A stretch of 64,000 bases of DNA. Source: Flavobacterium sp. GTDB taxonomy: Bacteria > Bacteroidota > Bacteroidia > Flavobacteriales > Flavobacteriaceae. This document shows positions 1 to 64,000 of this stretch, piece after piece. The first letter of the stretch is position 1. Every line of letters begins with the position of its first letter. Where the stretch lies: positions 124,001 to 188,000 of the forward strand of contig NZ_JAPZSP010000018.1 in NCBI RefSeq assembly GCF_027531705.1, written 5' to 3'. The position numbers and the translations under genes are program-made. The notes under the pieces were generated by a model, which was not told the DNA's origin, searched no databases, and saw nothing but the letters and a program-made list of their open reading frames with translations.

Positions 1-99
1 AAACAAGGTGAGTTGGAATACAAACTAAAATTCAATTGTAAACCATGCGAAATGGAAATTTGGGAAAAAGATGCTGAATTTGAAATCGAAGAAGATTAA
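1..99 (+). CDS. 3' end of a CDS truncated by the window edge (…FNCKPCEMEIWEKDAEFEIEED)
   Basis: Open frame 1 from base 1 to TAA at 97-99; product not identified. Confidence 0.5.
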   Translation, partial: KQGELEYKLKFNCKPCEMEIWEKDAEFEIEED

Positions 100-182
100 C
101 AAATTGTAACAAAGGATAATGGTTTTAGTCTAACTAACATTATCCTTTTTTTATAACTTTACCACAACAAACAAAATACATT

Positions 183-2315
183 ATGAACAAAAAAATTATA
201 CTATTCTTTAGTTTATTTATTGCGTTTACTTCTCAAGCGCAATTGAAAAAAATCACTCTAGAAGACGGCGTTTTACAACAAGGAAGAAAATTTGGAGCTG
301 ATAAATTAACTGGTTTTCAATGGATTCCGAACACTAACAAATATGTTTATTACACAGATGCTTGGACCAAAATGATGTCGGCTACAACAACCGATTCAAA
401 AGCTTCTGAATTAGCAACTTTATCCGAAATCAATTCAGCTTTAGGAACTAAATTGAGAAATTTCTCTGGTGTTGAATGGATAGATGCTTCAACTATTTTA
501 GTTTCAGAAAATGGAAAATATTATACTTATTCTTTGACTTCAAAATCGGGAAAAAGTATTCAAGAAACTGCTGAAACTGCCGAAAATCAAACATTTGATA
601 AAGCAAAACAAAACTTAGCATTTACTGAAGGAAACAATTTATTTTTCTTCAATAAAAACAAAGAAAAGATTACTGTAACTAATGAAAGTAACAAAGGAAT
701 TGTTTCGGGACAAACTATTTCTAGAAACGAATTTGGAATTTCAGGTGGAATATTTTGGTCGCCAAAATATTCTTATTTAGCTTTTTACCAAAAAGACGAG
801 ACAGAAGTTGCCGATTATCCATTATTAGACATTAATGAAACACCAGGAAAATTAGTTTCAATAAAATATCCTATGATTGGTCAAAAATCGGAAAAACCTA
901 GAGTTGGAATTTACAATCTTTCAACTGGAAAAACGGTTTTCATTAAACCAAAAAACAATGCTGATGATTATTTAACCAATCTTTCTTGGACGCCAGACGA
1001 AAAATATGTTTTGATTGCCGAATTAAACCGTGGTCAAAATGATATGTGTTTGAATGTTTACGATGCCAATTCGGGAGCATTTGTTAGAACTATTTTAAAC
1101 GAAACTAGCGACAAATGGGTTGAACCAGAACACGATGCCTTTTTTCCAAATGAAAAATCAAACAACTTCGTTTGGCATAGCGAAAAAGATGGTTTTCAAA
1201 ATTTATACTACTACTCTATCGATGGAAAATTGATTAAAAAATTGACAAATAACAAATTTCCAGCAAGAGAAATCATTAGTGCAAATACAGCTGGAACCGA
1301 AATTTATTTTAAAGCAACTGGTGCTAATCCTACCAATATGTTGGTTTACAAAGTTGATTTAAAAGGAAAACAAACCCTGATTACCAAAGACGAAGGCGTT
1401 CATAATGTAGCCATTTCTTCTGATTATAATTGGATTTTTGATGAATTTTCTAATCATTCAACACCTTCAAAATCATTGTTGTATAACAAAAGTTTAAAAG
1501 CTACCACATTGTTAGAAAGCAAAAACAAATACGACGGTTACGAAATGGGAACAGCCGAAATCAAAACAATAAAAGCAGCCGATGGAACAACCGATTTATA
1601 CACAAGATTAATTAAACCAAGCAATTTTGATCCTAACAAAAAATACCCAGTTATGGTGTATGTTTATGGCGGACCACATGCGCAAATGATTACCAATTCC
1701 TATTTGGATGGCGCCAATTTGTGGATGTATTGGATGGCAGAACAAGGTTATTTAGTATTTACAGTTGACAATCGCGGTTCTGACAATCGCGGATTTGCTT
1801 TTGAAAGTGTGATTCATGGAAAATGTGGAACTAACGAAATTGAAGACCAAATAAAAGGTGTAGACTATTTAAAATCATTGCCTTATGTTGATGGAAATCG
1901 TTTAGCTGTCCACGGTTGGAGTTATGGCGGATTCATGACGAGTTCGTTAATGCTTAGAAAACCAGATGCTTTCAAAGTGGGTGTTGCCGGCGGACCAGTG
2001 GTTGACTGGAAATGGTACGAAGTAATGTACGGCGAAAGATATATGGACACGCCAGCTGAAAACCAAAAAGGTTTTGACGAAGCAAGCGTTCTAAATTATG
2101 TAAAAGATTTGAAAGGAAAACTGCTCCTCATTCACGGAACTAGCGATGATGTTGTGGTGGAACAACACAATTTAGCATTGGTTAAAAAATTCGTAGAAGC
2201 TGGCAAACAAGTCGATTTTTTCCCTTACCCAATGCACAAACACAATGTGACTGGAAAAGACAGAGTACACTTGATGACCAAAGTTTTGAACTATATAATT
2301 GATAATAATAAATAG
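183..2315 (+). CDS. S9 family peptidase, dipeptidyl peptidase IV-like
   Basis: Signal peptide; DPPIV-like beta-propeller N-terminus; GWSYGGFM nucleophile motif; C-terminal Asp/His region. Confidence 0.93.
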   Translation: MNKKIILFFSLFIAFTSQAQLKKITLEDGVLQQGRKFGADKLTGFQWIPNTNKYVYYTDAWTKMMSATTTDSKASELATLSEINSALGTKLRNFSGVEWIDASTILVSENGKYYTYSLTSKSGKSIQETAETAENQTFDKAKQNLAFTEGNNLFFFNKNKEKITVTNESNKGIVSGQTISRNEFGISGGIFWSPKYSYLAFYQKDETEVADYPLLDINETPGKLVSIKYPMIGQKSEKPRVGIYNLSTGKTVFIKPKNNADDYLTNLSWTPDEKYVLIAELNRGQNDMCLNVYDANSGAFVRTILNETSDKWVEPEHDAFFPNEKSNNFVWHSEKDGFQNLYYYSIDGKLIKKLTNNKFPAREIISANTAGTEIYFKATGANPTNMLVYKVDLKGKQTLITKDEGVHNVAISSDYNWIFDEFSNHSTPSKSLLYNKSLKATTLLESKNKYDGYEMGTAEIKTIKAADGTTDLYTRLIKPSNFDPNKKYPVMVYVYGGPHAQMITNSYLDGANLWMYWMAEQGYLVFTVDNRGSDNRGFAFESVIHGKCGTNEIEDQIKGVDYLKSLPYVDGNRLAVHGWSYGGFMTSSLMLRKPDAFKVGVAGGPVVDWKWYEVMYGERYMDTPAENQKGFDEASVLNYVKDLKGKLLLIHGTSDDVVVEQHNLALVKKFVEAGKQVDFFPYPMHKHNVTGKDRVHLMTKVLNYIIDNNK

Positions 2316-2320
2316 TTTTT

Positions 2321-2452
2321 TTAGAAGCTAATCCTACTATCCGCTCTATCTTTTCTTTTTTAAAGAAAAAAAGAAAAGGATGCCGCTCCAAACACGAAGT
2401 GTTCACCGAACACCAATAAAAAATAAAAGCCTCAGTGAGGTAATCAGGGCTA
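2321..2452. repeat. Dispersed hairpin-cored repeat, copy 1 (TTAGAAGCTAAT…CCGCTCTATCTTTT…AAAAGGATGCCGCTCC…GGGCTA)
   Basis: Shares end and core blocks with the reverse complement of 37605-37732; central ATCTTTTCTTTTTT/AAAAAAAGAAAAGGAT inverted repeat. Confidence 0.7.
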
Positions 2453-2455
2453 ATG

Positions 2456-2495
2456 AACCCCAAATTCCAATACAACTATAGTGGAATTTGGGGTT
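2456..2495 (+). terminator. Hairpin terminator
   Basis: 14-bp perfect stem AACCCCAAATTCCA/TGGAATTTGGGGTT followed by T run. Confidence 0.75.
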
Positions 2496-2573
2496 TTTAA
2501 TTTAAACTCAATAAACATTTTTACTTATATTTGTTATTGACTGACTTGTAAATACTAGAAAATCATATAATTT

Positions 2574-3581
2574 ATGGTTTGTATAAATGAGTTAGCGATA
2601 ATTATAACGAAAATCAAGAATCAAATGCAATCAATAGATTATAATAAAGAAACAAATAAAATTTACTTTTTTGAAAATTGGATTATATCGGTTTTTACAA
2701 TTGATATGAAGTTTATAAATGAAATTAAACTAAATATTAATTTTTCTGGAATCGAAAAAATTACTCATTTCAAATATATAATAGTAAATAATTCATTTGA
2801 AATAATTTGCAGAGATTATCATAATATACAATGTTTTCTCTTTGACATAAATGGTCATAATATTTTACAGAAAACATTATCAAATAATAGAAAAGAAATA
2901 TTGTTGAATTTAAACAATGACAATTTTATTGAAGTTTTTTTTACAGATGAACATCATAGCTATGATGCTAATTGTAAATTTTATAAAGACAATAAAGAAA
3001 TTTTAAGTAGTGATTTACATGATGAGTTGGAAAAAATAGAAAAAGACTGGTATGGATATGAATATATAGAATGTTTAAAAAGCACAAATGTATCAAATCA
3101 ATTTTCTTTTATTACTGTTCATGCTAATTATGGGGTACAAGGTGTAAAAATATATCAAATCAATTCCTTATCAAATTTGGACTTATTATATGATATGGAT
3201 GATTTAGACTTTGATGGAGCTTTCCATAATTTGACTTTTAATTCAAAAGGTGAAAAGTTTATTTTGCTTCTCTATGAAAGAGATAAGAATTTAAATGATT
3301 ACATTTCTATCTGTGAATATTCAATTGATAACAACAAAAAACCGAATATAATATTCAAAACTGATTTTGGATATTGGGAATATAATGAACTTTTCACTCA
3401 TTATTTAACTGATACAGTTCTGTGCATAGTGAGAAATTCCGATATAATATTGTTTGATTTAGTTACTGGAAAGGCTAAGGAAATTTTAAATAGAGACTTG
3501 AATTCTATTTATTTCGTAGATTTCAATATTTTAATTTACCAAATAAACAAAAAAATGATAGTAACTCAATACCAATATTAA
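2574..3581 (+). CDS. Hypothetical protein, very AT-rich
   Basis: 335-aa ORF with no recognised motif; flanked by repeats. Confidence 0.7.
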   Translation: MVCINELAIIITKIKNQMQSIDYNKETNKIYFFENWIISVFTIDMKFINEIKLNINFSGIEKITHFKYIIVNNSFEIICRDYHNIQCFLFDINGHNILQKTLSNNRKEILLNLNNDNFIEVFFTDEHHSYDANCKFYKDNKEILSSDLHDELEKIEKDWYGYEYIECLKSTNVSNQFSFITVHANYGVQGVKIYQINSLSNLDLLYDMDDLDFDGAFHNLTFNSKGEKFILLLYERDKNLNDYISICEYSIDNNKKPNIIFKTDFGYWEYNELFTHYLTDTVLCIVRNSDIILFDLVTGKAKEILNRDLNSIYFVDFNILIYQINKKMIVTQYQY

Positions 3582-3700
3582 CTACCGCTAACAGGTGTTC
3601 GGCAAGATTGCGTATTTTGTGGTAAATTCACGTTTACGTTTCGCAAGAAATATTATCTTTAACAGAAAAAAATCAGTTCCGAAGTTTACAACTGACGAGA
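3582..3700. repeat. Putative fragment of a dispersed repeat (CTACCGCTAACAGGTGTTCGGCAAGATTGCG…CGCAAGAAATATTATCTTTAACAG)
   Basis: Starts at the stop codon of the preceding ORF; internal inverted pair TTGCG/CGCAA; resembles repeats remembered from other Bacteroidota genomes (not verified). Confidence 0.4.
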
Positions 3701-3753
3701 AGCGGCGAAACATTCAAATTTCAGTAGAACTATTAGAAATTATCTAAAATATT

Positions 3754-5016
3754 CTACGTTTTCTGCTTTTTCTTTTTAGCAGCAGGAAATAAAACATTAT
3801 TCAAAATCAAACGAAATCCTGGCGAAGTTGGATGCAAGTCTAAAACAGTTGGCTCATCACCTACTCTATGCTGGTAATCTTCAGGATCATGACCACCAAA
3901 AAAAGTAAAGAACCCTTTTCCTTTTTGACCATGAATATAGCGAGCTTCACCATTCAACTCGTTTTCACCCAAAACCAACACATTCGATTTGATTAATTCT
4001 CTTTCAAAAGCGGTACTTTGTCCCATAAATCCTTTTACCAAAGAAGTATGATTTTGACACAACATACTCGGAATCACATCCCATTTAGCTGAAAAATCCA
4101 TCAAAGTGAAATAATCTTTCTCCATAGGAAGTTTTCTTTTTTCGGTCATATCAATATCTGAAAACTCATAATGTTCGGGTTTTCTATCCAAAATATAATC
4201 CTTGAAAGCAAATGTTCTAGAATAGTCAATTTTGGATTGGTAACTGGCTTCACTTGGATCGCCGTCAAACATAGGTTCGCAAATATCAACACCTTCGGCA
4301 GAAAGCGCAATATCAAAACTATCGGTTGCCGAGCACATGGCAAACATAAAACCGCCACCAATTACAAAATCACGAATTTTTTTGGCAACAGCCAGTTTTT
4401 CCTCTGAAACTTTGGAATAACCAAGTTTTGCTGCTAAAGCTTCTGCATCTCTTTTCTGTTCGATATACCAAGGTGCATTTCTATAAGCACCAAAAAACTT
4501 TCCGTATTGACCAGTAAAATCTTCGTGGTGCAAGTGCAACCAATCGTATAAAAGCAATTGATCCGACAATACTTCTTCGTCATATATTGGCGTGAATGGA
4601 ATTTCGGCATACGTCAAAACCATCGTTACAGCATCATCCCAAGGTTGTTTTCCTTTTGGAGTGTAGACAGCAACTTTTGGTGCTTTTTCTAACACAACTG
4701 TTTCCATATTTTGCGATGGTGACGAAATATCTTCGAGAATTACGTTGGCTTCACTATCAGAAAGTATTTCAAAACTTACACCTCTAATTTGGCATTCTTT
4801 TCTAATTTCGGGTGCATCTGGCAATAAGAAAGAACCACCACGATAGTTCAACAACCAACTGGCTTTGTATTGTTTATCCAAACACCAATACGTAATTCCG
4901 TATGCTTTTAGATGGTTTTTTTGAGAAACATCATCCATAGGCAACAAAATAAAATTTGCCTTTACAGAAAAGGAAATTAGTAAAAGGATTGCTAGTATTG
5001 ATTTTTGAAATGCCAT
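3754..5016 (-). CDS. Exported protein of the type often annotated 'asparagine synthetase B' in Flavobacteria
   Basis: Signal peptide MAFQKSILAILLLISFSVKA; recognised by overall sequence, function uncertain. Confidence 0.6.
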   Translation of the reverse strand: MAFQKSILAILLLISFSVKANFILLPMDDVSQKNHLKAYGITYWCLDKQYKASWLLNYRGGSFLLPDAPEIRKECQIRGVSFEILSDSEANVILEDISSPSQNMETVVLEKAPKVAVYTPKGKQPWDDAVTMVLTYAEIPFTPIYDEEVLSDQLLLYDWLHLHHEDFTGQYGKFFGAYRNAPWYIEQKRDAEALAAKLGYSKVSEEKLAVAKKIRDFVIGGGFMFAMCSATDSFDIALSAEGVDICEPMFDGDPSEASYQSKIDYSRTFAFKDYILDRKPEHYEFSDIDMTEKRKLPMEKDYFTLMDFSAKWDVIPSMLCQNHTSLVKGFMGQSTAFERELIKSNVLVLGENELNGEARYIHGQKGKGFFTFFGGHDPEDYQHRVGDEPTVLDLHPTSPGFRLILNNVLFPAAKKKKQKT

Positions 5017-5084
5017 TCTATTCTTTTTATTTAAAACGGATGTGTCAAAGATACTAGATTTAATGTGAAGAAAAACATAAAAAA

Positions 5085-5100
5085 TCCCGACGAATCGGGA
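5085..5100 (-). terminator. Terminator downstream of dnaB
   Basis: TCCCGA-CGAA-TCGGGA stem followed by T run on the minus strand. Confidence 0.75.
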
Positions 5101-5111
5101 AATTTATTTTT

Positions 5112-7709
5112 TTAAAACGGAACATCACTATCTTCATCGTTACTATTCAAATTGCTTCCGAAAGCTTCATTGGCAGAAGGAAGATTTTTAGTAATAAAAG
5201 GATTGTCGTCTTGTCCTAAATTCATTGTAGATGGCAAGTAGTCATCACCGCTATATTCGTCAAGATTATCGAATTTACCTAAGTTTCCAATAAACTTCAA
5301 TCGGATATTTTCTAGTGAACCATTACGGTGTTTTGCGATGATAAATTCGGCTTGACCTTGCGTTGGTGATTGTTCTTCGTCATCCCATTCATCAATTTTA
5401 TAATATTCTGGACGGTAAATAAATGAAACGATATCGGCATCTTGCTCAATCGCACCCGATTCACGTAAGTCTGAAAGTAATGGTCGTTTGCTCGAGCCAC
5501 GTGTTTCAACCGCACGTGATAACTGTGATAATGCAATTACTGGCACACTCAACTCTTTTGCTAAAGCTTTTAAGTTTCGGGAAATTGTTGAGATTTCTTG
5601 TTCACGATTTCCGCCACCTTTTCCGTTGCTTCCGCCAGCTGTCATTAATTGAAGGTAATCGACTACTATCAATTTGATTCCGTATTGCGAAGCCAAACGT
5701 CTTGCTTTTGCTCTTAAATCAAAAATAGAAAGTGATGGTGTATCATCAATATATAAAGGTGCTTTTTCTAAGTTCTTAACTTTGATAGAAAGTTGTTCCC
5801 ATTCGTGTTTTTCAAGTTTTCCAGTTCTTAATTTTTCGGAAGACAAACCAGTTTCAGAGGAAATTAAACGAGTAATCAACTGAACCGAAGACATCTCAAG
5901 CGAGAACAAAGCAACAGGATGTCCAAAATCGATAGCAATATTTCTTGCCATTGAAAGTACAAATGCGGTGTTGTGCGTTACTGTACAATCTTCAAGTAAA
6001 AACAAGCGATTCCCATCTATTTCAAATCCATAATAATCATCAACTTTGTCAAACTCTACTTTGATTCCAGTTACTTTCCAATCAACATTAGAACTCCATT
6101 CTCTTGCTTTTTTTCTTTCAACTTTTGTTGGAATATCGTTTAGGTTTCCAAAAATTCTTATTCTAAAAGCTTCACCTTCAAACCCTGTTGATTTTATAGA
6201 AGTTTTTTTCTTTTTTAAAGAAGTTCTAAAGCCTAATGAATCACAAAGAAATTTAATTTGATTTGCCAACTCTTCATTTTTTTGAACAATCTCAAAACAA
6301 TTAAATTCATTAGTATAATACCCATCCGAATCAATAATTCCTGCTAATAATTGAAGCCTGTTTGCTGATGAGTTCACAAGGTATTTACTCGGAATATGCT
6401 TGTTTTTGAGTAAATTTAAAGTTCTCAATTCCGATTGAATACACGTAGTAAACTCTTCTGAAGTGAATTTATTTCTATTAACAATTGAATAATTTGTTGT
6501 TTTGTTTTCTTGATGGTATTCAACTAGTTCAGATTCTAATTTTTCGGCATATTGATTTAAATACTTAATAATTTCTTCATCAATATTAGTGATTCTTTGT
6601 GAATATGAATGCCCATCACCAAGCCATAATCCTAAGTAATACGGCTCTAAAGGCAATTCTTTTTCTTCAAATTCGACGGCGACTTTATACCCTTTATAAT
6701 TAGACTTGAATTTATCAGATTTTTCTAAATACTCTTTTACAGTAATGTTTAGAACTTCGCCTTTTTTATGTTTTCCTTCATTTCTACTTCTTTTAAGAGA
6801 CAGAATATGGCTTTCATTAACACGGTAAGACATTGCTTTGTTTTGGTGAATCCAAAACATTTTTTCTTGACCTCGAGCTATAGAAAGCACTTTGCGAGAA
6901 GTTGAATCATCACCCATAAGTAATTCTCCTTCAACGACATCTTCAACATTTTTTAAAGAACCATCGTACATCAAAACTTTAGTTCCTTTGCCAAGACATT
7001 TACCCATACCTGGACGAGCAGCAATAATAATCAAATCGGAAGGTTGCCAACCAGAAGTTACTTTATCTAATTTTTCAAAACCTGTTGCCACACCACTTAA
7101 TCCTTCTTTGCTTGCAATTTCTTCAATTCGCTTTTTAGCTTGAATTACTAAACTTTGTGCTGTTTCAGAACTTCGTTTAATATTTCCTTGCGTAACTTCA
7201 TATAATTTAGATTCGGCTTTATCCAATAAATCAAATACATCGGTAGTTTCATCATACGACTCTTCAATAATTTCAGATGAAATTTTGATTAAACTACGTT
7301 GAATATATTTTTGAAGAATAATTCGAGAGTGAAATTCGATATGCGCCGAAGACGATATTTTTTGCGTAAGCTGAATTAAATAAAAATCGCCACCAGCCAA
7401 ATCAAGTTTTGCATTTTTTTTAAGTTGAGCCGAAACGGTTAATAAGTCGATTGGTTGCGTATCGGTAAATAACTGAACAATTGCTTCAAAAATATGTTTG
7501 TGAGCTTCTTTGTAAAATGCATCTGGTTGCAAAATATCAATCACCTCATCTACCCCTTTTTTATCAATCATCATAGCACCCAAAACAGCTTCCTCAAGAT
7601 CTAATGCTTGTGGTGGTAATTTTCCTTTTTCTAGGTTGATAATTGTAGTTTTATCTACTTTAATTGGGTTGATATTTTTAAAACTTTCCATGTTGCTAAA
7701 GTAGTTCAA
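5112..7709 (-). CDS. dnaB: Replicative DNA helicase DnaB interrupted by an in-frame intein (start may be 7691, MESFKNINP)
   Basis: DnaB N-domain LDLEEAVLGAMM; RPGMGK…T split Walker A; LIVVDYLQLM; LSQLSRAVETR; DLRESGAIEQDAD. Confidence 0.97.
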   Translation of the reverse strand: MNYFSNMESFKNINPIKVDKTTIINLEKGKLPPQALDLEEAVLGAMMIDKKGVDEVIDILQPDAFYKEAHKHIFEAIVQLFTDTQPIDLLTVSAQLKKNAKLDLAGGDFYLIQLTQKISSSAHIEFHSRIILQKYIQRSLIKISSEIIEESYDETTDVFDLLDKAESKLYEVTQGNIKRSSETAQSLVIQAKKRIEEIASKEGLSGVATGFEKLDKVTSGWQPSDLIIIAARPGMGKCLGKGTKVLMYDGSLKNVEDVVEGELLMGDDSTSRKVLSIARGQEKMFWIHQNKAMSYRVNESHILSLKRSRNEGKHKKGEVLNITVKEYLEKSDKFKSNYKGYKVAVEFEEKELPLEPYYLGLWLGDGHSYSQRITNIDEEIIKYLNQYAEKLESELVEYHQENKTTNYSIVNRNKFTSEEFTTCIQSELRTLNLLKNKHIPSKYLVNSSANRLQLLAGIIDSDGYYTNEFNCFEIVQKNEELANQIKFLCDSLGFRTSLKKKKTSIKSTGFEGEAFRIRIFGNLNDIPTKVERKKAREWSSNVDWKVTGIKVEFDKVDDYYGFEIDGNRLFLLEDCTVTHNTAFVLSMARNIAIDFGHPVALFSLEMSSVQLITRLISSETGLSSEKLRTGKLEKHEWEQLSIKVKNLEKAPLYIDDTPSLSIFDLRAKARRLASQYGIKLIVVDYLQLMTAGGSNGKGGGNREQEISTISRNLKALAKELSVPVIALSQLSRAVETRGSSKRPLLSDLRESGAIEQDADIVSFIYRPEYYKIDEWDDEEQSPTQGQAEFIIAKHRNGSLENIRLKFIGNLGKFDNLDEYSGDDYLPSTMNLGQDDNPFITKNLPSANEAFGSNLNSNDEDSDVPF
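5970..6998 (-). mobile_element. DnaB intein (343 aa) with LAGLIDADG homing endonuclease, inserted in Walker A (GMGK/T)
   Basis: N-terminal C in CLGKGTKVLMYDGS; DOD motifs LGLWLGDGHSY and LLAGIIDSDGYY; C-terminal LLEDCTVTHN followed by extein T; removal restores RPGMGKTAFVLSMARN and a 522-aa DnaB. Confidence 0.96.
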
Positions 7710-7740
7710 AAAATGAAAAAAATGAAAATGACTTGTGAGA

Positions 7741-7773
7741 AAAACATGTTAATAAAAACTTAAAACATGTTAA
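7741..7773. repeat. Direct repeat AAAACATGTTAA x2 with 21-bp period, upstream of dnaB
   Basis: Identical 12-mers at 7741-7752 and 7762-7773; core AACATGTT is palindromic. Confidence 0.6.
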
Positions 7774-7785
7774 CAAGACAAAAAA

Positions 7786-7811
7786 AATCCGAAGCGATAA
7801 GGCTTCGGATT
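7786..7811 (-). terminator. Terminator downstream of accA
   Basis: AATCCGAAGC-GATAAG-GCTTCGGATT then T run on minus strand. Confidence 0.8.
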
Positions 7812-7832
7812 AAGTATCTCAATTATAAGATT

Positions 7833-8786
7833 TTACTCTTTATATTCGCCCATTTTGCTGTATTTATCCATTCTTTGCGTGACTAATTCTGTTGTTGATA
7901 AGTCTTTTAATTCATTAAAAGCTTTCATAATATATTGTTCAACGGTTTTGAAAGTTGTAGGCTTATCATAATGAGCTCCTCCAAGTGGTTCAGGAATGAT
8001 ATCATCGACTAACTTTTGTTTTTTCATATCGGCAGAAGTTAGTTTTAATGCTTCAGCTGCTTGTTCTTTATATTCCCAACTTTTCCATAGAATAGACGAA
8101 CAAGATTCTGGAGAAATTACAGAATACCAAGTGTTTTCCATCATTAAAACTCTATCTCCAACACCTATTCCTAATGCTCCACCAGAAGCACCTTCGCCAA
8201 CGATAACACAGATAATAGGCACTTTAAGACGGCACATTTCTAGAATATTTCTAGCAATTGCTTCACCTTGTCCTCTTTCTTCTGCTTCCAATCCTGGATA
8301 AGCACCTGGTGTATCGATGAAAGTTACTACAGGAATTCCGAATTTTTCGGCCATTTTCATCAGTCGTAATGCTTTACGATATCCTTCAGGATTTGCCATT
8401 CCGAAGTTACGGTATTGACGCATTTTGGTGTTAATCCCTTTTTGTTGACCAATTAACATGAATGATTGACCGTCAATTTTACCCAATCCACCAATCATCG
8501 CTTTGTCATCTTTAAAACCTCTATCACCAAAAAGTTCTAAGAAAGTACCTTTTGTTAAAGTAGTGATATGTTCTAAAGTATAAGGACGATTAGGATGACG
8601 AGATAGTTGTACTCGTTGCCAAGCGGTTAAGTTTTTATATATTTTACGTTTGGTTTCTTCTAGTTTTTTCTCAATTTGTTTGCAGGTATTGGTAACATCT
8701 ACATTTGATTCAAGCCCAATAACTTGACACTTATCTAATTGATCTTCAAGCTCTTTTATTGGCAATTCGAAGTCTAAATATTCCAT
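7833..8786 (-). CDS. accA: Acetyl-CoA carboxylase carboxyltransferase subunit alpha
   Basis: [53 protein letters not shown]. Confidence 0.96.
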
Positions 8787-8862
8787 AATAGTTTTGATTT
8801 AGTCGCTCTAGTTTGATTTACAAATATAAAATTTTATGTTTTACAAATGCTATTTTACTATA

Positions 8863-9798
8863 TTAGTTATTCACTTTTTTGAGATTAAGAATTCCGTTGA
8901 TAACTACCGAAGTGATTATGATAATGGCTCCAACATAGAACAAAGAATTCATTTGCTCTGATTCTGTGAAGATTAGTAATGCTAATACGATTCCGTAAAT
9001 TGGTTCCATATTTATAGTTAGCATTACGGTATAAGGTGATAAAAATTTCATAACTTTTATTGAGGCAGAAAAAGCATAGGCTGTACAAACAGAAGCCAAA
9101 ATAAATAACCAAAGTATATCAGATTTTGAAATGGAAAAGAAATTTTCAGAAAAACTATCAGTAAAAAACATATAAATTGAAAAGAAGCATAAGCCACCTA
9201 ACAATTCATAAAACGAAATTACATTTGGGTTATGTTCTTTGGCTAATTTTCCATTAATTACTGAAAACAAAGCAGATAATAAGGCACTTGTTAAGGCTAA
9301 CAATACGCCTGCTATTTTTACGTTAGGATCGCTAAAAACATTTTTGAAACTATTTACAAAACCGTATTTATCAATAATTTCGGCGAAAGCCACAAAATAC
9401 AATCCTAAGATAACAAAAAGCCCTAAAAAAACATTAATCCAGTTTATTTTTTGTCGGTAAATTATTGGTTCTAAAAGTGATGCAAAAAAAGCACCCGTTG
9501 ACAAACATGCCAATGTTATTGAAATATTCGACACTTTGATAGCTTCATAAAAAGTAAACCAGTGAGCGGCAATTACAATTCCTGAAAATAAAAAACTAAA
9601 AAAAGTATGAATTGAAATTTTTAACGATTCTCTTGAAAAAAGGAAATACAGCAACATAAATCCGAGAGCAAAAGCCATTCTGAACCAAACTAAATCAACA
9701 GCTTGCAAAGAAATAAGTTTGCCCAAAACGGCAGTAAATCCCCAAATGAAAACTATCAAATGAAGATGCAAATAACTTTTAAGATTATCGCTTTGCAT
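8863..9798 (-). CDS. EamA/DMT family transporter
   Basis: Ten hydrophobic segments; EamA-like repeats. Confidence 0.85.
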   Translation of the reverse strand: MQSDNLKSYLHLHLIVFIWGFTAVLGKLISLQAVDLVWFRMAFALGFMLLYFLFSRESLKISIHTFFSFLFSGIVIAAHWFTFYEAIKVSNISITLACLSTGAFFASLLEPIIYRQKINWINVFLGLFVILGLYFVAFAEIIDKYGFVNSFKNVFSDPNVKIAGVLLALTSALLSALFSVINGKLAKEHNPNVISFYELLGGLCFFSIYMFFTDSFSENFFSISKSDILWLFILASVCTAYAFSASIKVMKFLSPYTVMLTINMEPIYGIVLALLIFTESEQMNSLFYVGAIIIITSVVINGILNLKKVNN

Positions 9799-10870
9799 TT
9801 CGTAAAAGGTAAATGGCTAAAATTCCGAAAACAAAATTTGGAATCCATACAGCAATTAGTGGTGGAATAGCAGATTCTTCGGCTAAAACCCCAAAAATTT
9901 TATCAAAAAATATGAAAGCAAACGCAAGTAAAATTCCGATGGCAAGATTAATTCCCATTCCGCCACGACGCTTCATGGAAGAAACTGCTACGGCTATAAT
10001 TGTTAAAATAAAAGCTGAAACTGGAACACTATATTTTTTATAAAGAACAACCAAATAAACATTAATATTTGCAGAGCCACGTTCTCTTTCTTTATCAATA
10101 AATTTTATTAAATCAAATAAACTAAGCGTTTCAGCAACATAAACTAATGGAGTTAAATCTTCCAAGTCGAAGCTAAACTTTGCATTTTTTTCGTCAACTT
10201 TTTCAAGATTATCCTCTAATAGTCCGACTGTTCGCTTTATGTAATTGTACATAGTGTAAGTGCTGTCTTTGGGATTCCATTTTATTCTATCTGCCGAAAT
10301 CTTGTATTCTAATTGGTCACCTTTGAACTTTTCGAGCGAAAAATTAAATGCCATTTTAGATTCGGCGTTAAAGTTACTTACATAAATATACTCATTATCA
10401 CTAATTTGTCTGTACACATCTGAGTTTTCACGCATTTCACTTTGACCACCACCAATTAGATACATATACCTAAAATTTTTGAAACCAGCACTAGCTTTTG
10501 GAACCAAGAAAAGTCCCATTAACAAGGCGAAAATTGATATTATGGTAGCTCCAATGATGTAAGGTCTTAAGAATCTTGTGAAAGAAATTCCCGAACTCAA
10601 CATGGCAATAATTTCGGTATTATTAGCTAGTTTTGAGGTAAACCAAATTATAGATAAAAATAAAAATATTGGAAAAAGAATATTGGCAAAATAAATGGTA
10701 AAATCAACATAGTAAGAAGCAATTGCGCTAAACGGAACTTTGTTTTCGAGCATTTTATTTACTTTTTCAGAAATATCAATTGTTATCCCAATAGGAATAA
10801 ACAACAATATCATTACTGAAAATGTTGCTAAATATCTTTTAAGAATATATTTATCTAATATTGTTAGCAT
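9785..10870 (-). CDS. LptF/LptG family permease (YjgP/YjgQ)
   Basis: ILDKYILKRYL N-terminus, TM topology, 3-TM C-terminus. Confidence 0.88.
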   Translation of the reverse strand: MLTILDKYILKRYLATFSVMILLFIPIGITIDISEKVNKMLENKVPFSAIASYYVDFTIYFANILFPIFLFLSIIWFTSKLANNTEIIAMLSSGISFTRFLRPYIIGATIISIFALLMGLFLVPKASAGFKNFRYMYLIGGGQSEMRENSDVYRQISDNEYIYVSNFNAESKMAFNFSLEKFKGDQLEYKISADRIKWNPKDSTYTMYNYIKRTVGLLEDNLEKVDEKNAKFSFDLEDLTPLVYVAETLSLFDLIKFIDKERERGSANINVYLVVLYKKYSVPVSAFILTIIAVAVSSMKRRGGMGINLAIGILLAFAFIFFDKIFGVLAEESAIPPLIAVWIPNFVFGILAIYLLRNAKR

Positions 10871-10879
10871 AGTTCTAGT

Positions 10880-10940
10880 TTAGGAGTCTCGAAGTTTAAG
10901 AGTTTAAAAGTTTAAGAGTTTAAGAGTTTAAGAGTTTAGG
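10880..10940 (-). repeat. AT-rich 8-9 nt microrepeat patch (sense strand CTTAAACT units)
   Basis: AGTTTAAGAGTTTAAAAGTTTAAGAGTTTAAGAGTTTAAGAGTTTAGG between lptF/G-like gene and tgt. Confidence 0.85.
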
Positions 10941-11009
10941 AAGATATTAAATTACTAAACTATTTTTAATCTATAAACCTTTTTTCTTCTTTTAAACTTC
11001 TAAACTTTT

Positions 11010-12140
11010 TTACAACCTTTGACTCATATTTTTAACCATCATTTCTTTCCATGTTCTGAAATCGCCTGCTAAGATATGTTTTCTTGCTTCACGAACCAAC
11101 CACATATAAAAACCAAGGTTATGAATGGTTGCAATTTGTTTTCCCAAATATTCGTTGGCTGCAAAAAGATGTCTTAAGTAAGCCTTTGTATATTCGGTAT
11201 CTACAAAAGTGATTCCCATTTCGTCAACTGGTGAAAAATCGGCTTCCCATTTTTTGTTTTTGATATTTATGGTACCGTTTGCTGTGAATAACATTCCGTT
11301 ACGAGCATTACGAGTTGGCATTACACAATCGAACATATCTACTCCTAATGCAATATTTTCCAAAATATTAATTGGAGTTCCAACACCCATAAGATAACGT
11401 GGTTTATCTTTTGGTAGTATATCGCATACTACTTCTGTCATGGCGTACATTTCTTCGGCTGGTTCACCAACTGATAATCCACCAATTGCGTTTCCTTGTT
11501 GACCAGCGTTTGCTATATATTCTGCCGATTGGATTCTTAAATCTTTATAGGTGCTTCCTTGTACAATTGGGAAAAAAGTTTGGTCATAACCATATTTTAC
11601 AGGAACTTTCTCCAAATGATTGATACATCTATCCAACCAACGATGCGTCATGTGCATAGAACGTTGTGCGTAACGAAAATCACATGGATAAGGCGTACAT
11701 TCATCAAAAGCCATGATAATATCGGCACCAATGGTACGCTGAATTTCCATTACATTTTCGGGTGTAAAAAAGTGATAAGAACCATCTATATGCGATTTGA
11801 ACTTTACACCTTCTTCTTTTATTTTTCTATTAGCCGAAAGCGAATACACTTGATATCCGCCCGAATCAGTCAAGATATTTCTATCCCAATTCATGAATTT
11901 GTGCAAACCACCCGCTTTTTCTAGAATTTCAGTTTGCGGACGCAAGTATAAATGATAGGTATTTCCTAAAATAATATCTGGATTAATTTCTTCTTTCAGT
12001 TCTCGTTGGTGAACACCTTTTACCGATGCTACCGTTCCAACTGGCATAAAAATTGGGGTTTCTATAACACCGTGATCGGTTGTGATTTTTCCTGCTCTGG
12101 CTTTGGAGTTTGGATCATTCTGTACTAAATCGAACTTCAT
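11010..12140 (-). CDS. tgt: Queuine tRNA-ribosyltransferase
   Basis: ILGNTYHLYLRPQTEILEKAGGLHKFMNWDRNILTDSGGYQVYSL; GGLSVGEP; FDCVMPTRNARNG. Confidence 0.97.
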   Translation of the reverse strand: MKFDLVQNDPNSKARAGKITTDHGVIETPIFMPVGTVASVKGVHQRELKEEINPDIILGNTYHLYLRPQTEILEKAGGLHKFMNWDRNILTDSGGYQVYSLSANRKIKEEGVKFKSHIDGSYHFFTPENVMEIQRTIGADIIMAFDECTPYPCDFRYAQRSMHMTHRWLDRCINHLEKVPVKYGYDQTFFPIVQGSTYKDLRIQSAEYIANAGQQGNAIGGLSVGEPAEEMYAMTEVVCDILPKDKPRYLMGVGTPINILENIALGVDMFDCVMPTRNARNGMLFTANGTINIKNKKWEADFSPVDEMGITFVDTEYTKAYLRHLFAANEYLGKQIATIHNLGFYMWLVREARKHILAGDFRTWKEMMVKNMSQRL

Positions 12141-12298
12141 ATACTTTTTCTATCTGTCATTAATTTTCCCAAAAGGGTTTGCAAAGATAATTTATTTAAC
12201 AAACTAAGAAATACTAATTAAAATATAAAATGAATTAAAGTTAAGTTAAATGCGATTAATCTTTGATTGAAGCTATTTTTAATTCAATTTCAATAAAA

Positions 12299-12331
12299 AA
12301 GCCTCACCTGTAATTAAACAAAATGAGGCTT
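12299..12331 (-). terminator. Terminator downstream of acyl-CoA carboxylase beta subunit
   Basis: AAGCCTCA…TGAGGCTT stem, T run on minus strand. Confidence 0.65.
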
Positions 12332-12349
12332 GACCTAATATAAAAATAA

Positions 12350-13891
12350 TTACAATGGAATGTTCCCGTGTTTACGTTTTGGTGTGTCTACCACTTTATT
12401 TTCAAGCATACTGAAAGCTTTTAGTAGTTTTCTTCGAGTATCTTTTGGCAAAATAACCTCATCAATAAAACCACGTTGCGCTGCTGTATATGGATTAGCA
12501 AATAATTCTGCATACTCTGCTTCTTTTTCTAATAATTTCGCAGCAGGATCGGCAGCTTCACTAATTTCTTTTTTGAAGATAATTTCTGATGCTCCCTTTG
12601 CTCCCATTACAGCAATTTCAGCACTTGGCCATGCAAAATTCATGTCAGCACCAATGTGTTTTGAATTCATTACATCATACGCTCCACCATAAGCTTTACG
12701 AGTAATTACGGTAACTCTTGGAACAGTTGCTTCACTGAATGCATATAATAATTTTGCTCCATGAACGATAATTCCATTCCATTCTTGATCGGTTCCAGGT
12801 AAGAATCCAGGAACATCTTCTAAAACTAATAATGGAATATTGAAACAATCGCAGAAACGAACAAATCTTGCTGCTTTAATTGAAGATTTTACATCCAAAC
12901 AACCTGCTAAAAATTTAGGATTGTTTGCTACAATTCCTATGCTTCTTCCACCTAATCTTGCAAAACCAACAATGATATTTTCTGCGAAATCTTTATGAAC
13001 TTCAAAGAAAGAATCTTCGTCGATGATGTTTTCAATTACATCATGCATATCATAAGGTTTGTTAGCATTATCAGGAACGATAGTATCTAATTTCTCGCGA
13101 ACTTCTTCATTGGTTACGTAAGGTAATTTTGGCGTAGTTTCTCTGTTGTTTTGTGGCAAATAACTCAATAGTTTTTTGATGTCTTCCAAACATTCAATTC
13201 CGTTTGGAGAAGTAATATGTGCTACACCTGATTTAGTTGAATGTGTACTTGCACCACCTAATTCTTCTGATGTCACTTCTTCATTTGTTACCGTTTTAAC
13301 AACGTTTGGTCCAGTAACAAACATGTAGCTATTTCCTTCTACCATCATAGTAAAATCGGTCATAGCAGGCGAATAAACTGCTCCACCAGCACATGGTCCC
13401 ATAATAGCAGAAATCTGTGGAATTACACCACTAGATTGCACATTTCTGTAAAAAATATCGGCATAACCACCAAGCGAACGAACACCTTCTTGAATTCTTG
13501 CTCCTCCAGAATCGTTTAATCCAATCATTGGCGCACCACTTTTTAGAGCCATGTCCATTACTTTGCAGATTTTCTCAGCATGAGTTTCAGATAATGAACC
13601 TCCAAAAACAGTAAAATCTTGTGCAAAAACATACACTACTCTACCATTAATTGTTCCGTAACCTGTAACAACTCCATCGCCATAGACGATTTCTTTTTCC
13701 ATTCCGAAATCGGTAGTTCTGTGTGTTACCAACATTCCAATTTCTTCAAAAGAACCTTCATCCATAAGATATTCCACGCGTTCACGAGCCGTTAATTTCT
13801 TTTTGGCATGATGCGACGCAATTCTTTTTTCGCCTCCACCTAATTTGGCTAAAGCTATTTTATCGTTTAATATTTTGATTTTATCTTCCAT
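12350..13891 (-). CDS. Acyl-CoA carboxylase subunit beta (propionyl-CoA carboxylase-type carboxyltransferase)
   Basis: [61 protein letters not shown]. Confidence 0.94.
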
Positions 13892-13899
13892 TTCTTTTT

Positions 13900-13975
13900 G
13901 TATAATGTATTATTGTAAATTGTATATTGTATATTTTAAGTTTCATTTATACAGTATACAATTTACAGTATACAA
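13900..13975 (-). repeat. GTATACAATTTAC-type microrepeat patch with imperfect inverted arms
   Basis: ATTGTAAATTGTATATTGTATATT … ATACAGTATACAATTTACAGTATACAATT fills the gap between two carboxylase genes. Confidence 0.7.
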
Positions 13976-15427
13976 TTAAATAATTGGTAATCTTAAGATT
14001 TTTTTATCAGCAACATACTGTTTTAAAGCTATCATGGCTGCAATTTTTGCTTCAGTATCAAGGCTAGCTTTCATTTTTTCAGGATTGTAATACGCTTTTA
14101 CAAATCCTGTATCAAAATCACCTGAACGGAATGCTTCGTGTTCCATCACAAATTTTCCGAAAGGTAAAGTTGTCGCAACACCTTCTACATGATAGTTATC
14201 AATAGCTTTAATCATTAACTCAATAGATTCTTCACGAGTTTTTCCATATGTTACCAATTTAGATAACATTGGATCATAATAAATTGGCACATCCATTCCT
14301 TCTTCGATACCATTATCTACTCTGATTCCTTCGCCTTCAGGTAATTTATAAGTACTTAAAAAACCAACATTCGGCAAGAAATCATTCATAGAATCTTCTG
14401 CATAAACACGAAGTTCCATTGCATGACCATGAATTATTAAATCTTCTTGTTTAATTTCTAAAGCTTCTCCACGAGCAACTTTAATTTGCAATTCAACTAA
14501 ATCCAAACCAGAAATCATTTCGGTTACAGGATGTTCTACTTGCAAACGTGTATTCATTTCCAAGAAATAGAAATTGTGTTTGTCGTCCATCAAGAACTCA
14601 ACTGTTCCAGCACCAAGATAATCGCAAGCACGAGCTACTTTTACAGCAGCTTCACCCATCTTTTTACGCATTTCTGGAGTTAAAATAGATGATGGAGCTT
14701 CTTCAACTACTTTTTGATGACGACGTTGTATGCTACATTCTCTTTCAAATACATACAAAACATTACCGTGACTGTCTGCCATAATTTGAATTTCAATATG
14801 ACGCGGTTTAGTTACATATTTTTCAATAAAAACAGAACCATCACCAAAAGCTGAAGTAGCTTCACTAATTGCTCGATTCATTTGTGATTCGAAATCTTCT
14901 TCTCTTTCTACAATACGCATTCCTTTTCCACCACCACCAGCAGAGGCTTTAATCAAAATTGGAAAACCAACTTCTTTAGCCGTTTTTTTAGCTTCTTCCA
15001 AATCGGTAATGGCGTGATCAACCCCTGGAACCATTGGAATATCATATTTCATCACCGCTTCTTTTGCTGCTAATTTACTTCCCATCATTTCGATGGCTTT
15101 CGATTTTGGTCCGATGAAAATGATGCTATTTTTTTCACATTCTTCAGCGAAAGCAGAATTTTCACTTAAAAATCCGTATCCTGGATGAACCGCATCAACG
15201 CCTAATTCTTTACAGACTTCGATGATTTTATCACCACGTAAATATGATTGACTTGAAGCTGCTTCTCCAATACAAACTGCTTCGTCTGCATATTTTACGT
15301 GTAGTGCATTTCTATCGGCAGTTGAAAATACAGCTACCGTTTTTATGCCCATTTTCTTTGCCGTTTTCATTACTCTAATGGCAATTTCACCACGATTGGC
15401 AACTAATATTTTGGTTATTTTTTTCAT
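13976..15427 (-). CDS. accC: Acetyl/propionyl-CoA carboxylase biotin carboxylase subunit
   Basis: KILVANRGEIAIRVMKTAKKMGI; VKASAGGGGKGMR-type loop (IKASAGGGGKGMRIV); EMNTRLQVEHPVTE. Confidence 0.95.
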   Translation of the reverse strand: MKKITKILVANRGEIAIRVMKTAKKMGIKTVAVFSTADRNALHVKYADEAVCIGEAASSQSYLRGDKIIEVCKELGVDAVHPGYGFLSENSAFAEECEKNSIIFIGPKSKAIEMMGSKLAAKEAVMKYDIPMVPGVDHAITDLEEAKKTAKEVGFPILIKASAGGGGKGMRIVEREEDFESQMNRAISEATSAFGDGSVFIEKYVTKPRHIEIQIMADSHGNVLYVFERECSIQRRHQKVVEEAPSSILTPEMRKKMGEAAVKVARACDYLGAGTVEFLMDDKHNFYFLEMNTRLQVEHPVTEMISGLDLVELQIKVARGEALEIKQEDLIIHGHAMELRVYAEDSMNDFLPNVGFLSTYKLPEGEGIRVDNGIEEGMDVPIYYDPMLSKLVTYGKTREESIELMIKAIDNYHVEGVATTLPFGKFVMEHEAFRSGDFDTGFVKAYYNPEKMKASLDTEAKIAAMIALKQYVADKKILRLPII

Positions 15428-15498
15428 TTATATTGAATTTATTTCAGTATCTCAACTTCGTACAAAGTCTAAATACTTAATACTTTTATCTTAATACT

Positions 15499-15984
15499 CT
15501 ATTCAAACTCTATTAACAATTGTCCTTTGTCTACAGCATTTCCTTTTTGAACAGCAATAGATTTAATAACTCCATCGCGCGGAGAAAGGAAACTATTTTC
15601 CATTTTCATTGCTTCAAGAATTAATAACGGATCATTTTCTTTTACAGTCTGACCAACTTCAACACTGATTTCTAGAATTAAACCAGGCATTGGTGCTTTA
15701 ATTGCGTTTACAACTTTTGTTCTGCCACGCTCAATTCCCATTTCTTTAATTAAAAGATCCAAAGCATCTGCAATAGCTACTTCGTAGGTGTTGTTGTTGA
15801 CTTTTACAGTATATTTTTTTGCAATAAAATCAGCAGCTATTATTTCTGCTTTAAAGGGTTTGTTGTCTTTCAGCACATGGAACTTGTTGTTTTCCACACT
15901 CACGGCATCCAGATTTTTAAGGTCACTCTCGTTTAAATCAAAATTTATTGTATTGTTTACCGAAAGCTTATAATAAGTACTCAT
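15499..15984 (-). CDS. Biotin carboxyl carrier (biotin/lipoyl attachment) subunit
   Basis: C-terminal ILEAMKMEN biotinylation motif. Confidence 0.92.
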   Translation of the reverse strand: MSTYYKLSVNNTINFDLNESDLKNLDAVSVENNKFHVLKDNKPFKAEIIAADFIAKKYTVKVNNNTYEVAIADALDLLIKEMGIERGRTKVVNAIKAPMPGLILEISVEVGQTVKENDPLLILEAMKMENSFLSPRDGVIKSIAVQKGNAVDKGQLLIEFE

Positions 15985-16110
15985 AAGACATAAATTTAAT
16001 TTGTTGTAAATTTATAAAAACGAAATCGATTGCGATATGATAAAAGTCAAATAATTTGCTCATTTGATATAGTTTTTTTTCAATGTTATTTTATAAAAAA
16101 ATTAAAACTG

Positions 16111-16146
16111 GCAAATACTAACTCAAAACCCGCAAATACTAATTCA
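16111..16146 (+). promoter_or_regulatory. Candidate regulator binding site: direct repeat GCAAATACTAAYTCA, 21-bp period
   Basis: GCAAATACTAACTCA (16111-16125) and GCAAATACTAATTCA (16132-16146), 25 nt upstream of a TAnnTTTG promoter element. Confidence 0.6.
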
Positions 16147-16171
16147 CCAAATGACAAATGAAAACTTCCCC

Positions 16172-16179
16172 TATCTTTG
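16172..16179 (+). promoter_or_regulatory. Bacteroidota -7 promoter element TATCTTTG
   Basis: Matches TAnnTTTG, 28 nt upstream of the kinase start. Confidence 0.6.
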
Positions 16180-16206
16180 TCTAAGATAAGTTAAAACAGC
16201 ACTATT

Positions 16207-18123
16207 TTGAAAAATAAAATTCACATAATCATTCTATTTTTTGGACTTACATCTTCCAACCAACTTTTTTCGCAAAAAAGCGAAATTGATAGTTTGAAAA
16301 GAGTATTACAAGTAACTAAAGTAGATACTTCAAAAGCGAATATATACAATCATATTGCTAATAAATACAAAGAAATCAATCCAGATTCAACAGCTTTTTA
16401 TGCTCAAAAAGCAGCATTGTACTCTAAACAAATCAAATATGGTTTTGGATTAGGAAACTCATACATCAATCTTGGAAATTCAAATATTATACTGGGAAAT
16501 TATGAAACGGCAACTGTTTGTTTCAATAAAGCTGCTGAACAATTTCAGGTATTACTAAAATCAGATGATGAAAATTTTCAATACAAAAATGGGCTTGCTA
16601 GAGCTTTTGCTAGTTTAGGTGTTATTTATTCTGAACAAGGAAATTACTATGTATCGCTTGAAAATTATCATAAAGCATTAAAATTATATTTAGAGGTTGG
16701 TCAAAAAAACAACATTTCAAAAATTTACAACAACATTGGAATTGCATATAAATCGCAGAGAAACAACACCAAAGCTCTTGAATATCTCAAAAAAGCATTA
16801 AAAATTCAAACTGAAATTGGGGAGCAAACAGTTCCTGTTACGCTTACCAATATTGGTGTGATTTATTTTGAACAAAACAATCTTTCAGAAGCACTAAAGC
16901 ATTACTCGAAAGCAGAAAATTTGTTTAAAAAAATAGACAATACACGTGGATTTGCTTTATTAAACAATTATTTAGGTGATTATTATAAAAAAACAAAAGA
17001 CAACACCAAAGCTATTTCATATTATAATTCTGCCGTAAAAATATATGACGAGTTGCAGAACAAACACGGTGCTTCATTGGCATTATACAATTTAGGTCAA
17101 TTATATTTTGATCAAAAAAACTTCACCGAATCGATGAAGTTCGCTGAAAAATCATTGACTTATGCAAAAGAAATTGGTGTGCTAGATCAAACATTTCATT
17201 CAGAAAAATTGATGAGTGAATTATATGAAGCGCAAAATAATCAAGCAAAATCGTTGGAACATTTTAAACAATACATTATTGCCCGTGATAGTCTAACTAA
17301 CATGGAAAACAGCAAAAAGTTCGTTCGTGCAGAAATGGATTTTGAATACCAAAAAAAGGAAGCTTTATTACATGAAAAAAGCAAAAGACTAACCCAGCTA
17401 ACTATATTTTCTATCATCGGACTTTTACTCCTAGCAGGATTAATATTTGTTATTTACAATCGTAGGCAAATCAAAAAAAGATTGACCTTGCAAAAAGAAG
17501 TGGCAGAATACGAGCAAAAAGCATTGCATTTGCAAATGAATCCGCATTTTGTATTTAATTGTTTAGGTTCTATTTCTAGTTTTATTGTTCAAAATGGTAC
17601 TGATTCTGCACTGAAATATTTATCAAAATTTTCAAAATTAATGCGATTGACACTTGAATATTCGAAAGGTTCATTAATTCCAATTGACAAAGAAATTGAA
17701 AGCCTGAAAAACTATCTTGAACTCGAACAATTACGTTTTCACAACAAATTTGATTTCGCAATAAAATCAAGTGATAAAGTCGAATTTAATATGGGATTGC
17801 CACCGCTTTTAATTCAGCCATTTGTTGAAAATGCGATTCTTCACGGAATGGTTCCAAAAGAAGGAAATGGAAAAATTGAAGTAAATTTTGATGTAAAAAA
17901 TGGGCAACTAATTTGTTCAATTTTGGATGATGGAATTGGGATTTCAAAATCAAAAGAAATAAAAGAGAATTCGGTTCAAGCACATCAATCGATGGCATTA
18001 GAAATTACCAAAAAACGATTGGAAATTATGGAAGCAACCATAGCAAAATCGGCAGAAATTGAAATTATTGAAAACAACGGAACAACAGTTACATTGAGAT
18101 TACCAATACAATACATAAAATAG
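16207..18123 (+). CDS. TPR-repeat sensor histidine kinase (LytS/His_kinase type), TTG start
   Basis: Signal peptide, TPR repeats, one TM segment, LQMNPHFVFNCLGSI H-box, N-box PLLIQPFVENAILHG. Confidence 0.93.
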   Translation: MKNKIHIIILFFGLTSSNQLFSQKSEIDSLKRVLQVTKVDTSKANIYNHIANKYKEINPDSTAFYAQKAALYSKQIKYGFGLGNSYINLGNSNIILGNYETATVCFNKAAEQFQVLLKSDDENFQYKNGLARAFASLGVIYSEQGNYYVSLENYHKALKLYLEVGQKNNISKIYNNIGIAYKSQRNNTKALEYLKKALKIQTEIGEQTVPVTLTNIGVIYFEQNNLSEALKHYSKAENLFKKIDNTRGFALLNNYLGDYYKKTKDNTKAISYYNSAVKIYDELQNKHGASLALYNLGQLYFDQKNFTESMKFAEKSLTYAKEIGVLDQTFHSEKLMSELYEAQNNQAKSLEHFKQYIIARDSLTNMENSKKFVRAEMDFEYQKKEALLHEKSKRLTQLTIFSIIGLLLLAGLIFVIYNRRQIKKRLTLQKEVAEYEQKALHLQMNPHFVFNCLGSISSFIVQNGTDSALKYLSKFSKLMRLTLEYSKGSLIPIDKEIESLKNYLELEQLRFHNKFDFAIKSSDKVEFNMGLPPLLIQPFVENAILHGMVPKEGNGKIEVNFDVKNGQLICSILDDGIGISKSKEIKENSVQAHQSMALEITKKRLEIMEATIAKSAEIEIIENNGTTVTLRLPIQYIK

Positions 18124-18202
18124 TTTACAGTATTCAGTTGCAGTTGGCATAATGTAGATTACGCTTAACTGAGACTGAAAACTGAGACTGAAAACTAAAA
18201 AT
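18124..18202 (+). repeat. CAGT/GAAAACTGAGACT microrepeat patch ending at the response-regulator ATG
   Basis: CAGTATTCAGTTGCAGTTGGC…AACTGAGACTGAAAACTGAGACTGAAAACTAAAAAT-ATG. Confidence 0.8.
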
Positions 18203-18964
18203 ATGATTACAGCTGTATTAATAGACGACGACAAACATTTACGAACAGGATTAAAAGCCCTTTTGGAACGCTATACTAAAGAAATTTCGATTATTGGTGA
18301 AGCAGAAAGTGTGAAAACTGGCGTGGCGACTTTAGAGCAATTGCAACCACAAGTTATTTTCCTAGATATCCATTTATCTGATGGAACTGGATTTGATATT
18401 TTGGAACAATTGGCAAAAACCAAAGGCAAAACATCAGCTCATATTGTATTTATTACAGCACACGAGCAATATGCGTTGAAAGCTTTCAAGTTTAGTGCAT
18501 TAGATTTTATTTTGAAACCTGTTGATCCTGAAGAGTTGCAAAACACCATTGTGAAAATTAAAGAAGCAGTTGGCAAAAGCAACTCGTTTGAACATATTGA
18601 TTTATTGCTCGAAAATATTCGCAAAAAAGTTGACAATTTTAAAAGAATTGCCCTTTCTACAAGTGATGGCATTCATTTGTTTGAAGTTTCAGATATTATT
18701 CGATGTGAAGCTAAAGGAAATTACACCGAGTTTTTTATAAAAAACCACAAACCACTTTTAATATCGCGCACCTTAAAAGAGTTTGAAGAAATGCTTACCG
18801 AACATGGATTTGAAAGAATACACCAATCCCATTTGATAAACCTTTCCTATCTAAAATCATATATCAAATCAGATGGTGGTTATGTGATTATGGCAGACAA
18901 TACCAATATTCCATTAGCGCAAAGCAAAAGAGAAAAATTGCAAGAATTGATTAAATCACTTTAA
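18203..18964 (+). CDS. LytTR family response regulator
   Basis: Receiver domain (LIDDDKHLRTGL, VIFLDIHLSDGTG) plus LytTR domain (IIRCEAKGNYTEFFI…HQSHLINLSYLKSY). Confidence 0.95.
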   Translation: MITAVLIDDDKHLRTGLKALLERYTKEISIIGEAESVKTGVATLEQLQPQVIFLDIHLSDGTGFDILEQLAKTKGKTSAHIVFITAHEQYALKAFKFSALDFILKPVDPEELQNTIVKIKEAVGKSNSFEHIDLLLENIRKKVDNFKRIALSTSDGIHLFEVSDIIRCEAKGNYTEFFIKNHKPLLISRTLKEFEEMLTEHGFERIHQSHLINLSYLKSYIKSDGGYVIMADNTNIPLAQSKREKLQELIKSL

Positions 18965-18976
18965 ACTAGAAAAATT

Positions 18977-21952
18977 ATGAAAGTATTAATAAAAACAAAC
19001 CCAATGAAAAAAATAATCATCCTTTTGATGTCGTTCACTGGAATGGTAAACGCTCAAATTATAAATTTTCCTGATACAAACTTCAAACAATATTTACTAC
19101 AATCAAGTGTAAATAATGAAATTGCAAAAAATGCTCTTGATGAAAACATAAAAATTGATGCAAATGATGACGGAAATATACAAATAACCGAAGCACTAAA
19201 TGTTTACAAAATATTTATTTCCTACTATGAGATAAATGATATCACTGGCGTAAATAGTTTTTCAAATTTACAGATTTTGACATGCTATAGTACAAATATA
19301 ACTAGTGCTTCAATATCTGGATTAAACAATCTGACACTTCTCGATCTATCAAACAATAATAATTTACTAAGTGTTAATTTTTCATCTTTAAATAGTATTG
19401 AAACAATATACATAAATCATTGTCAATATTTATCGTCAATGGCATCAAGCGGTTTAACAAATTTAAAAGAACTAGATTGTAATAGCGGAAATTTTACAAC
19501 ATTAACATTATCTGATTACCCTAACTTAAAAAAATTAAATTGTTTCGCAAATTTATTAACAAGTATCGATTTAACAAATTTAAATCAATTAGAAGTTTTC
19601 AATTGTCTAAATAACCAAATAAGTTCTCTTAACTTAAATGGACTAACAAACCTAAAAGAATTATACTGCAAAGGCAACAATTTAACTAACTTGAACCTAA
19701 ATGGTTTAATAAATCTAGAGATTCTTAACTGTGCTAGTCAAAAAGATTACGGCGGAATTGGTATTTCAACTATAGATTTTATAGGCTTAACAAGCTTAAA
19801 ATCAATAATTTGTGATGATAACAATTTTAGTGAATTATCTATTTCAGGTTTACCAAATCTAGAAATTCTTTCATGTTCAATGAATTCAATGAATAGTTTA
19901 TCAATTAATACTCTCACAAGTTTAAAACATCTATATTGTCCATTTAATTTATTAACTAGCCTAAACATCAACAATTTAACTAATTTGACTTATTTAGATT
20001 ATAAAAATAATCTAGTAGGGAATATTAGTTTTAGCACTCTTAATAACTTAGAATATTTAGACTGCTCAAATGTAGGAATGAGCTCAATTGATGTGTCTAA
20101 TCTTGTTAATCTGAAAAGTTTGTCTTGTAATGGAAATTCATTAACTCAATTGGAAGTATCAAACTTAGTAAATTTAGAAAGTTTGTCATGTGGTAGTAAT
20201 CAACTAGAAACTTTGAATATTTCAAACTTAATAAACTTAGAGACTTTGGGGTGTACAGATAATCAATTAATTGAATTGGATCTAACCAATTCACCAAAAT
20301 TATCAAGTATAGGTGTTGGTCAAAACCTCTTTACATCATTAGACTTAAGCAATTGCACCGTTAGCTTAGAAAATATTTATAATTATTATGATTTTTCAAA
20401 TTCACCTAATTTAAGTTATGTAAATTTAAAAAACGGGAAGGATTTTAGTTCTTTTTTTAATTTAAGTGCTTATGATTGTCCACAATTAAGTTATGTATGC
20501 GTGGATGATGAAAATTTATATATTGTTAAAGACGCCCTAGCTTACTCGGAAACTTTTAATGCCCAAGTTAATTCATATTGCACATTTACACCTGGTGGTA
20601 ATTACAATACAATTAATGGAAAAATAGCATTCGATTCAGAAAATAATGGATGTGATTTAAATGATTTGCCTCGACCAAACATAAAAATTTCTATCAATGA
20701 TGGACAAAATCAGGGTAGCACTTTTACAAATCAAAATGGTGATTATACTTTTTATACACTTGATGGTAGTTTTGTATTAACTCCTGAAATAGAGAATCCA
20801 ACATGGTTTACCTTTTCACCAACCACTGGATTAGTAAACTTTCCTGATTCAAATAATAATAGTACAAATCAAGATTTTTGCATAACAGCAAATGGTATGC
20901 ATAACGATTTAGAAATAATATTTTACTCTATTACTAGTGCTGTTCCTGGTTTCAACTCAGATTATAGAGTTATATATAAAAACAAAGGAAACCAAACACT
21001 TTCAGGTAACATAAAACTAAATTTTGATGATACTATAATTGATTTTGTGAGTTCTACTGAAGTAATATCAAATCAAACAACAGGCGAATTAACATGGAAT
21101 TATACCAATATATTACCATTTGAAAGCAGAAGTTTTGATGTAACTATGAACTTAAATTCTCAAACAGAAACGCCACCACTAAATATGGGAGACATATTGA
21201 ATTATAATGTAATAATTTCTCCAAGCATAACTGATGAAACACCACAGGATAATATATTTACCTATAACCAAACAGTAAACAACTCAGAAGTAGTAAACAG
21301 CATAGAGTGTATTGAAGGAGAAAGCCTTTCAGAAAATGAAATCGGGAAATATTTACATTATTTGGTTAACTTTGAAAACACCGGAAATTCAAGTGTCGAT
21401 AATGTTGTTATAAAAGATGAAATAGATGAAACACAATATGATGTATCTTCAATTCAACTACTTAACTCTACAAATTCAGTTACAACAAGAGTTACGGGTA
21501 ACATAGTTGAATTTATTTTTGAAAACATTAATCTCGCTCCTGCTCAAGGCAATCCACCAGTTGGCGGTCATGGAAATGTTTTATTCAAAATTAAATCTAA
21601 AAACGACTTGGTTTCTGGTGATTTTGTAAGCAAATCAGTTTCAATTTTCTTTGATTATAATGCTCCTGTAAATACAGATTCAGCAATTACTACCTTTGAA
21701 AACTTAAGCAATTCGATTTTTGAATTTGACAATTCGGTTTCAATTTATCCAAATCCAACTTCTTCAAAAATCAATATCAATAGTAATTTCAATATCAAAT
21801 CAGTTGAATTATATGATGTTCAAGGAAGAGTTTTAGTTACTCAAATTGGAAGTTCTAAATCGATGGATATTTCAGATAAAACTAACGGAATTTATTTCTT
21901 AAAAATAACTACTGAAAAAGGTAGTAAAGTAGAAAAATTGGTTAAAGAGTAA
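18977..21952 (+). CDS. Leucine-rich-repeat surface/secreted protein with T9SS type A sorting domain (start may be 19004)
   Basis: About 20-aa L/C-ladder LRRs (LTNLKELYCKGNNLTNLNLNG); Ig-like C-terminal region; SIYPNPTSSKININS…KLVKE. Confidence 0.9.
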   Translation: MKVLIKTNPMKKIIILLMSFTGMVNAQIINFPDTNFKQYLLQSSVNNEIAKNALDENIKIDANDDGNIQITEALNVYKIFISYYEINDITGVNSFSNLQILTCYSTNITSASISGLNNLTLLDLSNNNNLLSVNFSSLNSIETIYINHCQYLSSMASSGLTNLKELDCNSGNFTTLTLSDYPNLKKLNCFANLLTSIDLTNLNQLEVFNCLNNQISSLNLNGLTNLKELYCKGNNLTNLNLNGLINLEILNCASQKDYGGIGISTIDFIGLTSLKSIICDDNNFSELSISGLPNLEILSCSMNSMNSLSINTLTSLKHLYCPFNLLTSLNINNLTNLTYLDYKNNLVGNISFSTLNNLEYLDCSNVGMSSIDVSNLVNLKSLSCNGNSLTQLEVSNLVNLESLSCGSNQLETLNISNLINLETLGCTDNQLIELDLTNSPKLSSIGVGQNLFTSLDLSNCTVSLENIYNYYDFSNSPNLSYVNLKNGKDFSSFFNLSAYDCPQLSYVCVDDENLYIVKDALAYSETFNAQVNSYCTFTPGGNYNTINGKIAFDSENNGCDLNDLPRPNIKISINDGQNQGSTFTNQNGDYTFYTLDGSFVLTPEIENPTWFTFSPTTGLVNFPDSNNNSTNQDFCITANGMHNDLEIIFYSITSAVPGFNSDYRVIYKNKGNQTLSGNIKLNFDDTIIDFVSSTEVISNQTTGELTWNYTNILPFESRSFDVTMNLNSQTETPPLNMGDILNYNVIISPSITDETPQDNIFTYNQTVNNSEVVNSIECIEGESLSENEIGKYLHYLVNFENTGNSSVDNVVIKDEIDETQYDVSSIQLLNSTNSVTTRVTGNIVEFIFENINLAPAQGNPPVGGHGNVLFKIKSKNDLVSGDFVSKSVSIFFDYNAPVNTDSAITTFENLSNSIFEFDNSVSIYPNPTSSKININSNFNIKSVELYDVQGRVLVTQIGSSKSMDISDKTNGIYFLKITTEKGSKVEKLVKE

Positions 21953-21979
21953 TAAGTAGTTTGATTAATTAGATTAAAG

Positions 21980-22010
21980 GCGCAAATTCTCATAAGGTTT
22001 GCGCTTTTTT
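21980..22010 (+). terminator. Terminator downstream of the LRR gene
   Basis: GCGCAAA…TTTGCGC followed by T7. Confidence 0.75.
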
Positions 22011-22012
22011 TG

Positions 22013-24211
22013 CTATAAAATCAAAAGCGCAAATTCACGCAGAGTAGCAATTGGTTTTGAATACCAAAACAATTCAAAATCTTCAAAATTTGCTTCAAAA
22101 TCATCTTTTAATTGTGAAAAAGTAGTTGTCTTTTGGTTATAAATTGAAATGGTTTCTAAAGTTGCTATCAACCAAATTGCCTTTTCTTTTTCTAATGAAA
22201 CTTGGAATGTTTCAACTTTATCATGAAAAGTTAATTGCATCATTTCCCATGAACTACCTTTTTTTGATTTGGTGAAAGTTTCAACAAGCGGCTTTCCGCC
22301 TATCCAAATTATTTTTGCAGAAGGTTTTATGGCAAAATCAATTTCTTTTTCAAGACAAGAAACAATATAATCTGAAGGAATTTTAGTCTTAGGAATTTTG
22401 AAATCAAACCAATCTTGCAAGTCATAATCAAAACAAATTCCGTGCATATAATTAAACAACGATTTCTTTAATCCGAAACTAAATTTATCGTGATTGATTC
22501 CGGTTTTGTCTTTAAAATTGATGTCGTTATTAGCAAAAGTAATTTCGTTTTGTTCAGGAATCACACCAAATTCATCAGGAAACATTCCGACTGGCGAATG
22601 TGCTGTCATAGCAAATTGATGCCAAAAACCACTTTGTAAAATTCCTACTTCAAATAGTTGTCGAACCATTTCCAAGCTATCAACCGTTTCTTGTACCGTT
22701 TGCGTAGGATAACCATACATCAAGTATGCATGAACCATGATGCCGCTTTCGGTAAAATTTCGAGTTACTTGTGCCACTTGTTCAACCGTTACACCTTTTT
22801 TTATTAAATCTAAAAGTCGGTCAGAAGCCACTTCCAATCCACCCGAAACAGCTATGCAACCAGAAGTCTTTAGTAAAACGCATAAATCGGCTGTAAAACT
22901 TTTTTCAAAACGAATATTTGTCCACCAAGTCACAACCAAGTTTCGTTTGATGATTTCCAAAGCAACTTCACGCATCAATGCTGGTGGTGCCGCTTCATCT
23001 ACAAAATGGAATCCGTTTTCACCTGTTTGCGCAATTAATTCCTCCATTCTATCAACTAGAATTTTGGCCGCAATGGGTTCGTATAACTTGATATAATCTA
23101 ATGAAATATCGCAAAACGTGCATTTTCCCCAATAGCAACCGTGCGCCATAGTGAGTTTGTTCCATCGACCATCGCTCCATAAACTGTGCATCGGATTGGC
23201 AATTTCGATAACCGAAATATATTTATTCAACAACAAATCAGAATAATCAGGAGTTCCTACTTCGCTTTGTTTGTAGTCGTTACGAGTTGAATTGTTTATG
23301 TAAACTACTTCATCTTCTTGAAGAAGAAAAGTTCTTTTAAACTCTTTGGAATTTGGAATTTGAACATTAGAATTTAGTAACTCAATTGGCAATTCGCCAT
23401 CATCTAAAGTTATAAAATCGAAAAATTCAAAAACTCGTTTATCTTTTAATTCTCTTAGTTCAGTATTTGGAAAACCGCCGCCCATAGCTATTTTAATAGA
23501 TGGGAAATTATCTTTTATAAACTGTGCACAGCGAAAAGCACTATATAAATTACCTGGAAAAGGAACTGAAAAACAAACCAATTTTGGTTGTACGTCTTCA
23601 ATTCTTTCTTTCAGGATTTTGAGTGTTATTTTGTCAATATATGTTGGTTCATTTTGCAAATGTTTATACAAATCATCAAACGAATTGGCACTTCTACCCA
23701 AACGCTCTGCATAGCGACTGAACCCGAAATTTTCATCAACACATTCTACAATAAAATCGGATAAATCTTCGAGATATAAAGTAGCTAAATGTTTGGCTTT
23801 GTCCTGCATTCCCATAGTTCCAAACGCCCATTCCATATCATCTAATTGTGCAAAACGTGATGCTTCTGGTAGAAAATTACCACTACAAATTTGACGAGCT
23901 AATGATGGATTTTTCCCTTGAAGAAACGTGATTACAGAGTCTATTGTTTTGATGTAATCGTCTTTTAAAGAAAAGATTCTTTCAAGGTTGTGGGTTGTAG
24001 GTTGTAGGTTGTAGGTTGAAAACATTGTAGACAAGCCATCTTTTGAAAACAATTCTAAAATCACTTCAATTCCTAAATCCATTTGGAATGCTGAAATTCC
24101 TTTTGTATTCAAAAACCCTTTTATATAAGCTGTCGCTGGATACGGTGTATTCAGTTGGGTAAAAGGTGGTGTTATAAGAAGAAGGTCTTTCAATGGAAAT
24201 GGTTTTTGCAA
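22013..24211 (-). CDS. B12-binding-domain radical SAM protein
   Basis: GCYWGKCTFC cluster motif (CxxxCxxC); N-terminal cobalamin-binding-like domain. Confidence 0.88.
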   Translation of the reverse strand: MQKPFPLKDLLLITPPFTQLNTPYPATAYIKGFLNTKGISAFQMDLGIEVILELFSKDGLSTMFSTYNLQPTTHNLERIFSLKDDYIKTIDSVITFLQGKNPSLARQICSGNFLPEASRFAQLDDMEWAFGTMGMQDKAKHLATLYLEDLSDFIVECVDENFGFSRYAERLGRSANSFDDLYKHLQNEPTYIDKITLKILKERIEDVQPKLVCFSVPFPGNLYSAFRCAQFIKDNFPSIKIAMGGGFPNTELRELKDKRVFEFFDFITLDDGELPIELLNSNVQIPNSKEFKRTFLLQEDEVVYINNSTRNDYKQSEVGTPDYSDLLLNKYISVIEIANPMHSLWSDGRWNKLTMAHGCYWGKCTFCDISLDYIKLYEPIAAKILVDRMEELIAQTGENGFHFVDEAAPPALMREVALEIIKRNLVVTWWTNIRFEKSFTADLCVLLKTSGCIAVSGGLEVASDRLLDLIKKGVTVEQVAQVTRNFTESGIMVHAYLMYGYPTQTVQETVDSLEMVRQLFEVGILQSGFWHQFAMTAHSPVGMFPDEFGVIPEQNEITFANNDINFKDKTGINHDKFSFGLKKSLFNYMHGICFDYDLQDWFDFKIPKTKIPSDYIVSCLEKEIDFAIKPSAKIIWIGGKPLVETFTKSKKGSSWEMMQLTFHDKVETFQVSLEKEKAIWLIATLETISIYNQKTTTFSQLKDDFEANFEDFELFWYSKPIATLREFALLIL
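23342..23378 (-). repeat. In-frame AATTCCAA microrepeat inside radical SAM gene
   Basis: Minus strand AAATTCTAATGTTCAAATTCCAAATTCCAAA encoding NSNVQIPNSK. Confidence 0.7.
23991..24025 (-). repeat. In-frame 7-bp tandem repeat (CAACCTA) inside radical SAM gene
   Basis: Minus strand CAACCTA CAACCTA CAACCTA CAACCCA CAACCTT encoding YNLQPTTHNL. Confidence 0.85.
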
Positions 24212-24289
24212 AAGTAATTGTTTTTATAATACTTTTGTTTGTTGTGATTTGTAAGAAATTTTTATCTTTACATTTTATATATACACTTT

Positions 24290-27200
24290 ATGAAAACTAG
24301 AATACTTTCATATATCCTACTATTTTCAATAACCTTATTTTCTCAAAATAAAAACTCTTCTATTGGTTTTATTGAAAACAAAGGGCAAATTATTGATCAA
24401 AATGGTAAGCCTAATAAAAAAGTCAAATATCTATTGAACACAAATGGATTAAATGTTCAAATTAGAGAAAATGGCTTTAGTTATGATATTTACGAAACCA
24501 AAAAACATAAATTATCCAAAAAAGAAATTGCAAAGCAGAATCCATTTCCTGAAGCATTACGAGAAAAAAACAAGCTTCCAGACTATAAACTAGAATACAT
24601 CTACCATAGAATAGATATTGATTTTCTCAATTCCAGAAAAAATGCAAAAATTATAGCTGAAGACAAGTCAACCGACTATGATAACTACTATAATGTGATT
24701 GGAAAACCTGAAGGCGTGTTGAAAGTTCATAAATACAAACAAATAACTTATGAAAATATTTACCCTAATATTGATGTAGTTTTTTCAATTCCAAATGATA
24801 GTCTAAAACCTGTTGAATATAATTTTGTTGTTAAACCAAATGGAAAAATTTCAGATATTCAACTAAAATTCAATGGTGCTAAAACAGAACTTTTAGATAA
24901 TAAAATCAAACTAAATGTTCGTTTTGGAGCTATGGAAGAGATACTTCCCATGAGCTGGATTGAAAACGGAAAATCTAAAACAGAAGTTGCCATTAACTAT
25001 AAAAAGTTAGCAAAAAATGTTTATAGTTTTGTTAGTGTCACTTCAAGTTATGGCAAAACTTTGGTAATTGATCCTGTGCCTATTCGGCTTTGGGGAACTT
25101 ATTGTGGTGGAGATGGTGGGGATAAAGCTAATAAAGTTATTATAGATTTAAATGGAAATATTTATTCAGGAGGAATCACTACATCCTTCAATAATATTTC
25201 TACAATAGGTGCACATCAATTAACTCATTGGCCTTTATTTAGTGCTAATTTTTTTGATTACGATTGTTTTATTGTGAAAATGAATAGTTCTGGCTCTAGA
25301 TTATGGGGTACATATTTAGGAGGAAATGATCAAGATAATTTAAAAGATTTAGCTATTGATAAACTAAATAATCTAATAATTACAGGTTTTTCAAATAGTA
25401 ACCTAAATAGTATTTCATCAACAGGTTCATATCAACAAAATCTTAATTATAACTTTTTGGGAAGTGCTAATAATATAGATGCTTTTCTAGTAAAATTTAA
25501 TGAAAATGGAACTCGAATTTGGGGGACTTTTTATGGAGGTAATTTTAATGATATATCTAACTGCTTATCGGTAAATGAATTAAACGAAATAATAATTAGC
25601 GGAATTACTTTTAGCGAAACTGCCATTGCAACACCTGGAAGTCATAAAACTGCATTTTCTAATTCATTTAATACCCAATATGATGGATTTATAGCAAAAT
25701 TTGATACGCTAGGCAATAGAATTTGGGGAACTTATTTTGGTGGTGATATGCAAGAGAATATTAATGATGTAAAAACAGATAATTTAAATAATATTTATAT
25801 AGCTGGAAATGCTTACAGTACAAATGGAATTTCAACATTAGGTTCATTTCAATATAATAGAAATACAAATTGGGATGGGTTTGTTTCAAAATTTTCATCC
25901 ACTGGTAATCAAATATGGGGAACATATTTTGGAGGAGAAAGCGAAGATCATTTAAATAAATTGGTAATTGGTAGTAACTCTATATATTTGGCAGGTAAAA
26001 CTTCAAGTAATTCTAACATTTCATCTGCAAATGCATTTATTTCTATTGCTCCACATACTGGTAATACTGGTTATGATGGGATTTTATTAAAATTTGATTT
26101 TAATGGTAATAGAATTTGGTCAACTTATTTTTATGATGATCTCTATGATTTAGATATTGACAATAATGAAAACATCTTTTTTGTTGGACAAACTCAATCA
26201 GATCTGAACATCGCTACTGCAAATTCATATCAAAGTATTCGATCTTTTTCAGATGGTTTTATTCAAAAATTTAATACAAACGGACAAAAAATTTGGGGAA
26301 CGTATTACGGAGGGGAATCTATTGATGGTTTATATTCAATTAAATGTGATAACATAAATAATTTTTTTTATGTTGGGGGTTACACTTTGAGTTATAATGA
26401 CATAGCTACATCAGGTACTTTACAGTCAAATTATTCAGGTAATTTTGAAGATGGTCTAATTGCTAAATTTCAAGATTGTTTATCATCACCTCAAGTCAGT
26501 ATAAACAACCCTTGCATTGGCAACACTTTAAACCTAACCGCATCAGGCGGTACAAATTATTCTTGGACAGGTCCAAATGGTTTTACTTCATCTTCACAAA
26601 ATCCAACAATAACAAACGCTCAAACAATAAATTCAGGACAGTATACGTGTACAATAACAGGTACTGGAGGCTGCGATGGTACAATTTCAACAACTGTTAC
26701 TGTGGGCGACAACACTAAACCAATCCCAAACCAAACAACATTACCAACCATAACAGGAGATTGCAACACAACAATTTCAACTATTCCAACTGCTACGGAT
26801 AACTGTGCTGGTATTATAAACGGCACAACAACAGATGCATTAAGCTATGCTTTACCTGGAACTTATACCATAAATTGGAAATATGATGATGGAAACGGTA
26901 ACGTAGAAACGCAACAACAATCTATAGTTATTACAACTGTTGCTCTTCCAACCCTAACTTCTCCTCAATCTTTCTGTATTCAACAAAATCCAACATTAAA
27001 TTCTATTTCAATAAATGGCCAAAACATCAAATGGTATGATGCACAAACACTTGGTAACTTACTTCCTAGTTCAACTGTTTTGATAAATGGCTCTACTTAT
27101 TACGCATCGCAAACTATAAATAGTTGTGAAAGTTTAAGAGTTCCAATAACAATAAATATCCAAAACACAGCTGCTCCTACTGGAAATGCAAACCAAAGTT

Positions 27201-28375
27201 TTTGCGCTACTCAAAATGCAACTCTAAATGAAATTGCAATTTCTGGAAATACTATAAACTGGTATTCGTCTCCATCAAGCACAGTAATTTTACCAACTAC
27301 AACCTTACTTGTAAATGGTTCAACTTACTACGCAACACAAACAATAAATGGTTGTGAAAGTGTAAATAGAATTGCGGTTACAATCACGCTAACAACAACT
27401 TTGAATGCCAATAATTATTCGAAATCCTTTTGTGATGATTTAGATGATGGTTTGGAAACAATTCTGCTTTCTGATTATAATTCATTTTTACTTCCTTCGG
27501 TTACAAATGAAATTTTCACCTACTACAACTCAAATTCAAGTGCTGAAAATCAAATTCAATCAGATCAAATTAATCTTAATTACACTTTAACAACAGGAAA
27601 TCATATTGTATTTGTTAGAATAGATTCTTCTAATGGATGCCATCAAGTGGTAGAATTAAATCTGACCTTATTTTCTAATCCAGTTATTAATCTGAAAGAT
27701 ATAATTCCAATTTGTGAGAACAAAGACATTAATGTCAATGCTGGAAACGGATTTGATAGTTATACATGGTCAACTGGTATAACTAATCAACAATCAATTT
27801 TGATTACTCAACCAGGTAGTTATTCACTAACAGTCACCAAAAATAATGGTTCAATTACTTGCTCTAAAACAAAAAATTTCACAGTTGTCAATTCAAATAC
27901 AGCAAGTATTTCATCTATAGAAACTTCAGATTGGACAGATAATCAAAATACAATTTCTGTCTTCTTATCTCCATCAAGTGTTGGTAATTACGAATATTCG
28001 TTAGATGGTATAAAGTATCAAGATAGTCCAATATTTGATAACTTAATGAGTGGTTTTTATACAGTTTATGTAAATGACAAAAATGACTGTGGTGAAATAA
28101 CTGATGAAGTTTTTTTACTAATGTACCCAACTTTTTTCACGCCAAATAACGATGGATACAATGATTATTGGAAAATCAAATTATCCGAACTTGAACCTGG
28201 TTTAACCATTAAAATTTTTGATCGATTCGGAAAATTCATAAAATTGTTAGATAATGATGACATTAGTTGGGATGGAACTTATATCCAAAAGCCGCTTCCA
28301 GCAGATGATTACTGGTTTGTAATTACCAGAGCTAACGGCAAAGAATATAGAAACCATTTTACATTGAAGCGTTAA
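24290..28375 (+). CDS. Large secreted protein with SBBP-type propeller repeats, Ig-like domains and T9SS type B C-terminal domain
   Basis: Repeated GTYFGG…blocks; C-terminal FFTPNNDGYNDYWKI…FDRFGKFI…WDGTYIQKPLPADDYWF. Confidence 0.92.
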   Translation: MKTRILSYILLFSITLFSQNKNSSIGFIENKGQIIDQNGKPNKKVKYLLNTNGLNVQIRENGFSYDIYETKKHKLSKKEIAKQNPFPEALREKNKLPDYKLEYIYHRIDIDFLNSRKNAKIIAEDKSTDYDNYYNVIGKPEGVLKVHKYKQITYENIYPNIDVVFSIPNDSLKPVEYNFVVKPNGKISDIQLKFNGAKTELLDNKIKLNVRFGAMEEILPMSWIENGKSKTEVAINYKKLAKNVYSFVSVTSSYGKTLVIDPVPIRLWGTYCGGDGGDKANKVIIDLNGNIYSGGITTSFNNISTIGAHQLTHWPLFSANFFDYDCFIVKMNSSGSRLWGTYLGGNDQDNLKDLAIDKLNNLIITGFSNSNLNSISSTGSYQQNLNYNFLGSANNIDAFLVKFNENGTRIWGTFYGGNFNDISNCLSVNELNEIIISGITFSETAIATPGSHKTAFSNSFNTQYDGFIAKFDTLGNRIWGTYFGGDMQENINDVKTDNLNNIYIAGNAYSTNGISTLGSFQYNRNTNWDGFVSKFSSTGNQIWGTYFGGESEDHLNKLVIGSNSIYLAGKTSSNSNISSANAFISIAPHTGNTGYDGILLKFDFNGNRIWSTYFYDDLYDLDIDNNENIFFVGQTQSDLNIATANSYQSIRSFSDGFIQKFNTNGQKIWGTYYGGESIDGLYSIKCDNINNFFYVGGYTLSYNDIATSGTLQSNYSGNFEDGLIAKFQDCLSSPQVSINNPCIGNTLNLTASGGTNYSWTGPNGFTSSSQNPTITNAQTINSGQYTCTITGTGGCDGTISTTVTVGDNTKPIPNQTTLPTITGDCNTTISTIPTATDNCAGIINGTTTDALSYALPGTYTINWKYDDGNGNVETQQQSIVITTVALPTLTSPQSFCIQQNPTLNSISINGQNIKWYDAQTLGNLLPSSTVLINGSTYYASQTINSCESLRVPITINIQNTAAPTGNANQSFCATQNATLNEIAISGNTINWYSSPSSTVILPTTTLLVNGSTYYATQTINGCESVNRIAVTITLTTTLNANNYSKSFCDDLDDGLETILLSDYNSFLLPSVTNEIFTYYNSNSSAENQIQSDQINLNYTLTTGNHIVFVRIDSSNGCHQVVELNLTLFSNPVINLKDIIPICENKDINVNAGNGFDSYTWSTGITNQQSILITQPGSYSLTVTKNNGSITCSKTKNFTVVNSNTASISSIETSDWTDNQNTISVFLSPSSVGNYEYSLDGIKYQDSPIFDNLMSGFYTVYVNDKNDCGEITDEVFLLMYPTFFTPNNDGYNDYWKIKLSELEPGLTIKIFDRFGKFIKLLDNDDISWDGTYIQKPLPADDYWFVITRANGKEYRNHFTLKR

Positions 28376-28445
28376 AAATTAATTAATATTTAAAAACAAA
28401 TCTTCATCAACTCTAATATTCATTATTTTTACAAAAATTTTAAAA

Positions 28446-30050
28446 ATGCCAAACGACTGTATAACGTATCAAAATTCGGGCTATTTCACTCAATTAATTG
28501 TAGATTATTTGGAGGAAAAAGAATCGTTGCAACCACTTTACAATCGTTTTCCAAAAATTGAAAATTTTAAAAGTCAGATTGAAGAGAAAAATAGCAATTA
28601 CAATGACAACTTCAATGGCAATAACAAAAGAGAAATTTTAGTTGCTGAACTTGAAAAACAATATCAAAATTTTGAAGTTTCTGAAACAACTTTAAACAAT
28701 ATTAAACTTTTAAACAACTCTAAAACTTTCACAGTTACGACTGGACATCAACTGAATTTATTTACTGGCTATTTATATTTTATTTATAAAATTGTTTCAA
28801 CTATTAATCTTTGTAAACAATTAAAATCGGAATATCCAGAGTACAATTTTGTGCCGATTTATTGGATGGCAACCGAAGATCATGATTTTGACGAAATCAA
28901 TTATTTCAACTTTAAAGAAAAAAGAATTCGTTGGAATCGAGAAAGTTCTGGACCAGTTGGAAGATTATCTACTGATGGTTTGGATAAAGTTTTGGAAGTT
29001 TTTTCTAAAGAAATTGGAAATTCTTCAAATGCCAAAAAATTGAAAGAACTTTTTGAAAATGCTTATCTAAAAAACAATAATTTAGCAGATGCCACAAGAT
29101 TTTTAACCAACGAGTTATTCAAAAATGAAGGGTTAGTGATTTTGGATGGCGATTCAAAAGATTTGAAAAAATTGTTTATTCCTTATGCTAAAAAAGAGCT
29201 TTTGGAGCAAACTTCTTTTCAAAAAGTAACGGAAACTAATCAACTTCTAAAAGACTATTTTATTCAAGTAAATCCTCGTGAAATTAATTTATTTTACATT
29301 GAAGATAATTTGCGCGAACGAATAATTCTTGAAAATGGAATTTATAAAATTAACAATACAACTTTACAATTTTCTGAAAATGAAATTGTAGCCGAATTAG
29401 AAAAGAATCCTGAAAAATTTAGTCCAAATGTTATTTTGAGACCTTTATATGAAGAAGTTGTTTTGCCTAATCTTTGCTATATTGGTGGTGGCGGTGAACT
29501 AGCGTATTGGTTTGAATTGAAAGCTAATTTTGAAGCTAATAACGTAACTTTTCCAATGCTTTTACTTCGTAATTCTGTTTTACTTGCAACCGAAAAACAA
29601 GTTACAAAAGCTGATAAACTAGACTTAAAATGGAAAGATTTATTTACCAATCAAAAAGAGTTAGTCAACAACCAAACCAAGAAAAAAACAGCTTTTGAAA
29701 TTGATTTTTCTTCTCAAAAAGAGCAATTAAGCAAGCAATTTGAATATTTAAATCAATTGGCAACCCAAACCGACAAATCGTTTATTGGAGCAGTAAAAGC
29801 CCAAGAATCCAAACAATTAAAAGGATTAGAGAATCTTGAAAAAAGATTGCTAAAAGCCCAAAAAAGAAAACTTTCAGAAGAATTAAATAGAATTACTTCA
29901 CTTCAAAACGAATTATTTCCGAACCAAAGTTTGCAAGAAAGACAATTAAATTTTTCTGAATTTTATATCGAAATTGGGGATTTGTTTCTTGAGAAAATTA
30001 TAAAAGAATTGAAACCTTTAGATAATGAGTTTTCAATTATAGAATTATAA
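28446..30050 (+). CDS. bshC: Bacillithiol biosynthesis cysteine-adding enzyme BshC
   Basis: TGHQLNLFTGYLYFIYKI; VPIYWMATEDHDFDEINYF; YIGGGGELAYWFELK. Confidence 0.95.
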   Translation: MPNDCITYQNSGYFTQLIVDYLEEKESLQPLYNRFPKIENFKSQIEEKNSNYNDNFNGNNKREILVAELEKQYQNFEVSETTLNNIKLLNNSKTFTVTTGHQLNLFTGYLYFIYKIVSTINLCKQLKSEYPEYNFVPIYWMATEDHDFDEINYFNFKEKRIRWNRESSGPVGRLSTDGLDKVLEVFSKEIGNSSNAKKLKELFENAYLKNNNLADATRFLTNELFKNEGLVILDGDSKDLKKLFIPYAKKELLEQTSFQKVTETNQLLKDYFIQVNPREINLFYIEDNLRERIILENGIYKINNTTLQFSENEIVAELEKNPEKFSPNVILRPLYEEVVLPNLCYIGGGGELAYWFELKANFEANNVTFPMLLLRNSVLLATEKQVTKADKLDLKWKDLFTNQKELVNNQTKKKTAFEIDFSSQKEQLSKQFEYLNQLATQTDKSFIGAVKAQESKQLKGLENLEKRLLKAQKRKLSEELNRITSLQNELFPNQSLQERQLNFSEFYIEIGDLFLEKIIKELKPLDNEFSIIEL

Positions 30051-30113
30051 ATTTAGTAAAAAAGGAGTTTCTCTTATTTTGTTTACATAATTTTATTCGA
30101 CAAAACTACGTTT

Positions 30114-30167
30114 TTGATAATTTTATCAACACTATAACGTTTTCGCTATTTTTTTTAAGAAACGTTT
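30114..30167. promoter_or_regulatory. Two palindromes upstream of the SusF-like gene
   Basis: TTGATAA-TT-TTATCAA (30114-30129) and AAACGTTT (30160-30167). Confidence 0.4.
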
Positions 30168-30235
30168 TGATTGACTAACTCAAAATAACTTTAAATTAGC
30201 ATAAAATTAAATTTTTAATAAAAAATTAAACACTT

Positions 30236-31771
30236 ATGAAAACAAAATTACTTTTATTACTGGCAGTAGTTATGACTGCTTTTAGTGTAAATGCGCAAAC
30301 AATAGCTATTGTAGGCGAAGCTGCTGGCGGATGGCCTGGAGATCCTGGTAACCCTGGCCCAACAGATATACACCAAATGACATCAACGGATGGAATAAAC
30401 TGGACATATACTGGATTAGTTCTTACTAATGCTGGTGAAGTTAGTGGTTGTTCAGGTGCAAATTGCGGCGGAGTAAAATTTAGACAAGATAATGCTTGGG
30501 CTATTAATTGGGGGTCAGCTTCATTTCCATCGGGTACAGGAACACAGGGTGGCACAAATATTCAGTGCTTAGCTGGTACATACGATGTTACTTTTAATAG
30601 TGTCACTGGTGAATACAATTTTTCAGGAGGTGCACCAATTCCTGTTGTTAAATTAGTAGGAACAGCTGTAACTGGTGGAACTGTAACTATGAATGCACAA
30701 ACACTCACAACGTTTACACTACCTTTAACAACATTTTTAGATGGTACTGCTCAGTTTGAAGTTGATGGTGAACTTGCTGGAGGAACTGGATTCCCAACTG
30801 GTACTTTTGTTGATGCCACACAATTTATTCCTGTAGTCGCAGGTGCTTATACAAGTGTAACTGTAAACATTGAAACAGGTGAATACGTATTTACAGCTGC
30901 TCCGCTCTACCCACTTATAGGATTAATTGGTAGTGGAACAACTGGTAATGATGCTGGATGGGGACAAGATATTGATATGACAACTTCAAACGGAGTTAAT
31001 TATAAATTGAGTAATCAAGAATTATTTAGTGTAAATACAAGTAATGGTAATCCTGGTGGATTAAAATTTAGAGAAAATAATGAATGGACTAACTCATGGG
31101 GTGGAGTTTCATTTCCAAATGGTCCAATAGCAGGTGATAATAATGATATAATTGTAACTGCAGCTGGAACATACAATTCATATTTCAACTATACCACAAA
31201 AGCTTATAACTTTGTTAAAGTAGGTAGTATTTCTCTTGTAGGTGATGCTGTAGGCGGGTGGCCAGACTCTCCAGGAAATCCTGGTCCAGTCGATATTAAC
31301 ATGATGTCAACAACAGATGATGAAAATTATACTTTAACAAATCTTACTGTAGTTGCTGGCGGTTGTAAATTTAGACAAGATAATGATTGGAGCATTCCAT
31401 CGTTTGGAAGTGATCAATTCCCAGCTGGAACTGATACTAATAATGACATAATTATTGAAGCTGGTGAAGAAGGCACTTACGATGTTACTTTCAAAAAAAG
31501 CACTAAAGAGTATACCTTCACACCTTCATTAGCAACTACAAGCTTCGCTAAATCAAACTTCAAAGTTTACCCTAACCCATCTAATACTAATTGGAACTTT
31601 ACTTCTGCTAAAGATGTAATTATTTCTATTCAAGTAGTTGATATGTTAGGTAAAGTTGTAGCAACTTCAACTTCTACTACTGTTGATGCTTCTGCATTAA
31701 CAACTGGAGTTTACTTTGCAAAAGTGGCTACAGCTACTGCAACTGAAACTATTAAAGTGGTTAAAAACTAA
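30236..31771 (+). CDS. SusE/SusF-like carbohydrate-binding repeat protein with T9SS type A sorting domain
   Basis: Three related modules (VGEAAGGWPGDPGNPGPTDIHQM…; LIGSGTTGNDAGWGQDIDM…; VGDAVGGWPDSPGNPGPVDINMM…); C-terminal FKVYPNPSNTNWNF…. Confidence 0.85.
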   Translation: MKTKLLLLLAVVMTAFSVNAQTIAIVGEAAGGWPGDPGNPGPTDIHQMTSTDGINWTYTGLVLTNAGEVSGCSGANCGGVKFRQDNAWAINWGSASFPSGTGTQGGTNIQCLAGTYDVTFNSVTGEYNFSGGAPIPVVKLVGTAVTGGTVTMNAQTLTTFTLPLTTFLDGTAQFEVDGELAGGTGFPTGTFVDATQFIPVVAGAYTSVTVNIETGEYVFTAAPLYPLIGLIGSGTTGNDAGWGQDIDMTTSNGVNYKLSNQELFSVNTSNGNPGGLKFRENNEWTNSWGGVSFPNGPIAGDNNDIIVTAAGTYNSYFNYTTKAYNFVKVGSISLVGDAVGGWPDSPGNPGPVDINMMSTTDDENYTLTNLTVVAGGCKFRQDNDWSIPSFGSDQFPAGTDTNNDIIIEAGEEGTYDVTFKKSTKEYTFTPSLATTSFAKSNFKVYPNPSNTNWNFTSAKDVIISIQVVDMLGKVVATSTSTTVDASALTTGVYFAKVATATATETIKVVKN

Positions 31772-31794
31772 TACTTAGTAAACCTAATTATATA

Positions 31795-31830
31795 AAACTC
31801 CTGATAAATACTTTTATCGGGAGTTTTTTA
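31795..31830 (+). terminator. Terminator
   Basis: AAACTCCTGATAAA-TACT-TTTATCGGGAGTTTTTT. Confidence 0.85.
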
Positions 31831-31839
31831 TTAAACAAC

Positions 31840-31998
31840 AAACCTTTAAACTCCTAAACTTTTTCAAACTTTTAAACTTCTAAACTTACAAACTCTTAAA
31901 CCTTTAAACTCTTAAACCTTTAAACTTTTAAACTTTTAAACTCCTAAACTTTTTAAAACTTTTAAACTCTTAAACTTTTAAACTCCTAAACTTTTAAC
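31840..31998 (+). repeat. Long AAACTCTT/AAACTTTT microrepeat patch
   Basis: About 160 bp of degenerate 8-10 nt units up to the ndk promoter. Confidence 0.9.
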
Positions 31999-32006
31999 TA
32001 CTTTTG
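31999..32006 (+). promoter_or_regulatory. -7 promoter element TACTTTTG for ndk
   Basis: TAnnTTTG 29 nt upstream of ATG. Confidence 0.55.
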
Positions 32007-32034
32007 CATCCGAATTATAATACACAAACAAAAA

Positions 32035-32454
32035 ATGGCAACAAATAGAACATTTACAATGATTAAACCTGATGGTGTAGAAAACGGACACATCGGTGGA
32101 ATTTTAAATATGATTACTGAAGGTGGTTTCAGAATTGTAGCAATGAAATTAACACAATTAACAGTAGCGGATGCTCAAAAATTCTACGCAGTTCACGCTG
32201 CAAGACCATTCTTTGGCGAATTGGTTGAATTTATGACACGCGGACCAATTGTTGCTGCTATATTAGAAAAAGAAAATGCTGTAGAAGACTTCAGAACTTT
32301 AATTGGTTCAACAAATCCTGCTGATGCTGCCGAAGGTACAATCCGTAAAAAATACGCAACTTCTATTGGAGAAAATGCTGTTCACGGTTCAGATTCTGAT
32401 GAGAATGCTGCTATCGAAGGTGCTTTTCACTTTGCTGGTAGAGAACAGTTTTAG
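32035..32454 (+). CDS. ndk: Nucleoside-diphosphate kinase
   Basis: [43 protein letters not shown]. Confidence 0.97.
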
Positions 32455-32482
32455 TATTCAGTATTCAGTCGCAGTTGGCAGT
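32455..32482 (+). repeat. CAGT-type microrepeat patch after ndk
   Basis: TATTCAGTATTCAGTCGCAGTTGGCAG; same family as 18124-18202. Confidence 0.65.
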
Positions 32483-32506
32483 TATGTATATTGTGAATAA
32501 AATAAA

Positions 32507-32540
32507 AAATCCCGTCGCGTTATTATACAAGACGGGATTT
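32507..32540. terminator. Bidirectional terminator between ndk and DUF721 gene
   Basis: AAATCCCGTC…GACGGGATTT. Confidence 0.8.
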
Positions 32541-32552
32541 TTCATTTTAAAA

Positions 32553-32577
32553 AAACTTGAAACCTGAAACTTGAAAC
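32553..32577. repeat. TTGAAACC microrepeat patch
   Basis: ACTTGAAACCTGAAACTTGAAACA. Confidence 0.6.
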
Positions 32578-32584
32578 AAAAAAT

Positions 32585-32881
32585 TTATCTCAAAACAATT
32601 GATTTTACAACTTCTTTACCCATTTCTTCATTTATCATTTTAATTATTTTGTCTTTTCCGTAACTCAATTCTTCTCTCAAAACAGCTGAAGTTAATGACA
32701 CATAAAGAATAGTTCCTTTCAAAACAACTTCTTTTGTATAAGTGTTTACGCCATTTCCCATAAGGTTTTTCCAAGCTTGCTCAACGTCAATTTTATCCAT
32801 GCCCGATTCGAGCTTATTGACTTCAATAAACTGCTTTAAAACATCTGAAATTGAACCTTCGTTACTTAGTCTTTTTGCCAT
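32585..32881 (-). CDS. DUF721 domain-containing protein
   Basis: DQAWKNLMG-type motif (VEQAWKNLMGNGVNTYTKEVVLKGTILYVSLTSAVLREEL). Confidence 0.85.
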   Translation of the reverse strand: MAKRLSNEGSISDVLKQFIEVNKLESGMDKIDVEQAWKNLMGNGVNTYTKEVVLKGTILYVSLTSAVLREELSYGKDKIIKMINEEMGKEVVKSIVLR

Positions 32882-33300
32882 TATTTTAATGAAAAAGGTT
32901 TTGCTCTTTTATAATGATATTCTAATTCTTGCTTGTTTTTTACAACAAAAGTAGAATCTTTTATTTCAATAATTTCTTCTTTCCACTTTGCTAAATCTGT
33001 TTCATAATTGATAACAAAAGTAGAACCTTCAGATGAAATCGAAATTTTTTCTTTAATGTCATTAGTCAGATAAGTTCCATCTAACTGAGGCATTACTTTT
33101 TGGCGAAAGCCTTTATTTTCTTTAATTTCAAAAAAATCGATTGTTTCATTAACCTTGTAATCTTTCTTGATTCCATCAGCAAGAACAACATTTTCAATTT
33201 CCCAATAACCATTTATTTTAGCGATGTCTTTTTCGCTAATTGCCTGTTTACAAGAAACAAACATACTGCCTATAATCAGAAGTGATGCAATTTTTTTCAT
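32881..33300 (-). CDS. Lipoprotein, lipocalin-like
   Basis: MKKIASLLIIGSMFVSCK lipobox; start trimmed from ORF-track 33384. Confidence 0.7.
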   Translation of the reverse strand: MKKIASLLIIGSMFVSCKQAISEKDIAKINGYWEIENVVLADGIKKDYKVNETIDFFEIKENKGFRQKVMPQLDGTYLTNDIKEKISISSEGSTFVINYETDLAKWKEEIIEIKDSTFVVKNKQELEYHYKRAKPFSLK

Positions 33301-33404
33301 AATCAAAATAAAACTGAAATTTACAATATAAATTTGAAGAATAAAACTATTTTTGATTAAACCTTTTTGGTTTTTAAAAGTCAAAATAGAAAACCCAATC
33401 TACT

Positions 33405-34472
33405 ATGAAAAAGATACTTATTTTATTTTTGATGTCAAATTTCTTTCTTTCTTGCGCTTCCTCATCTGATGAAACGCCAAATGTTCCAGAGCAAATGTAT
33501 TTCCCACCATTAACTGGAGATACTTGGGAAACAAAATCAATAGCTGACTTAGGTTGGAATCAAGCTGCTGTTCAACCTTTACTAGATTATTTAGAATTGA
33601 AGCATTCCAAATCGTTCATAGTTTTAGTAAATGGACGAATTGTATTAGAAAATTATTTTAATGGTCATGATGCAACAAAAATATGGTATTGGGCAAGTGC
33701 TGGAAAAACGTTAACATCCACAGTAACCGGAATTGCGCAACAAGAAGGTCTTCTAAATATAAATAATAAAGTTTCGGATTATTTAGGAACGGGTTGGACA
33801 AGTGCACCAATTGCAAAAGAAAATCTGATTACTTGCAAAAATTTGTTATCCATGAATTCTGGATTGAATGATGCTTTGGGTGATGATGTTTCTCCTGCCA
33901 ATCTTCAATATGTGGCTGATGCAGGTCAGCGTTGGGCTTATCATAATGTATATGTAAAGCTTCAAGATGTCGTTGCGCAAGCTAGTGGACAAACATGGAC
34001 AAATTATTTCAACACCAAATTAAGAGATAAAATAGGAATGACTGGAGGAGCTTGGATACAACAAGATGGATTGAGCGTCTACACAAGCAACTCGAAAAGC
34101 ATGGCTCGCTTTGGATTATTGGCTCTAAACAAAGGAACATGGAACGGAACTACCGTTTTGAATGAAACTTATTTTAACGATGCTACCAATACTTCGCAAA
34201 CTATAAATCAGGCTTATGGCTATTTATGGTGGTTGAATGGAAAAACATCTTATCATTTACCACAAACTCAATTTCAATTCCCAAACATGCTAATTCCAAG
34301 TGCTCCAAGTGACATGTATTGTGCGCTAGGTAAAAATGATCAAAAAATATATGTAATTCCAAGTAAAAAAATGGTAGTCATCAGGATGGGTGAAGTTGCA
34401 GATGGCGTAAACTTTGCGCTATCAGATTTTGATGAAGTATTATGGCAAAAAATAAGTGCGTTATATCAGTAA
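33405..34472 (+). CDS. Serine hydrolase, class C beta-lactamase-like lipoprotein
   Basis: Lipobox FLSCA; SAGKTLTS (SxxK); WAYHNVYVKLQDV. Confidence 0.9.
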   Translation: MKKILILFLMSNFFLSCASSSDETPNVPEQMYFPPLTGDTWETKSIADLGWNQAAVQPLLDYLELKHSKSFIVLVNGRIVLENYFNGHDATKIWYWASAGKTLTSTVTGIAQQEGLLNINNKVSDYLGTGWTSAPIAKENLITCKNLLSMNSGLNDALGDDVSPANLQYVADAGQRWAYHNVYVKLQDVVAQASGQTWTNYFNTKLRDKIGMTGGAWIQQDGLSVYTSNSKSMARFGLLALNKGTWNGTTVLNETYFNDATNTSQTINQAYGYLWWLNGKTSYHLPQTQFQFPNMLIPSAPSDMYCALGKNDQKIYVIPSKKMVVIRMGEVADGVNFALSDFDEVLWQKISALYQ

Positions 34473-34482
34473 CGCACTTATT
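34451..34482. terminator. Hairpin overlapping the serine-hydrolase stop codon
   Basis: AATAAGTGCGTTA-TATCAG-TAACGCACTTATT, 13-bp perfect stem, TAA stop is the first three bases of the right arm. Confidence 0.8.
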
Positions 34483-34505
34483 AAATATTCTATTTTTTTT
34501 AAATT

Positions 34506-35486
34506 TTATTTAAAGAAAGAATCTACAAATTCATATTTGTTAAATACTTGTAAATCGTCAATTCCTTCACCAACACCAATATATTTTACTGGAATCTGAA
34601 ATTGATCAGAAATACCTATTACAACGCCACCTTTTGCAGTTCCGTCTAATTTGGTTACTGCTAAACAAGTAACTTCGGTTGCGGCTGTAAATTGTTTTGC
34701 TTGTTCAAAAGCATTTTGCCCTGTTGAACCATCTAAAACTAATAATACATCGTGTGGAGCTTCGGGAGTAACTTTTTGCATTACTCGTTTTACTTTAGTT
34801 AATTCGGCCATCAAACCAACTTTGTTGTGCAAACGACCAGCTGTATCAATAATTACAATATCAGCTTCTTGAGAAACGGCACTTTGAATGGTGTCGAAAG
34901 CAACTGATGCTGGATCGCTTCCCATTTGTTGACGAACAATTGGAACACCTACTCTATCAGCCCAAATTTGTAATTGATCGATTGCTGCTGCTCTAAAAGT
35001 ATCGGCAGCACCAAGAACAACTTTGTAACCTTGCTTTTTGAATTGACTTGCCAATTTACCTATTGTAGTTGTTTTTCCAACACCATTAACACCAACCACC
35101 ATTATTACATAAGGTTTTGTATTAATAGGAATTACAAACTCAGATTCTTCACCAGTATTAGTTTCAGAAAGCAAACCTGCAATTTCTTCACGTAGAATTT
35201 TATTAAGCTCATCCGTTCCAAGATATTTATCTTCGGCTACTCTTTTTTCAATTCTTTTTATGATTTTTAAAGTAGTATCAACACCAACATCTGAAGCTAC
35301 AAGGATTTCTTCAAGATTATCTAAAACCTCATCATCAACTTTTGATTTTCCAGCAACTGCTTTAGTAAGCTTAGAAAAAAAACTTGTTTTAGATTTTTCC
35401 AAACCTTTGTCTAAGGTCTGTTTGTCCTGCTCGTTTAGAACAGGTTCTTTCTTATCGGAAGAGAATAATTTTTTAAAAAAACTCAT
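34506..35486 (-). CDS. ftsY: Signal recognition particle receptor FtsY
   Basis: GVNGVGKTTTIGKLA; DTFRAAAIDQLQIWADR; DTAGRLHNKVGLM; TKLDGTAKGG. Confidence 0.97.
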   Translation of the reverse strand: MSFFKKLFSSDKKEPVLNEQDKQTLDKGLEKSKTSFFSKLTKAVAGKSKVDDEVLDNLEEILVASDVGVDTTLKIIKRIEKRVAEDKYLGTDELNKILREEIAGLLSETNTGEESEFVIPINTKPYVIMVVGVNGVGKTTTIGKLASQFKKQGYKVVLGAADTFRAAAIDQLQIWADRVGVPIVRQQMGSDPASVAFDTIQSAVSQEADIVIIDTAGRLHNKVGLMAELTKVKRVMQKVTPEAPHDVLLVLDGSTGQNAFEQAKQFTAATEVTCLAVTKLDGTAKGGVVIGISDQFQIPVKYIGVGEGIDDLQVFNKYEFVDSFFK

Positions 35487-35565
35487 TTCAATTTGGGAAT
35501 TAGCAATTAAACAATAGATTTATTTTCTATTACTTAATAAAATGATGCACAAATATAAAAATAAA

Positions 35566-35595
35566 AAAAGCTACTTGCGAATGAAAGTAGCTTTT
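35566..35595 (-). terminator. Terminator of the rpmB-rpmG-DUF4295 operon
   Basis: AAAAGCTACTT-N8-AAGTAGCTTTT. Confidence 0.8.
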
Positions 35596-35615
35596 CTATA
35601 TAAAGTTTGCGTTAA

Positions 35616-35768
35616 TTATTTCTTTTTCAAGAATTCATCAACTTCTTCTGGAGTCATAATGCTTTCAACGAAAGTATATGCACCTGTTTTTGGAGATTTC
35701 ACCATTTTGATGGCTTTTGATAATCTCTTAGAAGATGTTTGTAACGATGCTACGGTTTTCTTTGCCAT
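35616..35768 (-). CDS. DUF4295 family small basic protein (50 aa), possible ribosomal protein
   Basis: MAKKTVASLQTSSKRLSKAIKMVKSPKTGAYTFVESIMTPEEVDEFLKKK read directly from sequence; absent from supplied ORF track; adjacent to rpmG/rpmB. Confidence 0.93.
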   Translation of the reverse strand: MAKKTVASLQTSSKRLSKAIKMVKSPKTGAYTFVESIMTPEEVDEFLKKK

Positions 35769-35776
35769 GACTTATA

Positions 35777-35959
35777 TTATTTAATTTCTTTATGAACTGT
35801 AACACGTTTCAAGATAGGATTAAATTTTTTAATCTCTAATCTATCTGGAGTGTTTTTTTTGTTTTTAGTTGTAATGTATCTAGAAGTTCCGGCAACACCA
35901 GTTGCTTTATGCTCTGTACACTCTAAAATTACCTGAATTCTATTACCTTTCTTTGCCAT
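35777..35959 (-). CDS. rpmG: 50S ribosomal protein L33
   Basis: [48 protein letters not shown]. Confidence 0.97.
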
Positions 35960-35987
35960 TTTGCTATCTATTTATTTTTGGAAAAGA

Positions 35988-36224
35988 TTATTTAATAAAT
36001 CCTTCTGCTTGTGCTTTTTTCAAAACTGCAGAAATTCCATTTTTATTAATTGTTTTTATTGTAGATGCAGCTACTCTAAGAGTAATCCATCTATCTTCTT
36101 CAGGAAGATAAAAACGTTTTTTAAGTAAGTTTACAGAAAACTTTCTTTTAGTTTTATTCATCGCGTGAGAAACATTGTTTCCCGTCATCGCTCTTTTACC
36201 AGTAAGGTCACAAACTCTTGACAT
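35988..36224 (-). CDS. rpmB: 50S ribosomal protein L28
   Basis: MSRVCDLTGKRAMTGNNVSHAMNKTKRKF. Confidence 0.97.
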   Translation of the reverse strand: MSRVCDLTGKRAMTGNNVSHAMNKTKRKFSVNLLKKRFYLPEEDRWITLRVAASTIKTINKNGISAVLKKAQAEGFIK

Positions 36225-36296
36225 TATGCTTATCTTTTATCGTTATTCAAATCGAGGGTGCAAAGAAAAGAAAAATAAACCTATTACGCAAAAAAA

Positions 36297-37550
36297 TTAT
36301 ACTACATTTTTTAAAATTTCTTTTTGAAGCATTTCTAAACTTTTATTTACTGCTCTGAGTATCACTTTTTCTCGAGGTTCACCAAAGTTAAATTCTTCTA
36401 CAACAATTGTTTGCGGTGTTGCCAAAGCAATAAATACAGTTCCAACAGTTGCGTCAGAATCGCCTTTTGATGGTCCGGCATTTCCTGTTGTAGCAATTGC
36501 AAAATCGGTTTTGAACATTTTTTGTGCTTGCAAAGCCATTTTTTCGGCTACTTGAGCGCTAACAACTGAATGTTTTTCAATCAGTTCGTGCGGAATTCCC
36601 AAAACAGCTTCTTTGGCTTCCGTTGCATAAGAAACTACGCTTCCTTTGAAGTAACTTGATGAACCTGCAACTGATGTTAACAAGGATGCAATTGAACCAC
36701 CTGTGCAACTTTCGGCTGTTGCAATTGTTAACTTTTTTTGTGCTAAAAGTTTTCCTATTACTACTTCGATTGTTTCGCTATCGTCGAATCCTACTATGAT
36801 ATCGCCAATTATTTTGGTTAGCGAATTTACATTTTCTTCGATTGCTTTTTCTAATATTTCTTTATCTGTTCCTCTTGCAGAAAGTCGTAAACGTACTCTT
36901 CCAGGCGCTGGCAGATAAGCAAGTTTAATAAATTCGGGCAGATTATTTTCCCAATCTTCTATTCTTTCGGCAACTAGACTTTCTCCTTGTCCGTATGTTA
37001 AAATAGTTTTGTGGATAATATAAGGACGATTGTACTCTCGAACCACTTTGGGAATTATTTCGTTTTCAACCAAATATTTCATTTCATAAGGAACACCAGG
37101 CAATGAAATAAAAACGGTGTTTTCTTTTTTCATCCACATTCCTGGAGCCGTTCCCACTTTGTTGAATAATACGTGGCATTTTGTTGGAACTAATGCTTGA
37201 TCACGATTCATTTGGGTAATTGGTCGCTTGAAAATACTTTCTATTAATTGGGTAACGTGCGCCAAAACTTCTTTGTTTTCGACTAATGTATCTTCAAAAT
37301 AGTCGCAAAAGGTTTTTTTGGTGATATCGTCTTTTGTTGGTCCGAGTCCGCCAGTTATGATTACTAAATCGACTTGGTTTTGGAGTTTGGAAAACGTATC
37401 AAGTATATGTTGTTTGTTATCGGAAATGGAAATCATTTCGTGAATATCGACACCTATTTTATCGAGTGATTTGGCTATAAATCCGGAGTTGGTATCGACG
37501 ATTTGACCTATAAGAATTTCGTCGCCAATGGTTACAATAGTGGCTTTCAT
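36297..37550 (-). CDS. cinA: CinA family protein (competence/damage-inducible / nicotinamide-nucleotide amidohydrolase)
   Basis: [56 protein letters not shown]. Confidence 0.95.
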
Positions 37551-37604
37551 TAAGTATAAATATTTGTTTTACAAAGGTAACAAAAGAAAAAATGGAAACC
37601 TATC

Positions 37605-37732
37605 TAGCCCCGATTGCAGTGGAAATCCTTTTTTAAACCTGACAGGTTTTAGAAACCTGTCAGGTTTAAAAAAGATTGGAACGTAAAGCGGGAATTACCA
37701 TTACTGATAAATCCCGAACCATTCGCTCCTAA
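37605..37732. repeat. Dispersed hairpin-cored repeat, copy 2
   Basis: TAGCCCCGATTGCAGTGGAAATCC…perfect 22-bp stem 37628-37649/37653-37674…GATTGGAACGTAAAGCGGGAAT…CGCTCCTAA. Confidence 0.85.
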
Positions 37733-37734
37733 TT

Positions 37735-38079
37735 TTACATATCGAAATCTTTTTTGATTTCTTTGACAGCGTTTACAATTTGATTTTCGATACTTTCGAA
37801 AGTAGCGTTGATTTCGCTTCTTTTTCCTTCAGCTCTTGTCCATGCTTCGACCTGAAGAATTTCTTCGTACGCAACGTTCATTCCCAACAAATCGAGAGAA
37901 GGTTTGATTTTATGTGCATAAGCGTACGCTTGTTTGTAATCTTTTTCTTTTATTCCAGATTTGATAAGTGTTAAATCTTCGGGAACTTCGGTTACGAAAA
38001 GTTCTAAAATGGAGTTTACAAATTCAGGATCATTGTCTGAAAGCGCGTAAACTTTGGCTAAGTTGTAGTTTAGGGCCAT
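37735..38079 (-). CDS. Hpt (histidine phosphotransfer) domain protein
   Basis: AYAYAHKIKPSLDLLGM phosphotransfer motif. Confidence 0.85.
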   Translation of the reverse strand: MALNYNLAKVYALSDNDPEFVNSILELFVTEVPEDLTLIKSGIKEKDYKQAYAYAHKIKPSLDLLGMNVAYEEILQVEAWTRAEGKRSEINATFESIENQIVNAVKEIKKDFDM

Positions 38080-38690
38080 TACTTTACTTGTATTTTAAAT
38101 AGTTTTTGTTTGTTTAAAAATCCTTCCAATATATCATTGGGTTTTACTTGCGCAACACCTTCGGGCGTTCCTGTGAAAATAATATCTCCAATTTTTAAGG
38201 TAAAATATTGTGAGACATTTGCTATTAATTCATCAATTTTCCATAGCATTAAACTTGAATTTCCTGATTGAACGGTTTTTCCGTTGTTGGTTAATTCAAA
38301 ATTTAAGTTGTCAACCGATTGAAATTTTTCTTTCGAAACAAATTCTCCAATAACTGCTGAACCGTCGAAAGCTTTTGCTTTTTCCCATGGCAGTCCTTTG
38401 TCTTTGAGTTTTTGCTGCAAATCGCGGGCTGTAAAATCGATTCCGACACTTATTTCGTCATAATATTTATGAGCAAATTTGGGTTCGATATACTTCCCTA
38501 CTTTATTTATTTTGACAATTAGTTCAATTTCGTGATGAATATCTTCTGAAAATTCTGGAATTACAAAAGGATGTTGCTTTAGCAAAACCGCCGAATCGGG
38601 TTTCATAAAAACCACTGGTTCGTCTGGTCGTTCGTTTTGTAACTCTTCTATATGTTTAACGTAATTGCGTCCTATACAGATAATTTTCAT
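38079..38690 (-). CDS. Fumarylacetoacetate hydrolase family protein
   Basis: KIICIGRNYVKHIEEL; IHHEIELIVKI; GIDFTARDLQ; GDIIFTGTPEGV. Confidence 0.93.
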   Translation of the reverse strand: MKIICIGRNYVKHIEELQNERPDEPVVFMKPDSAVLLKQHPFVIPEFSEDIHHEIELIVKINKVGKYIEPKFAHKYYDEISVGIDFTARDLQQKLKDKGLPWEKAKAFDGSAVIGEFVSKEKFQSVDNLNFELTNNGKTVQSGNSSLMLWKIDELIANVSQYFTLKIGDIIFTGTPEGVAQVKPNDILEGFLNKQKLFKIQVK

Positions 38691-38693
38691 AGT

Positions 38694-38765
38694 TTTTAGT
38701 CTCAGTTTTCAGTCTCAGTTTTCAGTTTTCAGTTTTCAAGCCAACTGCTAACTGCGACTACCAAC
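38694..38765 (-). repeat. GAAAACTGAGACT microrepeat patch ending near the FAH-family ATG
   Basis: Minus strand GTAGTCGCAGTTAGCAGTTGGCTTGAAAACTGAAAACTGAAAACTGAGACTGAAAACTGAGACTAAAAACT-ATG; homologous to 18124-18202. Confidence 0.85.
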
Positions 38766-39536
38766 TTATTTTGTATTTAATTTTCTTAATTTGATTGCGG
38801 TTAAAACTTTCTTGGTGTATAGAGGAAAATCGGCTCCTTGAATCCAGCCGTAATAGCCAGGTTCTTTTTCGAGTACATCTTCTACCAATTGGTTTTTGTT
38901 TTTTCCGAAAGTAAATATTTCTTGTCCTTTATCGTTTAATGCTATGAATCCTGCAAAATCAACTGCTTTTTTTCTCGAAGTAAATTCGGAAAGCGTTTTC
39001 ATATCATTTGGTAAATCTTCGTAACGGTCTAATTGCGCTTTTAAGATTTCATATGTTGCCATTGTATCAGCTTCGGCAGTATGAGCGTTTTCTAGGCTTT
39101 GGTTGCAATAAAATTTTAGTGCGGCACTTAATGTTCGTTCTTCTTTTTTGTGAAAAATAGTTTGTACATCGACAGAAACTCTGTTTTTCATGTCAAAATC
39201 TACTCCAGCTCGAAGCAATTCTTCTGCTAGTAATGGAATATCAAATCTATCGGAATTATAACCTGCTAAATCACTGTCTTTAATCATGTTATAGACTTGA
39301 GATGCAAGCTCTTTGAAAGTTGGTTCGTTGGCGACTTTTTCGTTAGAAATTCCGTGAATGGCTGTTGATTGTGGCGGTATTGGAATAGTAGGGTTTACCA
39401 ACCAGGTTTTACTTTCCTTATTTCCGTTTGGATATACTTTGAATACTGCTATTTCTACAATTCTATCTTTGGCAACGTCGATTCCGGTAGTTTCGAGGTC
39501 AAAAAAACAGATAGGCTTATTGAGTTTTAATTCCAT
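38766..39536 (-). CDS. 3'-5' exonuclease (DNA polymerase III epsilon-like, DEDD)
   Basis: CFFDLETTGIDVAKDRIVEIA; GYNSDRFDIPLL; AHTAEADTMAT. Confidence 0.92.
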   Translation of the reverse strand: MELKLNKPICFFDLETTGIDVAKDRIVEIAVFKVYPNGNKESKTWLVNPTIPIPPQSTAIHGISNEKVANEPTFKELASQVYNMIKDSDLAGYNSDRFDIPLLAEELLRAGVDFDMKNRVSVDVQTIFHKKEERTLSAALKFYCNQSLENAHTAEADTMATYEILKAQLDRYEDLPNDMKTLSEFTSRKKAVDFAGFIALNDKGQEIFTFGKNKNQLVEDVLEKEPGYYGWIQGADFPLYTKKVLTAIKLRKLNTK

Positions 39537-39659
39537 TTTGATTAATTGATGGGAACAAATATAAAATATTGTATTTACCGTTTAACGATGTTTTAAAAAA
39601 TTGATAAAAAAGATTTATAAAAAATTTAAAAACAGGCATTTTAAATAGGTAAAAGATAA

Positions 39660-39692
39660 ATTTTAACACAGATTACACAGATTAACACGGAT
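39660..39692. repeat. ACACAGATT microrepeat patch
   Basis: TTTTAACACAGATTACACAGATTAACACGGATT. Confidence 0.7.
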
Positions 39693-39718
39693 TTTTTTAT
39701 AATTAAAAAATCAATAAA

Positions 39719-39747
39719 AAACCCGACAATTTTGATTTGTCGGGTTT
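39719..39747 (-). terminator. Terminator
   Basis: AAACCCGACAA…TTGTCGGGTTT. Confidence 0.8.
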
Positions 39748-39767
39748 GTTTAAATTTATGTTTAAAC

Positions 39768-41321
39768 CTATTTTATAATTTTGATTGTATTATTCTCGAA
39801 ACCATCATTAATTTTTAAAAAATAGATTCCTTTAGAAAGTGTTTCAGGCAAATCAAGATACAAAGAATTGTTTCCTGATGAAAATGATTTTTCATTACTC
39901 AAATTTTGAATTAGACGACCATTTGCATCAACTAAATCAATAGTTAAAATTTCATTTTTGGAAAGTGAAAAAGTAAGGTTTATTGAAGTTGTAAATGGAT
40001 TTGGTGAAACGGAAAATTGAGGTTTTGAAAATAGGGAAGTTGAGAGGTTGGTAACATTGAATTGGACAAGTGCGGAATCCGAATTACTTGAAGTCCCAAA
40101 ATTTATTGAGCCTCCACATAAAATTTTACCATCAGTTTTTAGTTTTAAAGTAGATAATCCATCACTTAAATTATTAAAATCTTTTATATAAACCCCATCT
40201 GAATCAAATGAAACATCCAAAATACCTGAATTAGAATATTTTAAAAGTAACATATCTGAGAGTTGTGTAGATTGATTATAATCATAACCTACACAAGTAA
40301 TTTTTCCATCATCAGAAATTGAAAAGTCAGAAATTGAAAAATTTGTTCCCTCAGTTGAGTTTGTTATTACTTTTCCTTGATTACCAAATGTAGCATCTAA
40401 AACACCATTTGCATTATATTTACCAATGGCTACTCCTGAAGAAGAATTGAAACCAGAAATACCTCCAACATATAAATTGTTATTACTGTCAGAATTTAAA
40501 CATACAAAATACTCGCTACCTCCGTAATCATCAACAACTATTCCTTCATTTCCAAAAGATGTATCTAAAGTCCCATCGGTATTTAGTTTAACCATTGCAA
40601 AATCAATTGTATTTGAAGTAGCAAAACTATAACCTGAAATTACTATTTTATCATCTAATAAAACCTTTACACTGCAAACTCTATCATCTGTATTCAATAA
40701 ATTTCCACCAATATTATAATTTATTTTACCTAAATTGCCAAAACTTTGATCTATAGAGCCATCACTGTTTAATCTTGAAATACCAAAATCTGAACCATTA
40801 TTAAAACAACTTCCAGCTAATACAATTTTTAAATCATTTTGAATATCGATTGAACATTCATAAAAATTATCAAAACTATTTGACACACCAAAGTTTCCAA
40901 ATGAAGTATCAATTATTCCATCTTTATCATACCTAAAAACTGAAATTTGGTTATTGTTATCAGTATTTCTGCCAGAAACTAAAATTTTATCATCATTTTG
41001 AATTTTAATTGAATTGATTGGAAAATCATAATTAATATCTGTAGAAACATAACCAGCAATCCCAAATGATGAGTCTAAAATTCCTTCGCTTGAATATCTA
41101 GTCAAAACAATATTACTATTATTTTGATTAGTAAAAGATGTTAGACAAACTATCTTTCCGTCTGATTGATATTCTAATCCAAGTATATTTTCATTAGTTT
41201 GAGAAATTGGAATTACAGTTATACCACCAACCCCAAAACTAGTATCTAAAGTTACATTTTGAGCCATGCTTATCTGAAAAAAAGAAACAAAAAATAGTAA
41301 ATAAAGTAGTTTTGTTTTCAT
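39768..41321 (-). CDS. Delta-60 repeat protein with T9SS type A sorting domain
   Basis: Repeated LDTSFGxxG motifs; C-terminal SVSPNPFTTSINLTF…GIYFLKI; start trimmed from ORF-track 41345. Confidence 0.92.
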   Translation of the reverse strand: MKTKLLYLLFFVSFFQISMAQNVTLDTSFGVGGITVIPISQTNENILGLEYQSDGKIVCLTSFTNQNNSNIVLTRYSSEGILDSSFGIAGYVSTDINYDFPINSIKIQNDDKILVSGRNTDNNNQISVFRYDKDGIIDTSFGNFGVSNSFDNFYECSIDIQNDLKIVLAGSCFNNGSDFGISRLNSDGSIDQSFGNLGKINYNIGGNLLNTDDRVCSVKVLLDDKIVISGYSFATSNTIDFAMVKLNTDGTLDTSFGNEGIVVDDYGGSEYFVCLNSDSNNNLYVGGISGFNSSSGVAIGKYNANGVLDATFGNQGKVITNSTEGTNFSISDFSISDDGKITCVGYDYNQSTQLSDMLLLKYSNSGILDVSFDSDGVYIKDFNNLSDGLSTLKLKTDGKILCGGSINFGTSSNSDSALVQFNVTNLSTSLFSKPQFSVSPNPFTTSINLTFSLSKNEILTIDLVDANGRLIQNLSNEKSFSSGNNSLYLDLPETLSKGIYFLKINDGFENNTIKIIK

Positions 41322-41394
41322 AGCTAAGAAATTATTAAAAATCAAATGTACTAAATTTAGTACACACTTAAAAAATTATTTTTTTTATTAAAAA

Positions 41395-41427
41395 AACCCT
41401 GTCAAAGTTCAATACTCTAACAGGGTT
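41395..41427 (-). terminator. Terminator downstream of the E2 gene
   Basis: AACCCTGT…ACAGGGTT. Confidence 0.65.
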
Positions 41428-41451
41428 GAAATTTTAAAATAACTTCTAAAA

Positions 41452-42861
41452 TTATATACTTCTATTCAAATCAAAAGCTTCCATGTAGTCGGCTACTCTT
41501 TTTACGAAGCTTCCTCCTAGTGCACCATCTACAACTCTGTGATCGTAGCTGTGTGATAAGAACATTTTTTTGCGGATTCCAATAAAGTCACCTTCTGGAG
41601 TTTCTATAACTGCTGGAACTTTTCTAATGGCTCCTAATGCTAAGATTCCCACTTGCGGTTGGTTGATAATTGGCGTTCCAAAAACGCTTCCGAACGTACC
41701 TACGTTGGTTACTGTATATGTTCCACCTTGTGTGTCGTCTGGTTTTAGTTTTCCTGCTTTGGCTCTGTTTCCTAAATCATTTACAGCTTTTGCCATTCCT
41801 AATAAATTCAACTGATCGGCATTTTTTATAACTGGAACGATAAGGTTTCCGTTTGGTAATGCAGCCGCCATTCCTAGGTTGATATTTTTCTTTTTGATGA
41901 TATAATCGCCATCAACCGAAATGTTCATCATTGGAAAATCTTTTAGCGCTTTTGCTACAATTTCCATGAATATTGGTGTAAACGTTAGCTTCTCGCCTTC
42001 TCTTTTCTCGAAAACATTTTTATTTTTTTCTCTCCAATCCCAAATATTGGTCACGTCAACTTCTATAAACGACTGAACGTGAGCCGAAGTTTGAAGTGAA
42101 TCAACCATGTATTTTGAAATCAACTTACGCATTCTGTCCATTTCAACAATTTCATCTTGCCCGTTTACAGAAACTGGTGCTACCGTTGGTTGTGGATTGC
42201 TTGCTGCTGGTTGGATTGTAGGTTGCACATTTTGAGATACTGGTGCTGCAACTTGAACTTCTGGTTTTGTTTCAACAACTGGAGAAACTACTGGAGTTTG
42301 AACAGCAGCTTGAGTATTTTGAGCTGCTACTGGAGCATTTCCTCTAGTAGCTATATAATCTAAAAGATCATTTTTGGTAACACGTCCTTCATTTCCAGTT
42401 CCAGGAATTCTTTCTAGTTCAGCAATAGAAATTCCTTCCTCTTTAGCTATATTTCTTACTAATGGTGAAAAGAATTTATCGGATTCGGAAAAATTTTGGT
42501 TCGAAACGGGTGCTGCCACAAATTCTTTTGCTGCCTCAACGGCTTTAATAACTTCTTGAACAGCTGGTGCTGACTCTTGAACTGGTTGTGCAACTGGAGT
42601 TGGTGTTGCTCCTACAGAAGCATCGGTTTCTATAATTGCAATGGTTTGCCCAACTTGAACTAAATCATCTTTACCAAAAAGTTTTTCGACCAAAATACCC
42701 GAAACTTCACTTGGTACTTCGCTATCAACTTTATCGGTTGCGATTTCTAGAACGGCCTCATCCATTTCTATTTTGTCGCCCACTTCTTTTAGCCAATTGG
42801 TGATTGTTGCTTCTGCAACGCTTTCTCCCATTTTAGGAAGCTTTAATTCAAACTTTGCCAT
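41452..42861 (-). CDS. 2-oxo acid dehydrogenase E2 (dihydrolipoamide acyltransferase)
   Basis: MAKFELKLPKMGESVAEATI; LEIATDKVDSEVPS lipoyl motif; catalytic SYDHRVVDGALGG; start trimmed from 42897. Confidence 0.95.
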   Translation of the reverse strand: MAKFELKLPKMGESVAEATITNWLKEVGDKIEMDEAVLEIATDKVDSEVPSEVSGILVEKLFGKDDLVQVGQTIAIIETDASVGATPTPVAQPVQESAPAVQEVIKAVEAAKEFVAAPVSNQNFSESDKFFSPLVRNIAKEEGISIAELERIPGTGNEGRVTKNDLLDYIATRGNAPVAAQNTQAAVQTPVVSPVVETKPEVQVAAPVSQNVQPTIQPAASNPQPTVAPVSVNGQDEIVEMDRMRKLISKYMVDSLQTSAHVQSFIEVDVTNIWDWREKNKNVFEKREGEKLTFTPIFMEIVAKALKDFPMMNISVDGDYIIKKKNINLGMAAALPNGNLIVPVIKNADQLNLLGMAKAVNDLGNRAKAGKLKPDDTQGGTYTVTNVGTFGSVFGTPIINQPQVGILALGAIRKVPAVIETPEGDFIGIRKKMFLSHSYDHRVVDGALGGSFVKRVADYMEAFDLNRSI

Positions 42862-42951
42862 ATTTTTTTTAAGTAAACTCGTTATACTTATTTGCAAAAA
42901 TACTGATTTTACAAACTAGTCAATAACTATGCTTGGATAAGTTTTCAATAA

Positions 42952-44115
42952 TTATACTAACAATATTGTTTCGCCTCTGTCATTACTTGAATTACTTCCA
43001 ATTAAGAAATTATTTTCAGGTAGATACATTTTATAGGTATATTTATGATCAACATTGTTCTCCATAAAAGCAATAATATCTTTGTAACTTATGTAATTTG
43101 TATCAAAAATAACTTCTGTATTTTTCTTATTTTGAATATTGGAAATTAATTCAAGCGTTTCAGTATTGAGCAATGTTTTTTCAACCTCTTTTTTTAATTT
43201 ATTTTTTAATTTTTGAGCAAGTGTATCTTTATCAGAAATTAAAATATAATTGGTTGGAACAATACGAGGTTTTGGTTTACCTTGAAATACCTTAAGAAGA
43301 GAAAAGCTCAGTGTTCCTATTTTCATAAAAAATAAAAAGAACAAGGAATGATTGAAATGTTTTTTATAAAAATACTTCATCGCATCTTGGAATCTCTTCA
43401 TGTAAACTCCATCTTTAACAGTACTTTCGCCTTTATAATGAATTACCGTTGTTTGGTGAAAGTAATAATTATATTTTCCGTTCAACAAAGAAATGTAAGA
43501 CAAATCAATATCGTCAGAATACATGAAACAATCTTCGTCAAAACCACCAATTTCATTGTATAAATCACGCTTCATTACCATAAACGCTCCAACTAAAATC
43601 TCAACTTTTCCTGTTTCATCTTTATGAAGCTGTTGGTAATAGTATTTATTGAAAATAGATAATTTAGGAAAAATGATATATAATCCTAAAACTTTGGTAA
43701 GTGCAACCCAAGGAGTTGGAATTCCTCGTTTGCATTCTGGCAAAAAGTTACCAGTTCCGTCAACCAATTTACATCCGATAATCCCGAGATTATTATGTTT
43801 TTTGGCAAAAAACAATACTTTTTCAAAAGTATCTTCTGCCACTACGGTATCAGGATTTAAAATACAAATATAATCGCCTTTTGCTTCGGCAACACCTATA
43901 TTATTTCCTTTGGGAAAACCTGTATTTTCAGAATTTTGAATGAATTTGATATTTGGAAACATCGATTCCATCATCTGACTGCTTTCATCAGACGAATTAT
44001 TATCGACTACAATTATCTCTGCGTCAATATTTTGAGTAGCTTTTTGAACACTTGTTATACAGAGTTCTAAAAAATAGCGAACATTATAGTTCAGGATTAT
44101 TACAGATAATTGCAT
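42952..44115 (-). CDS. Glycosyltransferase family 2
   Basis: LSVIILNYNVRYFLELCI; EIIVVDNNSSD; LNPDTVV; GGFDEDCFMYSDDIDLSY. Confidence 0.93.
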   Translation of the reverse strand: MQLSVIILNYNVRYFLELCITSVQKATQNIDAEIIVVDNNSSDESSQMMESMFPNIKFIQNSENTGFPKGNNIGVAEAKGDYICILNPDTVVAEDTFEKVLFFAKKHNNLGIIGCKLVDGTGNFLPECKRGIPTPWVALTKVLGLYIIFPKLSIFNKYYYQQLHKDETGKVEILVGAFMVMKRDLYNEIGGFDEDCFMYSDDIDLSYISLLNGKYNYYFHQTTVIHYKGESTVKDGVYMKRFQDAMKYFYKKHFNHSLFFLFFMKIGTLSFSLLKVFQGKPKPRIVPTNYILISDKDTLAQKLKNKLKKEVEKTLLNTETLELISNIQNKKNTEVIFDTNYISYKDIIAFMENNVDHKYTYKMYLPENNFLIGSNSSNDRGETILLV

Positions 44116-44252
44116 GTTGCAAACATAAAAAAATAAATTGAAATCGATAATATAAATGAGTAGTTCTTACAGATTTCAATAAAAAACAAACTACACAATT
44201 GAGTAAACTTGAAGCACAATTAACATAACTACTTTTGAGTGAATTAATTGTA

Positions 44253-44993
44253 CTAAAACTCTAATTTCTTTTTACGCAGTTCAAAATTTTGTCCCAGATA
44301 AACCTTTCTTACCATTTCGTCAGCAGCTAATTCTTCTGGCTTTCCAGCTTTTAGTATTCCGCCTTCGAACATTAGATAAGTCTTATCGGTAATAGCCAAC
44401 GTTTCTTGAACATTGTGGTCGGTGATAAGAATTCCGATGTTTTTGTTTTTTAATTGTGCTACTATTCGTTGAATATCTTCAACCGCCACTGGGTCGACAC
44501 CAGCAAATGGTTCATCTAGTAGAATAAACTTTGGATCAGTAGCAAGACAACGTGCAATTTCGGTACGACGGCGCTCACCACCAGAAAGTAAATCGCCACG
44601 ATTGGTTCGAATATGTTCCAAACTAAATTCGGCAATCAAACTTTCCATTTTAGCAATTTGTTCTTCTTTGGTATGTTTCGTCAATTGAAGTACACTTAAA
44701 ATATTATCTTCAATACTTAACTTTCTAAAAACTGAAGCTTCTTGTGCTAAATATCCGATTCCGTTTTGAGCTCTTTTGTACATAGGAAAATCGGTAATAT
44801 TCAAATCATCAAGATAAATATTTCCCGAATTTGGCTTTACCAATCCTACAATCATGTAAAAAGAAGTTGTTTTTCCAGCACCATTTGGCCCAAGTAATCC
44901 AACAATTTCTCCTTGATTTACCTCAACAGAAATTCCTTTTACAACACTTCTCTTTTTATAGGTTTTAACTAAATTTTCGGCTCTTAATTTCAT
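44253..44993 (-). CDS. lptB: LPS export ABC transporter ATP-binding protein
   Basis: [52 protein letters not shown]. Confidence 0.96.
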
Positions 44994-45070
44994 TTTAGAT
45001 TCTTAGACTTTTAGACCGTTAGATATTTTGACAAATAAACGAATAAACAAATAACCAAATTAACGTTTTA
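44994..45070 (-). repeat. Two microrepeat families (GTTTATTC-like and TCTAAnnG-like) filling the gap upstream of lptB
   Basis: Minus strand TTAATTTGGTTATTTGTTTATTCGTTTATTTGTC…TCTAACGGTCTAAAAGTCTAAGAATCTAAA-ATG. Confidence 0.75.
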
Positions 45071-45074
45071 ACAA

Positions 45075-45422
45075 TTATTTATTCTCTTCTAATTCTTCCC
45101 AGAATTCATAAGCTCTTCGCAAATGCGGAATTACAATTGTACCACCAACTAAAGTCGCGATTCCCATTGCTTCCATCATTTCTTCTTTGGTTATTCCTTC
45201 TTTATAGGATGTTTCCAAATGGTATTTGACACAATCGTCACAACGTAAAACAGCTGAAGCTACTAATCCAAGCAATTCCTTGGTTTTTACATCTAAAGCA
45301 CCTTCTGCATAAGCATTGGTATCTAAATTAAAAATACGTTTTACAATTTTATTGTTATCTGCTAATAGTTTTTCGTTCATTTTTGAACGATACTCATTGA
45401 ATTCTTTTACTTGATTGCTCAT
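45075..45422 (-). CDS. Carboxymuconolactone decarboxylase (AhpD-like) family protein
   Basis: RCDDCVKYHLETSYKEGITKEEMMEAMGIA. Confidence 0.92.
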   Translation of the reverse strand: MSNQVKEFNEYRSKMNEKLLADNNKIVKRIFNLDTNAYAEGALDVKTKELLGLVASAVLRCDDCVKYHLETSYKEGITKEEMMEAMGIATLVGGTIVIPHLRRAYEFWEELEENK

Positions 45423-46221
45423 TTTTTAATTGGTTTTTAACAACTACACTAGATATAAAAATACTAACTTCATATAATAATAATAAAGGTATTGCTACAA
45501 TAATTTGACTTACAACATCTGGAGGAGTAACAATTGCTGCAAGAATCAACACAATAACTATTGCATATCGTCTATAATCGCGAAGGAATTTCGGTGTTAC
45601 CAATCCTAATTTAGTTAAGAAATATATTATTATAGGTAATTCAAAAAATAATCCACAAGCAATTACTGATGTTTTTATCAATCCGATGTAAGATTGAATA
45701 TTAAATTCATTTTTAATTTGAGTGCTAACAGAAAATGTAGCAAAAAAGTTAATAGACATGGGCACAATTACATAATAACCAAACAAAACACCAATGAAAA
45801 ATAACAAAGACGAAATAAAAATAAATGTTTTAGCATTTTTACGCTCGTTTTCATATAATGCTGGACTAATAAATTTCCAAAATTCCCATAATATATAGGG
45901 AAATGCTAGAATAAATCCAACCGTTATACATGTCCATACCAATAGCGAAACTTGACCTTCAACATCTGTATTCTGAATTACAAAAGGAAGTTCGGTTACA
46001 CAAAAACTTTCTACACCAATAGCCTTAGATAATTCACAGAAAAAAGTATAAGTAACAAAACTTGGATCTTTTGGTCCAAATAATATGGTTTCAAAAATAA
46101 AGTCGCTAAAGAAAAAAGCAACCGTTGCTACAATTACTATTGCAAATGAACTTCTAACCAATAACCATCTTAATTCTTCAAGATGATCTAAAAATGACAT
46201 CTCTTTTTTTTCTTTTGCCAT
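45394..46221 (-). CDS. tatC: Twin-arginine translocase subunit TatC
   Basis: SFLDHLEELRWLLVRS; FWKFISPALYENERK; TPPDVVSQ. Confidence 0.96.
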   Translation of the reverse strand: MAKEKKEMSFLDHLEELRWLLVRSSFAIVIVATVAFFFSDFIFETILFGPKDPSFVTYTFFCELSKAIGVESFCVTELPFVIQNTDVEGQVSLLVWTCITVGFILAFPYILWEFWKFISPALYENERKNAKTFIFISSLLFFIGVLFGYYVIVPMSINFFATFSVSTQIKNEFNIQSYIGLIKTSVIACGLFFELPIIIYFLTKLGLVTPKFLRDYRRYAIVIVLILAAIVTPPDVVSQIIVAIPLLLLYEVSIFISSVVVKNQLKNEQSSKRIQ

Positions 46222-47186
46222 TATACTATTCCTTCTTTTAAAATGTCATGAAGATGAATTACACCTTTATATTCTCCGTTGTCAACTACAACCAATTGTG
46301 TTATTGAAAAATCTTCTAAAACATTTAATGCATCAACAACCATATCGGTCGATTTGATTGTTTTTGGATTTACCGTCATTATATCTTTTGCAGTTAATCC
46401 GGTAATAGTTTCCGTTTTATTTAACATTCTTCTGATATCTCCATCTGTAATTATTCCAACTACTTTTTCATTTTCTAAAACAGCTGTTACTCCTAATCTT
46501 TTTTCTGAAATTTCCACAATTACATTTTTGATACTCGAATCTGGATTTACAAATGGTTTTCTTGTTGTGTCTAACATATCTATAACTCGAAGTAATAATT
46601 TTTTACCCAAAGCACCGCCTGGATGGTATTTTGCAAAATCTTCTGCTGAAAAATTTCTTAATTCCATAAGGCAAATCGCCAAGGCATCACCTATTACTAA
46701 CTGTGCCGTTGTGCTATTAGTTGGAGCTAAATTATTTGGACAAGCTTCACTATCAACCGTTGTATTTAAAACATAATGTGATTCTTTTGCTAAAAAAGAA
46801 GTCATATTGCCAGTTATTGCAATTAATGTATTTCCAAATCTTTTTAACAATGGAACCAAAACTTTAATTTCTGGACTATTACCGCTTTTTGAGATACAAA
46901 TGATAATGTCGTCGGCTTGAACCATTCCTAAATCGCCATGAATTGCTTCAGATGCATGCAAAAATAAGGATGGCGTTCCAGTAGAATTCATTGTTGCAAC
47001 AATTTTTTGGGCAATTATCGCACTTTTTCCAATTCCAGTTACAACCAATCTTCCTTTGCAATTATAAATTGATTCGGTTGCATTTATAAAATTATTATCA
47101 AGAAAATCAGCTAGTTTAGCAATTGATTTACTTTGTGATAAAATTGAATTTTGAGCTATTTCTAAAATATTTTTTTTATTATTCAA
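46221..47186 (-). CDS. kdsD: KpsF/GutQ-type arabinose-5-phosphate isomerase (SIS + CBS pair)
   Basis: VVTGIGKSAIIAQKIVATMNSTGTPSLFLHASEAIHGDLGM; CBS domains. Confidence 0.92.
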   Translation of the reverse strand: MNNKKNILEIAQNSILSQSKSIAKLADFLDNNFINATESIYNCKGRLVVTGIGKSAIIAQKIVATMNSTGTPSLFLHASEAIHGDLGMVQADDIIICISKSGNSPEIKVLVPLLKRFGNTLIAITGNMTSFLAKESHYVLNTTVDSEACPNNLAPTNSTTAQLVIGDALAICLMELRNFSAEDFAKYHPGGALGKKLLLRVIDMLDTTRKPFVNPDSSIKNVIVEISEKRLGVTAVLENEKVVGIITDGDIRRMLNKTETITGLTAKDIMTVNPKTIKSTDMVVDALNVLEDFSITQLVVVDNGEYKGVIHLHDILKEGIV

Positions 47187-47271
47187 AACAGAATGTTATA
47201 AAAATTTGTATGTAAAAAAGAAAGTTGTATCTTTATGATGTGCAAATTTAATAAAATACTATTACTAAAGA

Positions 47272-49467
47272 ATGAATTCATCCGAAATTGATATACATAA
47301 AGAATTAAAGAAATATTTTGGCTTTAACCAATTCAAAGGTTTACAGGAACAAGTTATTAAAAGTATTCTTTCTAAAACGAATACATTTGTGATTATGCCA
47401 ACTGGTGGCGGTAAGTCACTTTGTTATCAACTTCCTGCTTTAGTTCAAGAAGGAACTGCTATTGTTGTTTCTCCTTTAATAGCATTAATGAAAAATCAAG
47501 TTGACGCTATAAGAAGTGTTTCTTCTAATGATGGTGTTGCCCATGTTTTAAACTCTTCTTTGACAAAAACTGAAATTAATCAGGTTAAAAAAGATATCAC
47601 AAGTGGACTTACCAAATTATTATACGTAGCTCCAGAATCATTAGCTAAAGAAGAATATGTTGATTTCTTGAAAAGCGTAACTATTTCTTTTGTAGCAATT
47701 GACGAAGCACACTGTATATCAGAATGGGGACACGATTTTAGACCTGAATACAGAAATTTAAAAAACATAATAAAACTTTTAGGAAATGTTCCTGTTATTG
47801 GATTAACCGCAACTGCTACACCAAAAGTACAAGAAGATATTCTGAAAAACTTAGATATGTCTGATGCTAAAACTTTTAAAGCATCATTCAACCGTCCTAA
47901 TTTATTTTATGAAGTTCGTACCAAAACCAAAAATATAGAAGGCGATATTATTCGTTTTATTAAGCAACACAAGGGAAAGTCGGGAATTATTTATTGCTTA
48001 AGCCGTAAAAAAGTAGAAGCAATTGCCGAAGTTTTACAGGTAAATGGAATTAGCGCTGTTCCGTATCATGCAGGTTTAGATGCTAAAACGAGAGCAAAAC
48101 ATCAAGATATGTTTTTGATGGAAGATGTTGATGTCGTAGTAGCAACAATCGCTTTCGGAATGGGAATTGACAAACCAGATGTGCGTTTTGTAATTCACCA
48201 TGATATTCCAAAATCGTTAGAAAGTTATTATCAAGAAACAGGTCGAGCAGGTCGTGATGGTGGAGAAGGTTATTGTTTGGCTTATTACTCCTATAAAGAT
48301 GTTGAAAAATTAGAAAAATTTATGTCGGGAAAACCAGTAGCCGAACAAGAAATTGGTTTTGCTTTATTGCAAGAAGTTGTTGCTTATGCAGAAACCTCAA
48401 TGTCTAGACGTAAATTTTTATTGCATTATTTTGGTGAAGAATTTGATAGCGAAACTGGTGATGGTGCTGATATGGACGACAATGTTCGAAATCCAAAAAC
48501 CAAAGTTGAAGCTAAAGATCAAGTGGTTAAGCTACTTGAAGTTGTTAGAGATACCAAACATTTATATAAATCAAAAGAAGTTATCTATACCTTAATAGGT
48601 AGAGTGAATGCTATGATAAAGGCGCATCGTACTGATTCACAATCGTTTTTTGGTTGTGGAGCAGCATTTGAAGAACGCTATTGGATGGCATTAATTCGTC
48701 AAGTTCTTGTAGACGGATTATTATCAAAAGATATTGAAACATACGGAATTATAAAAATTTCTGAAAAAGGATTGGCTTTTATCAAAAAACCAACTTCTTT
48801 TATGATGTCTGAAGACCATGAATATAACGAAAGTGAAGATGATGCTATAGTTACAGCCGCCAAATCATCTGGAACTGCAGATGAAGCGTTAATGGCAATG
48901 TTGCGTGATTTACGTAAAAAAGAAGCTAAAAAACTTGGTGTTCCTCCGTTTGTGGTTTTTCAAGATCCTTCTTTAGAAGATATGGCTTTGAAATATCCTA
49001 TCACCATGGATGAGTTAATAAATACTCATGGTGTTGGTGAAGGAAAAGCAAAAAAATACGGAAAACCATTTATAGAATTAATTGCTCGTTATGTAGAAGA
49101 CAACGATATTATTCGCCCAGATGATTTGGTTGTAAAATCTACTGGAGCCAATTCTGCAAACAAATTGTATATTATTCAGAATATTGACAGAAAATTATCT
49201 TTAGACGATATTGCTTCTGGAAAAGGGTTAAAAATGGATGATCTGATTAAAGAAATGGAACAAATTGTGTACTCAGGCACAAAATTAAATATCAAATATT
49301 GGATTGACGAAATGCTAGACGACGATCAGCAAGAAGAAATTCAAGACTATTTTATGGAATCTGAAACCGATAGTATAGAAAAAGCTCTAAAAGAATTTGA
49401 TGGTGATTATGATATAGATGAACTTCGCTTAATGCGAATTAAATTTATCAGCGAAGTAGCGAATTAA
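47272..49467 (+). CDS. recQ: ATP-dependent DNA helicase RecQ
   Basis: MPTGGGKSLCYQLPAL; DEAHCISEWGHDFRPEY; QETGRAGRDG; HRDC region. Confidence 0.96.
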   Translation: MNSSEIDIHKELKKYFGFNQFKGLQEQVIKSILSKTNTFVIMPTGGGKSLCYQLPALVQEGTAIVVSPLIALMKNQVDAIRSVSSNDGVAHVLNSSLTKTEINQVKKDITSGLTKLLYVAPESLAKEEYVDFLKSVTISFVAIDEAHCISEWGHDFRPEYRNLKNIIKLLGNVPVIGLTATATPKVQEDILKNLDMSDAKTFKASFNRPNLFYEVRTKTKNIEGDIIRFIKQHKGKSGIIYCLSRKKVEAIAEVLQVNGISAVPYHAGLDAKTRAKHQDMFLMEDVDVVVATIAFGMGIDKPDVRFVIHHDIPKSLESYYQETGRAGRDGGEGYCLAYYSYKDVEKLEKFMSGKPVAEQEIGFALLQEVVAYAETSMSRRKFLLHYFGEEFDSETGDGADMDDNVRNPKTKVEAKDQVVKLLEVVRDTKHLYKSKEVIYTLIGRVNAMIKAHRTDSQSFFGCGAAFEERYWMALIRQVLVDGLLSKDIETYGIIKISEKGLAFIKKPTSFMMSEDHEYNESEDDAIVTAAKSSGTADEALMAMLRDLRKKEAKKLGVPPFVVFQDPSLEDMALKYPITMDELINTHGVGEGKAKKYGKPFIELIARYVEDNDIIRPDDLVVKSTGANSANKLYIIQNIDRKLSLDDIASGKGLKMDDLIKEMEQIVYSGTKLNIKYWIDEMLDDDQQEEIQDYFMESETDSIEKALKEFDGDYDIDELRLMRIKFISEVAN

Positions 49468-49475
49468 AATTATTT

Positions 49476-50231
49476 ATGAAATATCATTTTGCTTCTATAA
49501 TTTTAATGTTTTCTATTAATCTATTTGGAACTGCACAAGTTCCAGATTATCTTATAATTGGTAAGGATACTTTAAGAATTCACAGCAATCCTTTAGAAAC
49601 TTATTTTAAAACCAATCCATTAGATAATAGTTTAATAAAATCAAGGTCAACAGCAAATTGGAGAGGTTATGTTGCTTATTTTAAATTTTTAGATAATAAA
49701 TTAGTTGTAGAAAACATATATAAAGAAGATTATGGATCTGATTCTAAACAATATTTTTTGATATCAATTTACAAAGAAGTTTTTGGTGATTCTCCTAATT
49801 TCAAATGTGATTTTTATTCTGGATTACTTGTATGTCCATTTGGTAAGTTAATCGAATATGTTCATATGGGTTACGCCTCAATTTATGAATATTACGAATT
49901 ATTTGAAATCAATAATGGGTTAAAAATTAATTCTAAGAAATTTACAGGAGAAGAATTTCAAAACTTCAAAATTGAATATTATAAATATTTTAAAACAACA
50001 GAAGAATACAAAACTAAACTACTTGAATTTAGACAAATGATGCTTGAAACTGAAAAATCATTTGAAGAAACAAATTTATTTGACACCAAAGAAAATAAAA
50101 AGAAACCCAAAGAAAATAAATATTTAAAGCAAAAAGAATTAGAATATAAAATTGATAAACAAACAAATTCATTTATGTTTTTCTTACTTGACGATTACAT
50201 AAAAACTATAGAAATCCCTAAAAAAAATTAA
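49476..50231 (+). CDS. Hypothetical exported protein
   Basis: Signal peptide; VPDYLIIGKDTLRIHSNPLE. Confidence 0.75.
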   Translation: MKYHFASIILMFSINLFGTAQVPDYLIIGKDTLRIHSNPLETYFKTNPLDNSLIKSRSTANWRGYVAYFKFLDNKLVVENIYKEDYGSDSKQYFLISIYKEVFGDSPNFKCDFYSGLLVCPFGKLIEYVHMGYASIYEYYELFEINNGLKINSKKFTGEEFQNFKIEYYKYFKTTEEYKTKLLEFRQMMLETEKSFEETNLFDTKENKKKPKENKYLKQKELEYKIDKQTNSFMFFLLDDYIKTIEIPKKN

Positions 50232-50232
50232 A

Positions 50233-50646
50233 ATGAGAAAAATTATTCCTTTAACAATTATAGTTTCATTGTTTTCATTACTGAGCTTTGTAACAATTGG
50301 TGAAAAAGAACATGATAAACGTTTAGTCGGAATTTGGAAAGGCTTTGAAGTAGATAAACAATATGAAGGTTTAGAAAAACATTGGATTCAACAACGATTT
50401 GAAAATGGAACATATGTAATTATGTTTACATCAAAACAAGATTGTGAAATAACAACATTTACTGAAAAAGGAAAATGGTGGACAAAAGATGGAGAATTTT
50501 TTGAACAATCAACAAGTTCAAAAAACATTGATATCTACAAGTACACAATAGATAATCCTATGGTAGTAAGCTTTAAAAGTGTGGTGCTTTTAGGAAAAAA
50601 AGATGACACATATATATTCTCTGATTACAAAATGGATTTAGATTAA
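50233..50646 (+). CDS. Hypothetical exported protein, lipocalin-like
   Basis: Signal peptide; KRLVGIWKGFE…FENGTYVIMF. Confidence 0.7.
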   Translation: MRKIIPLTIIVSLFSLLSFVTIGEKEHDKRLVGIWKGFEVDKQYEGLEKHWIQQRFENGTYVIMFTSKQDCEITTFTEKGKWWTKDGEFFEQSTSSKNIDIYKYTIDNPMVVSFKSVVLLGKKDDTYIFSDYKMDLD

Positions 50647-50879
50647 CTATAAACTTCACCTCTATGTGGTTTTAGAGCATCCCGAACTTGAATCATATTT
50701 TCATCAGTTACAACCATATAAGCAATTGCATACAGTTCGTTTACAATTTCAAAACCAGTTATATCCATTGGAAATTTTTCTATTGCAATAAATTCTTTTA
50801 GATGAATTTCATGATGTTCAGCAATTCTTGCTGCATCTTGACCTCTAAAATCCCATATAAGTTTTATTTTTCTTGACAT
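50643..50879 (-). CDS. Hypothetical protein (78 aa)
   Basis: Full-length small ORF, convergent with 4-bp overlap. Confidence 0.65.
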   Translation of the reverse strand: MSRKIKLIWDFRGQDAARIAEHHEIHLKEFIAIEKFPMDITGFEIVNELYAIAYMVVTDENMIQVRDALKPHRGEVYS

Positions 50880-50925
50880 TTTTTATAAATAATAATCTAA
50901 AAATCAATTATTTAATTAATTTTTA

Positions 50926-50933
50926 TATTTTTG
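50926..50933 (+). promoter_or_regulatory. -7 promoter element TATTTTTG
   Basis: TAnnTTTG upstream of the 50957 ATG. Confidence 0.5.
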
Positions 50934-50956
50934 TTAAAACTATAAAAACCATAATT

Positions 50957-52453
50957 ATGAAACAAAAATACATTCTTTTAGCGTTAGTTGCATTCTTTTC
51001 TTTTAAAGGAGTTTCTCAAAGCTACACCGTAAATCCAATTCCTTTTCAACAATATTCTGGAAGTTTAGCTGTTTTAGCTACTGTTGATGATATAAATTCT
51101 CAATTAATTACATTACCATTTAATTTTGAATTTTATGAGGAAACATATAACCAAGTTGTAATCAGCACAAATGGATATATCGACTTTAGAGCCTCAAGTG
51201 CTGGACTTGGTTCTCCTTGGAGTTTTAATCAAACAATTCCTAACGTTAATTTCCCTGTAAAAAATTCTATTCTTGGAGCATTTCATGACATGAACAATAG
51301 TAATGCGCAAGGATCAATAACTTACGGAGTTTCAGGAAATGCACCTTATAGAAAATTTGTTGTTTTTTACAATAACAATTCACATTTTGGTTCATGCTCC
51401 ACTAGCAAAAGTTCATTTCAAATGATTTTGAATGAAACTACAAATATTATCGATGTTCAATTAATAGACAAACAAGCTTGTACGGCGTGGAACAACGGAA
51501 ACTGTGTCACAGGATTAATAAATCTTGCTGGTAACGATGCAATTGCGGCTCCAAATAGAAATACAAGTTCATGGTCAGCTTTTCATGAAGGCTGGCGTTT
51601 TAAGCCACAAACCGTTTTAAATTCCGTTTACAATTTTGTAAAATGCGACGCAGGTGTTGACGGTTTTGAAGAATTTAATCTTGCAGTAGTCCAAAACGAT
51701 TTGAATGCTGGTTTAGATTTTTATGCTACTCAAGCTGATGCGGACAGTATGACAAATCCATTACCTTTAAACTTCACCAATACAACGGCATATATCCAAA
51801 CTATATATGGCAGAATATTAGGTACTACAGCAACAATAAATGTAAATCTTGCTGCATTAAGTTGTGAATTTGATTATGATTTTGATGGAGTTCCAACTGC
51901 TAACGAAGATGTAAACCAAGATACAAATCTTGCAAATGACGACACAGATGCTGATGGTCTTTACAATTTTGCCGATAATGACGATGATGGTGATTTAGTT
52001 TTAACTTCAGAAGAATATGTTTTCCCAAGAAATACAAATTCGTTAGATAGTGATGGCGATTCAATTCCAAATTACTTAGATAATGACGATGATGGTGATG
52101 GAATCTTAACAATAAATGAAGACGCAAACGGAAACTACAACCCAATGGATGACGATGCTGATGGTGATGGAATTCCAAATTTCTTAGAAAACAGTGCACT
52201 TTCTAATCAAGATTTTGCATTGAAAAATAATATTTCAATTTTTCCAAATCCAGCTTCCAATATTTTAAATATTGAAAATAAAACAAATGAACAAATTACT
52301 GCTATTTCAATTTATTCTGTAAAAGGTGATTTGATAAAAGAATTGAAATCTGTTTCCAATTCAATTTCTGTTTCTGAATTACAAAATGGTGTTTATTTTG
52401 TGAAAATTGAAATGAATAAAAATGTATTGAATTATAAGTTTGTGAAAAACTAA
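50957..52453 (+). CDS. Secreted protein with TSP3-like calcium-binding repeats and T9SS type A sorting domain
   Basis: DTDADGLYNFADNDDDGD…SDGDSIPNYLDNDDDGDGI; C-terminal SIFPNPASNILNIENK; start trimmed from 50873. Confidence 0.92.
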   Translation: MKQKYILLALVAFFSFKGVSQSYTVNPIPFQQYSGSLAVLATVDDINSQLITLPFNFEFYEETYNQVVISTNGYIDFRASSAGLGSPWSFNQTIPNVNFPVKNSILGAFHDMNNSNAQGSITYGVSGNAPYRKFVVFYNNNSHFGSCSTSKSSFQMILNETTNIIDVQLIDKQACTAWNNGNCVTGLINLAGNDAIAAPNRNTSSWSAFHEGWRFKPQTVLNSVYNFVKCDAGVDGFEEFNLAVVQNDLNAGLDFYATQADADSMTNPLPLNFTNTTAYIQTIYGRILGTTATINVNLAALSCEFDYDFDGVPTANEDVNQDTNLANDDTDADGLYNFADNDDDGDLVLTSEEYVFPRNTNSLDSDGDSIPNYLDNDDDGDGILTINEDANGNYNPMDDDADGDGIPNFLENSALSNQDFALKNNISIFPNPASNILNIENKTNEQITAISIYSVKGDLIKELKSVSNSISVSELQNGVYFVKIEMNKNVLNYKFVKN

Positions 52454-52474
52454 AAGAATTTAGCATAAATTTTC

Positions 52475-52506
52475 AAAGGGTTTGGTTCGCACTAAGCCCT
52501 TTTTTA
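52475..52506 (+). terminator. Terminator
   Basis: AAAGGGTTT…AAGCCCTTTTTT. Confidence 0.75.
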
Positions 52507-52518
52507 TTGAATAAAAGT

Positions 52519-52526
52519 TATATTTG
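52519..52526 (+). promoter_or_regulatory. -7 promoter element TATATTTG
   Basis: TAnnTTTG 15 nt upstream of ATG. Confidence 0.55.
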
Positions 52527-52540
52527 AAAAAAAATAGATC

Positions 52541-53596
52541 ATGAAACACATAGTTATAATTCTTTCTCTTTTATTCAATTTACAAACTTTTTCTCAGGAA
52601 TTAACTATTAATCAAGCTAATCATCTTGCTTCATTACCATTAAAATGTTTACAACAAGAATATCCTAATAAGTTAGGTCAAATGCTGATTGATAGCACAG
52701 AAATAAAATCGCCTAAAGCACTTCATCCCACTTTTTATGGCTGCTTTGATTGGCACTCTTCTGTTCATGGACATTGGAGTTTGGTTTTTTTGCTAAAGAA
52801 ATTTCCTTTGTTAGAAAAAAGAGAAGAAATCATTCAGAAACTAAAAACAAATTTATCTAAACAAAATATTCAATCTGAAATTGATTATCTAAATAAACCA
52901 CACGAAAAATCATTTGAACGAACTTATGGTTGGAACTGGATTCTAAAATTGCAATTGGAACTAGAAACCTATAATGAGCCATTTGCTAAAGAACTAGCTC
53001 AAAACTTAAAACCTTTAACAACATTAATTATTAAAAGATATACAGAATTTTTACCCAAATTATTATATCCAATACGAGTAGGAACACATTCCAATTCAGC
53101 TTTCGGATTAACTCATGCATGGGATTATGCAGTTTTTTCTAACAATACTGAATTTCAAAATACTCTAAAAATAAACGCGAGAAGAATGTATTTTACAGAT
53201 GAAAATTGCCCTTTCTCTTGGGAACCAAGCGGAACCGATTTTCTTTCTCCATGTTTTGAAGAAATAGCCATAATGCAACGTGTTTTATCTAAAAAAGAAT
53301 TTTTTATTTGGCTAAAAAAGTTTGCTCCAAAACTATTTAATAAAAATTTCAATATAGAAGTTGCTAAGGTTTCTGACAGAACAGATGGTCATCTTGTACA
53401 CCTTGATGGATTGAATTTTAGCAGAGCTTGGAATCTTTATTATTTACTAAATCAATACCCAAAAGAATTTTCACATCTCAAAAAAGTAGCCGATTACCAT
53501 TTAAACTTTTCATTACCTTCAATTGTAGATGGAAATTATGAAGGCGAACATTGGTTAGCTTCATTTGCTTTAAGAGCATTTGAAGAAAAAAAATAA
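52541..53596 (+). CDS. DUF2891 family protein
   Basis: HPTFYGCFDWHSSVHGHWSLV; RVGTHSNSAFGLTHAWDYA; GEHWLASFA. Confidence 0.88.
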   Translation: MKHIVIILSLLFNLQTFSQELTINQANHLASLPLKCLQQEYPNKLGQMLIDSTEIKSPKALHPTFYGCFDWHSSVHGHWSLVFLLKKFPLLEKREEIIQKLKTNLSKQNIQSEIDYLNKPHEKSFERTYGWNWILKLQLELETYNEPFAKELAQNLKPLTTLIIKRYTEFLPKLLYPIRVGTHSNSAFGLTHAWDYAVFSNNTEFQNTLKINARRMYFTDENCPFSWEPSGTDFLSPCFEEIAIMQRVLSKKEFFIWLKKFAPKLFNKNFNIEVAKVSDRTDGHLVHLDGLNFSRAWNLYYLLNQYPKEFSHLKKVADYHLNFSLPSIVDGNYEGEHWLASFALRAFEEKK

Positions 53597-53602
53597 TTTC
53601 AA

Positions 53603-55189
53603 ATGCTTACTTTTGCCAAAAATCAATTTATGCCTCGCGAAATTCAAACTCAAGTCACTCCTGAAATTGCTCACAACGAATCATTACTCAATGAACATGT
53701 TGCGAAGTTGTTTCATATTTCTGTAAAAGAAATTCAAAAGGTTGTGGTTTTAAAACGTTCAATTGATGCACGTCAAAAAGCTATAAAATTCAACATAAAA
53801 GGAACTGTTTTCTTTAAAGATGAAACTGTTGTTGAACAAAAAATTGAACTTCCAGATTATAAAAATGTTTCCAATTCGCAAGAAGTAATTATCGTTGGTG
53901 CTGGACCAGCAGGGCTTTTTGCAGCATTGCAATTGATTGAACTAGGTTTAAAACCAATTGTACTAGAAAGAGGAAAAGATGTTCGTGGTCGCCGTAGAGA
54001 TTTAAAAGCCATAAATGTTGAACATATAGTAAACGAAGATTCCAATTATTGTTTTGGCGAAGGCGGAGCAGGAACTTATTCTGATGGAAAATTATACACT
54101 CGTTCCAAAAAACGTGGCGATGTTGATAGAATTCTACAATTATTAGTAGGTTTTGGAGCTTCTGAAGATATTTTGATTGAAGCACATCCTCACATTGGAA
54201 CCAACAAATTACCTCAAATTATTCAAGATATTCGTGAGAAAATTATAGAATGTGGCGGACAAGTTTTGTTTGAAACTCGTGTAACAGATTTTATTATAAA
54301 AAACAACGAAATTCAAGGAATTACTACTCAAAAAGGCGATATAATTTCTGCAAATAAAGTCATTCTTGCCACAGGACATTCAGCTAGAGATATTTTTGAA
54401 TTATTAGATAGAAAGAAAATTTTTATCGAAGCAAAACCATTTGCATTAGGCGTTCGAGCTGAGCATCCACAGGAATTGATAGACAAAATTCAATATTCGT
54501 GTGATTTTCGAGGTGATTATTTACCGCCTGCACCCTACTCGATTGTAAAACAAGTTAATGGTCGTGGCATGTATTCGTTTTGCATGTGCCCAGGTGGCGT
54601 AATTGCTCCTTGTGCTACTAGTCCTGGCGAAGTTGTTACCAATGGTTGGTCGCCATCTAAACGTGACCAAAGCACGGCAAATTCAGGAATTGTAGTCGAA
54701 TTAAAATTGGAAGATTTCAAACCTTTTGCCAAATTTGGAGCACTTGCCGGAATGGAATTTCAAAAATCAATTGAGCAAAAAGCATGGCATTTGGCAGGAG
54801 AAACCCAAAAAGTGCCTGCACAACGAATGGTCGATTTTACACAAAATAAAATTTCAACATCAATTCCGAAAACATCTTATGTTCCTGGAACAACTTCTGT
54901 AGAAATTGGACAAGTTTTTCCGGGATTTTTAACTCAAATAATGCGTGAAGGTTTTATCGAATTTGGAAAATCGATGCGTGGTTATATGACTAACGAGGCC
55001 ATTCTTCATGCGCCAGAAAGCAGAACTTCGTCGCCAGTGAGAATTCCAAGAGATAACGAAACTCTAGAACACGTTCAAATAAAAGGTTTGTATCCTTGTG
55101 GAGAAGGTGCAGGTTATGCTGGTGGAATTATTTCGGCAGCTATTGATGGTGAAAAATGTGCTCTAAAAATCGCAGAAGTTTTAAAATAA
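53603..55189 (+). CDS. NAD(P)/FAD-dependent oxidoreductase (start may be 53630s, MPREIQTQ)
   Basis: VIIVGAGPAGLFAALQLIELG; GEGGAGTYSDGKLYTR; PCGEGAGYAGGIISAAIDG. Confidence 0.92.
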   Translation: MLTFAKNQFMPREIQTQVTPEIAHNESLLNEHVAKLFHISVKEIQKVVVLKRSIDARQKAIKFNIKGTVFFKDETVVEQKIELPDYKNVSNSQEVIIVGAGPAGLFAALQLIELGLKPIVLERGKDVRGRRRDLKAINVEHIVNEDSNYCFGEGGAGTYSDGKLYTRSKKRGDVDRILQLLVGFGASEDILIEAHPHIGTNKLPQIIQDIREKIIECGGQVLFETRVTDFIIKNNEIQGITTQKGDIISANKVILATGHSARDIFELLDRKKIFIEAKPFALGVRAEHPQELIDKIQYSCDFRGDYLPPAPYSIVKQVNGRGMYSFCMCPGGVIAPCATSPGEVVTNGWSPSKRDQSTANSGIVVELKLEDFKPFAKFGALAGMEFQKSIEQKAWHLAGETQKVPAQRMVDFTQNKISTSIPKTSYVPGTTSVEIGQVFPGFLTQIMREGFIEFGKSMRGYMTNEAILHAPESRTSSPVRIPRDNETLEHVQIKGLYPCGEGAGYAGGIISAAIDGEKCALKIAEVLK

Positions 55190-55198
55190 TTATTTATA

Positions 55199-56278
55199 AT
55201 GAAAAAATTCTTTTCTAAATTATTCAAGAATAAATCAACTGAAAATCAATCGGTACTTTCGTTTGAATTTTTGAATGAGATATATTCTTATTTATATTAT
55301 GAAAACTCAAGTGTCAATTTTAAACTAAAAGGTTTTTTTGATAAAATTTACATCAATCGCTATAATTTTCCAGAATCATTTGATAATCCAAAAAGTAAAA
55401 GTGAAGTCAAAAGTTGTGGCTTTACCACTATTTATGAAGTTTTGAATGAACTTTATGCAAAAATAAATATCGACCCCATTTCGCAGGAGTTAATTGATGA
55501 AGATTATCCAATAGATTTTATCCATATTCAATTTTACAGTGATATAATCGGAGTAAACTCTACTTCAAAAAATATTTTACAAAATTTTATCCTCTTTTTT
55601 TGTTGTGAAGAAGGAAGTTCAGAGACAAATGGATTTAGACTTTTGTATTCAAACAATCGCTACTTTACCTTTTTTATTAGAAATTTACTCGATACAAAAT
55701 TTATCGAAAATAATACTCCGGAAAATGAAATTGAAGAAAAAGCATTCAAAGATTTTGAAACAGTCTTGATTGGAGTTTGCCAACATTTGAAAATTGAATT
55801 ACCAGAAACTATTTCTGCAACAAATTTATTACCTGAAGAAGTAACCCAGAATCATTTTGAAGAATTGTTAAATTTGATTACTCGACATAAAATTGATGAA
55901 AAAATCATAAAAAAACAAGCCAAAAAAATGTTTGGCTTGTACAAAAAACCATCAGAAGATGATAATTTCTTTGAAGATAATTACGAATTTTTAGAAAATG
56001 TAAACTGCTGGAATAGCGACTGGAAATTTGATCCAGAAGATGCAGCATACTTTATTTCTGAAATGATTGAACAAGATTTTACCTTTGAATATCCTGAGGA
56101 AACTTACAGTCACGATTTATTTCCATACATTCAAAAAGAATTAGCAAAATCAGAATTAGAGCTATTGAGTTTTGATACTCAAGGTGACAACTATTTGTTC
56201 TTTGTAGCCAATATAAAAGACGTTAACCGAATTTTAGAACTGGCTCAAATTATTGATGTTAAAATAGATAAATTATAG
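55199..56278 (+). CDS. Hypothetical protein
   Basis: 359-aa ORF, no recognised motif. Confidence 0.75.
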   Translation: MKKFFSKLFKNKSTENQSVLSFEFLNEIYSYLYYENSSVNFKLKGFFDKIYINRYNFPESFDNPKSKSEVKSCGFTTIYEVLNELYAKINIDPISQELIDEDYPIDFIHIQFYSDIIGVNSTSKNILQNFILFFCCEEGSSETNGFRLLYSNNRYFTFFIRNLLDTKFIENNTPENEIEEKAFKDFETVLIGVCQHLKIELPETISATNLLPEEVTQNHFEELLNLITRHKIDEKIIKKQAKKMFGLYKKPSEDDNFFEDNYEFLENVNCWNSDWKFDPEDAAYFISEMIEQDFTFEYPEETYSHDLFPYIQKELAKSELELLSFDTQGDNYLFFVANIKDVNRILELAQIIDVKIDKL

Positions 56279-56280
56279 AA

Positions 56281-57366
56281 TTATTTCTTCAACCTATCTT
56301 TAAAAACCTTTTCAAATTTTTCGATTTTTGGTTGAATCACCATTTGGCAATATGGCTGGTTTTTATTGTTGTTATAATAGTTTTGATGATCTGATTTTGC
56401 TTTATAAAATTTCACGAACGGTTCCAAAGTTGTAACTATTTTTGAAGCATACACTTTAGAATTATTCAATTCATCAATAATACTTTGAGCTGCTTTTTTC
56501 TGTTCTTCATTTTCATAAAAAATCACCGAGCGATATTGCGTTCCAACATCTGCTCCTTGTCTATTCAAAGTTGTTGGATCATGAACGGTAAAAAACACTT
56601 TGAAAATTTCATCCAAATTGGTTTTGGTTTTATCATACGTAATTTCAACTACTTCTGCAGCACCAGTTGTACCAGAACAAACTTGTTCATAACTAGGATT
56701 TTCAACATTTCCGCCAGCAAAACCTGAAACAACTTTCTCAACACCTTGTAGGTTTTCATAAACTGCTTCCACGCACCAATAACATCCGCCACCTAAAACT
56801 ATGGTCTCGAGATTTGATTTGTTGGTTGCAATTGCATCAGGAACAAAATCTAACGAAATGGCGTTCATACAATATCTTTTTCCTGTTGGCTGCGGACCAT
56901 CATCAAACAAATGTCCTAAATGTGAATCACATCTGCCACAATTGGCTTCAATTCTTCGCATTCCATACGAATTATCATCTTTGAAAGTGATACTGTTTTT
57001 ATTTTCTTGTTCAAAAAAACTTGGCCAACCACAACTGCTAGTAAATTTTTGATCTGATTTAAAAAGTTTATTTCCACAAGTTGCACAATAATAGGTTCCT
57101 TTGGTTTCAGAATTCCACATTGTTCCAGTAAAAGCTCTTTCGGTATCGGCTTCACGTGCAACTGCATATAAATTGGGTGACAAAATCTTTTTCCATTCAG
57201 TGTTTGACACATTCAACTTGGTTGTGTCTGTATTAGAGTAATAAGGATTTTCAGGTTTGCTAATTACGTTTTCCATGTTTTTTGATTCAGATTTTTTAGT
57301 TGATTGGCCACAAGCATTAAATATAAACAATTGTACAATCATTAAACAATTTAAAAGCTTTTTCAT
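56281..57366 (-). CDS. Bifunctional methionine sulfoxide reductase, MsrB-MsrA fusion, predicted lipoprotein
   Basis: Lipobox FIFNACGQ; MsrB YYCATCGNKLF/CGRCDSHLGHLF/KRYCMN; MsrA LGGGCYWCVEAVYENLQGV…YEQVCSGTTGAAEV. Confidence 0.95.
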   Translation of the reverse strand: MKKLLNCLMIVQLFIFNACGQSTKKSESKNMENVISKPENPYYSNTDTTKLNVSNTEWKKILSPNLYAVAREADTERAFTGTMWNSETKGTYYCATCGNKLFKSDQKFTSSCGWPSFFEQENKNSITFKDDNSYGMRRIEANCGRCDSHLGHLFDDGPQPTGKRYCMNAISLDFVPDAIATNKSNLETIVLGGGCYWCVEAVYENLQGVEKVVSGFAGGNVENPSYEQVCSGTTGAAEVVEITYDKTKTNLDEIFKVFFTVHDPTTLNRQGADVGTQYRSVIFYENEEQKKAAQSIIDELNNSKVYASKIVTTLEPFVKFYKAKSDHQNYYNNNKNQPYCQMVIQPKIEKFEKVFKDRLKK

Positions 57367-57504
57367 TATAATAAGTTTAAATTATACTGCAAATTTACAT
57401 TAGATATACGATGTAAAATGTCATACAGATTACAAATTATCATCAATTAAGGAAAGTTTAACGGTTGTTTGATTGTCATAATTATGTAAGGATATATTTT
57501 TTCG

Positions 57505-57512
57505 TATTTTTG
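57505..57512 (+). promoter_or_regulatory. -7 promoter element TATTTTTG for idi
   Basis: TAnnTTTG 17 nt upstream of ATG. Confidence 0.5.
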
Positions 57513-57529
57513 ACAAGTATAAAAATTTT

Positions 57530-58057
57530 ATGAAGGAAGAACAAGTCATATTAGTCAACGAAAAAGACGAACCAATTGGTTTGATGAATAAACTCGAAGC
57601 GCACGAAAAAGCGGTTTTGCATCGTGCGTTTTCAGTTTTTGTTTTAAACGATAAAAACGAAGTCATGCTACAACAACGTGCGCATCACAAATACCATTCG
57701 CCATTGTTGTGGACCAATACTTGTTGTAGTCATCAGCGTGCTGGCGAAACCAATATTGAAGCTGGAAAACGTCGTTTGTATGAAGAAATGGGGTTCAAAA
57801 CTGAATTGAAAGAGTTGTTTCATTTTATTTACAAAGCACCTTTTGACAACGGTTTGACCGAACATGAACTCGACCATGTTATGATTGGTTATTCCAACGA
57901 AGAACCCAATATAAATTGTGAAGAAGTTGAAAGCTGGAAATGGATGAAGATTGAAGATATTAAAGAAGATATGATTCAAAATCCTGATATTTATACAGTT
58001 TGGTTTAAAATTATCTTTGACGAATTTTATCATTATTTAGAAGAACACAAGTTATAA
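57530..58057 (+). CDS. idi: Isopentenyl-diphosphate delta-isomerase type 1
   Basis: LHRAFSVFVLNDKNEVMLQQRA; LLWTNTCCSHQRAGE; ENELDHVM-type motif. Confidence 0.95.
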   Translation: MKEEQVILVNEKDEPIGLMNKLEAHEKAVLHRAFSVFVLNDKNEVMLQQRAHHKYHSPLLWTNTCCSHQRAGETNIEAGKRRLYEEMGFKTELKELFHFIYKAPFDNGLTEHELDHVMIGYSNEEPNINCEEVESWKWMKIEDIKEDMIQNPDIYTVWFKIIFDEFYHYLEEHKL

Positions 58058-58088
58058 ATTCCAATTTTTAAATTCCAAAATCCAAAAA
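58056..58088 (+). repeat. AATTCCAA microrepeat patch directly abutting the ATG of the 6-carboxytetrahydropterin synthase gene
   Basis: AAATTCCAATTTTTAAATTCCAAAATCCAAAAA-ATG. Confidence 0.75.
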
Positions 58089-58499
58089 ATGAAAGTAACA
58101 GTTTCAAGAAAAGCACACTTTAATGCAGCACATCGATTGTATCGAAAAGATTGGACTATGGAACGAAATGATGCCGTTTTTGGAAAATGCAACAATCCAA
58201 ACTTTCACGGACACAATTACGAATTAATCGTTTCGGTTACTGGCGAAATTGACCAAGAAACTGGTTTTGTAATCGACGTGAAAATACTTTCAGATTTAAT
58301 TAAAGAACACATAGAAAACGCTTTTGATCATAAAAATTTGAATCTTGATGTTCCCGATTTTGCAGATTTAAACCCAACTGCCGAAAACATTGCAGTAGTA
58401 ATATGGAATAAATTAAGAACTTATATTGATTCTAATAAAGAACTAGAAATAACTCTTTATGAAACACCTCGTAACTTTGTAACCTATAAAGGCAACTAA
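58089..58499 (+). CDS. queD: 6-carboxytetrahydropterin synthase / QueD family
   Basis: FNAAHRL; CNNPNFHGHNYEL; FDHKNLNLD; ETPRNFVTY. Confidence 0.92.
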   Translation: MKVTVSRKAHFNAAHRLYRKDWTMERNDAVFGKCNNPNFHGHNYELIVSVTGEIDQETGFVIDVKILSDLIKEHIENAFDHKNLNLDVPDFADLNPTAENIAVVIWNKLRTYIDSNKELEITLYETPRNFVTYKGN

Positions 58500-58500
58500 A

Positions 58501-58980
58501 ATGGCATTAAAAATTGGTGATAAAATTCCAAACTTTACCGCAAAAGATACCAACGGAAATCTTTTTGACAGTCAAGATTACCTAGGCAAACAACCACTTG
58601 TAATTTACTTTTACCCAAAAGACAATACGCCGGGTTGTACAACACAAGCTTGCAGTTTTAGAGATAATTATCAAGATTTTAAAGATTTAGGAGCAGAAGT
58701 TATTGGAATAAGCTCAGATAGTGTTAGGTCACATATTCAGTTTAAAAGTAAATTCAACTTGCCTTTCATATTACTTTCTGATAATGATAAAAAAATAAGA
58801 AAACTTTTTGGAGTTCAAAATAATTTGCTTGTAATTCCTGGACGAGAAACTTTTGTGACTGATAAAAACGGAACCATTCTACTAATTTTCAATAGTATGT
58901 CTGCCGAAATCCATATAGAAAAAGCATTGTCAATACTTAAAAAATATAGCAACTATTCATCTATATGTTTCGGTCATTAA
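58501..58980 (+). CDS. bcp: Thioredoxin-dependent peroxiredoxin (BCP type)
   Basis: YFYPKDNTPGCTTQACSFRDNY. Confidence 0.95.
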   Translation: MALKIGDKIPNFTAKDTNGNLFDSQDYLGKQPLVIYFYPKDNTPGCTTQACSFRDNYQDFKDLGAEVIGISSDSVRSHIQFKSKFNLPFILLSDNDKKIRKLFGVQNNLLVIPGRETFVTDKNGTILLIFNSMSAEIHIEKALSILKKYSNYSSICFGH

Positions 58981-59059
58981 ACTTATTTAATCAATTAATC
59001 CGCCGAAATTAATTAAATCTTAAATATTTTTTTTTCATTTTTGCAATAAATTAAATTAA

Positions 59060-60022
59060 ATGAATTTATATCCACTACAATTCCAGCCTATTCTAAAAGA
59101 CAGAATTTGGGGCGGAACCAAGCTAAAAACCTATTTAAACAAACCTATTTCTTCTGAAATCACTGGAGAAAGTTGGGAAATTTCTACTGTAGAAAACGAT
59201 GTTAGTGTTATTTCCAATGGTTTTTTTAAAGGAAAATCATTAAACGAAATCATTTCTGAATTTCCAAATGAAGTTTTAGGAACAAAAGTTTATGAGCAAT
59301 TTGGAAAACAATTTCCATTACTTTTCAAATATCTTGATGCTCGTGAGGATTTATCAATTCAAGTTCATCCTAATGATGAATTGGCAGCTAAACGTCATAA
59401 TTCGTTTGGTAAAACCGAAATGTGGTATGTCATGCAAGCTGATGAAAATGCTCGACTAATAGTTGGTTTCAAAGAAAAATCTTCACCAAATGAATATTTA
59501 AAAAGTCTTGAAAACAAAACAATAATTGATATTTTAGATACTAAAAAAGTAAAAAAAGGAGATGTTTTTTTCCTCGAAACTGGAACTGTTCATGCCATTG
59601 GAGCTGGAACAGTAATTGCCGAAATTCAACAAACTTCTGACATTACTTATAGATTATATGATTTTGATAGAGTTGACGCTCATGGAAATACACGCGAATT
59701 ACATGTCGATTTAGCTTTAGATGCCATAAACTATAATGTAGTTGAAGCTCAAAAAGAATATTCTAAAGTTGTAAATTCTTCTAACGAAATGGTAAATTGT
59801 CCTTATTTTACGACCAATTTCATTCCACTTGATGGAAAAATTGAAGTTGAAAAAGACAAAAAATCATTTACAGTTTATATGTGTGTTGAAGGCAATTTTG
59901 AATTAGAATATAAAGGAGAAAGTTATCAGTACAAAACAGGTGATACGGTTTTAATTCCAGCAGAAATGGCTTTATTTGAAATTGATGGAAAAGCCTCTTT
60001 GTTAGAAATATACATTTCTTAA
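59060..60022 (+). CDS. manA: Type I mannose-6-phosphate isomerase
   Basis: LKDRIWGGTKL; SIQVHPNDELA; GKTEMWYV; FLETGTVHAIGAGTVIAEIQQTSDITYRLYDF. Confidence 0.94.
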   Translation: MNLYPLQFQPILKDRIWGGTKLKTYLNKPISSEITGESWEISTVENDVSVISNGFFKGKSLNEIISEFPNEVLGTKVYEQFGKQFPLLFKYLDAREDLSIQVHPNDELAAKRHNSFGKTEMWYVMQADENARLIVGFKEKSSPNEYLKSLENKTIIDILDTKKVKKGDVFFLETGTVHAIGAGTVIAEIQQTSDITYRLYDFDRVDAHGNTRELHVDLALDAINYNVVEAQKEYSKVVNSSNEMVNCPYFTTNFIPLDGKIEVEKDKKSFTVYMCVEGNFELEYKGESYQYKTGDTVLIPAEMALFEIDGKASLLEIYIS

Positions 60023-60044
60023 CCTTTATTAGAAAGATTATGTG

Positions 60045-60052
60045 TAATTTTG
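60045..60052 (+). promoter_or_regulatory. -7 promoter element TAATTTTG
   Basis: TAnnTTTG upstream of 60079. Confidence 0.5.
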
Positions 60053-60078
60053 CATCAAATTTTAAAAAATAGAAGAAA

Positions 60079-60348
60079 ATGCCAAGTGTTAAAAATTTAA
60101 AAAAAGATATCAATTTTGTTTTAGGTGATATTATAGAAGCGGTTTACTTATATGAAATGGCTACTACTGGAAAACCAACTCCTGAGAGCAATGCTGTAAT
60201 TGATGAAGCAATCACAACTTTTGATAGTTTAATCTTAAAAGTAAATGCTAAAAAAGTTGAAAACAAAAAAGCACATTTCAAACAAATTGGTTTAGAATTA
60301 GAACAAGCTGCAAATCAATTGGTTGAAAAAATCAACAGTTTACAATAA
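60079..60348 (+). CDS. Small conserved-looking hypothetical protein (89 aa)
   Basis: Own promoter element, intact ORF, helical composition. Confidence 0.75.
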   Translation: MPSVKNLKKDINFVLGDIIEAVYLYEMATTGKPTPESNAVIDEAITTFDSLILKVNAKKVENKKAHFKQIGLELEQAANQLVEKINSLQ

Positions 60349-60377
60349 AAAAAAGCATAAAAAAAGTTGCATTTTAT

Positions 60378-60408
60378 TTTGGATATTTAAAATTCAACTT
60401 TATATTTG
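60378..60408 (+). promoter_or_regulatory. tRNA-Thr promoter: TTTG (-33) N19 TATATTTG (-7)
   Basis: Full match to the Bacteroidota TTTG/TAnnTTTG consensus. Confidence 0.75.
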
Positions 60409-60423
60409 CACTCGAAATGAGTC

Positions 60424-60497
60424 GCCAGCGTAGCTCAGTTGGCTAGAGCAGCTGATTTGTAATCAGCAGGTCGTGGGTTCGAGTCCCTCCGCCGGCT
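60424..60497 (+). tRNA. tRNA-Thr (anticodon TGT)
   Basis: 74-nt cloverleaf; D arm GCTC…GAGC; anticodon stem GCTGA-TTTGTAA-TCAGC; TTCGAGT loop; CCA not encoded. Confidence 0.95.
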
Positions 60498-60500
60498 CAA

Positions 60501-60532
60501 AAAGAGAAAACGAAAGTTTTCTCTTTTTTTTA
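60501..60532 (+). terminator. tRNA terminator
   Basis: AAAGAGAAAAC-GAAA-GTTTTCTCTTTTTTT. Confidence 0.9.
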
Positions 60533-60534
60533 TA

Positions 60535-60572
60535 CAAAAAAACCATAAGATAATAACTTATGGTTTTTTTGC
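60535..60572 (-). terminator. Terminator for the DUF4369-like gene (likely bidirectional)
   Basis: AAAAACCATAAG…CTTATGGTTTTT. Confidence 0.75.
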
Positions 60573-60587
60573 TTTAAGAATATTCTA

Positions 60588-61295
60588 TTATTTCTCTACT
60601 TTTCTTCTTTCGTTATAAAAATCTTTCAACTTTTTTCCATACATAGATTTTGCAACTTTAGGTGTCATCATTTTTTGTATAGTATCTAAATACTTCAAAT
60701 TAACATCTGGAATTTCAGATAACGCTATAAATGGAGCAACTTCATAATCTTTATTATTCAAGGCAAAATTTACAGCATACAAATAACGTCTTTTAGTTAC
60801 CAAATCTTGTTCTTTGGCAACACTGTCGGCTTGTGCATACTTTTTATCCTGATAAGCTTTAAATTGCATCTGAACTAAATCTAAATTTTTATCAGTATAT
60901 CTTGAATTTACTAATTTGTATTCTTCAAATTTATCATGGTTTTTAGAACCTGTAATTTTGGCATCCGAAAGATAATTTTCTAGAGAAGTTTGTATCGAAA
61001 TCTCTCCTGCTTCTGCAAAAAATGGAATGTTATTATCCAACGAATTGGTTACGCCTCTATCTAAAAAAAGATAATACATCTCGGGAGAATCAATTGTTAA
61101 ATGGCTTTCAAAATCAGACTTCCCATCAATTTTTATAGTGTCAATTGGCACCAAAAGTGAATCAACTATTTTTTGAATATAAAGTGTTCCTTTATTTAAC
61201 CCTTTAATGTTTCCTGTTAGGTGTAAATTGCCTTCATTTTTACTACAAGAAAAGATTGAAAATACTACTGCAAGAATGATTAACTGTTTTTTCAT
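60588..61295 (-). CDS. DUF4369 domain-containing lipoprotein
   Basis: Lipobox FSIFSCS; HLTGNIKGLNKGTLYIQKI. Confidence 0.85.
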   Translation of the reverse strand: MKKQLIILAVVFSIFSCSKNEGNLHLTGNIKGLNKGTLYIQKIVDSLLVPIDTIKIDGKSDFESHLTIDSPEMYYLFLDRGVTNSLDNNIPFFAEAGEISIQTSLENYLSDAKITGSKNHDKFEEYKLVNSRYTDKNLDLVQMQFKAYQDKKYAQADSVAKEQDLVTKRRYLYAVNFALNNKDYEVAPFIALSEIPDVNLKYLDTIQKMMTPKVAKSMYGKKLKDFYNERRKVEK

Positions 61296-61362
61296 TTTAT
61301 AATTTTAATAAGTCGCAAAGAAATGAAAAATATAAAGTTTGACAATTTTTATTACATAAAAA

Positions 61363-61383
61363 AACTCTTGCTGAACAAGAGTT
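61363..61383 (-). terminator. Terminator
   Basis: AACTCTTG-CTGAA-CAAGAGTT. Confidence 0.7.
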
Positions 61384-61389
61384 AAATTT

Positions 61390-61665
61390 TTAATCAAATT
61401 TATTTTTCATATAATATTTACCATCTAAATCATCAAAATCATCTTCGACTGCTGGCTTAGGTTTGGGTTTACTTGCGGCAACCTTTTTTTTCCAAAGCTC
61501 AAAATTTTCTTTAGACAATCTTTTGCGCAATAGTTCAGTTACTTCATTTTCGGTAATACCAAACTCAGCTTTTAAAACTTCAAAAGGCTTTTTTTCCTCT
61601 TGAGCCATACTTATAACTCGTTCTAACTGTTCGTTATCAAGTTCTACTCTTTTACTTTTTTTCAT
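61390..61665 (-). CDS. DUF2805 / TIGR03643 family protein
   Basis: RVISMAQEEKKPFEVLKAEFGITENEVTELLRKRLSKENFELWKKK. Confidence 0.88.
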   Translation of the reverse strand: MKKSKRVELDNEQLERVISMAQEEKKPFEVLKAEFGITENEVTELLRKRLSKENFELWKKKVAASKPKPKPAVEDDFDDLDGKYYMKNKFD

Positions 61666-61775
61666 TAGTCGAAAAGCACAATTTTAATGTTAATTCTTAT
61701 TCTATAATCAATTTATATACCAATATTAAGAAAAAAAATAATTACTTTTTAATTTTGGTCGAAATTTTTAAAAAT

Positions 61776-62375
61776 TTATTTTATAATTCTAAAAGTAAGG
61801 TTAATCCTTGCTCCTATTTCTTTAGAGCTTTTCGGAATTTGATGCTTCCAAAAATGCTGTGTTGTTCCTTTCATTATTAATAAACTTCCGTTTTCAAGAT
61901 TGATATTTTGTCTTTGATTGGTTGTATTATGTTTTAACTGAAAAACTCGTTCAGTACCAAAACTAACCGATGCAATTATCGGGTTTCTACCTAATTCTTT
62001 CTCATTATCGGCATGCCAACCATTACTGTCTTTTCCATCTCGATAATAATTTAGTAAGACAGTTGTGAAATTTTCATTGCAAATACTTTCAACTTCATTT
62101 TTGATGAACATCAATAAAGGATTCCAGCGGTTGGGTTGCATTATAATATTAGAATAACCATAAGGCTTTCCATCATTTCCAAAAAGCGAAGTTAATCTTG
62201 GTTGAAGATGCTTTTTCCCATAAACCGTTATTTCATCGTGTTGCCAAGGAATTTCATTTTTGAGTAATTCGAATAGCTCCTTAGATTTTTCAGAATTGAA
62301 TAACGAAGGATGATACTCAATTTCGGCATCTGGTAAATCGAAAACAATTTTTTCTTGAGGAAATAATAAATTCAT
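61776..62375 (-). CDS. AlkB-like alpha-ketoglutarate-dependent dioxygenase
   Basis: LLNYYRDGKDSNGWHADNEKELGRNPIIASVSFGTERVFQLK; WKHQIPK; RINLTFR. Confidence 0.93.
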   Translation of the reverse strand: MNLLFPQEKIVFDLPDAEIEYHPSLFNSEKSKELFELLKNEIPWQHDEITVYGKKHLQPRLTSLFGNDGKPYGYSNIIMQPNRWNPLLMFIKNEVESICNENFTTVLLNYYRDGKDSNGWHADNEKELGRNPIIASVSFGTERVFQLKHNTTNQRQNINLENGSLLIMKGTTQHFWKHQIPKSSKEIGARINLTFRIIK

Positions 62376-62435
62376 ATTCCAAAAATAAAAAAACCGCTCG
62401 AATTAACGAACGGTTCTGAATTATATTTTGAGTTT

Positions 62436-63143
62436 TTAGTCTTTATTTTTATCTTCAAGAACAAACTTATGAATAAATCCACCAACTAATGCACCTGCTA
62501 TTGGAGCAACCCAAAACAACCAAACTTGTGACAAAGGTTCACCACCAACATACAATGCTTGTGATAATGAACGAGCAGGATTTACTGATGTATTCGTTAT
62601 TGGAATACTTATAAGGTGAATTAAAGTCAATGCCAAACCAATTGCTATTCCAGCAAATTTACCATGTGCAAACTTATCTGTTGCTCCTAAAATGATGATT
62701 AAAAACATCATTGTCAATACAAATTCTGCAACAAAACAAGCTTCCATTGAATAACCTTCTGGAGAAAAAGCACCAAATCCGTTTGAAGCAAATGCTCCAG
62801 CTTTTGTATTATCAATAGCAAAACCTGCTTTTCCTGACAAAATAAAGAATAAAGTTGTTGCTGCTAAAAAAGCTCCAGCACATTGCGAAAGAATATAAGG
62901 CGCCAAATCTTTAGCCTTAAACTTTCCTCCAGCCCAAAGTCCGACAGAAACGGCAGGATTAAAATGTCCGCCTGATAGATGCCCAACAGCATAAGCCATT
63001 GTCAATACAGTAAGTCCGAAAGCTAGTGAAACACCAACAAATCCGATTCCTAAATCTGGAATTCCGGCAGCAAAAACGGCACTTCCGCAACCACCAAGTA
63101 CAAGCCAATACGTTCCGAAAAATTCTGCAAAAAGTTTTTTCAT
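62436..63143 (-). CDS. aqpZ: Aquaporin Z family channel
   Basis: [24 protein letters not shown] (two NPA motifs). Confidence 0.96.
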
Positions 63144-63219
63144 AATTAAATATTTAAGTTAATTAAATACGAACTTATAAAAAAATTGTGATTATTTTAA
63201 GAAAAATAAAAAAATTGAA

Positions 63220-64000
63220 TTATTTTTTAAATTTTACATTCATAATTACTATTGCTATAATAATAAGAATAATTCCAATCCATTGTAAAAAAACAACATT
63301 TTCATTTAAAATAAGATAAGCCATTAAGACCGAAACAGGTAGTTCAAGAGCAGAAACAATACTTCCAAGGCCAATTCCTGTTATTGGAAAACCAGCATTC
63401 ATCAATAAAGGCGGAATAATTGTGCCAAAAAGCGCTAAAAAAATTCCCCATTTTAAAAATATGGAATAATCATAAGGAGTGGTTTGTGTAAAAATTCCAA
63501 ATCCAAAAACAATAATTGCACCACCAAGAAGCATATATAAACTTCTCTGAGCAGACGAAATTCCAAGTGCAACTTTATTAGCAGTAAACATAGTAGTTGT
63601 AAAAGAAGCTGCAGCTAACATTCCCCATAAAATACCACGCCAATCAATAGTAATTTGATTATTAATTAGATTTGTTGCTAAAATTGTTCCAACTAAAACA
63701 ATTAATACGGAAATGATTTTTTGATTGGATGGCTTTCTTTTTTCAATAAACCATTCGAGCAAAACACCCATCCAAACGGTTTGCATAAGTAAAACAATAG
63801 CTATAGAAACATCAATATATTTTACACATAAGTAATAAAAAACACTTGTCATACCAAGTGATGTTCCGGCAAGCATTAAATGAAAAATATTTTTTGATGA
63901 AGCTTTTTCTACAACTTGATCAGTTCTATATTTCTGAAAAACATTGATTATAAAAACTCCTAAAATTCCCAAAATAAATTGAGACGAAGTAACTTCAGCA
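63220..64000 (-). CDS. EamA/DMT family transporter, 5' end beyond window
   Basis: Open frame continues upstream of the ORF-track M (AEVTSSQFILGILGVF…). Confidence 0.85.
   Translation of the reverse strand, partial: AEVTSSQFILGILGVFIINVFQKYRTDQVVEKASSKNIFHLMLAGTSLGMTSVFYYLCVKYIDVSIAIVLLMQTVWMGVLLEWFIEKRKPSNQKIISVLIVLVGTILATNLINNQITIDWRGILWGMLAAASFTTTMFTANKVALGISSAQRSLYMLLGGAIIVFGFGIFTQTTPYDYSIFLKWGIFLALFGTIIPPLLMNAGFPITGIGLGSIVSALELPVSVLMAYLILNENVVFLQWIGIILIIIAIVIMNVKFKK

Follow-up and report, generated by a model that had tools for sequence, protein, structure and literature searches.

Flavo-1 (Rfam family RF01705) is a motif of the Flavobacteriaceae and their relatives, which has had no assigned function since 2010 and is filed as an sRNA. 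Pneumococcal BOX elements and BIMEs are small modular repeats that form mosaics of sub-modules in intergenic DNA. On the basis of covariation, Flavo-1 was published as a probable RNA (PMC2864571), and in F. psychrophilum its matches lie sense or antisense to genes without preference, many of them outside transcribed regions (PMC9723704). REP and RAYT-mobilized palindromes, which are GTAG- or CGTC-tagged, are small, dispersed and mostly located downstream of genes, and the CGTC-tagged REPs also occur without a known transposase (PMC3733652). Finally, template switching at quasi-palindromes, which has been described as passing from one arm of a repeat to the other, either in a single molecule or across sister molecules, results in arm homogenization and loop inversion (PMC8604942).

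The elements analyzed here have the taxonomic range of RF01705, and both copies in the window, i.e., the whole 64,000-nt stretch of Flavobacterium DNA under study, score above its cut-off. However, they lack the wobble pairing that the sRNA filing would imply, their tails and an additional arm lie outside the model, and their interiors are swapped between fixed frames. Similar to REP sequences, they are small, dispersed and mostly downstream of genes, but they are larger (about 80-130 nt), have no GTAG end tag and no link to a RAYT, and exchange their hairpin within a frame that stays in place. Like BOX elements and BIMEs, they are mosaics of sub-modules in intergenic DNA; whereas the sub-units of the latter are arranged in tandem and vary in number, the Flavo-1 modules are nested within a single hairpin and undergo replacement at orthologous sites. 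Literature searches turned up no named Flavobacterium repeat of this type. The family itself is known, and the fixed frame, the exchanged hairpin, the docked arm and the DNA-like pairing appear to be undescribed in the searchable literature.

The two members of RF01705 occupy positions 2321-2453 and 37602-37735 of the window. The model matches the first on the minus strand at 2326-2403 (model positions 1-76, 44.5 bits, E 2.7e-6) and the second on the plus strand at 37602-37699 (75 bits, E 1e-14), and both matches exceed the Rfam-curated gathering cut-off of the covariance model (42 bits). The earlier note had assigned 2321-2452 and 37605-37732 to one repeat family on the basis of common sequence blocks. 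On re-reading, these blocks are present where it put them, and the common membership is borne out by the two scores; its start at 2321 stands, whereas the end needs to be moved to about 2453, the last base of GGGCTAA (2447-2453). The entire 132-nt element finds an 85% match at C43:157512-157639 (E 2.4e-33), and partial matches to it with E<=0.001 occur at 40 genomic places.

The motif strand of the first copy is the minus strand (TTAGCCC...CTTCTAA), on which the order is TTAGCCCTGATT..arm..GGAGCGGCATCC..hairpin..GATAGAGCGGATAGTAGGATTAGCTTCTAA, a short-tail form with arm. Its 5' end TTAGCCC (plus strand GGGCTAA, 2447-2453) is followed by a GATT junction (plus strand AATC, 2442-2445), and after this junction is docked a conserved arm of 52 nt, ACCTCAC...GTGTTCGGTGAACACTTCGTGTTT (2390-2441, minus strand), located between GATT and GGA. 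The model match begins within this arm and therefore leaves out the actual 5' end of the motif at 2447-2453. The swappable core is a T/A-rich hairpin on the minus strand (2349-2379), and many paralogs have the same core class. This copy sits between the TAG stop codon (2313-2315, plus strand) of an upstream gene encoding a Peptidase_S9 protein of the prolyl oligopeptidase family and an intrinsic terminator, CCCCAAATTCCA...TGGAATTTGGGGTTTTT (2458-2498, plus strand). The second copy, on the plus strand, is a long-tail form with a AAACCTGACAGGTTT hairpin as its core and is flanked by an Hpt-domain gene and a cinA-like gene.

A search with RF01705 revealed 92 matches in this Flavobacterium genome, of which 82 exceed the cut-off; 14 control genomes yielded no match. 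Collecting the family genome-wide, a check proposed in the earlier note, gave ~90 copies; a 5' side, TAGCCCnGA, and a 3' side, GCnGGA, are common to the copies and nearly invariant. Two kinds of tail were distinguished after GCnGGA, a short one (..AGCTYCTAA) in 31 of the sorted copies and a long one (..GATAAAGCCCGAGCCATTCGCTCCTAA) in 42. A third form has the ends GCGTTAGGG...GCCCGACC; in this subtype (GCGTTAGGG...GCCCGACC...AACGCC) the interior is common with the TAGCCC type and the ends are not (C25:81947-82040, C24:15698-15785, C53:110252-110346, C8:49867-49960 and C51:24901-24989). The short helices between the ends consist of CCYG/CRGG, a 2-bp YN/NR and a 2-bp RY/RY, bordered by A.G or G.A mismatches and followed by a core stem with a bulged C. 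The core ranges from almost nothing (GGCACGAAGTAG) through long hairpins (AAACCTGACAGGTTT...AAACCTGTCAGGTTT) to nested repeats (CTGAGCGCAGTCGAAG), and hairpins of other repeats appear to have been captured in the loop. Four copies (C23:5960-6102, C54:86929-87071, C50:114644-114773 and C23:68326-68451) have a long structured core with a common GAGCGACCAACGGAAGCTC-like hairpin between TTTTTTCTTG...TTAGAAAAAA, and this hairpin with its flanks is apparently a separate nested module. Small TCCCGAA..TTCGGGA hairpins were also observed within the long tail of three G213 copies (L278, L293 and L310), whose orthologs in G188 are without them.

RF01705 is present in 54 of the 148 sampled Flavobacteriales genomes, representing 17 of 54 genera, and its copy number differs between two close species (36 vs 61). 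Spread by phages or plasmids was rejected, as no match was found in phages or plasmids, nor in viral contigs by one exact-pattern scan.

At orthologous sites across species, the frame TTAGCCCnGA...GCnGGA with its short or long tail persists behind stop codons; the distance from a stop to the 3' end of the element is typically about 10 nt. At the S9 peptidase site, ten of 30 compared species have the element between the stop codon and an intrinsic terminator, and in most species without it the terminator follows shortly after the stop. That the element is itself an intrinsic terminator was rejected for this site, as a separate terminator follows the first window copy and its orthologs. The cinA/Hpt site is filled in this genome and in G013, holds variants in G007 and G001, and lacks the element in most congeners; the C25:81947 site shows a clean 119-bp difference between this genome and G013. 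Empty sites, which it had been proposed to seek in close strains, thus exist at all three places among the compared species. Filled and empty sites show no consistent target-site duplication, the species compared being too diverged.

The frame is usually antisense to its flanking genes: where both neighbors point the same way, the motif strand runs antisense to them 48 times and sense 11 times (p 1.2e-6). Replication-strand bias is the less likely cause because matches lie on both strands of the 928-kb contig C1 of G188 without a clear pattern, and a link of orientation to genes is therefore likelier. The position behind stop codons, ahead of terminators at the S9 site, together with the orientation bias and the many interior sequences, mostly hairpins, would be expected if any hairpin behind a stop were selected for mRNA 3' protection or insulation, its sequence drifting while pairing stays. 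We consider this very unlikely, since it leaves unexplained the invariant TAGCCC/GCnGGA frame, the near-identical interiors at unrelated sites of one genome and the arm at one junction, and many species are without the element at the same gene.

Were an RNA strand under selection, G.U pairs would be expected to outnumber A.C pairs. Among the pairs counted in Flavo-1 copies, 1428 were Watson-Crick, 22 G.T and 20 A.C, whereas in the tRNA control (the window and G013) 294 pairs included 24 G.U and no A.C. The frame-fixed helices P1 and P2 contain 9 G.T and 15 A.C pairs; the core stem P3 leans towards G.T (13 vs 5 A.C). It should be noted that the p-values of this test are optimistic because the copies are related. 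Pairing that is almost strictly Watson-Crick, with G.U not above A.C, speaks against selection on an RNA and favors a palindrome maintained as DNA. On this evidence, which falls short of proof, and with the placement of the F. psychrophilum matches, the DNA-level palindrome is the better reading. A functional structured RNA, either an sRNA or a cis element whose covariation reflects selection on folding, would account for the strong covariation of P1/P2 pairs, which agrees with the original proposal (PMC2864571), for the A.G/G.A mismatches kept on the Flavo-1 strand, and for the 5' transcribed regions that overlap some matches in F. psychrophilum (PMC9723704). Nevertheless, we regard such an RNA as distinctly unlikely, given the F. 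psychrophilum matches that show no strand preference and often fall outside transcripts, the wobble counts unlike those of tRNA, the antisense placement in 48 of 59 codirectional cases, and the wholesale replacement of interiors between sister species.

Such replacement is evident in most of the orthologous copies compared. At sites filled both in this genome and in G013, the tail and flank align and the interior mostly differs. In the sister species G188 and G213, with flanks of about 90% identity, a fixed scoring rule was applied to 20 orthologous pairs: similarity of at least 0.8 was retained by the upstream 45 nt in 13 pairs and by the tail in nine, but by the interior in only two. The ends and position of a copy are thus kept while its core differs, in line with the conserved ends and swappable core proposed earlier. 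A same-genome paralog was at least as close in the interior as the ortholog in 18 of the 20 G188/G213 pairs (ortholog closer in 2; sign test p 4e-4) and in 17 of 21 G000/G013 pairs (G000 being this genome; ortholog closer in 4; p 0.007), although the best paralog is a maximum over many copies, so that part of this excess is expected. When equal numbers were compared as a correction, each of the six comparisons put the nearest interior closer within a genome than across genomes (p 0.05 to 4e-6); the effect is consistent, though modest. Thus, the inner cassette of the imperfect hairpin is exchanged at a high rate and often resembles another copy of the same genome. The exchange is nested, affecting the whole interior, the core stem or the loop only. 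In the L275/L278 orthologs, the loop is inverted, as has been described for polymerases that switch templates between inverted repeats, and arm homogenization is a further likeness to that process (PMC8604942); unlike there, the donor for Flavo-1 would be a copy elsewhere.

The arm (consensus ACYTCAC...GTTCRGTGAAC...GTTTG) is present in many Flavobacterium species. In the sequences compared, ACYTCAC..TTTTATTTT..ATTGGAGTTCRGTGAACTTCGTTTG follows GATT in 9/9 instances, mostly at the 5' junction (TAGCCCnGATT) and in some at its 3' counterpart (stem..AAAAGATT). Across 84,980 species genomes, a pattern for the arm returned 79 stretches, 77 of them distinct; GATT is not independent evidence here because the pattern itself began with it. 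Automatic sorting assigned 41 stretches to the 5' site and 16 to the 3' site, and the 20 that it could not assign seem by eye to be variants of these two sites. No free-standing copy of the arm was seen: all nine instances and, by eye, all 77 stretches lie inside a Flavo-1-type frame. Behind the S9 peptidase gene, the arm is present in G216 and absent in G408, with related cores, and it is likewise present in G213 (L320) and absent from the orthologous copy in G188 (L261). Hence the ~50-nt arm is a discrete, clean add-on for which two pseudo-symmetric GATT junctions are available, the 5' one being used in the window copy, and the description of the element as modular in the earlier note was right in this respect. 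The end that was then read as interrupted is not: the arm-bearing element is about 79-84% alike over its full length at other loci of many species, and therefore represents a conserved subfamily.

The ~90 dispersed copies, the 36 vs 61 copies in two close species, the filled and empty sites at the same junction, the 119-bp difference and the inverted TTAG...CTAA motifs, which are the only inverted termini and are lacking in some copies, could indicate a REP- or MITE-like element moved in trans by an end-recognizing transposase, with ortholog differences arising by repeated excision and re-insertion. We find this unlikely. The ends differ among subtypes (TAGCCC vs GCGTTAGGG), the invariant ends are TAGCCC and GCnGGA rather than a GTAG tag, which is not at the palindrome end, no consistent target-site duplication is seen among the diverged species compared, and the frame and near flank stay while the interior alone changes. 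This genome has two Y1/RAYT-type transposase genes (L147, G000:C12:14359-14703; L148, G000:C54:84963-85178), with distinct palindromic repeats of their own, a ATCCCGTAGGGAT type and a GGCACGAGCTAGAAGCTCGCGCTAGC type, unrelated to Flavo-1. Within the 1.5 kb examined, neither Y1_Tnp gene has a Flavo-1 copy directly beside it, the nearest being at about 1.75 kb, and the genomes G078, G140, G148 and G025 are rich in Flavo-1 without any Y1_Tnp. A RAYT as the driver was rejected on these grounds. The recognition of the ends suggested earlier, presumably by an enzyme, may exist; no transposase linked to the element was found, and the nested exchange goes beyond the ends alone.

On balance, we lean towards Flavo-1 being a dispersed intergenic palindrome of the Flavobacteriales, a fixed DNA frame in which hairpin cassettes are replaced through template switching or are exchanged between copies. 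The exchange mechanism is one that we infer: selection or mutation may keep the palindrome near-perfect at the DNA level, the extruded hairpin would stall or be cut during replication, and synthesis would be completed on another copy through template switching or ectopic gene conversion via the conserved ends. The ends common to all copies comprise only about 10 nt, which is short for RecA-dependent conversion and counts against this reading. By analogy with what has been proposed for REP sequences, the element may be tolerated or useful as a nonspecific hairpin of 3' untranslated regions. It is decidedly improbable, in our estimate, that a dedicated DNA exchange system uses the frames as docking sites, with an enzyme that acts on extruded single-stranded hairpins, swaps the cassettes and adds the arm at the two GATT junctions; if so, the genome would hold about 90 fixed sockets and a circulating pool of hairpins.

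If it were shown that the maintenance of a palindrome and the swapping of cassettes at the DNA level can produce the Flavo-1 covariation, the RNA filing would be corrected, and the same demonstration would serve as a warning for other covariation-based RNA calls. With most interiors differing between flanks that are about 90% identical, this turnover offers a ready bacterial system for watching hairpins drive template switching or ectopic conversion. Around the first copy, the interval from the S9 peptidase gene to the next shared gene (2316-3740 of the window) is made up of unrelated sequence, 1424 bases here vs 482 in G013.
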